NCBI RefSeq assembly: GCF_039645585.1
Contig: NZ_CP147915.1
Coordinates: forward strand, 2,108,001 to 2,172,000
Length of the DNA: 64,000 nucleotides
Direction of reading: 5' to 3'
From: Sulfurimonas sp. HSL-1656
Lineage (GTDB): Bacteria; Campylobacterota; Campylobacteria; Campylobacterales; Sulfurimonadaceae
Shown here one piece after another: positions 1 through 64,000 of this stretch; position 1 is the first letter of the stretch; every line of letters starts with the position of its first letter. The notes beneath the pieces are model-generated. The model was given only the letters and a program-made list of their open reading frames with translations. It did not search any database and was not told where the DNA came from. The position numbers and the translations under genes are program-made.

Positions 1-845
1 TCGGTGTAGCGCACCGTTTCGGTGATGACCCCCCGGATGAACGCCGCGTACTCTTCGGCAAAGACCTCTTTGACGTCGTCGGTATCGTGGTGCATCTCGA
101 TATGCTTGTCCGCCTCGATCAGCAGCGGCTGCAGCTCCGTCCAGAGGGGCAGGTCGTGCAGGGTGCGGTAGGTCTTTTTCTCGTTCTGAAGCAGGTTGAT
201 CGCGATGTTGCGGTTGGAGATCGCCGCGCTGAACCGGTGCTCGTCCAGGTAGGAGGCGATCAGGCCGATCTCCTCCTCAACCGCCTCGGAGAAGATCAGC
301 TTCGGCTCCTGGTAGGGGGCCTCGTGCACGGCGATCACGGACTCGATCAGTGTTTCGATCCCCGACTTGGCTGCCGCGGAGACCCGTACGGCCGTCAACC
401 CCAGCAGTTGCGAGAGGTACTCGTAGTCGATCCGGATCCCTTCGCGGTCCGCCTCGTCGCTCATATTGAGCGCGAGCACCATCTTCTTGTTCATCGTCAT
501 CAGTTCGGCGGTGAGCTGGAGGTTCTTCTCCAGGTTTGTCGAATCGACGACGTTGATCATCAGATCGTACGCTTCGTTGCAGAGAAAATCGTGGGTGACG
601 CGCTCCTCGATGGAGTAGTCGGTGAAAGCGTAGGTGCCCGGAAGGTCTACGATGGTGAAATGGAAATCCTTATAGTCGAAGAAGACCTCGGATTTCTCGA
701 CGGTGACACCGCTGAAGTTGCCCACGTGCAGACGGGCGTCGCTGATGGCGTTGATGAGCATGCTTTTACCGACGTTGGGCTGGCCGACGAGGGCGATGCG
801 GATATGCTTTTCGGTGACGGGGCAGACAGGCGTGTTACTGGGCAT
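1..845 (-). CDS. feoB: Ferrous iron transporter FeoB, N-terminal part (cut by window edge)
   Basis: FeoB moves Fe2+ across the inner membrane and carries a cytosolic G-protein domain at its N-terminus. About 281 residues are visible on the minus strand. The G1 loop GQPNVGKS lies at residues 21-28, followed by the switch-like DLPGTYAF and the G4 motif NMSD. A helical spacer follows, and the membrane permease domain lies beyond base 1. I chose the ATG at 843-845. It overlaps the feoA stop codon by 11 bases, so the two genes are translationally coupled. Neighbouring feoA and a possible Fur box upstream support iron regulation. The family call is secure; only the C-terminal part is unseen. Confidence 0.96.
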   Translation of the reverse strand, partial: MPSNTPVCPVTEKHIRIALVGQPNVGKSMLINAISDARLHVGNFSGVTVEKSEVFFDYKDFHFTIVDLPGTYAFTDYSIEERVTHDFLCNEAYDLMINVVDSTNLEKNLQLTAELMTMNKKMVLALNMSDEADREGIRIDYEYLSQLLGLTAVRVSAAAKSGIETLIESVIAVHEAPYQEPKLIFSEAVEEEIGLIASYLDEHRFSAAISNRNIAINLLQNEKKTYRTLHDLPLWTELQPLLIEADKHIEMHHDTDDVKEVFAEEYAAFIRGVITETVRYT

Positions 846-1065
846 CGGCATTGACCTCGATCAGTTCGGCTTCCTCTTTGCGCAGGGCGAGGCGCATCCG
901 GCCCACCTTGATCTCCACGGTACTTTTGGCCGGGGCAAAGCCCATCAGCTCGACCCGTGCCCCTTTCATCACGCCGAAGGAGACAAGACGCTGTTTCAAA
1001 GGCCCCTGGGCATGCAGCTTGACGATCGTGGCGCTGCACCCTTTCATACACTCTGTCAATTTCAC
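835..1065 (-). CDS. feoA: Ferrous iron transport accessory protein FeoA
   Basis: This 76-residue protein is a single SH3-like FeoA domain, thought to modulate FeoB at the cytoplasmic face. The typical features are present: a C-x5-LxxxGPLKQRLVSFGVMKGA-like turn in the first half, and a beta-strand region with VEIKVGRMRLALRKEEAELI near the end. Length is normal for the family. It is the first gene of feoAB, transcribed leftward from the AT-rich gap at 1066-1140, and its stop codon overlaps the feoB start. Confidence 0.93.
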   Translation of the reverse strand: MKLTECMKGCSATIVKLHAQGPLKQRLVSFGVMKGARVELMGFAPAKSTVEIKVGRMRLALRKEEAELIEVNADAQ

Positions 1066-1100
1066 TGTTACCCGAGTCCCGTCCTGATTGGTTTCTAAAT

Positions 1101-1119
1101 GATAATAAAAATCAAATTA
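1101..1119. promoter_or_regulatory. Possible Fur box upstream of feoAB
   Basis: The 19 bases starting GATAAT match 13 of 19 positions of the classical Fur consensus GATAATGATAATCATTATC. They lie in the only AT-rich stretch upstream of feoA, 36 bases before its start codon. Iron-dependent repression of feoAB by Fur is well known in bacteria. The assignment here rests on sequence resemblance alone. Confidence 0.42.
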
Positions 1120-1196
1120 ATTTAGACTAAATTAGCGGTGCTAATCCTTTGGCCGTATTATACCTGCCCCGCCGCCGATTTTTCCGCTTCGTTTGC

Positions 1197-1202
1197 TATA
1201 AT
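1197..1202 (+). promoter_or_regulatory. -10 box of pssA (predicted leaderless)
   Basis: A perfect TATAAT preceded by TTTGC ends six bases before the pssA ATG at 1209. Transcription would then start at or next to the start codon, leaving no room for a ribosome binding site. An alternative upstream -10-like TATTAT lies at 1156-1161. Confidence 0.6.
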
Positions 1203-1208
1203 GGCGCC

Positions 1209-1763
1209 ATGAAATTTCTTTACCGTGCCGACAACCATTTCAACCTGGCCAACCTCTTTACGATGGTCAATATCGCCAGCGGGCTCCTCGCTGTCTATTT
1301 CATCAGCCAGAACAACTTCTTCACCGCGATCATCTTCGCCTGGATCGGCGGGGCCTTCGACATTTTCGACGGCAAAATCGCCCGGAAGTATGCCCTTTCG
1401 AACGAGTTCGGCATCCAGCTCGACTCTTTCGCAGACTTCCTCTCGTTCGTCCTCGTCCCCGTTTTCCTGATCTTCCAGGCCGTTTACTCGGGCCTCGACG
1501 GCGCCGCGCTGCTCGTCGCGGGTGCAGTCAGCATCTACTACGTCGTCAGCGGCCTGCGCCGGCTGATCCAGTTCAACATCAACGCCGAAGAGGGGACGGT
1601 CGAAAAGTACTTTACCGGCGTCCCCACCCCGCTGGGGGCCATTCTGCTCTGGCTTGCCTATCTTACGGCGGCCTATGACGTGACCAATGCCACCATCGTC
1701 ATGGGGGCGATGCTGCTGATCGGATGGCTGCTCAACTCGAAGGTGAAGGTTCCCCACCCGTAA
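1209..1763 (+). CDS. pssA: CDP-diacylglycerol--serine O-phosphatidyltransferase (type II)
   Basis: This integral membrane enzyme makes phosphatidylserine, the precursor of phosphatidylethanolamine, from CDP-diacylglycerol and serine. The 184-residue protein carries the CDP-alcohol phosphotransferase signature D54-G55-x2-A58-R59-x8-G68-x3-D72-x3-D76. The blocks SGLRRLIQFNI, FTGVPTP and SKVKVPHP correspond to the Bacillus-type PssA subfamily. About five or six hydrophobic segments are visible. The frame is open back to 1149, but the ATG at 1209 gives the conserved N-terminus. That ATG lies six bases after a TATAAT box and has no Shine-Dalgarno sequence. The 3' end overlaps the convergent small gene at 1732-1956 by 32 bases. 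Other CDP-alcohol transferases cannot be fully excluded. Confidence 0.83.
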   Translation: MKFLYRADNHFNLANLFTMVNIASGLLAVYFISQNNFFTAIIFAWIGGAFDIFDGKIARKYALSNEFGIQLDSFADFLSFVLVPVFLIFQAVYSGLDGAALLVAGAVSIYYVVSGLRRLIQFNINAEEGTVEKYFTGVPTPLGAILLWLAYLTAAYDVTNATIVMGAMLLIGWLLNSKVKVPHP

Positions 1764-1956
1764 GCTCCTGGCGGAACCGGCATTCGCCCACGGTCACCGT
1801 TTTGCCCGTTTTCGTCGCTTCCAGCACGTAGGCGAGCAGCCCTTCCGGGTCCGCCCCGTCCATCTCCTCACTTAGAATGCGCAACGCATCCTCCCGCCGG
1901 GTCGGGACCCAGCGCGTCTCTTTGATGAAACAGGTCAGCAGTGTCGGCCTCTTCAT
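1732..1956 (-). CDS. Small conserved-looking protein of unknown function
   Basis: This 74-residue, soluble, charged protein resembles no family I can name. Its ATG overlaps the stop codon of the upstream kinase-like gene by four bases (ATGA), which argues that it is a real translated cistron of the same operon. It has one Cys near each end (LLTCFIKE and GECRFRQE). The sequence shows no membrane segment or signal peptide. It overlaps the convergent pssA by 32 bases. Confidence 0.6.
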   Translation of the reverse strand: MKRPTLLTCFIKETRWVPTRREDALRILSEEMDGADPEGLLAYVLEATKTGKTVTVGECRFRQELTGGEPSPSS

Positions 1957-2933
1957 TCCGTCTCCTCCGCCTGGTGTTTACCGATCTTCAGATAGAAACA
2001 GGCGCCTTCGTCGATATTGTCGAAGATCAGTTCGCCGTTGCAGTGCTCTTCGACGATGTTGCGCGCCATGTAGAGTCCGAGTCCGGCCGAACGGTTCTTT
2101 GTCGAAAAATAGGGTTCGAAGATCCTGTCGGCAATCCCCGCTTCCACCCCGCCGGCATTGTCGCAGAGGCGGATGACGATAAACTGTCCCGTTTCATAGC
2201 ATTCGACCTCGACACGCGGCAGCGCGACGCGCCGTTCCACCAGGGCATCCTTCGCGTTCTGCAGCAGACTGATCAGCACCCGAATGATCTCGTTGCGATA
2301 CAGCGGCAAGGTCTTGGAACACTCCAGGTGCGTTTCGACACTTATGCCAGCGTCAGTAAACTCCAGCGCCAGCAACGCCAGCGCGCTTCTGACGCTCTCA
2401 CTGAGATCCACCGCCTCGCGCGCGGTATCGATACGGAAAAACTCCTCCCACTCCTCAAGGCTCTCGAGCATCGACGTCGCGATCAGCGCAGCCGACTCCA
2501 GCCGCCCCGACGTCGGTCCCTCCTCTTCATGGAGTGACGCGAGCCGCTGCAGCGGTTCGCGCCAGCGGCTGCCGACCAGCCTGACCGTTTCGTCCATGGC
2601 CTGGGTGACCGAACGTTGTATCCCCTGACGGTCCATGCGGCGCTGCGCTTCCACGGCCTCCTGCACCCTCGTTTCAACGTTCGCATTGAACTCCCGCAGG
2701 GCATTGTCGCGAAGCTGTACCTGTTCGCGGTGCCGCACCAGGAGGGCATACCCCCAGTAACCCGAAATAAAAACGGAAAGCAGGGTCATCAGGGCGATCA
2801 GCGCCGCGCCGATGACCATCTCATCCTGCGCCAGCGTCTTCCCGAACACGGCATAGAGGATGGCGCCGGCGAGCAGCGCGAAGAGCACGGGGACGATGGC
2901 GGTCATCCACGGGATCAGGCCGTCGCGCTTCAT
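1953..2933 (-). CDS. Membrane histidine-kinase-like protein lacking the phosphoacceptor His
   Basis: This 326-residue protein has two N-terminal membrane segments (about residues 9-30 and 39-65), a coiled-coil stretch and a C-terminal GHKL ATPase domain. The ATP-binding motifs look intact: the N-box in LLQNAKDAL, DNAGGV (G1) and AGLGLYMARN (G2). The dimerisation/H-box region reads GSRWREPLQRL, where Campylobacterota kinases normally have AHQWRQPLN. The phosphorylated His is therefore replaced by Ser. No sensor domain of any size fits between the two membrane segments. The gene overlaps rmuC upstream and the small gene downstream by ATGA, and no response regulator lies nearby. It may be a pseudokinase, an unusual kinase or a partner for another kinase. 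Confidence 0.8.
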   Translation of the reverse strand: MKRDGLIPWMTAIVPVLFALLAGAILYAVFGKTLAQDEMVIGAALIALMTLLSVFISGYWGYALLVRHREQVQLRDNALREFNANVETRVQEAVEAQRRMDRQGIQRSVTQAMDETVRLVGSRWREPLQRLASLHEEEGPTSGRLESAALIATSMLESLEEWEEFFRIDTAREAVDLSESVRSALALLALEFTDAGISVETHLECSKTLPLYRNEIIRVLISLLQNAKDALVERRVALPRVEVECYETGQFIVIRLCDNAGGVEAGIADRIFEPYFSTKNRSAGLGLYMARNIVEEHCNGELIFDNIDEGACFYLKIGKHQAEETE

Positions 2934-4318
2934 TCCGCCCCCTCGTCGTCACTGCCCGGCAACGCCTTTTTCGGGCTGAGGCCGAGCTTCTTCATCTGGT
3001 CAGCACGGCGGATCAGGTTCCCCTTGCCTTTGGCCAGTTTGTTCATCGCGCCTTCCCACTGTGCCTGGGTCTTGCCCAGCTGGTCGCCGATGCGTTCCAT
3101 ATCCTCGACGAAGCCGACGAACTTGTCATACAGCGCCTCCGCCTGCCGTGCGATCTCCGCGGCATTTTGCTGCTGCTGCTCGGTCCGCCAGATATTCTCG
3201 ATGGTGCGCAGCGTCGCCAGCAGGGTCGAGGGACTGACGATGATGATCCGTGCATCGTACGCCTTTTTGAAGAGGCCGCTGTCGTTTTGCAGCGCCAGGT
3301 GGAAAGCGCCCTCGATCGGCATGAAGAGCAGGACGAAGTCCAGTGTACGCATCCCCGGCAGGTTTTCGTACCGTTTCTCGGAAAGGCCCTTGATATGCGC
3401 ATTGATCGAGAGGAGGTGCTGGCGCAGTGCACGGCTCTTCGCCTCCGGGTCGTCGCTGCTCATAAACTGTTCGTAGGCGACAAGCGAGACCTTGGAGTCG
3501 ATAATGACGCAGCGCTCCTGCGGCAGGAAAACGACGACGTCCGGGCGCAGCATGTTCCCCTTGTCGTCTTTGTAGGTCCCCTGGGTCTCGTACTCGTGGC
3601 CCGGCCGGAGCCCCGAACTCTCCAGCACCCGTTCCAGGACGATCTCGCCCCAGTTCCCCTGGGTCTTCGTCTCCCCCTTGAGGGCGTTGGTCAGGTTGAG
3701 TGCATCCTCCGCGATCCGTTCGTTGAGGACCTTCAGGCGCTCGATCTCGCTTTTGAGCAGGTGGCGTTCCTTGCTCTCCTCCACATACTGGTTCTGCGTC
3801 TGTTTCGAAAAGGCGTCGATCTGTTCGCGGAAAGGTTTGAGCAGCAGCTGCAGCTGCTGCTGGTTCGCGGCGTCGAAAGTCTTCGCCTTCTGTTCGAAGA
3901 TCCGGTGTGCCAGCCCTTCGAACTGGGCGCCGAGGGCCTGCTTCGCCTCGTCAAGGAGGCGCAGCTGCTCCGTATGCTGCTTTTGCGCCTCTTCAAAGCG
4001 TGTCTGCAGCACCGCGAATTCGCGTTCAAGGCTTTGGTGGTCGCGCCGGGTCTGCTCAAGCTGCCGTTCCCGCGCCTCGACGCTGCCGCGCAGACGCGTC
4101 TCCTCCTGCTCCCGCCATGCCAGCGTATCGCTCAGGCGGATGTTTTCCTGGTCACGCTGCTGCAGTGCCGCCTGTTTCGCTTCGGCGACTTCCCGCAGCG
4201 CTTCGAGCGCTTCGCCGCGACGGCGGAGCTGTACGAGCAGATATACCACCGCACCCGCCAGCAGCAGGATCAGCAGAAGAGGAACGATCACAAGAGGGGT
4301 CAAGGTTTCTACAGACAC
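2930..4318 (-). CDS. rmuC: DNA recombination protein RmuC
   Basis: RmuC proteins are thought to act as nuclease-related factors limiting recombination at inverted repeats; the biochemistry is poorly known. This 462-residue protein has one N-terminal membrane anchor (about residues 8-29). A long coiled coil follows (about 30-200), and then the conserved RmuC core. The core is recognisable from the blocks GNWGEIVLERVLESSGL, RPDVVVFLP, IDSKVSL and FMPIEGAF. Length fits the family. It is the first gene of the leftward operon with the kinase-like protein, overlapping it by four bases, and has a candidate promoter at 4349-4354. Confidence 0.93.
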   Translation of the reverse strand: MSVETLTPLVIVPLLLILLLAGAVVYLLVQLRRRGEALEALREVAEAKQAALQQRDQENIRLSDTLAWREQEETRLRGSVEARERQLEQTRRDHQSLEREFAVLQTRFEEAQKQHTEQLRLLDEAKQALGAQFEGLAHRIFEQKAKTFDAANQQQLQLLLKPFREQIDAFSKQTQNQYVEESKERHLLKSEIERLKVLNERIAEDALNLTNALKGETKTQGNWGEIVLERVLESSGLRPGHEYETQGTYKDDKGNMLRPDVVVFLPQERCVIIDSKVSLVAYEQFMSSDDPEAKSRALRQHLLSINAHIKGLSEKRYENLPGMRTLDFVLLFMPIEGAFHLALQNDSGLFKKAYDARIIIVSPSTLLATLRTIENIWRTEQQQQNAAEIARQAEALYDKFVGFVEDMERIGDQLGKTQAQWEGAMNKLAKGKGNLIRRADQMKKLGLSPKKALPGSDDEGAE

Positions 4319-4348
4319 GGCTTACTTTTGTTCTGGATTTTGATATTG

Positions 4349-4354
4349 ATTATA
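4349..4354 (-). promoter_or_regulatory. -10 box upstream of rmuC
   Basis: Read on the minus strand, this is TATAAT inside an AT-rich 82-base gap between lon and rmuC. It lies 31 bases upstream of the rmuC start codon. No good -35 is visible, as is usual for sigma-70 promoters in this phylum. Confidence 0.5.
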
Positions 4355-4400
4355 GTGAGAAAATAATTAGGGAAGCGTAAATAGGGCAGCCCGGGAGGGC

Positions 4401-6824
4401 TTACTCCGGCAGGAGGGTCAGTTTGATTACCTCTTCGATCCGTTCGACCGGCACTATAGTCACCACCTCTTTGACCTCATCGGGGATCTCGTCGAGGTCG
4501 CGGTCATAGTTCTTTTTCGGGATGAGCGCCGTGTGCATGCCCGCCTTGTGCGCGGCGATCAGTTTCTCTTTGAGACCGCCGATGGGCAGGACGTTGCCGC
4601 TGAGCGACACCTCGCCCGTCATCGCGATCCCCGCGCGGACCGCCTTGTTGCTCAGGATGGAGGCGATCGCCGTGCTCATCGCGATCCCCGCACTCGGGCC
4701 GTCTTTGGGCGTCGCACCGTCAGGGACGTGGATGTGCAGGTCATAGCGCTTGTAGACCTCGCTGGCATCGAGCGCCGTCTGCTCCTCCTGCTCTTTGAAC
4801 GTCTTCGGGATGATGGCGTGGTCGACTTTGACCTTCCCGTTGTCGATGAGGGTTTTGACGACGCTCATCGCGATGCGCGCCGACTCTTTCATCACCTCGC
4901 CGAGGCTGCCGGTGAGCTGCATCTGCCCCTTGCCCTTGATCCGGATCGTCTCGATCTTGAGCACGTCCCCGCCGACGGCGGTCCAGGCCAGACCGTTGAC
5001 GACGCCGACACGGTTGACGTTGTCCGTCTTCTCGATTTCGAAGACGGTCTTGTCCATGAACTCCTTGAGATTCTTGAGCGATACCGAAACCTTCGTCAGC
5101 GACGGATCTTCCAGGATCATCTTCGCCGATTTACGGGCGATATCGGCAATGCGGCGGCGCAGGTTACGTACACCGGCCTCGCGGGTGTAGCTGTGGATCA
5201 GCTCTTTCATCGCCGATGCCGACACCGTCACTTCCTGTTTTTTCAGGCCGTGTTTTTTCAGCTCCTGCGGCAGCAGGTAGCGTTTGGCGATCTCGTACTT
5301 CTCCTGGGGCGTGTAGCTGCTCACCCCGATAAACTCCATCCGGTCGCGCAGCGGCGCGGGAATCCGGCCGACGTCGTTCGCCGTCGCGATGAAGATCACC
5401 TGGCTCAGGTCCAGGTCGAAGTTGACGAAGTAGTCGCGGAAGTGGCTGTTCTGCTCGGGGTCGAGGATCTCGAGCAGGGCCGCCGTCGGGTCGCCGCGGT
5501 GGGACATGCCGACCTTGTCGATCTCGTCGAGGACGACGACGGGGTTCATCTTTTTCGCATCGATGATCCCCTGGATGATCCGGCCCGGCATCGCGCCGAT
5601 ATAGGTACGGCGGTGCCCGCGCAGTTCGTTGACGTCTTCAAGCCCGCCCAGGGCGATCCGCACCAGCGGCCGTTTGAGCGCCGTGGCGATGGAGTTGGCC
5701 AGAGAGGTTTTTCCCACACCCGGAGGGCCCGCAAAACAGAGGATCGCGCTGCCGCCCTTCTGCGCGCTCTTGCCGCGCAGCTCCATCAGCTCCTTGACGG
5801 CAAAGAACTCGGCAATGCGCTTCTTCGGTTTCTCCAGGGAGAAGTGGTCCGCATCGAGCTGGGACTCGACGTTCTCGATCTTGAGGGCTTTTTTGGCGTA
5901 CTTGCCAAACGGGATCTCCAGCACCCACTCCAGGTACCCCTGGATCATCCCCGCATCGGCGGAGTCGGGGTGCAGCCGCGCATAGCGGTCGAGCTGCTTG
6001 GAGATCTCTTTATAGGCGTCCTCGCCCATATGCTCCTTCATCCCTTCGAGCTGTTTGCGGTACTCGGCGATCTCTTCTTCGCGCTGGTTGTCGACGCCCA
6101 GCTCCTGCTGGATCTCTTTGAGCTGCTCCTTGAGGAAGTACTCCTTGTTGATCTGCTCCATCTTCGTATTGACTTTGGTGCGGATCTCGCGCTGCAGCTT
6201 GCTCGCCTCGATCTCTTCGATCAGGTAGTCAATGAGCAGCAGCAGGCGCCGCTCGGTATCCGCCTCGACGAACATCTCGTAGGCGCGCTGTTTCGGCAGC
6301 TTGACCGTGCTGCAGATCAGATCGGCGATGCGGTTGTACTCCTGGGTCTCCTCGATGGTGCGCAGCAGGTCCGGCGGAAAGAAGTTGCTCACCTGCGACA
6401 GGGCACGTACCTTTTCGCGCACAACCTCCAGGATCGCGTCCATCTTGATCTCGTTGACCGCCTTGGGGTCGATGGTGTCGACCAGGACGCGCAGCGGATC
6501 TTCCGCACGCCCTTCCATCACTTTGCCCCGTGCCAGCCCCTGGAAAAGGACCTTCACCCGGCCGTCGGGCAGGGAGACCTTGCGCATAATGGAACCGATC
6601 ACCCCGGCGTCATGAATGCTCTCGAAGGTGCGTTCGCCCTCCTGCCCCTCTTTTGTCGGACAGACGATGACCAGGGAGTCGTGTTCGATCGCATGGGTGA
6701 CGGCCGCGATGTTCTCGTCGTCTTTGAGAAACAGCGGGGAGATCATAAACGGGTAGAGGAACAGCCCGTCTTCAAAGATGACCGGCAGTTCGGTCGGGAA
6801 ACTTGCATAATGATCCAATTGCAT
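4401..6824 (-). CDS. lon: ATP-dependent Lon protease
   Basis: Lon is a cytosolic AAA+ serine protease that degrades misfolded and regulatory proteins. The 807-residue length is normal. Order of domains: N-terminal LON substrate-binding domain (start to about 200), coiled-coil region, AAA+ module with Walker A GPPGVGKTS and Walker B VVVLDEIDK, and C-terminal protease domain. The catalytic Ser sits in DGPSAGIAM and the catalytic Lys in GGLKEKLIAAH. The ATG shares one base with the bamD stop codon (TAATG), so lon is probably translated from the bamD-lon message. A short GC-rich hairpin at 4388-4401 touches the stop codon and may contribute to termination. Confidence 0.97.
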   Translation of the reverse strand: MQLDHYASFPTELPVIFEDGLFLYPFMISPLFLKDDENIAAVTHAIEHDSLVIVCPTKEGQEGERTFESIHDAGVIGSIMRKVSLPDGRVKVLFQGLARGKVMEGRAEDPLRVLVDTIDPKAVNEIKMDAILEVVREKVRALSQVSNFFPPDLLRTIEETQEYNRIADLICSTVKLPKQRAYEMFVEADTERRLLLLIDYLIEEIEASKLQREIRTKVNTKMEQINKEYFLKEQLKEIQQELGVDNQREEEIAEYRKQLEGMKEHMGEDAYKEISKQLDRYARLHPDSADAGMIQGYLEWVLEIPFGKYAKKALKIENVESQLDADHFSLEKPKKRIAEFFAVKELMELRGKSAQKGGSAILCFAGPPGVGKTSLANSIATALKRPLVRIALGGLEDVNELRGHRRTYIGAMPGRIIQGIIDAKKMNPVVVLDEIDKVGMSHRGDPTAALLEILDPEQNSHFRDYFVNFDLDLSQVIFIATANDVGRIPAPLRDRMEFIGVSSYTPQEKYEIAKRYLLPQELKKHGLKKQEVTVSASAMKELIHSYTREAGVRNLRRRIADIARKSAKMILEDPSLTKVSVSLKNLKEFMDKTVFEIEKTDNVNRVGVVNGLAWTAVGGDVLKIETIRIKGKGQMQLTGSLGEVMKESARIAMSVVKTLIDNGKVKVDHAIIPKTFKEQEEQTALDASEVYKRYDLHIHVPDGATPKDGPSAGIAMSTAIASILSNKAVRAGIAMTGEVSLSGNVLPIGGLKEKLIAAHKAGMHTALIPKKNYDRDLDEIPDEVKEVVTIVPVERIEEVIKLTLLPE

Positions 6825-7576
6825 TACTCTTCCTTCATATCGGTTCGGTTTTCATCCGCACTATCGTCATAGCGGTGGCGGGAGACGACGCTCTGGGTGT
6901 CGGGAATGATGAAGGCGTACCAGCTTCCGTGGCCGTCGCCTTCGAAAATACTGCGGTACCACGCCGTCTGCGCCGGGTCCACTTCATTCCAGTCGATCCA
7001 CGGCTGGGGTTTCTTCTCGCGGTAGAAAGTCGCCCCCTTCGGTTTGTCCAGCCGGTCGTACAGTTCGGCGATCGATTCGTTCAGGGCCGCTTCGGCCAGA
7101 TAGAGCCTTGTGACCATCGTATCGACGACGGGTGCATACGTCGAACGGGGGTAGCGGCGCATAAAGGTCTCGCCCTCCGTGATCGCCTCGTTGATCAGCC
7201 CCTGGTCGCGGCGCGGGTTCGGCAGTGCCATGTACTTGGCCTTGACCTTCATATACTCGGCATATTCGCGTTCAGCCGGGGTTGCATAGCGCTTGATGTA
7301 CTCGGTCAGGAAGTGCTCGGCGAGCAGGTACTCCTCCGCCTGGAGGTGCGAGATCGCCATGATCATCGTCGCCTCGGGCAGCAGCAGCGAACCGATATGT
7401 TCGCTCTGCAGCGAGCTGTAGTAGTTGTCCGCTTTGTCCAGGTTGCCGTCGGAAACGGCCGCGACCATCTTCTCATACCAGTACGCGGCCGGCTTGTTAT
7501 ATTCGTCCAGTTCTTTCGTACAGCCGCCCAGCAGGAGCAGCAGCGTAAACAGGGTTGCAATCGTTTTTTTAATCAT
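6824..7576 (-). CDS. bamD: Outer membrane assembly lipoprotein BamD
   Basis: BamD is the essential lipoprotein of the BAM complex that folds beta-barrel proteins into the outer membrane. The 250-residue product starts with a lipoprotein signal whose lipobox reads LLGGC (Cys at about residue 19). TPR-like helical repeats follow, such as YWYEKMVAAVSDGNLDKADNYYSSL and LAEHFLTEYIKRYAT (each longer block described here in part). The frame is open to 7597. I chose the ATG at 7576 because GGGAGA lies just upstream and the signal peptide then starts correctly. It lies directly upstream of lon. Confidence 0.88.
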   Translation of the reverse strand: MIKKTIATLFTLLLLLGGCTKELDEYNKPAAYWYEKMVAAVSDGNLDKADNYYSSLQSEHIGSLLLPEATMIMAISHLQAEEYLLAEHFLTEYIKRYATPAEREYAEYMKVKAKYMALPNPRRDQGLINEAITEGETFMRRYPRSTYAPVVDTMVTRLYLAEAALNESIAELYDRLDKPKGATFYREKKPQPWIDWNEVDPAQTAWYRSIFEGDGHGSWYAFIIPDTQSVVSRHRYDDSADENRTDMKEE

Positions 7577-7608
7577 TCTCTCCCACACGGGTTCCAAAAA
7601 GTGAAGCC

Positions 7609-7614
7609 ATTTTA
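7609..7614 (-). promoter_or_regulatory. -10 box of bamD-lon
   Basis: The minus strand reads TTTTCGC followed by TAAAAT, the recurring promoter pattern of this window. It lies 32 bases upstream of the chosen bamD start. Confidence 0.5.
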
Positions 7615-7687
7615 GCGAAAAAAGTTAAAGGGACGCGCCGCGGCGTGCCCACAATCCCGCACACACCGCAAAAGGGAAAAATTTCGC

Positions 7688-7822
7688 TATAATTGCACTA
7701 AAATTTACCGGGCCCGATCAAACTGTCTTTCCTGCTCTTTAAGCCGCTTCAGAAAATGCAACTCTTTTTTGATTCACTTCAGTCGCAACGATGGTTTAGC
7801 CGTGTCCGTTTCAAGAGAGAAA
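7688..7822 (+). promoter_or_regulatory. Promoter and long 5' leader of the DEAD-box helicase gene
   Basis: TATAAT at 7688-7693 is preceded by TTTCGC. The chosen start codon is at 7823, so the transcript would carry about 120 untranslated bases. Long leaders are common in cold-shock-type RNA helicase genes, where they take part in temperature or autoregulatory control. No defined riboswitch fold was recognised. Confidence 0.5.
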
Positions 7823-9328
7823 ATGCAGACACCACCCATCGAAACACTCGACGATACCGCCGTACCGACGGCCTCCTTTGACGACTTCGGTCTTCGCGAC
7901 GAGATCCTCCAGAGCATCCGCTACGCCGGTTTCAAAGTCCCCAGCCCGATTCAGCAGCAGGCCATCCCCCTCGTCCTCGAGGGGCGCGACGTCGTCGGCC
8001 AGGCCCATACCGGGACCGGGAAAACGGCGGCTTTCGGTCTTCCGACCCTGAGCCAGATGAGCCTCGACCGCGGCGTTGAGGCGCTCATTATCGTCCCGAC
8101 GCGTGAACTCGCCAACCAGGTCAGCGACGAGCTCTTCAAATACGGCAAGAAGCTCGGTATTCACACCGTCACCGTCTACGGCGGCAGCTCCTACAACCGC
8201 CAGATCGGCCTGATCGAACGCGGCGCGCAGGTTGTCATCGCGACCCCGGGCCGCCTCAAAGACATCCTCGAACGCAACATGCTCAGCGATTTCGCCCCCT
8301 CCACCGTCATTCTTGACGAAGCGGACGAGATGCTCGACATGGGCTTCCTCGACGACATCAACACGATCTTCGACTTCCTGCCGACGGACCGCCAGACCCT
8401 GCTCTTTTCGGCCACGATGCCCAAACCGATCAAGGCCCTCGCCGAACGTATCCTCGTCAATCCGGCTTTTGTCTCCATCACCCAGGAGGAGACGACGAAC
8501 AAGGACATCGCGCAGCAGTATTACGTCATCGAGGAGAATGAGCGCGACGACGCGATCATCCGCCTGCTCGACGCCGAAGAGCTGGAAAAGACCATCGTCT
8601 TCTGCCGTACCAAGCGCGAAGTCGACCGTCTTTCCAACGTCCTCTCCTCCGTCGGCTACAACGCCAAGGGGCTTCACGGCGACATGGAACAGCGCCAGCG
8701 CGAATCCGTCATCAGGGGTCTCAAAGAGAATGCAATTGACATTCTTGTCGCCACCGACGTTGCGGCGCGCGGTATCCACATCAACGACGTCAGCCACGTC
8801 ATCAACTACCATATCCCCTTCGATCCGGAGAGCTACGTCCACCGTATCGGCCGGACGGGACGTGCAGGCCAGAAAGGGGTCGCCATTACCCTGGTAACGC
8901 CGCTGGAGTTCAAAGAGCTGCAGCGTATCCGCAAGATCGTCGGCACCCAGATGGCCCACTCCTACATCCCGACAAAACAGCAGGTACAGTCCAAACAGAT
9001 GTCCCGCCTCGTCGACGAGATCGAAAAGCAGAAGATCTACGAAGAGGCGACCGAACTCTTCAACGCGCTGTGCGATGACATGGACCAGACACAGATCGCC
9101 TACAAGCTCATCTCGATGCTGATGAAAAACACAAACGTCAAAGGCCCTCAGTCAATCGGTGTCCCGAAGCAGCGCCTGGACAAAATCATGGAAGCGATGG
9201 AGCGCAATGATCGCGGCGGCCGGCGCCAGGGCGGCAAACCGCGCCGCAACGGCGGCTACAATAACCGCCGCCGCCAGGACGGCGACCGCAACCGGGGCGA
9301 CCGCAACCGCGGCGGACGCCGCTCCTAA
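7823..9328 (+). CDS. DEAD-box ATP-dependent RNA helicase
   Basis: This RNA helicase unwinds structured RNA, probably in ribosome assembly or mRNA decay. In the 501-residue protein the RecA1 domain shows the Q motif (F-x-GF..PSPIQQQAIP), motif I HTGTGKT, PTRELA, TPGR, DEAD in VILDEADEMLD, and SAT. RecA2 shows IVFCRTK, TDVAARGI and HRIGRTGRAG. The last 45 residues are rich in Arg and Gly (NRGDRNRGG type), a likely RNA-binding tail. It is of the CsdA/RhlE kind. The ATG at 7823 follows AAGAGAGAAA; the frame is open to 7769 but those residues do not look conserved. It converges with gspF, overlapping by four bases. Confidence 0.93.
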   Translation: MQTPPIETLDDTAVPTASFDDFGLRDEILQSIRYAGFKVPSPIQQQAIPLVLEGRDVVGQAHTGTGKTAAFGLPTLSQMSLDRGVEALIIVPTRELANQVSDELFKYGKKLGIHTVTVYGGSSYNRQIGLIERGAQVVIATPGRLKDILERNMLSDFAPSTVILDEADEMLDMGFLDDINTIFDFLPTDRQTLLFSATMPKPIKALAERILVNPAFVSITQEETTNKDIAQQYYVIEENERDDAIIRLLDAEELEKTIVFCRTKREVDRLSNVLSSVGYNAKGLHGDMEQRQRESVIRGLKENAIDILVATDVAARGIHINDVSHVINYHIPFDPESYVHRIGRTGRAGQKGVAITLVTPLEFKELQRIRKIVGTQMAHSYIPTKQQVQSKQMSRLVDEIEKQKIYEEATELFNALCDDMDQTQIAYKLISMLMKNTNVKGPQSIGVPKQRLDKIMEAMERNDRGGRRQGGKPRRNGGYNNRRRQDGDRNRGDRNRGGRRS

Positions 9329-10539
9329 CTGATATTCATCGAGAAGATCGGCAGCAGCATCGCGGTGACGATGAAGCCGATCACCCCGCCCACCAGCAGC
9401 ATCAGCATCGGTTCCAGCAGCGAAAGGAAAAGCCCGATCTTATCCTTGTTCTCTTCGAAATAGAGCTCGGAGAGGTTCTGCAGGATCGCCGTCACCTCAC
9501 TCGTCTCCTCCCCCAGCGCGATCGCCTGGGCAAAAGACGGATCAATCTCAAACCCGTCCCGCAGCAGCGCATTGGAAAGCTTTGAGCCTTCAACGACCCG
9601 GTCCGAAGCGTCCGAAAATTTCCGCTGCAGCACCTGATTGTGCAGCACGTTCGCCGAGAGGTTGATCGTCTGCGCGAACGGTACCCCCGAACGGATCAGC
9701 ACCGACGCGATATAGGAGAAACGCCCCAGCTCCGAGGTCTGAACGACCTGCCCGAAAAAGGGAAGTTTGAGCTGCAGCAGATGCACGGCGTAGCGGAAGG
9801 CGCGGTTGTACTTCATCGCCGAGGTGAAGAGGCCGATCAGCGCCACCAGCCCCACCGCGAGCCCCAGCCAGTGCGCGGTAAAGAAATCCCCCGTCGCGAT
9901 GACGAACTGGGTCACCGGCGGCAGCTCCTGGTCGAGCTGATCGAAGATCCCGGTGATCTTCGGCACGACGAAGGTGATCATGAACGCGACCATGAAAATC
10001 GAGACGATGATAATGAATGCGGGATAGGCGAATGCGCTTTTGATCTGCTTGGTGATACGATCCTGCTCTTTGAGGAAGATCGCCATCTCCAGCAGGACCT
10101 CCTGCAGGATCCCGCTCTCCTCGGAAACGCGGATGGACTGTTTGTAGAACTCCGGGAGTGCCAGAATCTTCTGGCGCTCCAGGGCCTGGTAGAAGCTCTT
10201 CCCCTCGTCGAGCATCGTAATGATGCTGCTGAGGAAGTTCGTCATCCTCTTGTTCTTCGCATACTGGTTCCGGGCCAGTTTCAGGGCGTTGACAATGGAG
10301 ATGCCCGACTTGATATAGATGGAGAGGTCACGGCTGAGGATGGAGAGTTCGCTCGCCCCGGCGGTCTTTTTGCGGGAGAAGCTCAGACGGCCGACGGACG
10401 CGCTCTTCTCCACGTCGAGCTTGGTATAGAAAATGCCCTGGGAACGGAGACGCTTTTTCGCCTCCTCCAGGTCAGCGGCTTCAAGAACCCCCTTGGTCTT
10501 CTTACCGTCTTGCAGCAGGCCCCGATAGGCAAATACCAT
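9325..10539 (-). CDS. gspF: Type II secretion inner-membrane platform protein GspF
   Basis: GspF is the polytopic platform protein of the type II secretion system that contacts the GspE ATPase. The 404-residue length is typical. Two T2SSF domains are visible: one at about residues 70-190 (LSRDLSIYIKSGISIVNALK) and one at about 275-395 (FSYIASVLIRSGVPFAQTI). Each is followed by hydrophobic segments, three in total (about 175-200, 225-245 and 375-400). It is the last gene of the short leftward arm gspG-H-F, ten bases downstream of the gspH-like gene. Confidence 0.93.
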   Translation of the reverse strand: MVFAYRGLLQDGKKTKGVLEAADLEEAKKRLRSQGIFYTKLDVEKSASVGRLSFSRKKTAGASELSILSRDLSIYIKSGISIVNALKLARNQYAKNKRMTNFLSSIITMLDEGKSFYQALERQKILALPEFYKQSIRVSEESGILQEVLLEMAIFLKEQDRITKQIKSAFAYPAFIIIVSIFMVAFMITFVVPKITGIFDQLDQELPPVTQFVIATGDFFTAHWLGLAVGLVALIGLFTSAMKYNRAFRYAVHLLQLKLPFFGQVVQTSELGRFSYIASVLIRSGVPFAQTINLSANVLHNQVLQRKFSDASDRVVEGSKLSNALLRDGFEIDPSFAQAIALGEETSEVTAILQNLSELYFEENKDKIGLFLSLLEPMLMLLVGGVIGFIVTAMLLPIFSMNIS

Positions 10540-10548
10540 GCTTCCCCC

Positions 10549-11115
10549 TTAAAAATCGTAGACCCGTTTGTCGTCGGGTATCAGCGCCTTGCGGCTGTAG
10601 GCCTCCGCCGCTTCGTCGAGCGTCTCGAAGCGCCGCACGGGCTCTCCGAACGCCTCAAACAGATAATACAGCTCCCCCGATTCGACAATGTAACTTGAAC
10701 TGCTGTCATTGTCACGCAGGGTAAACGCGAAACAGACGTTCACCGTATCGGTCTCCCCCCGGCGCACCGGCAGAAAGACGTAGGGTTCGAACTGGCCGTA
10801 CCGGTCTCTGCGGTAGACGGTGGGTTCCTGTTTGAAGAGGCTGATATCCGCCCCCTCCACCGCCTTGCCGTCGATGAAAACGCTGCACGTTTCGCAGGGT
10901 TCCGGACAGACAAGGGTCACATCCCCACGCTGCGGGCGGAAACGTGAAAGGTAGTCACGGAGCGTCTCCAGCGTCACGGTATCTTTCCCGTCGGCCGGGC
11001 CTTTGCCCGTCGAGAGTTTATTGATGAAAACGCCGTACAAAACGGCGATCAGCAGGACGACCAGCAGCAGTTCAAAGAGGGTGAACCCCCTCCTACTGCT
11101 TGATGCACTCGGCAT
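10549..11115 (-). CDS. Minor pseudopilin, GspH-like
   Basis: This 188-residue protein has a class III prepilin signal: basic SSRR, then G, then FTLFELLLVV with Glu at mature position 5, and one hydrophobic N-terminal helix. The rest is a predicted periplasmic globular domain with two Cys (CPEPCETC region). Its start overlaps the end of gspG by 23 bases. Position beside the major pseudopilin GspG and the general shape suggest GspH, a pseudopilus tip component. Sequence identity to known GspH is not obvious to me, so the letter is by context. Confidence 0.8.
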   Translation of the reverse strand: MPSASSSRRGFTLFELLLVVLLIAVLYGVFINKLSTGKGPADGKDTVTLETLRDYLSRFRPQRGDVTLVCPEPCETCSVFIDGKAVEGADISLFKQEPTVYRRDRYGQFEPYVFLPVRRGETDTVNVCFAFTLRDNDSSSSYIVESGELYYLFEAFGEPVRRFETLDEAAEAYSRKALIPDDKRVYDF

Positions 11116-11545
11116 AGGTGATATCTTTGCTCTCCGCGGTTCCGCCCTCTTTACGGTCTGCGCCCAGCGAAATCAGGTTGATACCGTCTTCGCCCGGCAC
11201 GTAGATGTAACGGTTTTTCCAGGGATCTTTCGGCAGGACGCCGTCTTGGAAGTAGCCGCCCCCGCTGTAGTTGGGGTACTTCTCCGCATCCGGGTTCTTC
11301 GCCAGAGCCTCAAGCCCCTCTTCCGCATCGGGGTAGGTTCCGTTATCGAGCCGGAACATATCCAGGGCGTTCTTGATCCCCTTCATCTGGACGCAGACGA
11401 GCTTCTGTTTCGCCTCTTCGCTCTTGCCGATCAGGTTCGGCATGACCAGGGCCGCCAACAGCCCCAGAATGATGATGACGATCATCAGCTCCATCAACGT
11501 AAACGCCCCGCGGGCCGCTCCCCGGTAGACTCTATTGCTCTGCAT
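11093..11545 (-). CDS. gspG: Major pseudopilin GspG
   Basis: GspG polymerises in the periplasm to form the type II secretion pseudopilus. The prepilin signal is RGA followed by FTLMELMIVIIILG, with Glu at mature position 5. Downstream come the GspG hallmarks: MKGIKNALDMFRLDNGTYPDAEEGLEAL (described in part), PKDPWKNRY and the C-terminal ISLGADRKEGG calcium-site region. I place the start at the ATG at 11545, which has AAGGA about seven bases upstream; the frame is open to 11572. The residue before the cleavage point is Ala rather than the usual Gly. Confidence 0.95.
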   Translation of the reverse strand: MQSNRVYRGAARGAFTLMELMIVIIILGLLAALVMPNLIGKSEEAKQKLVCVQMKGIKNALDMFRLDNGTYPDAEEGLEALAKNPDAEKYPNYSGGGYFQDGVLPKDPWKNRYIYVPGEDGINLISLGADRKEGGTAESKDITYAECIKQ

Positions 11546-11612
11546 GCACATCCTTAAATCCCTTCGAATCATACGGTATCACTCCGCCTCACGAAAGATA
11601 ATTTTTTCGGCG

Positions 11613-11625
11613 ATTATAGTATACT
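11613..11625. promoter_or_regulatory. Overlapping divergent -10 boxes between gspG and gspK
   Basis: On the minus strand TATAAT (11613-11618) faces gspG. On the plus strand TATAGT or TATACT (11615-11625) faces gspK. The two arms of the secretion cluster would be driven from this single AT-rich spot, which invites joint control. Confidence 0.5.
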
Positions 11626-11676
11626 TAAAATAAACAGAGATAAAATGCTGGGCCAAAGCATGGAAAGAGGTATGAT

Positions 11677-12606
11677 TTGCACCGAAAAGGGATAGCGCTG
11701 CTGATGACGCTCGCGTTCGTTACCGCCATTGCAGCACTAATCGCCGTCGGGGCAGGCCTGCTCGAACGGGGCTACAACCAGACCGAGACGAAAGCGTTCC
11801 TCGTGCAGAGCAACACGCTGCTGCCGAGCATCTACACCATCCTGAAGCAGAACACCGGGGACATCAACGACTCCGATGCCCTCGATATCCTGCTGAGCAT
11901 CCCCCTCTTTTTCGAAAACAAGCAAAACGGGATGATGATGGACATCACCTTCGCCTCAGATGCCGGAAAAGTCAATATAAACCACCTTCTCAAAAGTAAC
12001 AGCGAGGTTACGGCAGACCCCTACACCGCCCTGCCGCTCGATCCCGCGGTGGAAGGCTACCTCGAGCGTATACTGACCGTTTACAATGTTTCCGATACCA
12101 TTCTGCTCATTTCCATGGTAGCGGACAGTATCGATATGGACACCAACGAACGTTTCCCGGGCTCGGAACTCAACCTGAAAAACCCGGATTTCACCCAGGG
12201 GCGCCTTTACGACATGCAGCATTTCAACGAAGTGATCGAGGGGTATAAAGCGCTGACACAGGATTACAATGTCGACGAGGTCCCCTGGGAACACCTTATC
12301 GGCTTCCGCAATACGGCCGTTGACTTCAACCATATCGAACCCGATACCCTCCATTTCATCGACCCCTCCATCGATCCGGCGACGCTGGCCGAACTCACAA
12401 CCAAACGGGTCGCGACCTACGCCTCCCTCGACGCACTGCCGTTTACACCGGAAACGAAGCAGCTGCTGCAGGACCTGGGCGTCACCTTTTACGCCCCGGA
12501 TGTGGTCGGGACTATGAACGTGCTGAGCAAAACCCATCAGACCTCCTATACCTTCACCTACAATCTAGCCGACCAGAAAGTGAGCGAAATTGCAGTTTCC
12601 AATTAA
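11677..12606 (+). CDS. gspK: Minor pseudopilin GspK-like
   Basis: This 309-residue protein begins with a TTG codon, with AGAGG six bases upstream. The N-terminus HRKG-IALLMTLAFVTAI is a GspK-type prepilin signal, lacking the Glu at position 5 that other pseudopilins have; this absence is a family trait of GspK. GspK caps the pseudopilus tip with GspI and GspJ. The body contains the GspK-like phrase DAGKVNINHLL and the helix-hairpin-type segment near ASLDALPFTPETKQLL. It opens the rightward gsp operon; its end overlaps the next gene by 17 bases. Confidence 0.85.
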   Translation: MHRKGIALLMTLAFVTAIAALIAVGAGLLERGYNQTETKAFLVQSNTLLPSIYTILKQNTGDINDSDALDILLSIPLFFENKQNGMMMDITFASDAGKVNINHLLKSNSEVTADPYTALPLDPAVEGYLERILTVYNVSDTILLISMVADSIDMDTNERFPGSELNLKNPDFTQGRLYDMQHFNEVIEGYKALTQDYNVDEVPWEHLIGFRNTAVDFNHIEPDTLHFIDPSIDPATLAELTTKRVATYASLDALPFTPETKQLLQDLGVTFYAPDVVGTMNVLSKTHQTSYTFTYNLADQKVSEIAVSN

Positions 12607-13546
12607 ATTCTCCCGTCCGGAAGCCGCTGTGCCCACCCTCTTCCTCGACCGGGAAGCACAGCCCGTCAGCGTACAGGGGAAGGTGGACCTCATCCTCTCC
12701 CCGTCGCTGTACTGGTTCCGCACCGAGGCGCTCCCCGTCAAAACGGTTTTCCAGGCCAAAAAGCTCGCCCCCTCCGTCTTCGACGCCATCACGCCAGAAG
12801 GGGTCTACAGCTACCATGTCCTCAAGCACGACGAGGGCTTCTGGCTCTTTGCGTACAACGAGGAGCAGATCATCAACGCCATTACCCGCGCGGGCATCCG
12901 TCCCTCTGATGTACGACATATCTACTTTGCCCAGACCGAATGCGCCGCGCTTGAAACACCGCTGCGCCTGAGCGGGACACGGATCCTCTCCAGCGTCGAC
13001 GGTGTCGTCACCGAGCTGCCCGCAAGGTATGCGGCCACGGCCGAGGAAGCCGGCAGCTTTTTCGAAACCCATGCGCGTAAAGGGCCCACGGTCGGTATCA
13101 CCCTCTACCACAGCACCCTGCTGGACAAGAAACAGTTCAAACGCCTCAGCATCGTCGCCGGCGTTTTCGCCCTCCTCTACGGGATTGAATATTTTACCGC
13201 CCGTACACAGCTGGCAACACTCCTCGAGGAGCAGGAGAAGATCGCGGACACCTACCGGCTTCCCCAGACCTCGTTCGAACGCGACGGCCTGATCAACGCC
13301 CTGAACAAGAAACAGAAACGCCAGACGCAGCTCCGTGCGACGGCCAAGGCCCTCTTCGCCCTGCCCGCCGACGAGGAGAACCATGTGGAGCGTCTGAGCC
13401 TGGGCACCCGGGAGCTCTCGATCGCCGCCGTCTTCAAAGACCCGGCAAAAGCCGACGCCTTCAAAAAGCAGCTCAAAGCCATCGCCACCGTCACCTCCGA
13501 GAAGCGCAAGGGCGACACCCTCTACCTGGAGGCGACGTATGAATAA
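12590..13546 (+). CDS. GspL-like assembly platform protein
   Basis: This 318-residue protein has about 185 cytoplasmic residues, one membrane helix (about 190-207, within SIVAGVFALLYGIEYF), a coiled coil (about 210-265) and a small C-terminal alpha/beta domain (about 265-318). This is the layout of GspL, which links the GspE ATPase to the inner membrane. Its place between gspK and a GspM-like gene supports that. The N-terminal half is not obviously an actin-like GspL domain by eye. The start is a TTG inside the gspK coding end; no strong ribosome site is seen, so the start is uncertain. Confidence 0.7.
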   Translation: MQFPIKFSRPEAAVPTLFLDREAQPVSVQGKVDLILSPSLYWFRTEALPVKTVFQAKKLAPSVFDAITPEGVYSYHVLKHDEGFWLFAYNEEQIINAITRAGIRPSDVRHIYFAQTECAALETPLRLSGTRILSSVDGVVTELPARYAATAEEAGSFFETHARKGPTVGITLYHSTLLDKKQFKRLSIVAGVFALLYGIEYFTARTQLATLLEEQEKIADTYRLPQTSFERDGLINALNKKQKRQTQLRATAKALFALPADEENHVERLSLGTRELSIAAVFKDPAKADAFKKQLKAIATVTSEKRKGDTLYLEATYE

Positions 13547-13946
13547 GATCAATATCGTCTACATCTTCGGCGCGGCGCTTTTTCTCGCCCTGCTGATGGT
13601 CGTACAGAGCGGCCGCACCGAACGGGCCATCAGCGATGCGGTAAAGGCGAATGCCGAAACGGCACGTCTGGGCAAAGAGATCCGCACCATGCAGCAGCAG
13701 TGGGACGACACCAAGCAGATACAGCGCCGCATCGATGCCATCTTGACACAGGGCGAGTTCAAAGCCTATGTGGACCGCAAGAACAAGAACGGCCGCACCT
13801 ACCAGGTGCAGTTCACGCCGCTGCCGGCACAGACCTTTGACCGTCTCACCGCAAAACTGTTCAACACCCCGGTAACGATCTCAAAGATGACCGTCAGCCG
13901 CAGCAGTGACCAGAACGTCAGTCTCAGCGTGGAGTTCGCCTTATGA
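13539..13946 (+). CDS. GspM-like assembly platform protein
   Basis: This is a 135-residue protein with one N-terminal membrane helix (about residues 5-23), then a coiled coil (about 26-65) and a small C-terminal domain ending in SLSVEFAL. It matches the topology of GspM, the GspL partner in the type II secretion inner-membrane platform. Overlaps of eight bases with the gspL-like gene and four with the next gene show tight coupling. The assignment is by topology and position. Confidence 0.68.
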   Translation: MNKINIVYIFGAALFLALLMVVQSGRTERAISDAVKANAETARLGKEIRTMQQQWDDTKQIQRRIDAILTQGEFKAYVDRKNKNGRTYQVQFTPLPAQTFDRLTAKLFNTPVTISKMTVSRSSDQNVSLSVEFAL

Positions 13947-14473
13947 AGCGCATGAAAATGGGCCTGCTCTACAGCGCGGCGTTCGTTCTCTTCCTGCTGG
14001 TGTTCCTGCCCAAAACCGCCCTCTACCACGAAGCGGAGCTACAGATGAAGCCCTTCGGTCTCGCCGTTGCCGCCGAAACGCCTGTCGACCGCGGCGTTGA
14101 TTTCGTGCTCAAAGGCGGCGACCTCTATTTCGAGGATCTGCACGTCGCCCGGCTCGAACGGATCACCGTGACGCCGTGGTTGTTCTACAACAGTGTCCGG
14201 GTGGCACCTTTTACCCTCTCCTCGGACATGGAGAGCTTTGCGCCGCGCAGCGTCGACGGGATGCGCGTGACCTACTCCGTGCTTGACCCGCTTCACGTCA
14301 CCCTGGAAGGCTCGGGCGCGTTCGGCAGTGTCACCGGCCAGGTCGCGCTGCTGGAACGCAAGATTACGCTGGAACTCACCCCCTCTGCCGCCCTGCGGGC
14401 CAAACGGCCCTTCTGGTTGAAACAGCTGCGGAGTATCGAAGGGGGGGCTTACCGCTATGAAACAACGTATTAA
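13943..14473 (+). CDS. GspN-like type II secretion protein
   Basis: This 176-residue protein has an N-terminal membrane anchor (about residues 7-24) and a periplasmic domain made mainly of predicted beta strands. GspN of other bacteria is longer (about 250 residues) but has the same plan and is often found beside gspC or gspM. The four-base overlap with the GspM-like gene and 17-base overlap with gspC place it firmly in the secretion operon. Confidence 0.6.
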   Translation: MKRMKMGLLYSAAFVLFLLVFLPKTALYHEAELQMKPFGLAVAAETPVDRGVDFVLKGGDLYFEDLHVARLERITVTPWLFYNSVRVAPFTLSSDMESFAPRSVDGMRVTYSVLDPLHVTLEGSGAFGSVTGQVALLERKITLELTPSAALRAKRPFWLKQLRSIEGGAYRYETTY

Positions 14474-15266
14474 TCCGCTATGGGTACGGCGCTTCATCAC
14501 CCTGGCCATCCTCGCCGCCGTCGCCAAAGCCCTGATGCTCATCCTGGCGGTATGGCTGCCCCGCGGGGGCGTCGAACCGGCAGTGGCCTCGGGAGACACC
14601 GTCACCTACGCCCGTTACACGCCCTCGCAGCTCTTCGGCATCGAACAGCGCAGGGCCGTTGCGAAGAGCGGCGGCAAGCAGACCGAAGTGTACCGGCTTG
14701 ACGCGCTGACACTGCGCGGGATCTACCTGGAAGAGGCCCACCCCTTTATCCTCGTCGAAGAGGGGAGCAAAACCGAACTCCTCTCCATCGGGGAGCAGTA
14801 CAAACGCTATGCCCTCGTCGACATTCTGCCGACCAAAGCCATTTTCGAAAAGGACGGCCAGCGTTATGCCCTGGCGTTCAAAGAGGAGAGTATGGGAGGG
14901 GTCGAAACGGCAGCGGCTCCGGCCACCTCCGTCGTCACCCAGAACGGCTTCACCTCCATCAAGCGCAAAGAGATACGCTACTACACCGAAAATTTCGACG
15001 CCATCTGGCAAAACGTCAAAATCCAGGAGGTCTACCGGAACAAGAAGCTGACCGGCTTCGAAGTCAAGTGGATCAAAAAGGATTCGATCTTTGCTAAAAT
15101 GGGACTGCAGGAGCATGACATCATCACCGGCATCAACGGCAAACCCCTCACCTCCGTGGCAGAGGTACTCAAACTCTACAAGAATATGGACCAGATCGAC
15201 AACCTGACCCTGGATATCCAGCGAAACCATACAGAAAGGCAGCTTGACTATGCAATTTACGACTAA
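14457..15266 (+). CDS. gspC: Type II secretion protein GspC with PDZ domain
   Basis: GspC bridges the inner-membrane platform and the outer-membrane secretin. The 269-residue protein has one membrane helix (about 13-33) and a homology-region domain (about 70-145, with LDALTLRGIYLEEAHPFILVEE in part). A C-terminal PDZ domain (about 190-262) is recognised by FAKMGLQEHDIITGINGKPL. The order gspC-gspD is conserved in many systems. The start overlaps the GspN-like gene, and the end overlaps the gspD region. Confidence 0.85.
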   Translation: MKQRINPLWVRRFITLAILAAVAKALMLILAVWLPRGGVEPAVASGDTVTYARYTPSQLFGIEQRRAVAKSGGKQTEVYRLDALTLRGIYLEEAHPFILVEEGSKTELLSIGEQYKRYALVDILPTKAIFEKDGQRYALAFKEESMGGVETAAAPATSVVTQNGFTSIKRKEIRYYTENFDAIWQNVKIQEVYRNKKLTGFEVKWIKKDSIFAKMGLQEHDIITGINGKPLTSVAEVLKLYKNMDQIDNLTLDIQRNHTERQLDYAIYD

Positions 15267-17154
15267 ACTCCTCACCCTGGTCCTGGCGGGGGCCATGGCG
15301 TTCGGCTCCGCAGCGGCCGCACGCGAACAGGTCAATCTGAAGCTCCACGACATCAAGATCGAGGAGCTGATCAAGATGGTCGGCAAAGCCAACGGAAAGA
15401 ACATCCTGCTTGACAAACCCATCCCCGGCACCGTCAACTTCGTCTCGTCGACGCCGATCTACAAAGACGAACTCTTCAGTATCCTTCTCTCCGTGCTCGA
15501 CAGCAAAGGGTTCACGCTGGTGCAGGAGGGGAGCTACCTCAAGATCGTCCGCCAGAACGTCGCGGTCAAAGAGAACCTGCCGATCAACCCCGGCACGAAA
15601 TCGATGCTGATGCAGACCCGCTTTATCTCCGCCAAGAACGAGAACATCGACGTCATCGCGGCGAAAGTGCGCCAGTTCCTCTCCCCCGCCGGCAAACTGC
15701 TGACGATCAAAGAGAACAATATGATGATCGTCAGCGACACCCCGGGCAATATCGGCGTCATCGAAACGATCGTCCGCAAGATCGACCGGGACCAGGCGAA
15801 GGACGTCAAAGCCGAATTCATCCCGCTTTCCAATGCCAAGGCAAGCCGCCTGGCCGCCTCCGTCACGAAGATCGCCAAGGCGATCATCAACCAGAAAGTC
15901 GAGAACAACAAGGTCGAGATCCTCAGTGACGACGCCACCAATGCCATCATCATCCTCGCCACCCAGGAGAACATCGACAAACTGACCCCGCTGATCACCC
16001 GGCTCGACGAGAAAGACGACTCGACGAACCAGCGCCTGACCATCATCCCCCTCGAGAACAGCGAGGCCAAAAACGTCGTCGCCTCCCTCCAGGCGGTCCT
16101 GGACAAAAAGAAATACGCGAAAGAGGCGGACAAGCCGACGGTAAGCGTCTATGACGAGCTCAACGCCCTCGTCGTCTCCGGGCTGGAGTCCGACATCAAG
16201 GATATCCAGGCGATGATCAAGATCCTCGACGTTGAGAAACCGCAGGTCTTCGTCAAAGCACGCATCGTCGAGATCAACCAGAACATGGCCGACAGGATCG
16301 GGGTCAAATACGGCCTTGCCGGCGGCGCCGTCACCGATGCCGGCCTCTTCACTTTCGCCGCGGACCTCGGTGGTTCCGCCATCGCCTTCGACGGCGGCGG
16401 GCTGATCAACCTGAGCAGCGCCACCTTCGACTCGGGCATCGCTTTCGGCGCCACGATCGATTTCCTCGCCAGCAACGGCGCGGCGAACACCCTCTCGCAG
16501 CCGACCCTGCTCTGTGTCAACAACCAGGAGTCCTCCATCTACGTCGGTCGCACGGAGCCCATCGTCACCTCAACGGCCCAGGCCGCCGATACGACCTCCG
16601 TCGCGCGCAACACCTACACCCGCGAAGATATCGGTCTGACCCTCAAGATCAAGCCGCGCCTCTCCCAGGGCAACAAGGTCACCCTGATCACCACGGCCAA
16701 GCTCGAGGACATTCTCAACAGCTCCGTCCCCGGCCTGCCGAGTACGACCAAGCGTGAAGTCGTCACCACTGCTATCGTCAGCAACGGCGAAAGCGTCATC
16801 ATCGGGGGGCTCATCTACGACAAGAACCGCGATGAAGCCCAGGGGATTCCCCTCCTGCGCGACATTCCGCTCATCGGCGGCCTCTTCGACTGGAAATACA
16901 GCACCCACGAAGAGATCAACCTCGTGATCGTCCTCACGCCCTTCATCGTACGCAACAACGAAGATATGCCGAAAGTCCGTAAAATGCTGCAGGAGCTCGA
17001 CGCCATCCAGGCCAAGTATGAGGAGCTGATCGAAGAGAAGCTCGAAGAGCGTAAAGAGCAGCTGGACAAGCAGGATCCCGACAGCAATGCGACTGAAGCC
17101 GCCGCCCCGGCCGCCGGGAATGCGCTCTCCGTCATCAGTCCGGCCAAGCGATAA
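15250..17154 (+). CDS. gspD: Type II secretion secretin GspD
   Basis: GspD forms the outer-membrane channel through which folded proteins leave the cell. The 634-residue protein has a Sec signal peptide (cleavage after about GSAAAA), then N0 and three N-domain repeats to about residue 330. The secretin core follows, with VEKPQVFVKARIVEIN, LSQPTLLCVNNQES and VIIGGLIYD..., ending PLIGGLFDW. The C-terminal tail is charged and Ala-rich. I chose the ATG at 15250, with AAAGG ten bases upstream; a TTG at 15244 is the alternative. No pilotin gene was recognised nearby. Confidence 0.94.
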   Translation: MQFTTKLLTLVLAGAMAFGSAAAAREQVNLKLHDIKIEELIKMVGKANGKNILLDKPIPGTVNFVSSTPIYKDELFSILLSVLDSKGFTLVQEGSYLKIVRQNVAVKENLPINPGTKSMLMQTRFISAKNENIDVIAAKVRQFLSPAGKLLTIKENNMMIVSDTPGNIGVIETIVRKIDRDQAKDVKAEFIPLSNAKASRLAASVTKIAKAIINQKVENNKVEILSDDATNAIIILATQENIDKLTPLITRLDEKDDSTNQRLTIIPLENSEAKNVVASLQAVLDKKKYAKEADKPTVSVYDELNALVVSGLESDIKDIQAMIKILDVEKPQVFVKARIVEINQNMADRIGVKYGLAGGAVTDAGLFTFAADLGGSAIAFDGGGLINLSSATFDSGIAFGATIDFLASNGAANTLSQPTLLCVNNQESSIYVGRTEPIVTSTAQAADTTSVARNTYTREDIGLTLKIKPRLSQGNKVTLITTAKLEDILNSSVPGLPSTTKREVVTTAIVSNGESVIIGGLIYDKNRDEAQGIPLLRDIPLIGGLFDWKYSTHEEINLVIVLTPFIVRNNEDMPKVRKMLQELDAIQAKYEELIEEKLEERKEQLDKQDPDSNATEAAAPAAGNALSVISPAKR

Positions 17155-17157
17155 CGC

Positions 17158-18672
17158 ATGCTGAACATTCCCGAACTCGAAGGGGTTGACCTCAAACCCC
17201 ATCCGCTCGAATCGGTAGATCTGAACCTCAGCCTGCGCAGCTACGTGCTTTTCAGCGAGATCGACGGCGACGTCCATATCGTCCTCTCCCGCGCCCACCT
17301 CTCCCAGGCCTTCGACTTCCTCGCCAAGTTCGACCTTGACCTCCCCCTGGTCATCGTCGATGCGGACTCCTTTGACCGGCTCTACAACAAGTTCCTCGAA
17401 ATCCGCACCGACTCCGAACTCAGCGGGATCGAACAGGAACAGGAGGAGATCGAAGAGGAGGAGATGTCGCTCTCGGATTTCCTGCACACCTCTTCGGACC
17501 TGCTTACCAGCGAGGAGTCGGCGCCGGTCATCAAGTTCGTCAACGCCCTCTTCTACCAGGCGGTCAAGCAGCGTGCCTCGGACATCCACGTCGAGGTGCA
17601 TGAGTACAAGGGCGAAGTGCGTTTCCGCGTCGACGGGGCGTTGACCAAACATGCCGACATCGAAAAACGGGTCGCGAACCTCATCATCAGCCGCATCAAG
17701 GTCATCTCCAACCTGGACATCGCCGAAAAACGCGTCCCCCAGGACGGCCGGACCCACGTCAAGATTGCCGGCAAAACCCTCGACGTCCGTGTTTCCGTCC
17801 TGCCGACCTACTACGGCGAACGGGTCGTCATGCGTATGCTGATGCAGTCCGAGGACATCCCCCACCTCGAGGGACTCGGCTTCGACCATGCCCTCACCAA
17901 GCACCTCGACGAAATTCTCAAGCACTCCCACGGCATCATCCTCGTCACCGGACCGACGGGAAGCGGGAAGTCGACGACGCTGCACGCCTTCTTGCAGCAG
18001 GTCGCCACCCCCGATATCAATATCATCACCGTCGAAGACCCCGTCGAGTACAAGGCCGACAACATCAACCAGGTCCAGACCAACGCCAAGGCGGGGCTGA
18101 CGTTCGCTTCAGGGCTGCGCTCCATCCTGCGCCAGGACCCCGACGTCGTCATGGTCGGGGAGATCCGCGACAGCGAAACGGCCGAGATCGCCATCCAGGC
18201 GGCCCTGACCGGCCACCTGGTTTTCTCCACGCTGCACACCAACAACGCCACCGCCTCGGTCACCCGTCTGGTCGACATGGGCATAGAGCAGTTCCTCATC
18301 AGCTCTTCGCTGCTGGGGGTCCTGGCCCAGCGCCTGGTGCGCAAACTCTGCCCCGAATGCAAACAGCAGACCGTCCTTACCGACGAATACGCCGAAGAGC
18401 TTGACCTCCCCAGGGGGGCGCTCATCTTCGAGGAGCAGGGGTGCAAAGCGTGCAACTACACGGGCTACGCCGGCCGCCAGGCGATCGGGGAGTTCTTCGA
18501 GATGACAGACGATCTGGTCTCGATGCTCAAAGACCGGGTCAATGACCATGACCTGCGGGCCAAAGCGATCTCGCTGGGCATGGTCCCCCTCTCCGGACAG
18601 CTCAAGACCCTGCTGCTGGCCGGGACGACCTCCCTGCACGAGATCATCCGCGTCGGGGTCAAAGACGCCTGA
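17158..18672 (+). CDS. gspE: Type II secretion ATPase GspE
   Basis: GspE is the hexameric cytosolic ATPase powering pseudopilus assembly. The 504-residue protein has an N-terminal GspE-N domain (about 1-100), then the ATPase core with Walker A GPTGSGKST and Asp box ITVEDPVEY. The core also holds Walker B DPDVVMVGEIRD and the His box GHLVFSTLHTNNA. A zinc-binding tetracysteine insert (CPEC ... CKAC) separates it from PilT-like ATPases. It starts three bases after gspD. The stop codon shares its last base with the next start. Confidence 0.95.
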   Translation: MLNIPELEGVDLKPHPLESVDLNLSLRSYVLFSEIDGDVHIVLSRAHLSQAFDFLAKFDLDLPLVIVDADSFDRLYNKFLEIRTDSELSGIEQEQEEIEEEEMSLSDFLHTSSDLLTSEESAPVIKFVNALFYQAVKQRASDIHVEVHEYKGEVRFRVDGALTKHADIEKRVANLIISRIKVISNLDIAEKRVPQDGRTHVKIAGKTLDVRVSVLPTYYGERVVMRMLMQSEDIPHLEGLGFDHALTKHLDEILKHSHGIILVTGPTGSGKSTTLHAFLQQVATPDINIITVEDPVEYKADNINQVQTNAKAGLTFASGLRSILRQDPDVVMVGEIRDSETAEIAIQAALTGHLVFSTLHTNNATASVTRLVDMGIEQFLISSSLLGVLAQRLVRKLCPECKQQTVLTDEYAEELDLPRGALIFEEQGCKACNYTGYAGRQAIGEFFEMTDDLVSMLKDRVNDHDLRAKAISLGMVPLSGQLKTLLLAGTTSLHEIIRVGVKDA

Positions 18673-19145
18673 TGCGTCCCGCCTTCACCCTCGTCGAAGT
18701 ACTGGCCGCCGTCGCGATCGCGGTCATCGCGGGCGCGGCGATGCTGAAGATGAACAGTTCGAACCTCTTTTTCCTCGGCCAGCTTGAGCAGACCTCCCTC
18801 ATGACCGAGAACCTTGCCGTCGCGGCCTTTCACGCCGACAAGAGCCTCCACCGCAGCGACAAGCCACTTTACGACCTGCTGCGCGACAGCTACCCCATTG
18901 AAAACGACGATCTGCGCGCCTACCTCAAATCCCAGCGCTACCGCTACACGGAGACCCTGGTCGACACCATTTCGTTCGATACCGGGACGTTGACGGAGGG
19001 GGCGGAGAGCGGGGAGGAGTTCAATGCCAGGGACATCGAGGCAGCCGGCGCCGTTCCGCCGATCCAGTTCGAACTCATCCAGGTGACGCTGAGCGCGGAG
19101 CGGCAGCACGGCTCCATCCTGACCATAAGGCCGATGGCCCAATGA
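18672..19145 (+). CDS. Minor pseudopilin, GspI-like
   Basis: This 157-residue protein starts MRPA followed by FTLVEVLAAVAIAVIA, a prepilin signal with Glu at mature position 5 and Ala before the cleavage site. FTLVEVL is the usual GspI form, and the gene lies before a GspJ-like gene, the normal order. The periplasmic domain is small and unrecognised. GspI nucleates the pseudopilus tip with GspJ and GspK. Confidence 0.78.
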   Translation: MRPAFTLVEVLAAVAIAVIAGAAMLKMNSSNLFFLGQLEQTSLMTENLAVAAFHADKSLHRSDKPLYDLLRDSYPIENDDLRAYLKSQRYRYTETLVDTISFDTGTLTEGAESGEEFNARDIEAAGAVPPIQFELIQVTLSAERQHGSILTIRPMAQ

Positions 19146-19759
19146 AACGCACCGCTTTTACCCTGATGGAACTGCTGATCTCGGTCGTGCTGATCGCTAT
19201 GCTCGCGCTCTTCCTCTACGGGGCACTCGGGGGCACCCGTGCCAGCAACGTCACGATGAAGAGCCATGCGGATGCCCAGAGCAAACGGCTCAAGCAGTAT
19301 GCCCTGTTCTACCGCGACTGTGTCGAATCCTATGCCTTCGGCGTCCTTGCCACCAACGACAAGCACTACCAGGTACTGCAGCTGCAGACAAAGAACTCCC
19401 TCTACGGCATCGCCGCACCCTATGTCACCTACTTCGTCCATGCGGAGACCCTTCAGCTCGTGCGCCTGGAGGCGGCTTTCCCCATTACCCTGCCGGTGCC
19501 CTACGATGACCGCGAACGCATCCACGTCAGCATCATCGACAGTGACGTGACAGATTTCAATATCTATACCGGAAAAGTGCAAGAGACGGCGGAGAGCAAT
19601 GCGACGGCTCTCCCGCCCGGCAGTGCCGTCCCCTCTGATACAGGGGCGGGGGATACAACACAGAGCCTGAAGTCAGGCCCGCGTACGATCAAAACGCATC
19701 TGCTCTACCTGAAAACGAAAGCGGCGCAGCAGCCGCTGCTGATGGAACTGGCTTTTTAG
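19142..19759 (+). CDS. Minor pseudopilin, GspJ-like
   Basis: This 205-residue protein starts MKRTA followed by FTLMELLISVVLIAML, a prepilin signal with Glu at mature position 5. The domain that follows is soluble and beta-rich, with a Thr/Pro/Ser-rich stretch at about 150-175 before the C-terminus. It overlaps the GspI-like gene by four bases and is last in the rightward gsp operon, the expected place for GspJ. The next gene, dxs, runs toward it with an 11-base gap. Confidence 0.75.
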   Translation: MKRTAFTLMELLISVVLIAMLALFLYGALGGTRASNVTMKSHADAQSKRLKQYALFYRDCVESYAFGVLATNDKHYQVLQLQTKNSLYGIAAPYVTYFVHAETLQLVRLEAAFPITLPVPYDDRERIHVSIIDSDVTDFNIYTGKVQETAESNATALPPGSAVPSDTGAGDTTQSLKSGPRTIKTHLLYLKTKAAQQPLLMELAF

Positions 19760-19770
19760 GGAAGGAAGCG

Positions 19771-21597
19771 CTAGAGGCTTTCGCGGATACGCTCGGCGAG
19801 CTGTTCGGGGCGCAGCCCCAGCGACGCTTCGACTTTCAGTGTCGCGCCGTGGGTAATAAAGGCGTCTTCGTATTCGAAGCTCTGAAGGCGGACATCCCCG
19901 ATCCCCTCGATTGAGAGCCACTCCAGCAGGGCGCTGCCCACCCCGCCGGCCGCGGCGGAGTCGCTGAAGACGAACCAGCGCTTGTGGCGGTTTGAGAGCA
20001 TACGCAGCAGTTCCGTGTCGAGCGGTTTGACGAAACGCAGGTCCAGCAGGGCTGCCGGCATCCCCAGCTGAGAGAGGGTCTGCGCCGCGCGGCCGACACC
20101 GTTGCCATACCCGATCAGCAGGATATCGCTCTGTGCTTCTATCAGCAGCTCCGCCTTGCCGTATTCAAAAGAGGCGGACTCGGGCAGTTCCGCTTCCAAA
20201 AATGCCCCCCGGGGGTAACGGAGCCCCAGTGGACGGTCAAAGGCCGCCGCAAAGGCCACGGCCTGGTGCATCGACTTTTCGTCCCGGGGCGCGCAGAGCG
20301 TCATATTCGGGATCGCGCGCAGGAAGCTGATGTCGAAGACTCCCTGGTGCGTCTCGCCATCCTCGCCGACGATCCCCGCCCGGTCCATCGCAAAAACGAC
20401 CGGAAGGTCCATCAGACAGACATCGTGGATCACCTGGTCGTACCCGCGCTGCAAAAAGGTGGAGTAGATCGTACAGAAAGGTTTGAACCCCTCTTTAGCC
20501 AGTGCACCCATCGACGTCACGGCGTGCTGCTCGGCGATCGCCACGTCCCAGAAACGTTCGGGGTACTTCTCGAGCAGGGGCGTCAGGCCGGTGCCGCTCG
20601 GCATCGCCGCCGTGACGCCGACGACCTTCTCATCACGGTCGGCCTGGTGCATCAGCGCCTCGGTGTAGATCTGCGTCGCACTCTTGCTCCCTCCACTCTT
20701 CTTCCGCGATACGCCGCTGTCGATATCAAAGGGACCGACACCGTGCCACTGCTCGTGCTGACCCTCGGCGATCTTGTAGCCCTTGCCTTTGACGGTCTGG
20801 GCATGAATGATCACCGGCTTTCCCATCGCGCGGGCGGTCTCGAAGGTCTCGACGAGACGTTTGATGTCGTGCCCGTCAACGGGACCGATATACTCGATTC
20901 CCATCTCTTCGAACATGATGCCCGGCGTGATCAGCTTGAAGGACTCCTCGAAGCGTTTGGCCAGGTAATGCGCCCCCTCACCGAAATGGTCCACAAACAT
21001 TTCCGTGCCGCGTTTGATTTTCTGATAGAAGGGGCTCGCCATCGCGGAGCTGAGCATCCGGCTGACGGCCCCGATCGGCTTGGCAATACTCATCTCATTG
21101 TCGTTGAGAATGATCACCATCGGGTATTCGCGCTCGCCGAGCTCGTTAAGGGCCTCGTAGGCCATCCCCGCACTCAGCGCCCCGTCGCCGATCATGACGA
21201 CGGGAATCCGCTCGTTCTGCTCCCCTTTGAGGGCAATCGCTTTCGCGGCACCGACCCCGAGGGAGATGGAGGTGGAGGAGTGGCCCGCAACAAAGTAGTC
21301 GTGCTCACTCTCTTTGGGCTTCGTGTAGCCGCTGAGACCGTCGAACTGGCGCAGGGTGGCAAAAGCTTCCCAACGCCCCGTCAGCAGCTTGTGGGCATAG
21401 GCCTGGTGAGAGACATCGAAGATGAAAGGATCCTTGGCCGAATCAAACACCGCATGCATCGCCACGATCAGCTCGGTCGCCCCCAGCGTGGAGCTCAGGT
21501 GCCCGCCGTTGGTACTGACCACGTCCAGGATCCGCTCCCGGATCGCGCGGCACTGTGCCTCCAGCGCTTCATAATCGTGTAATGGTTTTTGGTTCAT
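19771..21597 (-). CDS. dxs: 1-deoxy-D-xylulose-5-phosphate synthase
   Basis: Dxs condenses pyruvate and glyceraldehyde 3-phosphate, the first step of the MEP isoprenoid pathway, using thiamine diphosphate. The 608-residue length fits. The ThDP motif GDGALSAGMAYEALN, GHSSTSISLG, the EQHAVTSMGALA glutamate and the C-terminal transketolase domain are all present. I start at the ATG at 21597, preceded by GAGG. In Campylobacter and Helicobacter dxs lies just downstream of fliH; here it follows the FliF/FliG-like fusion gene. Confidence 0.96.
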   Translation of the reverse strand: MNQKPLHDYEALEAQCRAIRERILDVVSTNGGHLSSTLGATELIVAMHAVFDSAKDPFIFDVSHQAYAHKLLTGRWEAFATLRQFDGLSGYTKPKESEHDYFVAGHSSTSISLGVGAAKAIALKGEQNERIPVVMIGDGALSAGMAYEALNELGEREYPMVIILNDNEMSIAKPIGAVSRMLSSAMASPFYQKIKRGTEMFVDHFGEGAHYLAKRFEESFKLITPGIMFEEMGIEYIGPVDGHDIKRLVETFETARAMGKPVIIHAQTVKGKGYKIAEGQHEQWHGVGPFDIDSGVSRKKSGGSKSATQIYTEALMHQADRDEKVVGVTAAMPSGTGLTPLLEKYPERFWDVAIAEQHAVTSMGALAKEGFKPFCTIYSTFLQRGYDQVIHDVCLMDLPVVFAMDRAGIVGEDGETHQGVFDISFLRAIPNMTLCAPRDEKSMHQAVAFAAAFDRPLGLRYPRGAFLEAELPESASFEYGKAELLIEAQSDILLIGYGNGVGRAAQTLSQLGMPAALLDLRFVKPLDTELLRMLSNRHKRWFVFSDSAAAGGVGSALLEWLSIEGIGDVRLQSFEYEDAFITHGATLKVEASLGLRPEQLAERIRESL

Positions 21598-21648
21598 CCT
21601 GTCCTCGTACAATGGCCTCTCCCTGAAAAAGGGGAAAAAAGGTGAAGC

Positions 21649-21654
21649 ATATTA
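21649..21654 (-). promoter_or_regulatory. -10 box of dxs
   Basis: The minus strand reads CTTTTCGC followed by TAATAT, the recurring promoter form in this window. It lies 51 bases upstream of the dxs start, in the 74-base gap after the FliF/FliG-like gene. Confidence 0.45.
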
Positions 21655-21671
21655 GCGAAAAGGGGCTATTA

Positions 21672-22538
21672 TCAACCTTCTCCGCCCCGGGGCGCCTGCA
21701 GTGCTTCAGCTTCAAGTAATCTGATAATCCCCTCTTTGGGGTGTCCCCGGCGCAGGGCCGCCAGCAGCGCCTCGCGCGTCTGCGGCGTGAGCCGTCGGTA
21801 GATGGCGACCATCTTCTCCGTCGTCTCCGCCGGCCGTACCCGTTTCTGCAGCGCTTTCATTTTTTGGGCAAAGAGTTCCGACAGCCGACGGCGCAGCCCT
21901 TCGTCACACTCCCCGCTGCAGGCCATCCGTTCCCAGACCCGGTCGCGCTGGTGCACCTCCATCGCCTCCATCGCCGCGGCGGCTTCCGCCGTCGCCAGCG
22001 TCAGGAGGTAGACCGCGACAGTCTGGGGATGCTCCCCCTCATAGAGCCGCTGCGTCCCGGCCGGAATAGGCGCCTCGGGAACGGTCGCGGGCGGTTGCGG
22101 CAGCGGCCGGGTTTCAACGTGAGGTTCGGTCACAGCCGATGCCGGGTTCGTCGGCTGCAGCAGTCGCACAAAGCGCCGTGCAACCGACGCGACGCCCCCC
22201 GCCGTCGCCAGCAGCAGCAGGATCAGAAGGAGCTGGGATCTGCGGTCGGGCTGCGGGCGGACCTCCCCCAGCGCGAGCCCCTGGCGCTGCAGGCGTGCGG
22301 CATCGCGCTCATCCACAAGGATACGTCCGTCTTTCCTGACACGGTAATCCGCATCGAGCAGTTCCAGCCGCTCCATCAGCCGCCCCGTCATAACAGGGTC
22401 GGCAATGGAACCGATAGCCATTTCCATGTGCGTAAGCGAACGGTAGAGCATGCCGCCAAGCAGCAGGAAACAGAGCAGGAGCAGGGAGAGCAGAACGGCG
22501 GTCTTCGGCAGGGAGGAGAAAGCGTCTGCGATCTTCAC
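21672..22538 (-). CDS. FliF/FliG-like single-chain membrane protein (possible flagellar MS-ring/C-ring remnant)
   Basis: This is a 288-residue protein. It has a membrane helix at about 14-33 and a small periplasmic domain (about 38-95) resembling the first ring-building motif of FliF (LMERLELLDADYRV then DGRILVDERDAARLQRQGL). A second membrane helix follows (about 100-120), then a Pro-rich linker (about 135-160). The cytoplasmic region contains EGEHPQTVAVYLLTL, the EHPQT signature of the FliG middle domain. FliF ring-building motifs 2 and 3 are absent, and I see no FliG torque domain. Gene order around it (pheA-hisC-X-dxs) equals that of Campylobacter jejuni, where X is fliF-fliG-fliH. It starts 12 bases after hisC ends, so it is co-transcribed. 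It may be a remnant of flagellar loss or a repurposed ring protein. The domain calls are by eye. Confidence 0.72.
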   Translation of the reverse strand: MKIADAFSSLPKTAVLLSLLLLCFLLLGGMLYRSLTHMEMAIGSIADPVMTGRLMERLELLDADYRVRKDGRILVDERDAARLQRQGLALGEVRPQPDRRSQLLLILLLLATAGGVASVARRFVRLLQPTNPASAVTEPHVETRPLPQPPATVPEAPIPAGTQRLYEGEHPQTVAVYLLTLATAEAAAAMEAMEVHQRDRVWERMACSGECDEGLRRRLSELFAQKMKALQKRVRPAETTEKMVAIYRRLTPQTREALLAALRRGHPKEGIIRLLEAEALQAPRGGEG

Positions 22539-22550
22539 CCCGCCCTCCGA

Positions 22551-23645
22551 TCAGACCAGCTCCGCGGCCAGGGCGAAAAAGCGGTCGTTCTCTTCGGGCT
22601 TTCCGACGGTGACCCGGATCGCATTGAGCCCATAACCGGCGAGGTTGCGCACGATCATCCCTTGCCGCAGCAGGGCATCGGCGATCGCGGTGGAATTCCT
22701 GCCCTCGCCCAGGCAGAGGGTGACAAAGTTCGTATAGCTCTCGATCGCACGGATACCGTGCGCTTCGGCAAAGGCCTCGTAACGCGCCATCTCCTCGAAG
22801 TTCTTCGCGATGCTCATCTGCACGAACGCCTCGTCCTCCAGGGCCACGGAAGCCGCTTCCAGCGAGAGGGTCGTGATGTTGAAAGGGGGACGGAGCTTGT
22901 AGAGCGCGGTGATAATATCGCGCTGCGCGATACCGTACCCGACACGCATGCCCCCCAGCCCGTACGCTTTCGAGAAGGTCCCGAGGTACAGCACGTTCTC
23001 ATAGGTCTCAATGAGTTCTTTGGGCTCCAGGGCCTTGGCGGCATCCTTGTAGCGGGCGTACTCCATGTAGGCGCCGTCGACGATGACCAGGGTCTCCTTG
23101 TCGATTTTAGAGAGGAAAGCTTTCACTTCGGCCGCATCCGCGCTGTCGCCGGTCGGGTTGTTCGGCGTACAGAGGAAGATGATGGAGGGTTTGTGCTCCA
23201 GGTAGAGCGCGTAGAACTCATCGAGATCATGTTCGCGTGATGCCGTGCGGATCACCTCCGCACCGACATGGTGCGCGTATATCTCGTACATCGCGAAAGT
23301 GACGCTGTTCACCAGCACCTTGCTGCCCGCACCCGCCTTGGCGTGAACGGCGAACTCGATCACCTGGTCCGAACCGGCCCCGATCACGACTTCATGCGGA
23401 TCGACGCCGAAACGTTTTGAGAGCCCCGCTTTGAGCTTGTGCATGGAGTCGTCGGGGTAGAGGGCCATCTTGGAGACGATCGCGCCCACGGCCTCCTGCA
23501 CTTTCGGGGAGCAGCCGAACGGGTTCTCGTTACTGGCGAGCTTGACAATATCCTTCGGCGCGATCCCGAATTCGCGAACGACAAGCTCGATCGGCTTGCC
23601 CGCCTCATAGACGCTGATGGCATCAAGTACTGGATTGAATCTCAT
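22551..23645 (-). CDS. hisC: Histidinol-phosphate aminotransferase
   Basis: HisC transfers an amino group to imidazole-acetol phosphate in histidine synthesis and, in bacteria lacking dedicated enzymes, may also serve Tyr/Phe synthesis. The 364-residue fold-type I PLP enzyme shows SNENPFG near the N-terminus, [17 protein letters not shown], and the PLP Lys in [16 protein letters not shown]. The ATG at 23645 overlaps the pheA stop codon by four bases (ATGA), which fixes the start; the frame is open to 23675. Coupling to pheA suggests a role in phenylalanine synthesis too. Confidence 0.93.
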
Positions 23646-24748
23646 TGTTCCCCTTCGACGTAGCTTCCCAGCCACGTCACTTCTTCGGTATATTTTTTCA
23701 GAACGCGTTGCACGTTTTTATCGTCGATATGGCCGTAAAAATCGATAAAGAACCAGTACCCGAAACCGGAACCGCTTTTGGCCGGGCGGCTCTCGATCTT
23801 GCTGAGGTTGATCTTGGCCTTGTCGAAATCGTGCAGGAAATGGACCAGGACACCGGCACGCGTCGTCTTCTTGAGTTTGGCCAGGATCGAGGTCTTGTCA
23901 TGGCCGCTCGGGACGTTTTTGAAATCGCTCAGGATAAAGAAGCGCGTCGTGTTGTCGGTGACGTCCTCGATGTTCTCGAACAGCATCGGGACCCCGTAGA
24001 GCTTGGCGGCGATATGGCTGCAGATCGCCGCGGACTCCGGGTCCTTTGCCGCGAGGATGGCGGCCTTCGCCGTCGACTCGACGGGAATCTGCTCCACATT
24101 GTGAAGCCCATGCTCGTCCAGGAAGGCGCGGCACTGGCCGAAGCCCTTGTCCTTGGAGTAGATGCGCTTGATTCCGTCGAGGTGCGGCGCCTTCGTTGCA
24201 AAGGTCATGTGGATCGGCATGTAGAGTTCCGCCACGATCTTCACGGGGCTCGCCGCCAGCAGGTCGAGCGTCTCGCCGACGACGCCGTCGCGCCGGCTTT
24301 CGATCGGGACGACCCCGAACTTCGCGCGCCCGCTCTCGAGGGCCTTGAAAACGCCGTTGATCGTGCCCATCGGGAGGTATTCGCTCATCGCGCCGAAACG
24401 GCTCTCCGCCGCCTGGTGGGTAAAGGTGCCTTCCGGACCGAGGTAGGCGATGCGTTCAGGGAGTTCGAGGTTGCGCGCGACGGCGAAGATCTCGAGGAAG
24501 ATCGCTTCGATCGCCCCGGCATTGAGCAGTCCCTTCTGCTCGATGTTGAGCGTCTCAAGCCGCTTCAGGATCGCCCGTTCCCGTTCGGGGCGGTAGATCG
24601 GCGCGCCGCTTTCGTTCTTGATCTCCCCGACGCGCTCCACCACGGCCATGCGCTCATTGATCAGGGCCAGCAGCTCCGTATCAATCGCATCAATGGCATC
24701 GCGGCACGCCTCGAGGGTGTCCAACGCTTGTATCGCTTCGCTTTTCAC
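23642..24748 (-). CDS. pheA: Bifunctional chorismate mutase / prephenate dehydratase
   Basis: This enzyme converts chorismate to prephenate and then phenylpyruvate for phenylalanine synthesis. In the 368-residue protein the chorismate mutase domain (about 8-95) shows [20 protein letters not shown]. The prephenate dehydratase domain (about 100-275) shows [14 protein letters not shown]. The C-terminal ACT domain (about 280-365) shows ISKIESRP-like [13 protein letters not shown], the phenylalanine feedback site. It overlaps hisC and the HAD gene by four bases each, so the three are translationally coupled. Confidence 0.96.
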
Positions 24749-25530
24749 TTCACACTCTTTCCGGACGGTATGTCAGTGACGTCATTATACACCACCGTCC
24801 CCGATTCTTCCCTTCGCAGCCGCGCCGCGAGCGCGTCTTCGGGACGCACTTTTCCGCTGAGGACCAGGGCCGTCCGCATCCCCAGTCCCGCCGCGCCGGT
24901 CAGGTCGCCGGCGTAATCGTCGCTGATCATCGTCACGCGCTCAAAGCCGGCTTCCGGGCACTGACGGCGCAGCAGGCGCAGCGCCTCGGCGTAGAAAGCC
25001 TCGGAAGGTTTGCCCACGACCGTAAACGGGACGGCCGCGGCATAGGAGAGCATCCGCAGCAGCGCCCCCACTCCGGGATAGCGCCGCTCCTGCGTCGCGT
25101 ACAGCGACGTATCGTGCATGCCGACCAGGCGTGCCCCGTTCATCAGGAAGGTGATCATCTGCGCGAAATCCTCCGCACCGTAATCGGCCCGGACGGAGAG
25201 CAGGAGCGTTTGCGGCGCGATGTAATCGCGTTCATACCCCATGGCATCGAGCTGCGCCAGGAAGGTCTCGCTACCGTAGGCGGCCACCCCCTTCTTCGGG
25301 ACTTCGCGCTCCAGCAGCATCAGCGCATCAAGGTAGCGGTTCTGGGGGATGGCAAAACCGAGGCTTTGCAGGTAAGCCAGAAACGCGCTACTGGCGCGTT
25401 TCGTGTTATTGGTGACGACAAGGTAGGGAATATGATTGCGGTTGAGGGCGTCGATGAAGTCGACCGCCCCGGGGATGGGCGCCTGGGCCCGGTCATCGAT
25501 CAGGGTGCCCTGAACGTCGACGAAGTACAT
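24745..25530 (-). CDS. HAD-superfamily (NagD-like, class IIA) hydrolase
   Basis: This 261-residue HAD-fold protein corresponds in position to the HAD gene between lysA and pheA of Campylobacter (Cj0315). Motif I reads FVDVQGTLID: the nucleophile Asp is kept, but the second Asp, the general acid/base of phosphatases, is Gln. Motif II is VVTNNTKR and motif III/IV is MISDDYAGDLTGA. The large cap places it with class IIA enzymes. Substrate unknown; the altered motif I questions ordinary phosphatase activity. It lies four bases from lysA and overlaps pheA. Confidence 0.8.
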   Translation of the reverse strand: MYFVDVQGTLIDDRAQAPIPGAVDFIDALNRNHIPYLVVTNNTKRASSAFLAYLQSLGFAIPQNRYLDALMLLEREVPKKGVAAYGSETFLAQLDAMGYERDYIAPQTLLLSVRADYGAEDFAQMITFLMNGARLVGMHDTSLYATQERRYPGVGALLRMLSYAAAVPFTVVGKPSEAFYAEALRLLRRQCPEAGFERVTMISDDYAGDLTGAAGLGMRTALVLSGKVRPEDALAARLRREESGTVVYNDVTDIPSGKSVK

Positions 25531-25534
25531 GAGA

Positions 25535-26743
25535 TCAGCCGAGGTACTTGAGCTCCGGTGCGACCAGGTCCTCGAAAGACTCCCGGTCCCGGATCAGGCG
25601 GTCCGCTCCCGCTTCGACCGCGACTTCCGCGGCACGTCCGCGGGTATTGTAGTTGCTGCCCATGCCGAAGCCGTAGGCCCCGGCGCTGTGGACGACGAGT
25701 AGGTCGTTATGCGCCATCGGCGGCAGCGGGTAATCCTTGGCCAGGAAGTCCCCGCTCTCGCAGACGGGACCGACGATATCCGCCGGCGTCTCGTCGCCTT
25801 CATGGGCCGAGGCCGGGGTAATGCGGTGGTAGGCACGGTAGAGGCTCGGGCGGATCAGGTCGTTCATCGCCCCGTCGACCACGACAAAACGCTTCGCGCC
25901 GTTTTGTTTCTCATAGAGTACCCGTGTCAGGAAGTAGCCGGCGTTGGCCGTCATGAAACGGCCCGGTTCGCAGACGACGGTGATGTCCATCCCCGTCAGC
26001 GTGGAGAGGACCGCCTGGGCGTAGTCGTACGGCGTGATCGTTGTTTCATCCTTGTATCGGATACCGAGTCCCCCGCCGACGTCGAAGAACTTCAGCTCGA
26101 TGCCGATAGCCGCCTTGAGGGAGCGCACGAGGTCGGCGACGATCTCGCTCGCTTCGCGGATCGGATCGAGCTCGGTGAGCTGGCTGCCGATATGGAAGTG
26201 GATCCCGACGGGCTCGATCCATTGTGACGCGTTGGCGCGGATATACATCCGCTTGGCCGCATCGATCTCAACACCGAACTTGTTGTCGTGCAGCCCGGTG
26301 GAGATGTAGGGGTGGGTCTTGGGGTCGATGTTGGGGTTGACACGGATACTGATCCGCGCGACCTGCCCCAGCTCCTGTGCGATCATCTCGACGCGCCCCA
26401 GTTCCGCCTCGCTCTCGAGGTTGATGTAGAGGATGTCCCGTTCGATCGCCTCGCGGATCTCGTCGTCACGTTTGCCGACGCCGCTGAAAATCACCTTGTA
26501 TTTGGGCACGCCCGCCATCATCGCACGGCGCACCTCACCGATGGAGACGCAGTCCGCGCCCGCACCGAGGTCGGCGAACTGTTTGACGACGCTGAGGTTC
26601 GAGTTGGCCTTGACGGCGTAGGAGATGAGGGATTTGCGTCCGCGGAACGCCTCTTTGAGCTCCTCGTACTGTGCACGCATCGCATCGAAATCGTACACGT
26701 AGAGCGGTGTACCGTATGTGTCTGCCAGGGCATTGAAGTCCAT
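25535..26743 (-). CDS. lysA: Diaminopimelate decarboxylase
   Basis: LysA makes lysine from meso-diaminopimelate, the last step of lysine synthesis. The 402-residue alanine-racemase-fold PLP enzyme shows the PLP Lys in SYAVKANSN, the GGGLGI phosphate-binding loop, HFHIGSQ and the C-terminal catalytic Cys in GPVCESGD. I chose the ATG at 26743, nine bases after AAGGA; an ATG at 26749 is only three bases from it. It is the first gene of lysA-HAD-pheA-hisC-(FliF/FliG-like). Confidence 0.95.
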   Translation of the reverse strand: MDFNALADTYGTPLYVYDFDAMRAQYEELKEAFRGRKSLISYAVKANSNLSVVKQFADLGAGADCVSIGEVRRAMMAGVPKYKVIFSGVGKRDDEIREAIERDILYINLESEAELGRVEMIAQELGQVARISIRVNPNIDPKTHPYISTGLHDNKFGVEIDAAKRMYIRANASQWIEPVGIHFHIGSQLTELDPIREASEIVADLVRSLKAAIGIELKFFDVGGGLGIRYKDETTITPYDYAQAVLSTLTGMDITVVCEPGRFMTANAGYFLTRVLYEKQNGAKRFVVVDGAMNDLIRPSLYRAYHRITPASAHEGDETPADIVGPVCESGDFLAKDYPLPPMAHNDLLVVHSAGAYGFGMGSNYNTRGRAAEVAVEAGADRLIRDRESFEDLVAPELKYLG

Positions 26744-26814
26744 TGACATGCTTCCTTCTTTCGGGGCCGGGGTGACGCCAGCAGCAGCACCGTGCCCGGG
26801 AAAATTGTTGCGCG

Positions 26815-26820
26815 ATAATA
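26815..26820 (-). promoter_or_regulatory. -10 box of the lysA operon
   Basis: The minus strand reads CCTTTTTCGC followed by TATTAT, in the 100-base gap between lptG and lysA and 72 bases upstream of the lysA start. It matches the promoter pattern shared by several genes here. Confidence 0.45.
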
Positions 26821-26843
26821 GCGAAAAAGGGCTAAAGGGGGCG

Positions 26844-27923
26844 TTAGGAGTGTGCGTCGACGCCGTGCCCGTGGTTGCGGTACCAGAGGATCAGGGCCGC
26901 CGCGAAGAGTGCGAGCACCGGCATCACGATGCCCACTTCGCTGGGGATCGTTTTGTTGTTGGAGAGCTCGGTGAGCATAAAAAGGAACGACCATGTCATC
27001 ATCGTCGCCAAGATCGCGATGAAACTGAACAGCGTGATATTGAGGAAACGGGGGCTGATCGGGACGAAGAAGAAGATCAGGATGATCAGGCTCGGCACGA
27101 AGAGCGGCGTAATGAAAATGCGGTAGAGCGCACTTTTGATCTTGTCGATATTGAGGTTTTCGCTCCCCAGCAGCAGCAGGGCATCGATCGCATCGAGGAT
27201 GGTGTAGTTAACCTTCCCCTCGTAGACCTGGTCGAGGATCTTCGGGCGGAACCCCTCGAGCATCATCAGGTCCTGCAGCTGCGTCACGGTAATCCCTTCC
27301 CCCTCCAGGCTCAGCGTTTCAGGTTTGCGCAGCGAGACGGCGTGGCTCAGGTGCCAGTGTTCATCGGTATAGTAGGCCCCCTCGGCGGAGAGCACCTGCT
27401 GGAGCTGTCCGTTCTCATGGGTGAAGATACGGATGTCTTCGGCCCGTTCCTGCAGCGGGTAGAGCTTCCCGAAATAGACGTAGCGGTCCTTGAAGGTGAA
27501 AAAGAGGTTGGAGGTGGGCTGCAGGTACTGCGCTGAACGGCGGATATTGTTCGCATACTCGTCCGCACGGGCAAAAGAGGTCGCATGCAGGGCGATGTAG
27601 AGCGTCATGATCACGACTGCCACCCCGACGAAGGGCTTGATCACGTCTGTTTTGTTGTAGCCCAGCGCATAGATCGCCACCAGGGCGTTGGAGCGGATCA
27701 GGAAGATCTTCGTTGCGATCATCGCGAAAACCAGGGAGAGCGGCAGCAGCATGTCGACGGCAAAAAAAGTTTTGTAGGTCAGGTAGATGACGATAAGGTT
27801 CGCCGACTGCAGTTTGTCCGCACTCTCCATATAATCAAAGCCGACCATGAAAAAGACGAGGGCGAAGAGGATGACGGCGATGTATTTGAGATAATGGTAG
27901 GCAATATAGCGGAACATCAACAT
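26844..27923 (-). CDS. lptG: LPS export permease, LptG/LptF (YjgP/YjgQ) family
   Basis: LptF and LptG form the membrane part of the ABC transporter that lifts lipopolysaccharide from the inner membrane. The 359-residue protein has the family layout: membrane helices at about 8-35, 55-80 and 98-118, a periplasmic beta-jellyroll domain (about 120-260), and three more helices (about 268-355). The ATG at 27923 follows AAGG with seven bases spacing. The family has two members, F and G, and I assign G by the Campylobacter gene position only. Pth lies 23 bases upstream. Confidence 0.85.
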   Translation of the reverse strand: MLMFRYIAYHYLKYIAVILFALVFFMVGFDYMESADKLQSANLIVIYLTYKTFFAVDMLLPLSLVFAMIATKIFLIRSNALVAIYALGYNKTDVIKPFVGVAVVIMTLYIALHATSFARADEYANNIRRSAQYLQPTSNLFFTFKDRYVYFGKLYPLQERAEDIRIFTHENGQLQQVLSAEGAYYTDEHWHLSHAVSLRKPETLSLEGEGITVTQLQDLMMLEGFRPKILDQVYEGKVNYTILDAIDALLLLGSENLNIDKIKSALYRIFITPLFVPSLIILIFFFVPISPRFLNITLFSFIAILATMMTWSFLFMLTELSNNKTIPSEVGIVMPVLALFAAALILWYRNHGHGVDAHS

Positions 27924-27946
27924 CGCAGGCCCTTGAAAAATATCGG

Positions 27947-28504
27947 TTATTGTAACGGAGTTTTTTTGACGGTGTACTTAGAGGCGACCTCGTCCATGCT
28001 CATCCGCATCAACGCCTCGACCGCGTCCGCAGCCCGGTCGATCCAGGCGGGAAGATGTTCACGTTCTGCCGGGGTAAAGGCGCTCAGCACATAATCCGCC
28101 ACCCGGTTTCGGTCCTCCGGATGGCCTATACCCATCCGCACACGGATATAATCGGGGGAGATCGCCGTATCGGTTGATTTAAGGCCGTTATGCCCCCCAT
28201 GGCCGCCCCCGCGCTTGAAACGCAGCGTTCCAAACGGCAGATCAAGATCGTCGTGGATCACGATAACCTCATCGATCTTGTAAAAACGTTTGACATTGGC
28301 GATGGAACGGCCCGAAAGGTTCATAAAGGTGAGCGGTTTGAGGAAAAAATGGGTGGAAAATTTATAGAGGTCGCCTTCAAAAACGGCTTTTTTGACGGCA
28401 TCGCACTGATGGCGCTGCAAGAGCGCCTCAATGACCATGAACCCGACGTTGTGCCGGGTCTTCTCATACGCCGAACCCGGATTACCCAGTCCGACGATCA
28501 GCAA
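27947..28504 (-). CDS. pth: Peptidyl-tRNA hydrolase
   Basis: Pth frees tRNA from peptidyl-tRNA that drops off ribosomes. The 185-residue enzyme shows the catalytic His in TRHNVGFMV, the FMNLSGRS loop with its active Asn, VIHDDLDLPFG and GGGHGGHNGLKS, all diagnostic. It follows rplY by two bases, a pairing conserved widely in bacteria. Confidence 0.97.
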   Translation of the reverse strand: MLIVGLGNPGSAYEKTRHNVGFMVIEALLQRHQCDAVKKAVFEGDLYKFSTHFFLKPLTFMNLSGRSIANVKRFYKIDEVIVIHDDLDLPFGTLRFKRGGGHGGHNGLKSTDTAISPDYIRVRMGIGHPEDRNRVADYVLSAFTPAEREHLPAWIDRAADAVEALMRMSMDEVASKYTVKKTPLQ

Positions 28505-28506
28505 AA

Positions 28507-29043
28507 TTACTTCGCTTTGATGATGGAGAGAACGGAAACGCGGTCAGCGTCGGTGAATGTAAACGCTTCGGATTTCTCCAGGTCGCGGATCAGTACGGAG
28601 TCACCGAGGTCGAGCGGAGCGACGTTAACAGTGATTGCATCCGGGATCTGATCGATCGCACCTTTGACGCGCAGACGCTTCTTCGCGACATACAGCATAC
28701 CTTTGTTCTTCAGACCGACCGGAGAACCTTCCGTTTTGACCGGAACGTTGTAGTGGGTAACGACACCCGGCTGCGCGACCATCAGGTCAACGTGCAGCAG
28801 GTTACCAGACACCGGATGAGACTCGTACGCCTGAACAACAACGTTCATCTCCTGGCCACCGACTTTTACCGGGAACGCCAGGGTGTCTTTGTTGCGAACT
28901 GTACGGATGAACTCATTCATCTTGAAAGCGGCGTGAACGTTTTCAAGCCCCTTTCCGTAGATGTTGGCAATCAGATAACCATCGCGGCGACACGCTTTTG
29001 TAGCGCTTTTACCGGTACTCTCTCTAACAATACCTTCCAACAT
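28507..29043 (-). CDS. rplY: 50S ribosomal protein L25/Ctc
   Basis: This 178-residue protein belongs to the long (TL5/Ctc) form of L25, which binds 5S rRNA. The N-terminal 5S-binding domain is about residues 1-92. The C-terminal Ctc domain runs from about 93, with the block PVGLKNKGMLYVAKKRLRV. The start has AAGGA upstream. An AT-rich gap at 29044-29113 carries a -10-like TATTAT on the minus strand. It leads the rplY-pth-lptG group. Confidence 0.95.
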   Translation of the reverse strand: MLEGIVRESTGKSATKACRRDGYLIANIYGKGLENVHAAFKMNEFIRTVRNKDTLAFPVKVGGQEMNVVVQAYESHPVSGNLLHVDLMVAQPGVVTHYNVPVKTEGSPVGLKNKGMLYVAKKRLRVKGAIDQIPDAITVNVAPLDLGDSVLIRDLEKSEAFTFTDADRVSVLSIIKAK

Positions 29044-29113
29044 AGGTGTGTCCTTGTAATAAAATAGGACGGCATAATACTTAAATGTACTTTAAAAACA
29101 GCTAAAGCTGATG

Positions 29114-30334
29114 CTACTCGCCTTTGAGCTGGAAGATCTCGTCTTCGCTGAACTGCGGTTTATCGCCATCTTCGGTACTGCGCTGCTGCGTACTGCCGTC
29201 TTTGGCGGTCACGCGGCTGGTGAAGCCCTCCATGCGGAGCTTGAGGTCTGCCGGCGAGGTCGCATATTTGAACGCCTGCTCCGTCGAGATCCGCTTGGCA
29301 TGCCAGAGGTCCAGGATCCCCTGGTCGAAACTCTGCGAACCGTAGATATCTTTCCCCTCTTCGATGGCGTCCCGGATCTCGCTGTCGCGGTCTTCCATGA
29401 TAAGCTGGGCGATATAGGGCGTATTGACGAGGATCTCCAGTGCCGCCGTCCGTTTGCCGTCCAGGGTCGGGATAAGACGCTGGGAAACAACCCCCTGCAA
29501 AACGGCCGCCAGGGTCATACGGACCCGGTTCTGCTCCCCGGTCGGGAAGATGGAGATGACACGGTTGATCGTCTCCTTCGCATCCAGGGTGTGCAGGGTG
29601 GAGAAGACGAGGTGCCCCGAGTCGGCCGCGTGCAGCGCCGTCTCGACCGTCTCGATATCCCGCATCTCCCCGACGAGGATGATATCCGGGTCTTCACGCA
29701 GAACGGCGCGCAAAGCGTTGGCGAAGCTCTTCGTATCCTGCCCGACGCTGCGCTGGTTGACGATACATTTACGGTCCTTGTGGACGAATTCGATCGGGTC
29801 CTCGATCGTGACGATGTGCTTGCGCTGCGACCAGTTGATCTCGTTGATGATCGCCGCGAGTGTCGTCGATTTCCCCGAACCGGTGACCCCGGTCACGAGG
29901 ACCAGCCCCCGCTCGGTACTGGCGAACCGGTGAACGACCTTCGGCAGGCCGAGATCATCGATGGAGACGATCTTGACGGGAATGACACGGAAAACTGCGG
30001 AGACCCCGTCCATCTGGAAAAAGATGTTGACACGGAAACGGGTATTCTCGTCGAAAGAGTAGACGAGGTCAAGCTCTTTTTGCCGGACGAACTCTGCGAA
30101 ACGGGTCCGCAGCAGCTCCTTGGCGAAGGTGAGCGCCTCCTCTTTTTTAAAGATCTCGCCGCTCAGCGGCGTAATATCGCCGTTGATACGGGCACGTACG
30201 ACGGAGTTTGCCTTGAGGTGGAGGTCAGACCCCCCGGCATCCATCATGCGTTTCAGGTAACCGCGGACACGCCGGAGCGTTTCAAAGGTCAGGTTCTCAA
30301 TATTGATTTCGGTATCGACTTGATTTGTACTCAT
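29114..30334 (-). CDS. pilT: PilT-family retraction ATPase
   Basis: PilT powers type IV pilus retraction. The 406-residue protein shows an N-terminal PAS-like domain with GGSDLHLKANS, Walker A GVTGSGKSTT, the Asp box IEDPIEFVH, Walker B DPDIILVGEMRD and the His box GHLVFSTLHT. The AIRNLIRE-type C-terminal motif of classical PilT is replaced by something like EEGKDIYGSQSFDQ; C-terminal LW-containing helices are kept. It lacks the tetracysteine of GspE. Transaldolase is four bases upstream. No other type IV pilus gene is in the window apart from an orphan pseudopilin at 51 kb. Confidence 0.88.
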   Translation of the reverse strand: MSTNQVDTEINIENLTFETLRRVRGYLKRMMDAGGSDLHLKANSVVRARINGDITPLSGEIFKKEEALTFAKELLRTRFAEFVRQKELDLVYSFDENTRFRVNIFFQMDGVSAVFRVIPVKIVSIDDLGLPKVVHRFASTERGLVLVTGVTGSGKSTTLAAIINEINWSQRKHIVTIEDPIEFVHKDRKCIVNQRSVGQDTKSFANALRAVLREDPDIILVGEMRDIETVETALHAADSGHLVFSTLHTLDAKETINRVISIFPTGEQNRVRMTLAAVLQGVVSQRLIPTLDGKRTAALEILVNTPYIAQLIMEDRDSEIRDAIEEGKDIYGSQSFDQGILDLWHAKRISTEQAFKYATSPADLKLRMEGFTSRVTAKDGSTQQRSTEDGDKPQFSEDEIFQLKGE

Positions 30335-30337
30335 AAA

Positions 30338-31321
30338 TTACTCCAATTCCGCCAGGATTTCGGCAAATGCCGTTTTAAATGCTTCGAGCCCTTCGGCCAT
30401 CAGCTGGGCGTAAACCGCCTCGATATCGACGCCCGCTTCGGCGACGGCGTCGAAATGTTTCTCGATCCGTTCCGCGTCAAACGGCAGCTTCGCCTCGGTG
30501 TCGCCGTGCGCCACGAAAGCCTCAATCGTCTCGATCGGTGCCGTGTTGACACTGTGCGCCGCCAGCAGGGCATCGACATAGTAGGAGGGGCGCAATCCGC
30601 CCCCCTTGACGCCGGTCGATGCAAACAGTGCGCGGCAGCGGGGCACTTCCAGCGACTCGACCGCCTCGTAAATGGCCGCGGCGTTGTAGACGCCCGCCAG
30701 GGCCGGCTGTACTCCTTTGGCTTCGAGCGTCGCGTCGATGGCACGGTCCAGGCGGCTGACGAAGATGCTGATCACCGTGTCGACCTGCGCCGAGCCTTTC
30801 TCCAGTCCCCTGGCAAAGGAGTTGGCACAGGCCAGCGCCTGCGCCTTGGAGAAGATCAGCGTCGCGTTGACGGGGATCCCCTCGCTGACCAGCATCTCCA
30901 TCGCCACATAGCCTGCATCGGTAGCCGGAACTTTGATCATCACGTTGGGGCGTCCGATCTCACGGAAGAGGCGGCGTCCCTCCTCGATCGTTCCGACGGC
31001 ATCGTCGCAGAGATAGGGGTCGACTTCGATGCTCACATAGCCGTCGTCGCTCTGATCGAACAGCGGCCGCAGGGCATCCGCAGCCTTCTGGATATCCGTG
31101 ATCGCCAAGGCTTCGTATTTGGCTTTTGGGGTGTGGTTCTGCAGTGTCTCCAGCTGCATCTGGTAGGCCGGTGAGGTCAAAATGGCATTTTTGAAAATAG
31201 CAGGGTTGGACGTCGCCCCGTTGACAACGCCCCGCTCGACGAGGCGTTTCAGGCCCGTATCGATGAAATCGCGTTCGATGAAATCGGCCCAGAGGGAAAA
31301 CTGTATTTGCGGAATGTACAT
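30338..31321 (-). CDS. tal: Transaldolase
   Basis: Transaldolase shuttles three-carbon units in the pentose phosphate pathway. The 327-residue alpha/beta-barrel protein shows WADFIERDFIDTG, the TSNPAIF motif near the N-terminus and the Schiff-base Lys in NVMIKVPATDAG. I chose the ATG at 31321, preceded by AAGAGAG; the open frame extends upstream to 31372 without conserved residues. It is followed immediately by pilT, an arrangement I cannot explain functionally. Confidence 0.93.
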   Translation of the reverse strand: MYIPQIQFSLWADFIERDFIDTGLKRLVERGVVNGATSNPAIFKNAILTSPAYQMQLETLQNHTPKAKYEALAITDIQKAADALRPLFDQSDDGYVSIEVDPYLCDDAVGTIEEGRRLFREIGRPNVMIKVPATDAGYVAMEMLVSEGIPVNATLIFSKAQALACANSFARGLEKGSAQVDTVISIFVSRLDRAIDATLEAKGVQPALAGVYNAAAIYEAVESLEVPRCRALFASTGVKGGGLRPSYYVDALLAAHSVNTAPIETIEAFVAHGDTEAKLPFDAERIEKHFDAVAEAGVDIEAVYAQLMAEGLEAFKTAFAEILAELE

Positions 31322-31391
31322 CGGCTCTCTTCTACGTTGATATCGTGTAACGATTATAACCGATTGCGACACCGGTGTCTATAAAAGCATG

Positions 31392-33206
31392 TTAATAATA
31401 GTGTACGAATGTAGCGCTGAAACTGCGCTGGGGACCGTCGGTTTTGTCCGTGTATTCAAAGGAGAGCTTCAGGGCGTTGTTCTGTGAAAGTCGGCTCGTA
31501 TGCTTTACCTTTCCCGTCCACTGGCGCATCCCGTCGGCATAAAAGCGGTAGCCGCCCTCCCCGGCCAGTTTGGCACCGCCGCCCGTTTCAAAAAGCACCC
31601 CTGCCGTCGTGTTCAATGCGCCGTACCCTTTGTCCGTGATGAAAATTTCCGGCTCCGCCAGGAGATACCCGTACCCCCAGGTGCCCCCGGCGGCAAACCC
31701 CGCACCGACCGTTGTACCGAATACCGCATCACGGCTCAGAAACGACTGGTCCCACCCTGCGCGCATCCGCCAGGAGAAGGGGCTGAAAAAGGCGCTTTGC
31801 GGGGCAATCGACGTAATAGAGACGATCGTCGCCTTTTCCACGGCGGCACCGTCACGGTCATAACGTGCTTCAAGGTCCAGGAACTCGATCTGCGTTCCGG
31901 GCATGAACCCGACGTCACTGTCGCTAAGATCGTGATAGGCCGGGCGGATGCCGATGCGCTGGTAAGGGGTGCCGTCACGCCATCCCGTTGCGGCGAGCGC
32001 CCGCGTCGCGCGGTGCCCCTCATCGGGGTTTCGCGGGCGTGTCACGGGCAGTGTCTCCCCCTTCCCGAGGGCCGCCCGTGCGGAAAGGATGGCGTGAAAG
32101 CGCTCCGAATAGGCGGCCTTGTCGACCGCTCCCTTCATCAGGCGGTACTCGGCAAGCTCCGACGCCGCCTCGAGGGTATAGCGCTTCATCTGCGGATCGC
32201 GCCCATTATCGTTCAGAACGGCTATGGGGTTGAGCAGCCCGTCGGCCAGGGCCATGGCTTCCGTTTCGCCGCGGCCGTCCAGCACCCTCTCATAGGCGAG
32301 CAGCAGCGTCCGCTTCGACGGACGGTAGTGCTTGGCATGCACCAGCCCCTCTTCCTCGGTCGCATGCACGGTCTCCATCGGGATGATGTGGTAGGCGAAA
32401 TGGCCCCGGACATCCACGTCCGGCCGGGCGATCTCCATGAGCCAAAGCATATTGTACGAACAGTTCTCGTCGAAGAAGTAGTACCAGTTGTACACCCCTT
32501 TGAGTTCCCAGATATGGCGGATCATCGCCATCACCTCGTCGTGGTCCAGGTCCAGGTCGTACTCCCAGACGTCGCGCTGTTCCGTATCGCGGTACTCCTT
32601 GAGTTTCTCATAATAGGGCAGCAGGGAGTAAAAGCCAGGATAGCCGCCGAAAAGCCCTTTGATCGCGAATACAACGCCGTTCTCTTTGTCCGGGTCCGCC
32701 CCGGCGGCGTAATTGACGGCATAGGAGAGCATCTTCGATTCATACGAGGAGTCGATGCGCAGGAAGGTGTGGCCGAACATGGAGGCCGGGGAGTTGATGT
32801 GCGCCGCAGAGAAGACCAGCGTCACCGACTGCGGGTCCATCTTCCGCACCAGCGTTTCGTAGGCGGTGCACTGCAGCTCCGGCAGACCTTCGTGCCCCAG
32901 GGTCTTTTGCAACCAGGTGCGGCGGGCGGGGAAGCGGCACCCCGTCGCGTTGTCGTCAAAACGGGTCTCCCCGTAGAGCGCCGTGATCGTCGCATTGAGT
33001 TCGGACGCTGCGTTTTCCCTGCCGTCCGGTGCAAGGAAGAATGCCGGGTCGTCGACTTCGCTGAGGTCACCTGGCATATGCAGCAGGAGATGCCAGTATC
33101 GGCTCTCTGCCAGCGCCATATCTGCCGCCTTATCCAGGGCGTTTTCCACTACGTTTGCCTGCACGACAGACGCCAATATCATCAGCATAATGAGGAAACG
33201 GTACAA
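31392..33206 (-). CDS. Secreted DUF4105 (Lnb-N-terminal-domain) protein
   Basis: This 604-residue protein has a Sec signal peptide (cleavage after about VVQA). The DUF4105 region (about 125-300) has the signatures INSPASMFGHTFLRID and FFDENCSYNMLWL. DUF4105 is thought to adopt a permuted NlpC/P60-like fold; the His of GHTFLRI and the Cys of ENCSYNML would be its catalytic pair. The last 200 residues contain alternating aromatic strands ending in a terminal YY, consistent with an outer-membrane beta barrel. The DUF3015 gene lies 62 bases upstream, and these two families often sit together. Substrate unknown. Confidence 0.82.
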   Translation of the reverse strand: MYRFLIMLMILASVVQANVVENALDKAADMALAESRYWHLLLHMPGDLSEVDDPAFFLAPDGRENAASELNATITALYGETRFDDNATGCRFPARRTWLQKTLGHEGLPELQCTAYETLVRKMDPQSVTLVFSAAHINSPASMFGHTFLRIDSSYESKMLSYAVNYAAGADPDKENGVVFAIKGLFGGYPGFYSLLPYYEKLKEYRDTEQRDVWEYDLDLDHDEVMAMIRHIWELKGVYNWYYFFDENCSYNMLWLMEIARPDVDVRGHFAYHIIPMETVHATEEEGLVHAKHYRPSKRTLLLAYERVLDGRGETEAMALADGLLNPIAVLNDNGRDPQMKRYTLEAASELAEYRLMKGAVDKAAYSERFHAILSARAALGKGETLPVTRPRNPDEGHRATRALAATGWRDGTPYQRIGIRPAYHDLSDSDVGFMPGTQIEFLDLEARYDRDGAAVEKATIVSITSIAPQSAFFSPFSWRMRAGWDQSFLSRDAVFGTTVGAGFAAGGTWGYGYLLAEPEIFITDKGYGALNTTAGVLFETGGGAKLAGEGGYRFYADGMRQWTGKVKHTSRLSQNNALKLSFEYTDKTDGPQRSFSATFVHYY

Positions 33207-33237
33207 GAAAAAACCCTTTGGGGGAAGATGGAAGGAT

Positions 33238-33255
33238 GGGCCGGGAACCCGGCCC
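33238..33255 (-). terminator. Perfect GC hairpin between DUF3015 and DUF4105 genes
   Basis: GGGCCGGG-AA-CCCGGCCC forms an eight-base-pair stem with a two-base loop centre, 13 bases past the DUF3015 stop codon. On the minus strand no T-run follows, so it may be a partial terminator or mRNA-stabilising element that lowers expression of the downstream gene. Confidence 0.45.
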
Positions 33256-33268
33256 GTAAAAAGTAGGG

Positions 33269-33715
33269 TCAGCCCTCGACGGTTGCGATGTTGTCGAGAA
33301 CGTCAGCCATCTTGACGTCGCCGGACGTGTAGATGCTGTTGTAGTTTTGCTGCAGGGAAGCCGCGAAAGCCGCTTTGTCTTCGACGTTGAGCAGTTCCGC
33401 AAGCGTATCGACGGATTCACCGCCGCCGATTGCAACCTCTTTCGCAATCTGATCCATGTTGGACGCGACGAATTCGGCAGCACGGTCGTTCATGACCAGC
33501 GGCATGCGCTTACAGCCGGACGTTCCGGAGGTGATACCGAACGTCTGGTTTGCAGAGGTACCGTTGGTTGTCGCCTGCAGTGCGAGCATAATCGCGGAGC
33601 TGTCATCTTTGATGATCATCGCACCGAGACCGCAGCCCGTCTGGCTGTTAACACCGGCGAAAGCCGCCGAACTGAGCGCCGCAACTGCAGCAAGACTTAC
33701 AAGTACTTTTTTCAT
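33269..33715 (-). CDS. Secreted DUF3015 protein
   Basis: This is a 148-residue protein with a clear Sec signal peptide (MKKVLVSLAAVAALSSAAFA). The DUF3015 core follows, starting with TGCGLGAMI and including GITSGTSGC and the FVASNMDQIAKEVAIGGGES region. Two Cys could form a disulfide. Family function is unknown, but the protein should be periplasmic. The ATG has AAGGAG upstream and a TATACT box at 33746-33751. Its pairing with the DUF4105 gene suggests a shared envelope role. Confidence 0.87.
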   Translation of the reverse strand: MKKVLVSLAAVAALSSAAFAGVNSQTGCGLGAMIIKDDSSAIMLALQATTNGTSANQTFGITSGTSGCKRMPLVMNDRAAEFVASNMDQIAKEVAIGGGESVDTLAELLNVEDKAAFAASLQQNYNSIYTSGDVKMADVLDNIATVEG

Positions 33716-33745
33716 TGTGACTCCTTCATCGTTTGATGATGGTTC

Positions 33746-33751
33746 AGTATA
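33746..33751 (-). promoter_or_regulatory. -10 box of the DUF3015-DUF4105 pair
   Basis: The minus strand reads TATACT 31 bases upstream of the DUF3015 ATG, in the 95-base gap after the SYLF gene, with AAGGAG between it and the start codon. Confidence 0.4.
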
Positions 33752-33810
33752 GGAATTGTTTCCTTAAAGCGGTCTAATAAAGCACCCTATTTCACCGTTG
33801 CGGGCAGCGG

Positions 33811-34383
33811 CTATTCGTTGAGCTCTTCGTCCTGCCAGTACTTCGTCCCCTGGATCGTCGCCTGCAGCGCCAGGCCGGTCTTGGTTAACTGGTAGAGACG
33901 GATACCCGGGGCGACGGTCACCGCCCCGCCGAAGGCAGCCCCTTTGTCGTCCGCTTTGGCGGCGGCATCCGCCTGGGCGTTTGCCTCCCACCCCTTGTTG
34001 ATGAAATCCTCATAGACCTTCTTGTTCTCGAAAAGGAAGACCCCGCGGAAATCCTTGATGCCTAGCCCAAGCCCGACACCCACGGTCCCCATATTCATAT
34101 AGGTATCTTTGCCTGTTTTATTGTCGTGCGCCACCCCGGAACCGCCGCCGGCGGAGACAAGGATGACGTTGACCCCGATATTGCTGAACACCGCGTAGCC
34201 GTACGCTTTCTTGATAATCGCCTTTGCCTCGGGCGCCTCTTTATAAAGCATCGCCAGCGTTTCCGCTTTCATCTTCTGTACTTCCAGGCGCTTCTCGTCC
34301 GCCGTCTTCCCGCTCCAGAAGCCCGAAAGCAGTATGACGCCCAGCAGTGCCGCAACGGCCGCCCTGATCGTTTGCAGTTTCAT
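33811..34383 (-). CDS. SYLF-domain (Ysc84-type) lipid-binding protein
   Basis: This 190-residue protein starts with a signal/anchor segment (KLQTIRAAVAALLGVILLSG). The SYLF domain follows, with KAYGYAVFSNIGVNVILVSAGGG, MGTVGVGLGLGIKDFRGVFLF and GAAFGGAVTVAPGIRLYQL (each shown in part). SYLF proteins bind phosphoinositides or other lipids in eukaryotes; bacterial members are periplasmic with unclear roles. I chose the ATG at 34383, five bases after AAGGAG; an in-frame GTG lies at 34389. It follows aat by 11 bases. Confidence 0.86.
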   Translation of the reverse strand: MKLQTIRAAVAALLGVILLSGFWSGKTADEKRLEVQKMKAETLAMLYKEAPEAKAIIKKAYGYAVFSNIGVNVILVSAGGGSGVAHDNKTGKDTYMNMGTVGVGLGLGIKDFRGVFLFENKKVYEDFINKGWEANAQADAAAKADDKGAAFGGAVTVAPGIRLYQLTKTGLALQATIQGTKYWQDEELNE

Positions 34384-34394
34384 GCCCACTCCTT

Positions 34395-35066
34395 TTACGC
34401 TTGCATGAAACCCATTATACCTTTATCGCGCAGCTGTTCGAGACGCATCAGGAAGTAGTCGCGGCTTACTTCGATCGCGCCGAGGCTTTTGAGATGCTCC
34501 GTCGGTACCTGGGCATCGATCATTTCAAACCCGCGCGCCTTCAGATGCTCCACCAGGGCGGCAAATGCGGCCTTCGAGGCATCGCTGACATGGGCGAACA
34601 TCGATTCGCCGCAGAACATCCCACCGACCTCGACACCGTAAAGTCCGCCGACAAGCCGTCCCTCCTGCCACGCCTCCACAGAGTGCGCATGCCCCATGGC
34701 ATGCAGCACCTCATAGGCCTCGACCATCTCCGGCAGAATCCAACTCCCCTCCTGCCCCGGGCGCGGCGTCGTCGCGCAGGCCCGGACCACGTCGCCGAAG
34801 GCCGTATTGAAACGGATCTCGAAATGTTTCAGCCGTTTTCGCAGGGAGCGGCGCAGTACGAAGTCCTCAAGGTTGAGTATAAAGCGGGGATCGGGGGACC
34901 ACCACAAAATGGGGTCGCCTTTGCTGTACCAGGGGAAAATACCGCTGCGGTAGGCCAGCAGCAGCCGCGAGGGGGAGAGGTCGCCTCCGAAGGCGACAAT
35001 ACCGGACTCGTCGGCATCTCTCGGGTCGGGAAATGCCAGTTCGTAGCGGATCTGCTGCGGGATCAC
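34395..35066 (-). CDS. aat: Leucyl/phenylalanyl-tRNA--protein transferase
   Basis: Aat adds Leu or Phe to proteins with N-terminal Lys or Arg, turning them into ClpS/ClpAP substrates. The 223-residue protein shows GGDLSPSRLLLAYRSGIFPWY, WWSPDPRFIL, WILPEMVEAYEVLHAMGHAHSVE and GGLYGVEVGGMFCGESMF (parts of the known conserved blocks). The start is a GTG whose last bases form the clpA stop codon (GTGA), so it is coupled to clpA. Confidence 0.95.
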   Translation of the reverse strand: MIPQQIRYELAFPDPRDADESGIVAFGGDLSPSRLLLAYRSGIFPWYSKGDPILWWSPDPRFILNLEDFVLRRSLRKRLKHFEIRFNTAFGDVVRACATTPRPGQEGSWILPEMVEAYEVLHAMGHAHSVEAWQEGRLVGGLYGVEVGGMFCGESMFAHVSDASKAAFAALVEHLKARGFEMIDAQVPTEHLKSLGAIEVSRDYFLMRLEQLRDKGIMGFMQA

Positions 35067-37267
35067 ACCGCCGCCTCTTCCTCCGCATGCTCGTCGTACG
35101 TGAAAACGATCTCGTTTTTGTAATCGACGTGGACCTTTCCGCCCGCCTTCAGGCGGCCGAACAGCATCTCATTTGTGAGGGGATCTTTGATCTTCTCCTG
35201 AATGATACGCCCGAGCGGGCGCGCACCCATTGCTTTGTCATAGCCCATCTCAGCGAGATAACCGCGGGCCTTCTCGCCCAGGGTGATCGAAATGCCCTTC
35301 GGCGCCAGCTGCGAATTGAGCTCGACGATGAACTTGTCGACGATTCCCTCCACGATCTCGCGGTCCAGCGGTGCGAATTCGATAACGGCGTCGAGGCGGT
35401 TGCGGAACTCCGGCGTAAAGAAGGCCTTGAGCGCTTCGCCGCGGGCAAGGCTGCTGTCGGCATTGAAGCCCATGACGCTGCGCTCCGTCGCGCCGACATT
35501 GGAGGTCATGATGAGGATGACGTTCTTGAAGTTCGCCTTGTAGCCGTTGTTGTCCGTCAGCGTCGCATTGTCCATCACCTGGAGCAGCACGTTGATCAGC
35601 TCCGGGTGGGCCTTTTCGATCTCATCGAGCAGCAGCACCGTGTAGGGGTGCTTGCGGATCGCTTCGGTGAGCAGACCGCCCTGCTCATAGCCGACATAGC
35701 CCGGAGGCGCACCGACCAGTCTAGAGAGCGCATGCTTCTCCATGTACTCACTCATGTCGAAGCGCTCGAAATGGACCCCCAGCGTCTCCGCCAGGGACTT
35801 GGCCAGTTCGGTTTTCCCGACGCCCGTCGGGCCGGCGAAGAGGAACGACGCGATCGGCCGCTCTTCGGGATTGAGCCCGGCGCGGCTGCGTTTGATCGCC
35901 AGAGCGACCTTCTCGACCGCCGTATCCTGACCGATTACCCTGCTACGAAGGTCGCGCTCGAGGTGTTCGAGCCGCAGGGTGTCGTCTTCACAGACCTGCG
36001 AGGTCGGGATCCCTGTCATCTTCGCGATGACGTTTTCGATGTCAAGCGCCTCCACGACGTTACGGTCATGTTTTTTCAGATGGAACGATGCACCGGCCTC
36101 GTCGATAAGGTCGATCGCCACATCGGGCAGAAAGCGGTCAGAGATATACTTCTTCGCCAGCGTGACCGCCACTTCGAGCGCCTTGTCCTCGTAGGTGAGT
36201 TTGTGGTGCTTCTCGTACTTCGGACGCAGCCCTCTGAGAATCTCGATGCTCTCGGCCTGGCTCGGCTCGTCCACATCGATCTTGGCAAAGCGGCGGCTCA
36301 GCGCGCGGTCTTTTTCAAACACGTTGCGGTACTCGGCATAGGTCGTTGCCCCCATACACTTCATCGCCCCCGACGCGAGGGCCGGTTTGAGCTGGTTGGA
36401 AGCGTCCATGCTGCCGCCGTTGACGGCACCGGCGCCGACGAGCGTATGGATCTCGTCGATGAACATGATGGCGTTCTTGTGCGCCGTCACCTCATCGATC
36501 ACCCCTTTGAGACGTTTTTCGAAGTCACCGCGGTATTTCGTGCCCGCCAGCATCGCGCCGAGGTCCAGGGCGTAGACAGGGGCCTCTTCGAGCAGTTCGG
36601 GGACCTCCCCGTCCGCAATGCGCAGCGCCAGGCCCTCGGCGATGGCCGTTTTGCCGACGCCGGGTTCGCCAACGAGCAGGGGGTTGTTCTTTTTGCGACG
36701 GCAGAGCGTCTGCACGACCCGCTCGATCTCGTCCTGGCGCCCGATAACCGGGTCGATGCGTCCGGCACGGGCCTGCGCCACCAGTTCCACCGTGTACTTC
36801 TCGAGGTAGCTCTCTTCCGCGTCCGACACGGACTGGGGCTGCACATCCTTGTGCGAGATCACCTCCAGGACGTCGACACGGTTGATATCGCTCTCGAGCA
36901 GGACCTGGCAGGCGTAGGTGTGCTTCTCTTCATAGATCGCCGCCACGAGGTCGCCGACTTCCGCCTGCTGCTTCTGCGCACTCTGGATATGGCGGATCAT
37001 CTGGTCGATCATCCGCGAGAGCGCGACCGTCTCGAAGGGTTCCTGGGTTACGTCTTCGGGGAGGGGCTCCATCGTCATGGAGAGGTAACGGCTCACCATG
37101 GCACGCATGGACGCGACGTCGCCGCCGCACTCGCGGATAATCGCGATCCCCTCTTTGGAACCGAGCAGGGCATAAAAGACATGCTCGATCGTCAGGTATT
37201 CATGCCGCTGATCCTTGGCATACAGCAGCGCTTTTTGAAAGACGGCATTAAGTTCGGCACTGATCAT
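35063..37267 (-). CDS. clpA: ATP-dependent Clp protease ATP-binding subunit ClpA
   Basis: ClpA unfolds substrates and feeds them to ClpP. The 734-residue protein has an N-terminal Clp-N repeat domain (about 1-145) that docks ClpS. AAA+ domain 1 has Walker [11 protein letters not shown] and Walker [13 protein letters not shown]+ domain 2 has Walker [11 protein letters not shown], Walker [12 protein letters not shown] and a C-terminal helical cap. The middle insertion of ClpB/ClpC is absent, which identifies ClpA. Its ATG shares a base with the clpS stop (TAATG). clpP is not in the window. Confidence 0.96.
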
Positions 37268-37566
37268 TACGCTTCCTCCATCGTTGCCTTGAGCGGATAC
37301 CCATGCTCCCGCGCCAGACGGCTGACCTGCATCACTTTGGTCTCTGCCACCTCATAGGTGTAGACACCGCAGATCCCGCGGTCCTGGCGATGGATGTCGA
37401 GCATGATCTGCTCCGCTTCCTGATAACTCTTGTGAAAAATACTCATCAAAACCTCGACGACGAAATCCATAGACGTGTAATCGTCGTTGAGCAAAATCAC
37501 TTTATATTGTCCCGGTTCCTTGAGCAGCAGTTCACCCTCAAGTTCAAGCTCTCTTTTCGTACTCAA
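37267..37566 (-). CDS. clpS: ClpS adaptor protein
   Basis: ClpS delivers N-degron substrates (N-terminal Leu, Phe, Tyr, Trp) to ClpAP. The 99-residue protein shows YKVILLNDDYTSMDFVVEVL, with the DD pair that binds the substrate amino group, and the HRQDRGICGVYTYEVAETK segment. An N-terminal extension of about 17 charged residues is normal. It is the first gene of clpS-clpA-aat. Confidence 0.95.
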   Translation of the reverse strand: MSTKRELELEGELLLKEPGQYKVILLNDDYTSMDFVVEVLMSIFHKSYQEAEQIMLDIHRQDRGICGVYTYEVAETKVMQVSRLAREHGYPLKATMEEA

Positions 37567-37692
37567 ACATTGTCCTTAACACGTGCATTCCACTGCTTCT
37601 GCAGTGCAAAATGCATAAAACAGTCTTGTTCATTACTAACGTCAGTTAGATTAGCAGGGATTGTGTAAGCAACGACTTAAAAATGAAGATTA

Positions 37693-37721
37693 ACGGCAGA
37701 GGCCCCGAAAAGGCCTGCCGT
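37693..37721 (-). terminator. Terminator after the Rieske gene
   Basis: On the minus strand an ACGGCAGGCC / GGCC(T)CTGCCGT stem with one bulge follows the Rieske stop codon by 11 bases. It is trailed by a T-rich stretch ending TTCATTTTT, the form of an intrinsic terminator. It separates this unit from clpS, whose promoter must lie between here and 37566. Confidence 0.65.
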
Positions 37722-37731
37722 CCGGAGTGTA

Positions 37732-38445
37732 TCAGAGTTTGACGATGTCGCGGGTATAGTCGCGCATGGGCACCGTGACGGCATGTTCGCCCACCTTAGC
37801 TTTTGCCTGGCGCTTGCTGCCGAACTGCTCTTTGAGCTCGCGGCGGAAGCTTTGAAAAAATTCGTGGAACTTATCTTTGCCCAGCACGCCCACCGCCCAG
37901 AGGGTGTTGTCGCTGCCGACTTCAAGCACGATGGCCGCCAGCGGCTGCGGCGCCTTGCCCTCCTTGACGCGGCAGCCGTTGCCCGTATCGTAGACCGAGG
38001 TATGCCCGTCGCAGACGATATCGCCCTCAAAACGTTCGCCCGGATTGCGGAAGGTGATAAAACTGTCGTTTTTATTGATGTGCGTCAGCTGGTGCGGGCA
38101 GATGCCGCTGAAGGCGACGATCGTCCCCCCGCTTCCGACACCACCTTTCCAGATGTACTCGTTCCCGAACTCATCCGTCAGTGTGACATCCTTTGCCGCC
38201 GGTTTCGGCATTTTGACCAGCAGGCAGCTCGTGCCAGCATAGGGGTAGTTGAAGACATAGTTTTCACCTGTTTTCAGGGCATCGGCCTTCAGCGGTGCGC
38301 CGCTGTTGTCAACGAGCTGCACCCTGGCATAACGTTTGTAGAGCGACCCGTCCTTGGCCATCAGCGTCTGGCCGATCGTCGAGGGGTCGATCGCAATCAC
38401 GGCACCGGTGGCACCGACCACTTTTAAAAAATTTCTGCGTTCCAT
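37732..38445 (-). CDS. Tat-exported Rieske [2Fe-2S] protein
   Basis: This 237-residue protein starts MERRNFLKVVGATGAVIA, a twin-arginine signal. The Rieske domain (about 125-205) carries the ligand pairs CPH in FSGICPHQL and CDGH in VCDGHTSVYDTGNGC, that is C-x-H and C-x2-H. The extra Cys pair that forms the disulfide in high-potential bc1-type Rieske proteins is absent, which suggests a lower potential. I chose the ATG at 38445, where the Tat motif begins; the open frame extends upstream. It lies ten bases after the flavoprotein gene, so the two likely act together in the periplasm in electron transfer. Confidence 0.85.
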   Translation of the reverse strand: MERRNFLKVVGATGAVIAIDPSTIGQTLMAKDGSLYKRYARVQLVDNSGAPLKADALKTGENYVFNYPYAGTSCLLVKMPKPAAKDVTLTDEFGNEYIWKGGVGSGGTIVAFSGICPHQLTHINKNDSFITFRNPGERFEGDIVCDGHTSVYDTGNGCRVKEGKAPQPLAAIVLEVGSDNTLWAVGVLGKDKFHEFFQSFRRELKEQFGSKRQAKAKVGEHAVTVPMRDYTRDIVKL

Positions 38446-38455
38446 TCCTCTTCTC

Positions 38456-39820
38456 CTATGCGTTGAACATGTCGCGGTACATACCCTTGGCCCATTCCAT
38501 GAGCCCCCGACCGTTATTGATGCCGACACGGCCATCCCACGTCTCGTTGGCATAGACATTGGCAAAAGTGAAACGCTTGGCCTTGGCATCATAGGCGTAG
38601 GCGGCATTGATCGAGATGGCCAGAACCGGGTCGCTGGAAACGGCCGAGTAGCAGATCGTCAACGGGGACTCCCACGGTGTTTCGCCCCCGCCGTTGATCT
38701 TGGCGGCGATGCGCTTGGCGATATAGACCCCTTCCGTATTGGCCGTATTGCCGGATTTGCTAAAGCCCATCGGACGGACGTCACCGGCGCAGTAGATCTC
38801 CGGATGGCCGTTGGCTTCATAGGTCAGCACGTTGATGTCCGCTTCCATCTTGTTGAAGATACTGTCCTTTGCTACCCCGGCAACTTCCAGGATCTTGCCC
38901 CCGCGCACATGCGGATAGAACGCCGCATCCGCGAAGGGGATGACATCGTCGTATTCGGTCGTGATCTCTTTTTTGTCCAGATCGAACGCCGTGATCTTCG
39001 TACCGGGCATATACTCGATGTAATTCTTGTAGAGCTTTTCGAAAGCGGAGTGGAAGCCCTCGGCCTTGATCGTGACATCTTCGTTCTCATCGATCAGTAT
39101 CACCTTGCCCTCGATCCCCTCTTTTTTGAAATAATCGGCGATCAGGCAGGCACGCTCGTAGGGAGCGGGAAGGCAGCGGTAGTTGCCGCCGGGTACCGTC
39201 AGGATAAAGTTGCCCTCTTCGAAGTCCAGCACCTTGCTCCGCAGGGAAAGGTGTTCCGACCCCGGTTTGAAACCGGCCGGATACTCCGTCCGCAGCCGGC
39301 ATTCCAGCGCCGGGTCTTTCGTCCACCCGGAATAGTCGTAATCGACCCCCGGTGCCAGCACAAGATAGTCATAGGAAAGATCGCCGTCGCTTGTCATCAC
39401 AACCCGCTTGGTCTTGTTCACTCCGACAACGGTCGCGTTGAAAAAGGTATAGCCGTTTTCCCGTGCAGCCTGCAGGTAGTCATGCATCAAAAAGTCCAGT
39501 TCGACGGCATCCACCAGCCAGAGGTTGCTGACCGGGCAGGACATGAACTCGCTGCGCTGCTCGACCAGAACCACATCCGCATTCGGCGCATATTTCTTGA
39601 CGTATTTGGCTACCGTCAGGCCCGACCAGCCTCCGCCGACAACGACCACCCTCGGCGCATCGGTTTTGGGCAGCGGGGCCTGGGTACCGATCCCGACGCT
39701 TCCCTTGTTTTCGGCCTCACCCTCTTCCGGCGACAGCCCCATTTGCGAACACCCCGCGGTCCCCACCGCTACGGCGGCGACTCCGGACAGCTTGAGCAAC
39801 TCTCTTCGTGACAATCCCAT
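38456..39820 (-). CDS. FCSD/SoxF-like flavoprotein (sulfide dehydrogenase type)
   Basis: This 454-residue FAD protein is of the flavocytochrome c sulfide dehydrogenase flavoprotein family. It has a Tat signal (SRRELLKLSG) followed by Cys in GTAGC, a possible lipobox. The FAD-binding motif is VVVVGGGWSGLTVAKY. The two redox Cys are in FMSCPVSNLW and NYRCLPAPYERACL, and the FCSD C-terminal domain is present. The usual partner is a c-type cytochrome (FccA), but no haem CxxCH protein is encoded nearby; the Rieske protein takes that place. Predicted role: oxidation of sulfide or another sulfur compound in the periplasm. Confidence 0.82.
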   Translation of the reverse strand: MGLSRRELLKLSGVAAVAVGTAGCSQMGLSPEEGEAENKGSVGIGTQAPLPKTDAPRVVVVGGGWSGLTVAKYVKKYAPNADVVLVEQRSEFMSCPVSNLWLVDAVELDFLMHDYLQAARENGYTFFNATVVGVNKTKRVVMTSDGDLSYDYLVLAPGVDYDYSGWTKDPALECRLRTEYPAGFKPGSEHLSLRSKVLDFEEGNFILTVPGGNYRCLPAPYERACLIADYFKKEGIEGKVILIDENEDVTIKAEGFHSAFEKLYKNYIEYMPGTKITAFDLDKKEITTEYDDVIPFADAAFYPHVRGGKILEVAGVAKDSIFNKMEADINVLTYEANGHPEIYCAGDVRPMGFSKSGNTANTEGVYIAKRIAAKINGGGETPWESPLTICYSAVSSDPVLAISINAAYAYDAKAKRFTFANVYANETWDGRVGINNGRGLMEWAKGMYRDMFNA

Positions 39821-40006
39821 GCTTCTCTCCTTACAAAGTATGATGGCATTCTTAACCGTTTCCGGTAACGCCCCATTGTCACTTCTTCAACCTTAAAAAA
39901 CAGATAAACTATTATTGAAAGTAATATATTACATTTATAGTATTATATTTTGTTCAAATATATTTATTTTAATTATTGTTGTTTTTGAGAGGGTTGTCAG
40001 ACGGCT
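39821..40006 (-). promoter_or_regulatory. AT-rich gap with candidate promoter for the flavoprotein-Rieske operon
   Basis: This 186-base gap is far richer in A and T than its surroundings. On the minus strand TATAAT occurs at 39942-39947, about 122 bases upstream of the flavoprotein ATG, within a run of overlapping TATA-like words. It holds no open frame. The length of leader this implies is unusual and could hold regulation. Confidence 0.4.
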
Positions 40007-41683
40007 TCAGGACTCGAGAATAAGCCTGAACCCGACCGTTTCGCTGCGGTATGTAGGGATGTTGGAATCGCGGTAGGAGGGTGAAAGCCCCTCATCCTGG
40101 CTCTTGATGGAGCCGCCGCGGATGATTTTCATGGCGTCATTGTCCGAACCTGTTTTCTCCGCTTTGGTCGGGGCGCCCTTGTAATCGGCGGTTGCACCGT
40201 CCAGACACCACTCCGCCACGTTCCCGGCCATATCGAAGAGGCCGAAGGCGTTGGGCTGCAGCAAGCCGCGCGAATGCACGAAGCCGTGTGCGTTGGTCGC
40301 CATCCAGGCATACTGGGCGGCATTGGCAGCACTGTCTCCCCACGTATAGAGCGTATCACTTCCGGCACGGGCGGCATACTCCCACTCCGCCTCTGTCGGC
40401 AGGCGATACGTTTTGCCGGTGACCTTGCTCAGCCAGGCGGCGTAGGCCATCGCCTCTTCCCAACTCACAAATGCCACTGCGGCACTCTCGTTTTTGAGCA
40501 GTTTTTTCTTGCGGTACTTCGTCCCCGTTGCTTTCAAAAAGGCACTGTACTCCAGATTGCTGACTTCATAGGTACTCATTTTCAGACCGGCCTGGACCGT
40601 GACCATATGGACGGGCTTACTGTTGTCGAAACGGTCCGAACCCATCAGGTAGATCCCCTCCGGGATGGCCACCATCTCCGTAGGCTCATAATAGAGCGGT
40701 GCCGCATCCGCATTCTCGGTTCCGTTCGAGAGCGCCTTCTGCTCTGCTTTGAGGCGTGCCAGTTCCGCCTGCTGCACTTTGAGCTCGGCTTCCACCTTCT
40801 CAAGTTCCTTGTTCTTGGCGCTATCTGCAGCAGCGCTTTTTTCCTTGGCCTTGAGGGCATTGATCCGGCCTGTAGCTGTCTGGGTGTATGCAGAGTTGGG
40901 GTAGGCGATCAGAAAGGCTTCATACCCGACGACACTGTTTTTGGTCTCCGCGCGCTGCCACGCTTTGTCCGCAGGGGTCAACAGTTTGGACGGGACATTG
41001 AAATAGAAATCGGCAGCGGCGATCCGGGAGTGGACACCCGCTTTGGAGAGTTTGTCGGCCAGACTGTCCATATCGTCATGGCCGTTCCCCACGGCCCCCG
41101 TCACGTGGCCGAAGAGCGGTGAACTTGCCGCCTTGCCGTTCCAGCGTACCATGGAATCGGCCTCTTTGACATCCTTGATCGCGTCAAGAATCAGTTCGCC
41201 GTCGGTCGTATTGGGTTTGCCACTGTAGGCGAAAGCATCCACGAGTCCGATGCTGACACGGGGGGTGTGGCGCTGGAGTTTCTGCAGCAGAAAGTCGAAA
41301 CTGACTGCCGAAAGACGCAGCTGCGGCAGCCCTTCCAGCTTCATGCGCGCCGGCAGGATCCATGCCTGCGAATCGTGGACGATCATCCGTCCGCTGTAGA
41401 CAAGCGTGACGATAGCGTTCGGAGTGAGCTCCTTGTCAAAGCTACGGAAGGTCTTAATGAGTTCCGCGCGGTCAAGGTTGAAAGCCGTTACCGTCTTGAA
41501 GCCCTTTGATTTCAAAAACGACGCCAGCGCCTGGGCGGATGCCACTGCCTTGTCATCACCCGTCTCGGTGACGAGCCCGTTCGCGATCACCAAAGCGTAA
41601 CGCTTCTCGCTCTTCATCTGCTCTACGGTGGCGGAAAAGAGCAAAGAGGCACCCAGGAACAAAAAGAGGAAAAAAATACGCAT
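40007..41683 (-). CDS. Secreted pseudo-caspase / formylglycine-generating-enzyme-like fusion
   Basis: This 558-residue protein has a signal peptide (cleavage near LLFSA) and a caspase-like (peptidase C14) region at about 25-225. A coiled coil follows at about 285-315 (KNKELEKVEAELKVQQAEL), then a C-terminal FGE-sulfatase/SUMF1-type domain at about 330-555. The latter shows MVAIPEGIYLMGSD, YRLPTEAEWEYAARAG, GLFDMAGNVAEWC and the ending SETVGFRLIL. In the caspase part the His block reads VYSGRMIV instead of YSGHG, and the Cys block reads LVDAFAYSGKP instead of LDACR. Both catalytic residues are lost. Real FGE needs two Cys and Ca/Cu sites I cannot confirm, so it is probably a structural or ligand-binding domain. 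Start: ATG at 41683, six bases after AAGG. Confidence 0.83.
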   Translation of the reverse strand: MRIFFLFLFLGASLLFSATVEQMKSEKRYALVIANGLVTETGDDKAVASAQALASFLKSKGFKTVTAFNLDRAELIKTFRSFDKELTPNAIVTLVYSGRMIVHDSQAWILPARMKLEGLPQLRLSAVSFDFLLQKLQRHTPRVSIGLVDAFAYSGKPNTTDGELILDAIKDVKEADSMVRWNGKAASSPLFGHVTGAVGNGHDDMDSLADKLSKAGVHSRIAAADFYFNVPSKLLTPADKAWQRAETKNSVVGYEAFLIAYPNSAYTQTATGRINALKAKEKSAAADSAKNKELEKVEAELKVQQAELARLKAEQKALSNGTENADAAPLYYEPTEMVAIPEGIYLMGSDRFDNSKPVHMVTVQAGLKMSTYEVSNLEYSAFLKATGTKYRKKKLLKNESAAVAFVSWEEAMAYAAWLSKVTGKTYRLPTEAEWEYAARAGSDTLYTWGDSAANAAQYAWMATNAHGFVHSRGLLQPNAFGLFDMAGNVAEWCLDGATADYKGAPTKAEKTGSDNDAMKIIRGGSIKSQDEGLSPSYRDSNIPTYRSETVGFRLILES

Positions 41684-41805
41684 CATAAGCCTTGCAGGAA
41701 TATCAAATGCTTATATTATCTTTTCCTTAAGCTTACAATCTAATTAAATCTAACAACACATGTCCACTAACGACATTTGTGATACTCTTGCCGCACTTTA
41801 GAGTG

Positions 41806-43041
41806 TCACTCTGCCGCGGTAATGAAATCCCGGATAAGATCATCGGGGTTTTCCAGCCCGATCGATACGCGGATCAGCCCCGGTGTAATCCCGAGGAATG
41901 CCCGTTCATTGTCGCCGAAATCACTATAGATCGTCGACGCCATATGCAGCGCCAGGGTACGACTGTCGCCGATGTTGGCCGTGATCGTCACGAGTTTCGT
42001 TTTACGCAGAAAGGCATAGGCGGCCTCCGCACTGCCCATATCGATCGTCAGCAGGGGGCCGGTCCCGTTTGCAAACTGTGTCGTGTACCGGTCATGGTGG
42101 GGATGATCCCTCAGCACCGGGTGATTAACGTTCAGACCGGCCTCTTTGAGGGCGTGTGCGACCGTTTCGACACTCTCGACGATCCGGTTCAGACGCAGCG
42201 GAAGCGTCTCGAGGCCCAGCAGCGTCAGATAGCTGTTGAACGCCGACGGGCTCATGCCGAAGTCACGCATCGCCCGTTTTTTGCCGACCGCGACAAGGGC
42301 CATCGCCCCCATTTTGTCGATGAACTTGTGGATCGACGCATAGCGTGACGTTTTGAATTTGTCTTTGCCTTCGCTGATGGCACGGAAGACAGCGGCACCG
42401 CCGAGGGCCGAAGCGTTCCCTGCGATCAGTTTCGTCGTCGAATAGACAACGATATCCGCACCGAGTTTGAGCGGCTGAATGCTCAGCGGCGTCACGGTAT
42501 TATCGACCATCAGGGCGATCCCGTGGGCGTCGGCGATGGCCGCAACGGCCTGAAGGTCCGGCAGCCGCATGTTCGGGTTACCGACACTCTCGAGGAAAAT
42601 CAGCTTCGTCTTCGCATTGATAACGGATTCCACCTCTTCGAGGGCATCAACATCAAAAAAAGCGGTGCGGATACCGAAGCGTTTCAGGGTCTCCTCAAAA
42701 AAGGAGTATGTCCCCCCGAAGAGTCCGCCGATGCTGATGATCTCGTCCCCGCTCTCCAGCAGCGACATCACGGCCAGGGTCGTTGCGCCCATGCCCGAAC
42801 TTGTCGCAATAGCGCCGACGCCCCCTTCCATCTGTGCCAGGAGGCCCTCAAGTTTGCCGGATGTCGGGTTACCCACCCGGGCGTACAGCGGTTTTTTGAC
42901 GCTGCCGTCGAAAATCCCCTCTGCCGTCTCCGGGTCCCCGTATGCAAAGGCCGCCGAGTTGGCGATGACGGGTGATATGGCCCCCTCTTTCGCTCCCGTT
43001 CCCTGCACGAACTGTGTCGTAAACGCTTCAAAACGATTCAT
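41806..43041 (-). CDS. O-acetylhomoserine/O-succinylhomoserine sulfhydrylase family enzyme
   Basis: This 411-residue Cys/Met-metabolism PLP enzyme probably makes homocysteine from sulfide and an activated homoserine. Visible marks: YARVGNPTSGKLE, the SSGMGATTLA loop, MVDNTVTPLSIQPLKLGADIVVYSTTK with the PLP Lys (shown in part), and GNASALGGA. The family includes MetY, MetZ and cystathionine lyases; sequence style favours MetY/MetZ. It lies divergent to bioD and has a promoter at 43074-43079. Confidence 0.85.
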   Translation of the reverse strand: MNRFEAFTTQFVQGTGAKEGAISPVIANSAAFAYGDPETAEGIFDGSVKKPLYARVGNPTSGKLEGLLAQMEGGVGAIATSSGMGATTLAVMSLLESGDEIISIGGLFGGTYSFFEETLKRFGIRTAFFDVDALEEVESVINAKTKLIFLESVGNPNMRLPDLQAVAAIADAHGIALMVDNTVTPLSIQPLKLGADIVVYSTTKLIAGNASALGGAAVFRAISEGKDKFKTSRYASIHKFIDKMGAMALVAVGKKRAMRDFGMSPSAFNSYLTLLGLETLPLRLNRIVESVETVAHALKEAGLNVNHPVLRDHPHHDRYTTQFANGTGPLLTIDMGSAEAAYAFLRKTKLVTITANIGDSRTLALHMASTIYSDFGDNERAFLGITPGLIRVSIGLENPDDLIRDFITAAE

Positions 43042-43073
43042 TGCTTTAAACCTGTTGATTGTAGAATTGGCAC

Positions 43074-43079
43074 ATTATA
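43074..43079 (-). promoter_or_regulatory. -10 box of the sulfhydrylase gene
   Basis: The minus strand reads CTTTCAGC followed by TATAAT, 32 bases upstream of the metY-type ATG. It lies in the 54-base divergent gap shared with bioD, where a plus-strand TAGAAT at 43062-43067 is a candidate for bioD. Confidence 0.5.
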
Positions 43080-43095
43080 GCTGAAAGAGGTTTAG

Positions 43096-43737
43096 GTGGC
43101 GCAACACATTTTTATCACAGCGACCAATACGGAGATAGGCAAAACTTATACGACTCGGAAGCTGATGCACGCACTGAGCGCGCGTGGGCTGCGCATCGGC
43201 GTGATCAAGCCGATTGAAACCGGTGTTCAGAACCTCCCCGAAGACGGCACCCTGCTGCTGCAGGACCTCAAGCAGCTCAATCCCCAGGCGTGGGCGCTCG
43301 ACATCGACGATATCGTTCCCGTGCAATTTGCCTTGCCGGCCGCCCCCTATGTCGCCAGAGGGGACACACCCATCGACTGGGACGCCATCGACCGTGCCGT
43401 CGAGGCGATGGACGCGATCTGCGATGTCTGCCTGATCGAAGGGGCCGGCGGACTTCTCGTACCCGTTGATGCCGAAACGGATATGATCGACCTGATTCCC
43501 CGCTACCGTGCCAAGGCACTGCTCGTTGCCCACTGCCGTCTGGGCGGCATCAACGACCTGCGTCTCAGCCTCGAAGCGCTCGAACGGCGCGGCATCGCAT
43601 CCGAATGGGTATTGAATTGCCGGGAAGGCGATATGGGCTTCGATGAGACGTCCCGCCCCTGGTTCGATACGGCCGCACCCGGATGGCACCGTCTCGAAGA
43701 CGATATTGAGCAACTTTGCGACGCGCTTTTGCTATAA
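43096..43737 (+). CDS. bioD: Dethiobiotin synthase
   Basis: BioD closes the ureido ring of dethiobiotin from diaminopelargonate, CO2 and ATP. The 213-residue protein shows the P-loop variant TATNTEIGKTY at residues 8-18, VIKPIETG and the EGAGGLLVPVD motif. The start is a GTG with GAGG upstream; no ATG fits. The stop codon overlaps the -10 box of pyrB. No other biotin gene is in the window. Confidence 0.93.
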   Translation: MAQHIFITATNTEIGKTYTTRKLMHALSARGLRIGVIKPIETGVQNLPEDGTLLLQDLKQLNPQAWALDIDDIVPVQFALPAAPYVARGDTPIDWDAIDRAVEAMDAICDVCLIEGAGGLLVPVDAETDMIDLIPRYRAKALLVAHCRLGGINDLRLSLEALERRGIASEWVLNCREGDMGFDETSRPWFDTAAPGWHRLEDDIEQLCDALLL

Positions 43738-43738
43738 T
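43733..43738 (+). promoter_or_regulatory. -10 box of pyrB
   Basis: CTTTTGC followed by TATAAT overlaps the last codons and stop of bioD and sits 22 bases upstream of the pyrB ATG, giving a leader of about 15 bases. Confidence 0.6.
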
Positions 43739-43760
43739 TCTCCAAAAATAAAGAGGGTCT

Positions 43761-44642
43761 ATGCAGCATCTCATCCGTACCGACGACTTCAGCACAGAAG
43801 AGATTCTCTCCCTTTACAACGATGCGGATCTCTATGCACAGGGCGGTTTTCACCGTATTCTGCAGGACCGCATCATCATCACCCTCTTTTTTGAAAACTC
43901 GACACGGACCCGCAGCTCCTTCGAAATTGCGGCCAAGCGACTCGGTGCGGAAGTCGTCCACCTCGATGTCGGCAAAAGCTCCACGAAAAAAGGGGAGACC
44001 CTTGTCGATACGGCCATGAACCTAGATGCCATGGGGCCGGATGCCATTATCGTCCGCCATGCCAATGCCGGGGTCCCGAAAATACTCTCCAACCATACCC
44101 GTGCCGCCATCATCAATGCAGGCGACGGGGCCCACGCCCACCCCACACAGGCCCTGCTCGACCTCTATACCCTGCGCAAACATTTCGGGGACGTCAACGG
44201 TAAGCGTATCGCCATCGTCGGTGATATCAAGAACTCGCGGGTCGCAAACTCCAATATCGAGCTACTGCAGCGCTTCGGTATGAAGGTCACCCTTGTCAGC
44301 CCGCCGCAATTCATGCCGCAGACCGAACTTCCTTCCACCTACCACCTGCATGACGTGATGGACGATGTCGACGTCATCATGAGCCTACGTACCCAGACGG
44401 AGCGCCACTCCCAGCCCAGTTACGCTTCGCTGCAGGATTATGCCAGCGACTTCTGTATCACCAAAGAGCTGGTCGGCGACCGCGACATCATCATCCTGCA
44501 TCCAGGGCCGGTACACCGCAATATCGATATCGATGACGACCTTCTGGCCGATCCCCGCTGCAAAGTCCTTGAACAGGTCTCAAACGGTGTTTCCGTACGT
44601 ATGGCCGTGCTCAAAAAACTGATCCTTGATGGCAACCGCTAG
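43761..44642 (+). CDS. pyrB: Aspartate carbamoyltransferase catalytic subunit
   Basis: PyrB joins carbamoyl phosphate and aspartate in pyrimidine synthesis. The 293-residue protein carries the carbamoyl-phosphate site [12 protein letters not shown], the [11 protein letters not shown] block and the [11 protein letters not shown] block near the C-terminus. Length suits a catalytic chain without regulatory subunit. pabB begins inside its 3' end. Confidence 0.96.
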
Positions 44643-45561
44643 TCTCAATTCCCTCTGCGCAGTCGCCACGCCTTTCTTTTTTCTATCCGACTTCGAAGGG
44701 AAAAGTCTCACCTGCTATCCCCTGGATACCCTGTCGGATGAAGACATCGAATTTTCTTTTCATGCCTCAGGCACGCCACATGCTTCTACGCTGGATAAAA
44801 AGCCTGTTGATTTTGAGACCTACAAAGCAAAATTGGACAACGTACAGGAGTACATTCGTTGCGGAGAGACCTATCTCCTCAACCTGACCCAGCCTACACC
44901 TATCAAATGCACTGAAACGCTCCATACAATCTACCAGAAGGCCAATGCCCCTTTCAAAATTCGCTTCAAAAATAAGTTCGTCTGCTTTTCTCCGGAAAAA
45001 TTTATTGAAATCATTGATGACAAGATCTATACCTATCCAATGAAAGGCACCATTGACGCATCTCTTCGTGATGCTGAAGCAACAATCCTTGGCGATGAAA
45101 AAGAGATGGCGGAGCACCTGATGGTCGTCGACCTCCTGCGTAACGACCTTGGCATTGTGGCATCCAATATACGTGTCGAAAAGTTCCGCTATATCGACAG
45201 GATCAAAGCCGGAGCAAAAGAGCTACTGCAGGTTAGCTCGCAGATATCCGGACAGTTGGAAAACACATGGCCTACCCGCATCGAAGAGATCCTGCGATCC
45301 CTTTTGCCTGCGGGAAGTATAAGCGGTACACCGAAAAAACGAACCGTAGAGATTATCAAAGAGATTGAAGGGTACGAACGCGGTTATTTTACAGGGGTAT
45401 TCGGCTATTTTGACGGCAAAAACCTCTATAGTGCCGTATCCATCCGCTATATCGAACAGACATCGAATGGACTGGTCTACAAGAGCGGCGGCGGGATAAC
45501 AATCGACAGTGATGCGAAAAAAGAGTATGAGGAACTGATCGACAAGATCTATATTCCCTAG
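44629..45561 (+). CDS. pabB: Aminodeoxychorismate synthase component I
   Basis: PabB converts chorismate to 4-amino-4-deoxychorismate for folate synthesis with glutamine amidotransferase PabA. The 310-residue protein is the compact chorismate-binding core only. It has [19 protein letters not shown]-like [18 protein letters not shown], the [10 protein letters not shown] block, [10 protein letters not shown] and KSGGGIT. I start at the ATG at 44629; it overlaps the end of pyrB by 14 bases. The gene is visibly poorer in G+C than its neighbours. pabA lies elsewhere, at 56326-56895. Confidence 0.9.
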
Positions 45562-45674
45562 AGCACAGTAGCAGAGATAGAAATAGGCTAATGCAGTTGA
45601 TGCCAAGTGATTGATTAGAAGTAAGGTATTTGATGATTGATTGTAAATTGTAAGTAGAAGGATAAATCCGAGAA

Positions 45675-45790
45675 CCAGGCGGCGACCTACGTTCCCAACC
45701 CTGCAAGGGTCAGTATTATCAGCGATGAGAGGCTTAGCTTCCGGGTTCGGAATGGGGCCGGGCGTTTCCCTCTCTCTATAGCCACCTGGA
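45675..45790 (-). rRNA. rrf: 5S ribosomal RNA
   Basis: The minus strand reads through the 5S core: CCCATTCCGAACCCGG, GAAGCTAAGCCTC and GTAGGTCGCCGCC. The closing stem is formed by the two ends. It lies last in the rRNA operon. Ends are judged by alignment in mind and may shift by a few bases. Confidence 0.92.
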
Positions 45791-45794
45791 CAAT

Positions 45795-45876
45795 CGGATC
45801 GAAAAGCTTCGAGAAGCTCTTGGATCCGACTGCGTGTCGGTTATGTATGTTTTATGCTAAGGGTTAGCATAAAATA
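45795..45876 (-). other. Two hairpins in the 23S-5S spacer
   Basis: One hairpin (about 45795-45827) pairs GGATC-x-AAGAGCTTC with GAAGCTTTTC-GATCC. A second (about 45851-45874) is a perfect TTTTATGCTAA / TTAGCATAAAA stem with a three-base loop. They probably guide processing of the rRNA transcript between 23S and 5S. Confidence 0.5.
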
Positions 45877-45879
45877 TGA

Positions 45880-45939
45880 TTGTTAAAGTCAACGGTTGCA
45901 ACTACAGCTATTACAGCTCATACTGAGTAAGGCAGTAAG
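45880..45939 (-). other. Downstream arm of the 23S rRNA processing stem
   Basis: This stretch is complementary in blocks to 48829-48925 on the other side of 23S. Examples are TTGTTAAAGTCAAC with GTTGACTTTAACAA, and GAGTAAGGCAGTAAG with CTTACTGCCTTACTC. Such stems are cut by RNase III to release pre-23S rRNA. Confidence 0.75.
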
Positions 45940-45949
45940 ACACTAATTT

Positions 45950-48818
<2,869 letters not shown>

Positions 48819-48828
48819 CTAATTAGCG

Positions 48829-48925
48829 CTTACTGCCTTACTCAATATGAATAAGACTGTAATATTTAATTGTAGTTGCAATACTTACGAAGTAATCTTC
48901 ATAAATATTTGTTGACTTTAACAAT
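48829..48925 (-). other. Upstream arm of the 23S rRNA processing stem
   Basis: Complementary in several blocks to 45880-45939 beyond the far end of 23S; see that entry. It lies in the tRNA-Ala to 23S spacer. Confidence 0.75.
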
Positions 48926-49007
48926 GATAATTCAATGAACGTTTTAGACTCTTATACACTAAGAAGTCTAATATGAATACTTCATCAAGTACTCGTATTA
49001 GGCTTCG

Positions 49008-49083
49008 TGGTGGAGAATAGCGGGATCGAACCGCTGACCTCCTGCGTGCAAAGCAGGCGCTCTCCCAGCTGAGCTAATTCCCC
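49008..49083 (-). tRNA. tRNA-Ala (TGC)
   Basis: The minus strand gives a 76-base cloverleaf starting GGGGAATTAGCTCAG, with anticodon TGC in CTTTGCACG, GGTTCGATCC in the T-loop and an encoded 3' CCA. The acceptor stem GGGGAAT pairs with ATTCTCC with one G-T pair. It is the second tRNA of the rRNA spacer. Confidence 0.97.
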
Positions 49084-49095
49084 ACATAGTGATCC

Positions 49096-49172
49096 TGGTG
49101 GGCCTAGGAGGACTTGAACCTCCGACCTCACCCTTATCAGGGGTGCACTCTAACCAGCTGAGCTATAGGCCC
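49096..49172 (-). tRNA. tRNA-Ile (GAT)
   Basis: The minus strand gives a 77-base cloverleaf starting GGGCCTATAGCTCAG, with anticodon GAT in CCTGATAAGG, GGTTCAAGTCC in the T-loop and an encoded CCA. It lies between 16S and tRNA-Ala, the usual spacer order. Confidence 0.97.
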
Positions 49173-49207
49173 CTTCTCGGCATTTCTAATTCAATAGAAC
49201 ATAGATC

Positions 49208-49240
49208 ACTGAAAACTAAGCAAGCAAGCGGACAGACACA
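49208..49240 (-). other. Downstream arm of the 16S rRNA processing stem
   Basis: GAAAACTAAGCAAG and GGACAGACA in this stretch reappear inverted at 50938-50972, so the two flanks of 16S can pair in the transcript over at least 14 plus 9 base pairs. This is the expected RNase III stem of pre-16S rRNA. Confidence 0.78.
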
Positions 49241-49297
49241 ATCTGAAATGTGAGATTTTCTCTTCGGGCCACCAAACGAATGGTGCCCGGTTACTCT

Positions 49298-50803
<1,506 letters not shown>

Positions 50804-50937
50804 GAAAAGACGCTTCATAAATGAAGCGATTACTGATCCAGCCCAAGATATAAAATCATTGGCTGTATAGTGTCTATCACTATAAATAGTAATAGACGGT
50901 TAAATTGTGTCTTATCTAAGTAAGACTTCCAGACCTT

Positions 50938-50972
50938 GTCTGTCCATCCCACTTGCTTAGTTTTCAATGATC
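50938..50972 (-). other. Upstream arm of the 16S rRNA processing stem
   Basis: Complementary to 49208-49240; see that entry. The remaining leader between the promoter and 16S (50804-51050) holds no gene; I see only this arm and AT-rich leader sequence in it. Confidence 0.78.
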
Positions 50973-51050
50973 TCAAACTTTCGCGATCTTCAACCCGAAG
51001 TCCCGCTAGATAGGCCTCTTTTCGATGCCTCTCATCGTTTGTGGACGGGA

Positions 51051-51079
51051 ATTATAGGGGATTTCAAAAGCAATGTCAA
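51051..51079 (-). promoter_or_regulatory. rRNA operon promoter
   Basis: On the minus strand a perfect -35 TTGACA (51074-51079) and a perfect -10 TATAAT (51051-51056) are separated by exactly 17 bases. It drives the 16S-Ile-Ala-23S-5S operon from about 240 bases upstream of 16S. It is the only full two-part consensus promoter I see in the window. Confidence 0.92.
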
Positions 51080-51132
51080 GAGGTTTTTGCGGAAATTTTC
51101 ATTTTTTTTCGAAATTCCGAAAATACACTCTT

Positions 51133-51759
51133 TTACAGTGCAGTTCCGTCAATATTTGCCACTTTGACAAAGCCCGTTTCTTTGGTCACCAGAACATCCG
51201 CACTGTGTCCGTCGCTTGTGGTCAAATGGACGGTACAATCATTTGCCAGCAGGTTCATCGTATTGCCACTGATCTGTCCGACTCTGCCCAGGTGATCAAA
51301 AGCCAGATTCTTTATACCCGCGGAGGATGTCGCCACCCCACATACCGTCACTGCATTAATGCCGAAGCTTTTCCACAACAATACATCATCATTTGTCCCA
51401 TTACAGGATGATCCACCGAACAGACCTTTTTTGGTCATTGGATCGACTGCCATTTCACTACTTGCCGGAGTCCCTCCGTTACCATCCCGGTCTGCATGGA
51501 TCTGGTAGCATTCGCCGCTTGTACCATTCACAAAGGTGATTCGCCAGTTTGTCTCTCTCCAGTCCACACCTGCAGGTGCATCATTAAAACGGTCTTCAAC
51601 CATTGCATGGTGTTGTGTCAGTCTGATATGTCTGGCAACCTGGTAAGCAGCTTCTGCAATGTTATCTCGCTCCATACGTGGAATAAACACCGCTGCCAGT
51701 ATTCCGGCGACAACAATAACGAAGACCAGTTCGATCATTGTAAAAGCAGATTTTCTCAT
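51133..51759 (-). CDS. Orphan type II/IV pseudopilin-like protein
   Basis: This 208-residue protein starts MRKSA followed by FTMIELVFVIVVAGILA, a prepilin signal with Glu at mature position 5. A secreted domain follows with four Cys (in GECYQI, SSCNGT, VTVCGVA and NDCTVH) that could form two disulfides. It is not beside other pilus genes and lies directly upstream of the rRNA promoter. It is visibly poorer in G+C than the secretion cluster. It could serve the type II system at 9-20 kb, a type IV pilus with PilT, or uptake of DNA. No clear homologue recognised. Confidence 0.82.
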   Translation of the reverse strand: MRKSAFTMIELVFVIVVAGILAAVFIPRMERDNIAEAAYQVARHIRLTQHHAMVEDRFNDAPAGVDWRETNWRITFVNGTSGECYQIHADRDGNGGTPASSEMAVDPMTKKGLFGGSSCNGTNDDVLLWKSFGINAVTVCGVATSSAGIKNLAFDHLGRVGQISGNTMNLLANDCTVHLTTSDGHSADVLVTKETGFVKVANIDGTAL

Positions 51760-51843
51760 TGAGGTTCCTATCTTTATTTGGATGATAGGTCATTATAACA
51801 TAAGAAAACAGAAGCGGGGATGGTGAAGATTGTGGGAAGAAAT

Positions 51844-51872
51844 CCGGGGAAGTGCGCGTTGCGCTTCCCCGG
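51844..51872 (-). terminator. Terminator after aclA
   Basis: CCGGGGAAG(C)GCGC pairs with its complement across a short loop to give a stem of about 12 base pairs, 29 bases after the aclA stop codon. The minus strand continues ATTTCTT. It is the likely intrinsic terminator of aclBA. Confidence 0.7.
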
Positions 51873-51901
51873 AGGCATTACATTTTGTCGAACGGTGCTT
51901 T

Positions 51902-53719
51902 TTAGAGCTCTTCCGCTTTTTCGACGTTGTAAAGAATGTCGTCCATCGGGTGGCGGTACATCGGCATCCCGAGACGTTTTTCGTCCAGGATATGACCGAT
52001 GAAGCCAATCGAGCGGCCGACCACGAAGAATGCGTTAAGCGCACCCGCGTCGATGAAGCCGTCGATTTCCTCTTCGGAGTAGCCGAGCGCACGCCACATG
52101 TCGACCATAAGAATACCGATCGTACCGTCGACGTTCAGGATCAGGTTATCCTTCTTGGACGTCGTCAGCTTCTCGACTTCAAGAGCGAAGTCAAGCAGCG
52201 GAGTCGCCGGGAAGTTTTCTGCCGCAAACTTCTTCAGACCGGAAACGCGCAGGTCCGGGTTACGGACGGACTTGATACGGTGACCGATACCGGAGATCGT
52301 TTTGCCCTCTTTTTTCATGTAGGCGATGAATTCTGCCGGGCTCATACCGTTATCGTTCGCATACTTGAAGTAGCGCGCCGCGTCATCGATCGCACCGCCG
52401 AAACGCGGTCCGATAGTCAGAAGACCAGTGACCAGCGCAGAGATAACGTCTTTGCCGGCACGCGCAGTGACTTTCGCGTTGTGTGCACCGGAAACCGCCG
52501 GGCCGTGGTCTGCAACAGTTTTCATGACGGTTTCGATGTAGTCCGTCGCCCATTTCGGGTAGCGTTTCTTGAACCACAGCAGTGAAACAACGTCACCGAT
52601 GCCGAAACCGGTATCCGGCGTTGCGACAGAGCTGATCGGGTAGCCTGCGTACGTCGCTTCGTCACCGCGGTCGTCAGAGATCGTACAGATGAACTCTTTC
52701 TTGCGGCGGACTTTCGGTACTTCGCGCAGTGCAGGCTCTTCGATTTCGCCGATGACGCCTTCTGCTTTCAGTTTTGTATAGACTTCATTGATCTTCGCCG
52801 GAAGATCGTTGAAAGATTCCGGTACATAGATACCGGCTTCTGCCATTGCCGCATTTTTCGCTGCTGCCGTTTCGGCATCGGCATTTGCGGATGCACCCGC
52901 ATGACCGAACTGAACGCCGGAGCTGAAGTGCTTCGCGATCGTACCGATACACCATGCGATGATCGGTTTTGTGATCTTGCCGGACTTGACCGCTTCGATC
53001 ACTTTGTACTCTTCCGTACCACCGACTTCACCGAGCAGGATCATGTATTTGACCTGCGGGTTGTTCTGCATACGCAGGAGGTTGTCGATGAAGACGGAAC
53101 CGACGAAACGGTCACCACCGATCGCAACACCCTCCGCAATACCGTCGGCATTGATGGAAATAATGTTGGAAAGCTCGTTGAACAGACCGCCGGAACGTGT
53201 GACAAGGCCACAGGAACCTGCACGGTGCAGTTTAGAGTTGATGATGTTCTCGATCGTACCGCCGACGTTGGCGATTTTAAATGCGCCCGGTGCGATACCG
53301 CCGACCGTCGCAGGTCCGATAACCGTAACACCTGCGTCACGTGCAGCCTGGTTCATGCCGCGGGCCAGACGCTCCGGGATACCTTCGGCCGTAACCATGA
53401 TCGTTTTGAACTGGCCCTTGAGACCGATCGCTTCCATCGTGACGTCATACGCCGTACGGAAAGAGGCGAAGTTCAGCAGGACGTCTGCGTTCGGGAACGC
53501 GCTCGCCGCATCGGTCGTGTTGCGGTAAACCGGGACCATAATTTCGTCCGGCCCGTAGAAGAACTTCTCGAATTTATTGCTGGAAGTCGGTGCGACGATC
53601 GCCGCGACTGACGGTGTTGCACGATTGATGACATAGTCATAGTCCAGCATACGCTGGATCGCGCTTGCGTTGTTATTCCAGAAAATTGCCTGTGTGTCTT
53701 TTGTAAACAGTGCACCCAT
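51902..53719 (-). CDS. aclA: ATP-citrate lyase alpha subunit
   Basis: ATP-citrate lyase splits citrate to acetyl-CoA and oxaloacetate, the key step of the reductive TCA cycle. The 605-residue alpha subunit has a succinyl-CoA-synthetase-alpha-like half with the phosphohistidine in VQFGHAGASAN. Its C-terminal half is citrate-synthase-like, with GIGHRIKSVRNPD and DGTIGILMVDMW. I chose the ATG at 53719, six bases after AAGGAG; the frame is open to 53740. It follows aclB by ten bases. Codon use looks like that of a highly expressed gene. Confidence 0.96.
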   Translation of the reverse strand: MGALFTKDTQAIFWNNNASAIQRMLDYDYVINRATPSVAAIVAPTSSNKFEKFFYGPDEIMVPVYRNTTDAASAFPNADVLLNFASFRTAYDVTMEAIGLKGQFKTIMVTAEGIPERLARGMNQAARDAGVTVIGPATVGGIAPGAFKIANVGGTIENIINSKLHRAGSCGLVTRSGGLFNELSNIISINADGIAEGVAIGGDRFVGSVFIDNLLRMQNNPQVKYMILLGEVGGTEEYKVIEAVKSGKITKPIIAWCIGTIAKHFSSGVQFGHAGASANADAETAAAKNAAMAEAGIYVPESFNDLPAKINEVYTKLKAEGVIGEIEEPALREVPKVRRKKEFICTISDDRGDEATYAGYPISSVATPDTGFGIGDVVSLLWFKKRYPKWATDYIETVMKTVADHGPAVSGAHNAKVTARAGKDVISALVTGLLTIGPRFGGAIDDAARYFKYANDNGMSPAEFIAYMKKEGKTISGIGHRIKSVRNPDLRVSGLKKFAAENFPATPLLDFALEVEKLTTSKKDNLILNVDGTIGILMVDMWRALGYSEEEIDGFIDAGALNAFFVVGRSIGFIGHILDEKRLGMPMYRHPMDDILYNVEKAEEL

Positions 53720-53729
53720 TCTTCTCTCC

Positions 53730-55049
53730 TTACTTCTCAAGTGCCATACGCACGATATCGGTTACGTGTGTTTCCGGCCCATAGACTTCGATATACAGGC
53801 CAAGACGGTCTGCCGCTTCTTTAATGTCTTTGAGACCTTTCTCGTAGTTCGGTCCGCCGCGGCGTACATAGATACGCGTGTTGTGTTCTTTCATCTTATC
53901 CGCATACTCTTCGAACGACTGGATAATACCCGTGAAGGTCTTCGCAACGTCGGTAAAGTTTGCAATCGCACCGCCGATGATGAGGATCTTGTCACGGCCC
54001 TGGGCATCTTTGTGACGTGTCATCAGGTCAAGGAGTGTGTCGGCGTAGAACTTCGTTTCACCCGTTGTCGGACCACCGGAGTATTCTCCGTAGTTCGCGA
54101 GGTCTTTGACGTCGCCGGAGAGGTCGGCAATGGTGTCCGCGTAAACGACGGACGCACCGCCGCCCGCAACCATCGTCCAGATACGGCCGAGCGGGTTGAG
54201 GATCGTCAGTTTCAGGGAAGCACCGGATTTCGCATCGGCTTCAGCAACCGCTTTCTCTTCCGGGGACTGGTCTTCCATACCGAATGCCGTCGGGTACTCT
54301 GCATCGCACCATGCGTCACCCATCATGAAGCCTGCTGTATCGTCCAGGCGTGCAACGAGGTCAAGAATGGCCATTTCGTTGTTGGCGAGCATGACGATCG
54401 GGTTGATTTCAAGGTAAGCAAAGTTCAGGTCACGGTAGAACTTGAAGAATGCGATCGCGAAAGAGGTGAAAGACTCTTTGTTTGCAGCCGGAATATCCGC
54501 AGGAACGTTAGCACGGACGGCATGCTCCATATCCGCATCGCTCATGTTGATCGGGATGTGGACCTCGTTGACCTTCTCGTCCCAGCCCTCTTCGACTTCC
54601 ATACCGCCCTCTGCGGACATGTAAAGGACGTCGTCTTCGCCGACGGTCGTTGCGGAGATATAGTACTCCTGCTCCTGCGTATGCGGTGTGAACGGCTCGA
54701 CGACGAAGTGCGTCAGGCGTCCGTGCTGACCGGAAAGCAGCGTGACGTCATGGGACATCTTCTCATCGATCCATGCCGCTGCATCTGCCAGGGTAACGTC
54801 ACCCGGCTTGTTCGTCTTGAAGAGAACGAGATCGTTTTTACCGCGTTTACCGAACAGCATATCCGGCTTCGCGACGAGCGGCTCCTGCTTCAGCCACTCA
54901 AAACCGTGCTCCTCGGCTTTCGCTTTCAGTTCCGCACCGCTGGTGACAAGAACTGATTTGAATCCATAGTGAAAACCGCTGAAATATTTTTCCCAGTGGC
55001 GGGCAAAGATGGCTTTACCGTCGTATTCACGAATCGCTCTTTGAGCCAT
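53730..55049 (-). CDS. aclB: ATP-citrate lyase beta subunit
   Basis: The 439-residue beta subunit is an ATP-grasp protein that binds ATP and CoA partners and works with AclA. Visible marks: LVAKPDMLFGKRGK, EINPIVML, the GGGASVVYADTIADL loop, GEYSGGPTTGETKFYAD and IIGGAIANFTDVAKTF (parts). The ATG has AAGGAG five bases upstream. Together aclBA shows that the organism can run the TCA cycle in reverse for CO2 fixation, as Sulfurimonas does. Confidence 0.96.
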   Translation of the reverse strand: MAQRAIREYDGKAIFARHWEKYFSGFHYGFKSVLVTSGAELKAKAEEHGFEWLKQEPLVAKPDMLFGKRGKNDLVLFKTNKPGDVTLADAAAWIDEKMSHDVTLLSGQHGRLTHFVVEPFTPHTQEQEYYISATTVGEDDVLYMSAEGGMEVEEGWDEKVNEVHIPINMSDADMEHAVRANVPADIPAANKESFTSFAIAFFKFYRDLNFAYLEINPIVMLANNEMAILDLVARLDDTAGFMMGDAWCDAEYPTAFGMEDQSPEEKAVAEADAKSGASLKLTILNPLGRIWTMVAGGGASVVYADTIADLSGDVKDLANYGEYSGGPTTGETKFYADTLLDLMTRHKDAQGRDKILIIGGAIANFTDVAKTFTGIIQSFEEYADKMKEHNTRIYVRRGGPNYEKGLKDIKEAADRLGLYIEVYGPETHVTDIVRMALEK

Positions 55050-55135
55050 TTCAACTCCTTGAAAATCTTTTGGTTTGGATTATATCACGGATGATCTCTC
55101 ACCCCTGCTTGAGACTTTCCCGGGAGGTCGTGGAA

Positions 55136-56329
55136 TTAATTTTTGAGTAATTTAGTAACATAAAAAGTCGCTACCGGCACATTATAGTAACGAATTGTTA
55201 CACTTTTGTGTCCCGGGAGCCTTTCAGAGCGGATGACCGTCTCTTCGCACTCTCCGATCCCGTAGAAACGCAGACGCAGCTGCATGGCCCGGTTCTTCGG
55301 GAGCGTCGCACAGAAGATATTGCGCGCTTTGAGCGCTTCTGCCAGCTCCTTGGCAATGTGCGTGCGGTAGGCAAAATAGTGCGACGGCTCATCGATAAAA
55401 AGGTACGCCGCTTTATTAAAGAAAACGGCACCCGCATTCACGACCAGCAGTGCCATCGCCAGCGTAAACAGCAGCCGGTAACGTTTACGGAAGGGCCGGA
55501 GTCTGACCCGGTAGGAGTGATAAAAAGTCTGCATGCCCAGCGGAAGGGCCACCATCATAAAGGGGGCAAACTGCTCGATCTCGATACGCTGCCTGAAAGA
55601 GAGCAGCAGGGAGAGCACCAGGGCCGACGTCGCGATGGCCAGGAGAAGGTCCAGCTGCCCCGTCACGTAACGGCGGTAGAGCACGTAGACCAGGTAGACG
55701 AAGACGACAGGGGAAAAGACCGCCGCATATAGCCCCATCATATCGAGGAACTGGTTCTGCGGCACGCCCCCCGTATTGAAACCCAAGGCCCATACGGTGA
55801 CAACGGACAACAGAAGATAGGCACCGACGAAGCGGTAGCGTTTCGCATGGAATGCCTGCAGTGCCAGTGCCATGAACAGCAGGGTAAAGGCTACATCGCA
55901 TAGCGCCAGCAGCGGGAGGAGCAGATCCGCCCTCCTCCCAAACCGCTGTTCCAGGTAAAGGTAGAAGAAAAGGCCCAGGGTCACCAGCGCAGCATTATCC
56001 ACCAGCAGCGAAGAGCTGATCACACCCGGCAGCAGCAGGAAAACGGCGACAAGCCAGACCCGTTCCCTGCCGTGTTTACCGTAGGGCTTTGCCACCTTGT
56101 AAAGCAGCAGTGCGCTTGCCAGGTTCATCAGGATCATCGGCAGGCGCAGCGCCACGTCATTCTGACCGAAGAGGGCAATCGACCCCTGAATGATCCGTGT
56201 CATGACGGACGGTTCGTAGTCGTAGAGCAGTTTGGCGCCGTGGTAGGTCAGAGAGAGGGAGGAGGCCTCAAATAGCAGGATGGCCGCATCGATCCCGAGC
56301 AGGAGAAAGAGCGCCAGACGTGGGGTCAT
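55136..56329 (-). CDS. Polytopic membrane protein, glycosyltransferase-39-like
   Basis: This 397-residue protein has about nine or ten membrane helices and a C-terminal soluble tail of about 90 residues. The arrangement (first helix, then a loop with YHGAKLLYDYEPSVMTRIIQGS, then NDVALRLPMILMNLASALLLYK) resembles GT39/PMT/ArnT-type lipid-linked sugar transferases. Those carry an acidic residue in the first loop; here E or D in YDYEPS could serve. It overlaps the start region of the gene upstream, pabA, by four bases. Substrate unknown; the family call is tentative. Confidence 0.65.
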   Translation of the reverse strand: MTPRLALFLLLGIDAAILLFEASSLSLTYHGAKLLYDYEPSVMTRIIQGSIALFGQNDVALRLPMILMNLASALLLYKVAKPYGKHGRERVWLVAVFLLLPGVISSSLLVDNAALVTLGLFFYLYLEQRFGRRADLLLPLLALCDVAFTLLFMALALQAFHAKRYRFVGAYLLLSVVTVWALGFNTGGVPQNQFLDMMGLYAAVFSPVVFVYLVYVLYRRYVTGQLDLLLAIATSALVLSLLLSFRQRIEIEQFAPFMMVALPLGMQTFYHSYRVRLRPFRKRYRLLFTLAMALLVVNAGAVFFNKAAYLFIDEPSHYFAYRTHIAKELAEALKARNIFCATLPKNRAMQLRLRFYGIGECEETVIRSERLPGHKSVTIRYYNVPVATFYVTKLLKN

Positions 56330-56895
56330 AGTTTGAGAAAGTTGTCCAGTATCTCGTGCCCGAACTCGCTCATGATCGATTCGGGGTGGAACTGCACGCC
56401 GTAGATGGGCTTGTCTTTGATCTGCAGTGCCATGATCTCATGGTCGTCCTGGCTGTAGGCTGTCGGCACGATCGTCTCGGGCAGGCCCGCTTTTTCGACG
56501 ATCAGGGAGTGGTAACGGGTGGCCGTAAAAAACTCCGGAAGGTGCTTGAAGATCGCGCAGCCGGTCTCGCACTCCATCACCGACGTCTTACCGTGCATCA
56601 TTTTTGCTGCGCGCACGACGTTCCCGCCGAAAACCTGCGCGATACTCTGATGCCCAAGGCAGATACCGAGGATCGGTACCTCATCTTTGAAATAGTCGAT
56701 GACGGCCAGGCTCACCCCCGCTTCATCCGGGGTTGCCGGGCCCGGTGAGATGATAATCTTCTCCGGCTGGAGCGCCGCGATCTCCTCCACCGTCATCTCG
56801 TCGTTCCGGATGACTTTCAGGTCCGCGCCGAGTTCAAGGCAGTATTGCACGATGTTGTACGTAAAACTGTCGTAATTGTCGATCATTAATACCAT
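56326..56895 (-). CDS. pabA: Aminodeoxychorismate/anthranilate synthase glutamine amidotransferase
   Basis: This 189-residue class I glutamine amidotransferase supplies ammonia to PabB or TrpE. The catalytic triad is visible: Cys in LGICLGHQSI, and His and Glu in VQFHPESI. DNYDSFTYN opens the protein. With pabB in the same window but separate, and no trp genes near, PabA is likelier; one protein may serve both. A TATAAT box ends six bases before the ATG, so the mRNA is probably leaderless. It overlaps the downstream membrane gene by four bases. Confidence 0.9.
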   Translation of the reverse strand: MVLMIDNYDSFTYNIVQYCLELGADLKVIRNDEMTVEEIAALQPEKIIISPGPATPDEAGVSLAVIDYFKDEVPILGICLGHQSIAQVFGGNVVRAAKMMHGKTSVMECETGCAIFKHLPEFFTATRYHSLIVEKAGLPETIVPTAYSQDDHEIMALQIKDKPIYGVQFHPESIMSEFGHEILDNFLKL

Positions 56896-56901
56896 GCGAA
56901 G

Positions 56902-56907
56902 ATTATA
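56902..56907 (-). promoter_or_regulatory. -10 box of pabA (predicted leaderless)
   Basis: The minus strand reads TATAAT, then six bases, then the pabA ATG. This spacing is the same as at pssA and would put the transcription start on the start codon. The box lies in the 14-base gap after mqnE. Confidence 0.6.
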
Positions 56908-56909
56908 CC

Positions 56910-57959
56910 TTACCAGACTTTCAGTTCGTTATAGAGGCTGTCGCGCTCAACCGGGGTGAATCCGCTCTCTTTGATCAGGTGGACGAACTCCTCAAGGTCG
57001 ACACCGTTGGCACTTTTGGCGCCGGCGGCGGAGTTGATGGACTCTTTTTCGATCGTACCGTCGAGGTCGTTTGCCCCGAACTCCTGCGCCACCAGGGCGA
57101 GGTTCACCGTCGACGTCACCCAGTAGGCTTTGAGGTTGGGGACATTGTCGAGGACGATACGGCTTATGGCCATCGTTTTGAGGATCTCGTTTGCCGTGAT
57201 GAACTCTTTGACGTTCAGGAAGTTGTTCTCGGATTGGTACACGAGCGGGATAAAGCAGTTGAAGCCGCCGGTTTCGTCCTGCAGATCACGGATGCGCATC
57301 ATATGGTCGATGCGGTGCTTACGCTCCTCGACATGGCCGAACAGCATCGTCACGTTGCTCTTTTTGCCCCGTTCGTGCCACTTGCGGTGGATCTCCAGCC
57401 ACTGTTCGGAGGTCACTTTCCCCTTGCAGATATAGTCGCGGACCCCCTCGTCAAAGATCTCCGCACCGCCGCCGGGCATCGAATCGACGCCGTTCTCGAC
57501 CATCAGGTCGAGTATCTCGTCGTAGCTTTTGCCGTACTCCTCGGCAAGGAAGTGCACTTCCGCCGCCGTCAGCGCCTTGACGTGAAGCTGCGGGTATTTC
57601 TCCTTGATTTTACGGAAGATGTCCAGGTACCACTGCAGCCCCGTCTCCGGGTTGTGGGCGGAGACGATATGCACCTCTTTGATATCGCGAGAAACGATGT
57701 CGTCGACGATCCCGAGGATCTCTTCATGGCTCATCGTATAGGGGTTGGGGTTTTTGCGGCTGGCGCTGTAGGCGCAGAATTTACAGACGTCCTTGCAGAC
57801 GTTGGTCGGATTGATATGACGGTTGATATTGAAGTAAGTCTTCTCGCCGTGCAGCTCGCGCCGCAGTGCATCCGCGCGTTCCCCCAGGGCGAAAAGATCT
57901 TCGTCGTACAGCGCCAGCGCCTCTTCAAAGCCGACCCGGCGGTTTGCGATTTTCGTCAT
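56910..57959 (-). CDS. mqnE: Aminofutalosine synthase MqnE (radical SAM)
   Basis: MqnE joins enolpyruvyl-benzoate and SAM to aminofutalosine in the futalosine route to menaquinone, the quinone of Campylobacterota. The 349-residue protein carries the radical-SAM cluster motif CKDVCKFC (C-x3-C-x2-C) at about residue 61, after NINRHINPTN. KALTAAEVHFLAE and SMPGGGAEIFDEGVR favour MqnE over the related MqnC. I chose the ATG at 57959; the frame is open to 58136 but the conserved part starts here. It diverges from glnD. Confidence 0.93.
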   Translation of the reverse strand: MTKIANRRVGFEEALALYDEDLFALGERADALRRELHGEKTYFNINRHINPTNVCKDVCKFCAYSASRKNPNPYTMSHEEILGIVDDIVSRDIKEVHIVSAHNPETGLQWYLDIFRKIKEKYPQLHVKALTAAEVHFLAEEYGKSYDEILDLMVENGVDSMPGGGAEIFDEGVRDYICKGKVTSEQWLEIHRKWHERGKKSNVTMLFGHVEERKHRIDHMMRIRDLQDETGGFNCFIPLVYQSENNFLNVKEFITANEILKTMAISRIVLDNVPNLKAYWVTSTVNLALVAQEFGANDLDGTIEKESINSAAGAKSANGVDLEEFVHLIKESGFTPVERDSLYNELKVW

Positions 57960-57986
57960 GCTTACTCTCTGCTTTTCTTTTCGCGC

Positions 57987-57992
57987 ATTATA
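57987..57992 (-). promoter_or_regulatory. -10 box of mqnE
   Basis: The minus strand reads GGC followed by TATAAT, 27 bases upstream of the mqnE ATG, in the 100-base divergent gap with glnD. Confidence 0.5.
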
Positions 57993-58024
57993 GCCAGATG
58001 AGCGCCTCCAAAGGCTAAAGCGAC

Positions 58025-58030
58025 TATAAT
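58025..58030 (+). promoter_or_regulatory. -10 box of glnD-glmS
   Basis: TATAAT on the plus strand, 29 bases upstream of the glnD TTG start. GAGGAA lies between them. Confidence 0.5.
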
Positions 58031-58059
58031 AATAGGATTTCATCAGAGGAACAGCCCCC

Positions 58060-60576
58060 TTGAAAACACTTGTAGAAGATATTGAGACCCTTATCGAGAA
58101 GAATGCCAGCGACTTCGAGATCTCGAAACGGTTCAAGCAGGCGATCAGCGTCTATCTCGACTCGCTGCCCGATCTCTTCGAACAGACCCAGGGGAAAGAC
58201 TTCCTCGTGCGCCACACCAAGGCCCTCGACCAGTTCATCACCCAGATGTACAAAACGGTGCTCCGGCGGATGTTCGGCAACTACCTGCCGATGCGCAACG
58301 CCATCCCCATCTCCCTGATGGCCCTGGGCAGCTATGGGCGCGAACAGCTCTCCGTCTACAGCGACATCGACCTGATGATCGTCTACGTTCCCTTGGAGGG
58401 GTACAATACCGAGGCGATCATCGAGAAGTTCCTCTACCTCGCCTGGGATGCCGGTCTGAAGCTCGGCCACCGGGTCCACAAGGTTTCCGAACTTTTCGAT
58501 GCCGCCGACGAGGACATTACCATCCGCACGGCGATGATGGAGGCCCGCTTCATCGTCGGCTCGACCTACACCTGGCACGCCACCCAGCGAGAGCTCGGGC
58601 GTATCCGCCGCTATGAGCCGCGCCGTTTCATCGAGGCGAAGATCGCCGAAGCGCAGAGCCGCCGTCGAAAATACCCCGTCTCCATGCAGCCCAATATCAA
58701 AGAGGGCGTCGGCGGCATGCGCGATGCCCAGCTGCTTTACTGGGTTGCCAAAACCCGCTTCGACGTCACCAGTCTCAAGGAGCTCGACGGCACCATCTTC
58801 AGCGAGGAGTCCTACCGTGCGTACCGGATCGCACTGGAACTTATCTTCCGCGTGCGCAGCGCCCTGCACCTCGTCTCCGGCAAACAGAACGACCAGCTCA
58901 ACCTGGAGTATCTGCCAAAGGTACGGAAAATGCTGGGCTTCTCCGACGATATGAAGCTTGCCACCCAGGTCATCGAAGCGATGTGGCGGATCCACAACTT
59001 CAGCAGCATCTTTGTCGCCAAGATGATCAGGCCCATGTTTTACGACTCCTCACGTCTGCCTGCACTACGGGGCCAGCGGGTGCATCGCGGCATCTTCGTC
59101 GCTGAGGACAAAGTGTTTGCCTCCTTCCGTCTCAAAGCACAGCCGATCGAATCCCTGCTGAACATCCTGATCAACCTGGAAGACCGCCCCTACTGTTTCG
59201 ATGACAGCTTTGTCAGCCAGTTCACTTATACGACGGTGCCGCATCCACGGAGCAAAACCGTCAAACAGCTGCTCCGCAAGCTCTTCGAACGCGATCACAC
59301 CTACGGTTTTCTCCGCCTCTTTTACGACGCCGGGGTGCTCGCCGAACTGATCCCCGCACTTAAAAAGGCACTTTTCCTGCCGCAGTTCGACGGCTACCAC
59401 CACTACCCCGTCGGCCTGCACTCCATCCAGTGCGTCAAGGCCTTCGAATCCATCGATGACCCCGATGTCAAGGCCCTGTACGACACGATCAGTCTTGAAG
59501 ACAGGACGATGCTCAAGATCATCGTGCTTCTGCACGATGCAGGCAAAGGAAGGAAACTCGACCACAGCGAGGTCGGCGTCAAACTGATCCGTCCGGTCAT
59601 GCAGAAGATGGGCTTCAGTGCCGAAATGACGGACGATGCCACCCTCCTGGTCCGCCACCATATCCTTATGAGCATCATCGCCCAGCGCCACAACATCCAC
59701 AGCGAAAAAACGCTTTATAAATTCATGTCCATCATCAGGACGCCGCGGCTGCTGACCCTGCTCTACATTCTCACCTACGCGGATATGAGCGGTGTCGGGC
59801 CCGGGACCTACAACGCATTCAATGCGAAACTGCTCAACGAGCTCTACCACTCCTCCCTTGAGGTCGCCCAGGAAAAAGAGCGGATCACCGATGCCGCACG
59901 CCGTCTCAAGGTCGAACAGCGCATCCAGCGGCTCGACGCCTTCAAAGCCCTCCCCCGCCTGATGCAGAAAAAAATCCTCGCGGTCGAATCGAACATCTTC
60001 TTCTTCCTCCACGGCCCGGAAGAGGTCCTGCAGATCGCCCAGCGTGCCCGTGAAGTGAAAGAGTACCAGTACGCGCTGGATTTCAGTACGGGGCTCAGCG
60101 TCGAGATCCTGCGCAAGATCCCGCTGAACCTCACGTACCTGCTGGGGCGGCTGGGCTACCTCGATGTCGTCTCGATGGAGGTCTTCACCCTCTTCGACGA
60201 CGTCAAGTATTTCAAGCTCGATTTCCTCCAGACACCGACACCGGATATGTATGAGAGCATCCGTGAAGTCGTCGAAGAGTCATTCGATATGCAGCGAAGT
60301 GTTGCCCTCGAGGCCCCCGTCATCAAACCCGAGGAGATCACCATCGACTGCGAACACTCCAAGAACCTCGCCGAGCTTGCCGTCCACACGGCGAACCAGC
60401 GCGGACTCCTGGCCTTTATCATCCAGTGCCTCGATGCCCTGGACATGCAGATCGTCACCGCCAAAATCCATACGACGAAGCGCCGTGCACGCGACCATTT
60501 CTTAATCGAGAAAACACCGCATATGTGTAATAATGCCGATCGATTAATCCCCCTTCTCTGCAAAGGAAATGCGTAA
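58060..60576 (+). CDS. glnD: Bifunctional PII uridylyltransferase/uridylyl-removing enzyme GlnD
   Basis: GlnD senses glutamine and adds or removes UMP on PII proteins, signalling nitrogen status. The 838-residue protein has a nucleotidyltransferase domain (about 80-200) with GSYGREQLSVYSDIDLMI. The HD domain (about 440-600) has LLHDAGKG, and a C-terminal ACT domain sits near 765-830. The start is TTG with GAGGAA upstream. The stop codon overlaps the glmS start (TAATG). Its usual targets, PII and Amt, are encoded 2 kb away at 62.6-64 kb. Confidence 0.93.
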   Translation: MKTLVEDIETLIEKNASDFEISKRFKQAISVYLDSLPDLFEQTQGKDFLVRHTKALDQFITQMYKTVLRRMFGNYLPMRNAIPISLMALGSYGREQLSVYSDIDLMIVYVPLEGYNTEAIIEKFLYLAWDAGLKLGHRVHKVSELFDAADEDITIRTAMMEARFIVGSTYTWHATQRELGRIRRYEPRRFIEAKIAEAQSRRRKYPVSMQPNIKEGVGGMRDAQLLYWVAKTRFDVTSLKELDGTIFSEESYRAYRIALELIFRVRSALHLVSGKQNDQLNLEYLPKVRKMLGFSDDMKLATQVIEAMWRIHNFSSIFVAKMIRPMFYDSSRLPALRGQRVHRGIFVAEDKVFASFRLKAQPIESLLNILINLEDRPYCFDDSFVSQFTYTTVPHPRSKTVKQLLRKLFERDHTYGFLRLFYDAGVLAELIPALKKALFLPQFDGYHHYPVGLHSIQCVKAFESIDDPDVKALYDTISLEDRTMLKIIVLLHDAGKGRKLDHSEVGVKLIRPVMQKMGFSAEMTDDATLLVRHHILMSIIAQRHNIHSEKTLYKFMSIIRTPRLLTLLYILTYADMSGVGPGTYNAFNAKLLNELYHSSLEVAQEKERITDAARRLKVEQRIQRLDAFKALPRLMQKKILAVESNIFFFLHGPEEVLQIAQRAREVKEYQYALDFSTGLSVEILRKIPLNLTYLLGRLGYLDVVSMEVFTLFDDVKYFKLDFLQTPTPDMYESIREVVEESFDMQRSVALEAPVIKPEEITIDCEHSKNLAELAVHTANQRGLLAFIIQCLDALDMQIVTAKIHTTKRRARDHFLIEKTPHMCNNADRLIPLLCKGNA

Positions 60577-62390
60577 TGTGCGGCATCGTCGGCTACCTCG
60601 GAAAACATGATACGAAAGGCATTCTGCTCGACGGTCTCAAAGAGCTCGAGTACCGCGGTTACGACTCCGCGGGGATCGCCGTCCTGCAGGCCGATGAGTT
60701 CTCCTACTTCAAAGCGGTCGGGAAGCTGGCCAACCTGGAGGCCAAAACGGCCGACTTCAGCACCAGCGGGTTTGCCGCGGGAATAGGCCACACCCGCTGG
60801 GCGACCCACGGCAAACCGACCGAGATCAATGCCCACCCCCACCTGGGAGACGCTTCCTACGTCGTCCATAACGGCATCATCGAAAACTACCAGGAGCTCA
60901 AAAATGCCCTGGTCGCCGGCGGGGTACACTTCCTGAGCCAGACCGACACGGAAGTTATCGTTCACCTCTTCGAATCCCTGATGAACAGCGGTATGGAGCC
61001 GATGCAGGCGTTCCGTGAAACCGTCAGCCGCCTCAAGGGGGCCTATGCGATCCTCCTCGTCACCAAACAGATGCCCGATACCATCTTTTTCGCCAAGCAC
61101 GGCTCCCCGATGATCGTCGGGGTGAACGAAAGCGATGAGAAGTTCTTCGGCTCCTCCGACGCCGCACTGATCGGTAAATGCAGCCGGGTCATCTACCTCG
61201 AGGACGGCCAGCTCGGTTTTGTCTCGCGTACAGCCATCCACCTTGAAGATGCGACCGGCACCGCTGTCGTACCGCGCTTCGCCGCCCTCCCGGAATCGAA
61301 ACTCTCCGCCCAGAAAGAGGGGTTCAGATTCTTCATGGAAAAAGAGATCTACGAACAGAGCGAAGTCCTCTCCGATACCCTGATCGGGCGGCTTGCGGAT
61401 GAAACAATCGTCTTCGACGAGCTTGATCCTTCCCTGCTGGACGGTATCAACGAAATCAAACTCTGTGCCTGCGGAACGAGTTACCATGCCGCGCTCGCAT
61501 CCAGCTATCTCTTCGAACGCCTCGGCAAGATCCGTACCTCCGTCGAAATCGCCAGCGAGCTGCGCTACAAGGAACCTCTGCTCTGTTCCGACACGCTCTT
61601 CGTCGTCATCAGCCAGAGCGGAGAGACCGCCGACACCCTTGAAACCCTCAAGATGGCCAAGGCCGCGGGCCTGAAGACCCTTGTTATCTGCAACGTCGAT
61701 AACTCCTCCATGGTCCGTGAAGCGGATGCCGCCATCCTGACCCGCGCCGGGATTGAGAAGGGAGTTGCCTCCACCAAGGCCTTCGCGACACAGATGGCGG
61801 TACTGTGGATGTTCTCCCTCTACGTCGCCCAGACCAAAGGGATTATCGGCACGGAAGCAATACGCGAACAGATCGCTCTGCTGCGCGAGATCCCGGCCGT
61901 CGTCAGAGTCGACGACGACCTGCACGAACGGATCCGCCGCCTCTCCAAGCGCTATCTGCACGGGCACGGTTTCTTTTTCATCGGCCGCGACATCTTCTTC
62001 CCCCTCGCCCTGGAAGGGGCCCTCAAGCTCAAAGAGATCAGCTACCTCCATGCCGAGGGGTACCCCAGCGGCGAAATGAAGCACGGTCCCATCGCCCTGG
62101 CCGACCCGGAACTGTTCACGATCGCCCTGATGCCCAAGAACCTGCTCTATGACAAAACAAAGAGCAACGTCGAGGAGTTGAGTGCACGCGACGCCACGAT
62201 CTGTGCCATCAGCGATGAACCGTTTGAGAAGGCGGACGACTTCATCCCCATTGCCGCGCACGCGCATTATATGCCGGAATTTTTCGAAATGATGGTCGTA
62301 CTGCAGCTGCTCTCCATGGAGATCGCCATCCGCCTCGGCAACGACGTCGATATGCCGAGAAACCTCGCGAAAAGCGTGACCGTAGAATAG
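60576..62390 (+). CDS. glmS: Glutamine--fructose-6-phosphate aminotransferase (isomerizing)
   Basis: GlmS makes glucosamine 6-phosphate for peptidoglycan and LPS using glutamine. The 604-residue protein starts MCGIVGYLGK, where Cys2 is the N-terminal nucleophile of the glutaminase domain (GIGHTRWATHG present). Two SIS domains follow (CGTSYHAA and SQSGETADT), with the C-terminal KSVTVE ending. Coupling to glnD by a one-base overlap links amino-sugar supply with nitrogen control. A heptamer repeat array starts at the base after its stop codon. Confidence 0.96.
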   Translation: MCGIVGYLGKHDTKGILLDGLKELEYRGYDSAGIAVLQADEFSYFKAVGKLANLEAKTADFSTSGFAAGIGHTRWATHGKPTEINAHPHLGDASYVVHNGIIENYQELKNALVAGGVHFLSQTDTEVIVHLFESLMNSGMEPMQAFRETVSRLKGAYAILLVTKQMPDTIFFAKHGSPMIVGVNESDEKFFGSSDAALIGKCSRVIYLEDGQLGFVSRTAIHLEDATGTAVVPRFAALPESKLSAQKEGFRFFMEKEIYEQSEVLSDTLIGRLADETIVFDELDPSLLDGINEIKLCACGTSYHAALASSYLFERLGKIRTSVEIASELRYKEPLLCSDTLFVVISQSGETADTLETLKMAKAAGLKTLVICNVDNSSMVREADAAILTRAGIEKGVASTKAFATQMAVLWMFSLYVAQTKGIIGTEAIREQIALLREIPAVVRVDDDLHERIRRLSKRYLHGHGFFFIGRDIFFPLALEGALKLKEISYLHAEGYPSGEMKHGPIALADPELFTIALMPKNLLYDKTKSNVEELSARDATICAISDEPFEKADDFIPIAAHAHYMPEFFEMMVVLQLLSMEIAIRLGNDVDMPRNLAKSVTVE

Positions 62391-62432
62391 TGAAGCGTGA
62401 AGCGTGAAGCGTGAAGCGTGAAGCGTGAAGCG
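62391..62432. repeat. Six tandem copies of a 7-base repeat
   Basis: The 42 bases directly after the glmS stop codon are six exact copies of TGAAGCG. Because seven is not a multiple of three, copy-number change here would shift any frame crossing it, but no gene does. It holds no recognised binding site. Confidence 0.9.
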
Positions 62433-62644
62433 AAACCTGTCAGCTTCCATTTATTTTGTCAAGGTTTTAGAAGGTCATTAGCGGATCGAGCAGATTCGTG
62501 ATGCATGGAGAATAGGCGAGGGCGTCAGCCCTTTGTGCTTTCTTCTTCCCGGTTCGGCTTCTACTTTGCACAAGCAAAGAAGAAGGGGAACAAAAAACCT
62601 GAAGAAAAAAAGCGAGTACCGTTTCCGGGGAATGCCCGAAAAGG
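62433..62644. other. Gap between glmS and amt
   Basis: About 210 bases of lower G+C, with no open frame I accept and no RNA recognised. Both flanking genes end here, so terminators are expected. A TTCTTCTTTGCTTGTGCAAAG-like inverted word at about 62560-62585 is the best candidate, but it is weak. Confidence 0.5.
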
Positions 62645-63826
62645 TTAGAACGCCCGCTTGAACTCCGGGTAGGCCTCGAGACCGCATTCAGTGACGTCAA
62701 GCCCTTCGACCTGCTCATCGTCGCCGGCACGGAACGGCAGGAACTTGTTGATGATATAGATCGCCGCGTACGAGACGGTAAAGACGAATACCGCCACGAC
62801 GGCGACCCCTTTGAGCTGTCCGAGGAACGTGATCCCCGCTTCGGGTTCGGCGGCGAAAATACCGACCGCGAGGGTCCCCCAGATGCCGTTGACCAGGTGG
62901 ACCGAGAGGGCACCGACCGGGTCGTCCAGCTTCAGCTTGTCAAACAGCGGAACGGCGAAAACGACCAGCGCCCCGCCGATGGCGCCGATGAGGATCGGCG
63001 TATGGATGCTGTACAGATCCGGACCGGCGGTAATGGCCACGAGACCGCCCAGTGCGCCGTTGAGGATCATCGTGATATCGAACTTGCGGTAGCGCAGATA
63101 CATGAAGATCCCGGCGATCAGCGCCCCTGAAAGGCCCGCCGTATTGGTATTCATGATCGTCAGCGCCACGGTGTCCGCATTCTCTTTACTGGCGATAGAG
63201 CCGACGGAGCCCCCGTTGAAACCGAACCAGCCGATCCACAGCAGCAGTGCCCCCAGCACGACCAGGGGAATGTTTGACGCCGGGATGACGTGGATCTTGC
63301 CGTCTTTATAGCGCCCTTTACGCGGGCCCATGATCATGATGGCCGCCAGCAGCGCCCAGCCGCCCGTCGAGTGAATGACGGTCGACCCTGCCAGGTCGTA
63401 CATATGCAGATCGAGCATGGTCCCCGCCAGCAGGTCGGCACCCCAGGAGACATTGACAACGAGCGGGTAGATCAGCCCGCCCATCAAAACGGTAAAAAGC
63501 GCGATCGGCAGGATCCGTACCCGCTCGCTCACCCCGCCGCTCATGATATTGACCGTCTTCCCGACAAAGGCCATCTGGAACAAGAAGGCGGCATAGATGC
63601 TCATCCCGCTGTTTTCCCAGCTGCCGAAAGCCAGTTCGTAGCCCACCAGCAGGAACATCATCGACGCCACGGCATAGATCATCGTATTGACGGTCAGAAC
63701 GGATGTGACGTTTTTCGTACGGACCAGCCCCGCTTCGAGCATCGCGAAACCGGGTACCATAAAGACGATCAGCGTCATCGCAAAGAGGGCGAAGAGCGTA
63801 TCGACAATATAACCGAAATCTTCCAT
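62645..63826 (-). CDS. amt: Ammonium transporter Amt
   Basis: This 393-residue protein has 11 predicted membrane segments and conducts ammonium into the cell. The two pore His are seen in STVIHSTGGWALLAA and ALSVHLVNGIWG, and WIGWFGFNGGS is the family signature. No N-terminal signal peptide is obvious before the first membrane segment (GYIVDTLFALFAMTLIVF). It lies eight bases downstream of a PII gene, the normal glnK-amtB pairing in which PII blocks the channel. Confidence 0.95.
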   Translation of the reverse strand: MEDFGYIVDTLFALFAMTLIVFMVPGFAMLEAGLVRTKNVTSVLTVNTMIYAVASMMFLLVGYELAFGSWENSGMSIYAAFLFQMAFVGKTVNIMSGGVSERVRILPIALFTVLMGGLIYPLVVNVSWGADLLAGTMLDLHMYDLAGSTVIHSTGGWALLAAIMIMGPRKGRYKDGKIHVIPASNIPLVVLGALLLWIGWFGFNGGSVGSIASKENADTVALTIMNTNTAGLSGALIAGIFMYLRYRKFDITMILNGALGGLVAITAGPDLYSIHTPILIGAIGGALVVFAVPLFDKLKLDDPVGALSVHLVNGIWGTLAVGIFAAEPEAGITFLGQLKGVAVVAVFVFTVSYAAIYIINKFLPFRAGDDEQVEGLDVTECGLEAYPEFKRAF

Positions 63827-63834
63827 CGCGCCGC

Positions 63835-64000
63835 CTAGATCGCTTCGGAACCGGTTTCACCCGTACGGATGCGAATCACCTTTTCAATGCCGCTGACAAA
63901 GATCTTGCCGTCGCCGATCTTACCGGTACGGGCCGCTTCCGTGATGGTATCAAGTACCTGCTCAAGCTGCTCGTCGTCAACGACCAGCTCCACTTTGATC
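63835..64000 (-). CDS. glnB: Nitrogen regulatory PII protein, C-terminal half (cut by window edge)
   Basis: The last 54 residues are visible: [30 protein letters not shown] (PII signature) and [14 protein letters not shown]. The modified Tyr loop lies outside the window. PII reports nitrogen and carbon status and, beside amt, would act as GlnK. GlnB versus GlnK cannot be told from this part. Confidence 0.93.

Follow-up and report, generated by a model that had tools for sequence, protein, structure and literature searches.

Engineered FliF-FliG fusions are known from Salmonella, where, as in the protein described here, the two partners form one chain, but that chain is near full-length and acts in a working motor; ordinarily the FliG N-domain docks on FliF and the FliG torque domain meets the stator. 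Basal parts can also outlast motility, as they have in our host organism, in the filament-less basal bodies of Buchnera, but there the export apparatus is kept, whereas the host export gate is gone. A further system of relevance is the control of cell division by FlhG and the MS/C ring in C. jejuni, a bacterium without Min, in which flhG, fliF, fliG, fliM, fliY, and fliN mutants form minicells; loss of fliH or fliI has no such effect, and single export-apparatus mutants form none or far fewer (PMC3228812, PMC6946799). The minicells of the fliG mutant were weak or absent in the 2011 study (PMC3228812) and amounted to about 12% in that of 2020 (PMC6946799). The polar localization of FlhG in C. 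jejuni is affected by the C ring, and in the view of the authors of the 2020 study FliF and FliG do not position FlhG directly (PMC6946799).

The window (the whole stretch of 64,000 nucleotides that was analyzed) carries, on its minus strand, an open reading frame that runs from a GTG start at 22538 to 21672 and encodes 288 amino acids. As the original prediction stated, it stands between hisC and dxs where fliF, fliG, and fliH lie in relatives, and synteny across the order confirms this: most families surveyed have the order hisC-fliF-fliG-fliH-dxs with separate genes, the products being ~575 aa (FliF), ~342 aa (FliG), and ~265 aa (FliH), whereas in the host genus a single fusion gene takes the place of all three. 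The features of the locus, in the direction of transcription and with the basis of each in parentheses, are as follows:

22551..23675, minus strand: hisC, the conserved upstream neighbor (synteny)
21672..22538, minus strand: FliF(RBM1)-FliG(M/ARM_C) fusion protein, 288 aa (ORF, Pfam, and profile comparison)
22431..22505, minus strand: first transmembrane helix, residues 12-36 (sequence; AlphaFold helix)
22248..22427, minus strand: periplasmic RBM1-like domain, residues 38-97 (FliF profile, P = 1.7e-5; orthologues over the Pfam YscJ_FliF cut-off; AlphaFold model)
22158..22244, minus strand: second transmembrane helix, residues 99-127 (sequence; AlphaFold model)
22053..22157, minus strand: Pro-rich disordered linker, residues 128-162 (pLDDT <50 over residues 131-158; dN/dS)
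21846..22040, minus strand: FliG middle domain, residues 167-231 (Pfam FliG_M, E 9.3e-9; Foldseek match to FliG)
22023..22034, minus strand: EHPQ motif, residues 169-172 (same in all fused orthologues and the native FliG compared)
21696..21833, minus strand: three-helix ARM_C-like tail, residues 236-281, with the FliG torque helices absent (TIGR00207, profile, and AlphaFold model)
19771..21612, minus strand: dxs, the conserved downstream neighbor (synteny)

The architecture originally proposed from the letters alone, in which a FliF-like RBM1 between two transmembrane helices is followed by a linker and a FliG part, is borne out by Pfam FliG_M, by the FliF and FliG profiles, each of which matches its half, and by the AlphaFold model. 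On the FliG side, the FliG_M match (residues 167-231) lies over the curated cut-off, the helical cytoplasmic domain carries EHPQT, and comparison of the C-terminal part of the orthologues with FliG gave P = 1.9e-10. The FliG family model TIGR00207 aligns residues 164-266 with FliG 125-227 only, for a full-length score of 30 bits against a cut-off of 226.7, and it is therefore apparent that the fusion is without FliG_N and the torque helices; Pfam FliG_C gave no match in it. The FliF half of the window copy is too diverged to be recognized by Pfam, and its match to a FliF structure in the PDB (residues 17-93) is weak at E 0.92. When the N-termini of seven orthologues were compared as a profile with 21 FliF proteins of the same order, however, a score of 42.7 (P = 1.7e-5) was obtained, against a best of 20.5 in 20 column-shuffled controls, and the alignment pairs DYRV..DG.I.V of the fusion with the RBM1 motif of FliF. 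In an orthologue from the same genus (G224), both YscJ_FliF (25.4 bits, cut-off 24.4) and FliG_M (46.2 bits) exceed their Pfam cut-offs within one chain.

The AlphaFold model (mean pLDDT 75.6) places a beta-alpha-beta-beta-alpha unit between the transmembrane helices and a FliG-like helical fold at the C-terminus, the latter being partly conditioned on FliG homology as 17 of the 24 input sequences were native FliG segments; with an overall pTM of 0.35-0.38, these statements hold at the level of single domains. Foldseek ranks FliG structures highest for it (E 1.5e-4; the FliG_M of 4fq0 superposes at rmsd 2.0 over 69 columns), and FliG still ranked first, at E 4.5e-3, when the model was built without the FliG rows. 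A search against a defense-system library gave nothing credible. The protein thus shares with FliF the two transmembrane helices that flank an RBM1-like domain of ~60 periplasmic residues, but the second of these follows RBM1 directly, so that RBM2 and RBM3 with its collar are absent, and a direct join to the FliG domain replaces the FliG-binding tail. With FliG it shares the EHPQ motif, the ARM_M fold, and the start of ARM_C, but it lacks the N-domain and the torque-generating C-terminal helices, is anchored in the membrane, and occurs in a genome without FliM or FliN.

The fusion gene was found in seven of the eight genomes of the host genus, where the copies diverge to ~29-35% identity; the exception, G223 (99% complete), has no fusion and no FliG_M match. 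A scan of named genomes for other fused proteins returned only three members of the genus and two acidobacterial FliG-like matches. A longer form occurs in G002, from the sister genus, where a 554-codon open frame (548 aa from the ATG) at hisC-dxs encodes TM-RBM1-TM joined to a complete FliG and exceeds the Pfam cut-offs for YscJ_FliF, FliG_N, FliG_M, and FliG_C. Judged against what we take to be the corresponding positions in E. coli FliG, its stator-facing charged residues look largely lost. In a tree of hisC and dxs, G002 groups with the host genus (support 0.994), nested inside flagellate lineages. The native fliF and fliG genes are almost certainly the source of the fusion. The converse, that the small fusion is ancestral and separate fliF and fliG are derived, is scarcely conceivable: we found nothing in its favor, the fusion clade is nested among flagellate lineages, and distant families carry separate fliF-fliG-fliH at hisC-dxs.

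Because G002 carries the 554-codon form as a surviving intermediate, the locus shows stepwise condensation. In the most economical order of events, loss of the flagellum was followed by fusion, with deletion of RBM2/RBM3 and fliH, after which FliG shed its N- and torque domains. The first step would have been taken in the common ancestor of the host and sister genera. FliF would then have been cut to TM1-RBM1-TM2 and joined to FliG as fliH was deleted, which is supported by synteny and by the intermediate, and the further loss of the N-domain and torque domain occurred in the host genus. As a side observation, family f23 has an ORF of 579-582 aa after hisC (L081, 1113-2858; L082, 1102-2838) that was not hit when the fusion was used as BLAST query.

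Could the fusion replace part of a flagellar or C-ring device that still works in the host? The host genome is a single contig of 2,556,179 bases, 99.97% complete, and a full fliF/fliG/flhA set elsewhere, for which the original prediction suggested looking, was not found in it. FliF (PF01514) had no match even at E 10, FlhA had none, there was no further FliG_M match above threshold, FliM/FliN reached a best E of 0.24, which is not significant, and the proteins matched by the FlhF profile resemble FtsY, Ffh, and a small P-loop protein rather than FlhF. Thiomicrolovo, which appears to be the genus of the host, is described as non-motile, without flagellar genes, and with coccoid to oval cells (PMC12403661). 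The one point in favor is that a relative, G222, from the same and otherwise flagellum-less genus, has flagellar genes, in a compact cluster on contig C18 (L100-L101) and not at hisC-dxs, where it keeps the fusion gene (locus L034). These genes look foreign and probably re-acquired by horizontal transfer, since the FliG that they bring is only ~36% identical to native FliG while their FlhF and FlhA are 60-66% identical to those of family f18; G222 is moreover a metagenome bin, in which a binning error is possible. In no relative was a normal fliF-fliG pair found beside the fusion at hisC-dxs, and both halves of the protein have profile matches; neither condition for refutation given in the original prediction therefore applies. 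With FlhA, FliF, FliM, and FliN all missing from a complete genome and the torque domain missing from the protein, a working device is very improbable.

A second question is whether the gene is a functionless remnant awaiting deletion. In close pairs, dN/dS is 0.09-0.17 over residues 1-97 (TM1 and RBM1) and 0.06-0.12 over residues 163-288 (the FliG part), compared with 0.56-0.90 over residues 98-162 (TM2 and linker); more distant pairs give a higher 0.27-0.40 for the FliG part, and the reference values are 0.016-0.078 for hisC and 0.03-0.066 for FlhG. Purifying selection acts on both folded domains and hardly constrains the linker. Decay could be read from the loss of the fliFGH locus in other aflagellate lineages (f6), from the lack of any FliG_M match in G223, and from the low identity within the genus. 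Yet the frame is open in all seven copies despite this deep divergence, the folded domains are constrained where the linker is not, the EHPQ motif is invariant, and G222 has retained the fusion after gaining a foreign flagellar set, so decay is improbable and the fusion very likely retains a non-flagellar role. The original description of the locus as "condensed or decayed" therefore stands in its first part, through synteny, the intermediate, and the absence of FliF, FlhA, FliM/N, and FlhF from the host, and fails in its second, through purifying selection.

The host does retain FlhG (C1:1015193-1016020), which is 57% identical to FlhG of G219, a complete aflagellate genome considered below, and lies in the syntenic order amidohydrolase-aroQ-folK-[flhF deleted]-flhG; the three other complete genomes of the genus have it too, likewise in synteny. 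Its Walker A motif, FDADIGLANLD, and C-terminal amphipathic segment are intact, and it lacks the N-terminal QA-type helix of relatives that have FlhF. As the DQAxxLR helix of FlhG activates FlhF (PMC12826062), it makes sense that the helix was lost along with FlhF, and the retention of the rest of FlhG without FlhF implies that it has another job. In the 76% of the host genome that was read, the only MinD-like matches were FlhG and one weak match, probably of ParA type. With FlhG found in the host, the absence of FlhF no longer stands against a role in division.

Since the genes kept in the host are a subset of the non-motility set of C. jejuni, we propose that the fusion is a membrane scaffold that positions FlhG. 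The protein sits in the inner membrane, with a small RBM1 domain on the periplasmic side and a domain like FliG ARM_M/ARM_C in the cytoplasm, through which it may self-associate as FliG does to form a small membrane cluster or ring. Such a cluster could position FlhG, the MinD-like ATPase kept without FlhF, and the two might mark the poles or restrict the site of the division ring, as in C. jejuni. To the whole account, of native descent, condensation, and an FlhG-positioning scaffold for polarity or division-site control, we assign a probability of roughly 45%. The division-site role itself is plausible but tentative, and we are similarly guarded about a two-protein, flagellum-free positioning system in which the minimal fusion would serve FlhG as a membrane landmark. 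The parallel with C. jejuni lies in the shared phylum, the retention of FlhG with a FliF/FliG-derived protein, and the dispensability of the secretion apparatus (PMC3228812, PMC6946799). It is limited by the host having no flagellum, FlhF, FliM, or FliN and by the loss of the FlhF-activating helix of FlhG. Several points speak against a link to FlhG. The genus lacks FliM and FliN, which among C-ring proteins have the closest ties to it, G223 has no fusion, and the C. jejuni authors doubt a direct positioning of FlhG by FliF and FliG. As MinD-like proteins were looked for in 76% of the host genome, a normal Min system may also be present in the rest. Polar marking may also matter less in the coccoid to oval cells of Thiomicrolovo.

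Alternatively, the fusion could be a flagellum-independent membrane scaffold unrelated to FlhG, serving an envelope or secretion machine (type II, for example) or a signaling input like the MS-ring sensing of FlgS. Other proteins also use a FliG fold, the cytosolic domain of MgtE among them, and just beyond dxs lie genes that encode a secretin, a GspE-type ATPase, and proteins like pseudopilins, but these run convergently and the window copy matched no known secretion-system family. The hisC-dxs position is also ancestral, so closeness to these genes is no evidence; we consider this alternative possible but doubtful. For the same reason we set aside a specific link to the neighboring type II genes, which reflects position only. 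The genes themselves occupy 15244-19759 of the window on the plus strand, convergent towards dxs. The surface-sensing and secretion-scaffold roles first suggested for the protein found no specific support, while the retention of FlhG points to control of polarity or of the division site.

The fusion is not described in the literature found in a limited search of open-licence papers; its fused, reduced architecture is probably new, and it probably belongs to an FlhG module free of the flagellum. If our preferred reading, of an FlhG-positioning scaffold, is true, parts of the flagellar motor can survive loss of the flagellum as a cell-organizing device, and these strains are an experiment of nature in which what FlhG and the MS/C ring do outside motility has been set apart: a division or polarity phenotype in them would not be attributable to motility or secretion. 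The locus also illustrates clearly how proteins can be condensed step by step, with the intermediate still extant.

Other aflagellate Campylobacterota allow some comparison. The complete genome G219, which has no FlhA, keeps FlhG, FliG, FliM with SQEEIDALL, FliY, FliN, and a shortened FliH, along with a FliF in which a clean deletion has removed the RBM3 collar stretch; FlhF and FliA no longer occupy their usual positions. This C-ring gene set without an export gate is found at L068 (1099-3838), L154 (9809-12717), and L155 (9965-10288). G238, also without FlhA, keeps FlhF, FlhG, a 396-aa FliG, a degenerate FliM, and FliN-like proteins (L156, 2454-5503; L083, 1110-2297; L148), and has no fliF at hisC-dxs. 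In four aflagellate genomes of family f6 the fliFGH locus has been lost, and FlhF is the immediate neighbor of mnmA, FlhG being absent from that spot. In the ~4 independent lineages compared it is suggestive that FlhG and FliG derivatives tend to be retained or lost jointly. The system proposed for the host might then be the last stage of a recurrent trend: in flagellum-less Campylobacterota, the FlhG-MS/C-ring part of the flagellum would be retained for cell polarity or division-site selection. We hold this extension as tentatively as the two-protein system of which it is part. In the f6 genomes (L110, L113, L114, L115), the FlhF-like GTPase sits between folK and mnmA. In G098, which has FlhA, FlhF is in separate pieces with an in-frame stop (L158, ~15322-16634), reflecting either a sequencing error or a real disruption.
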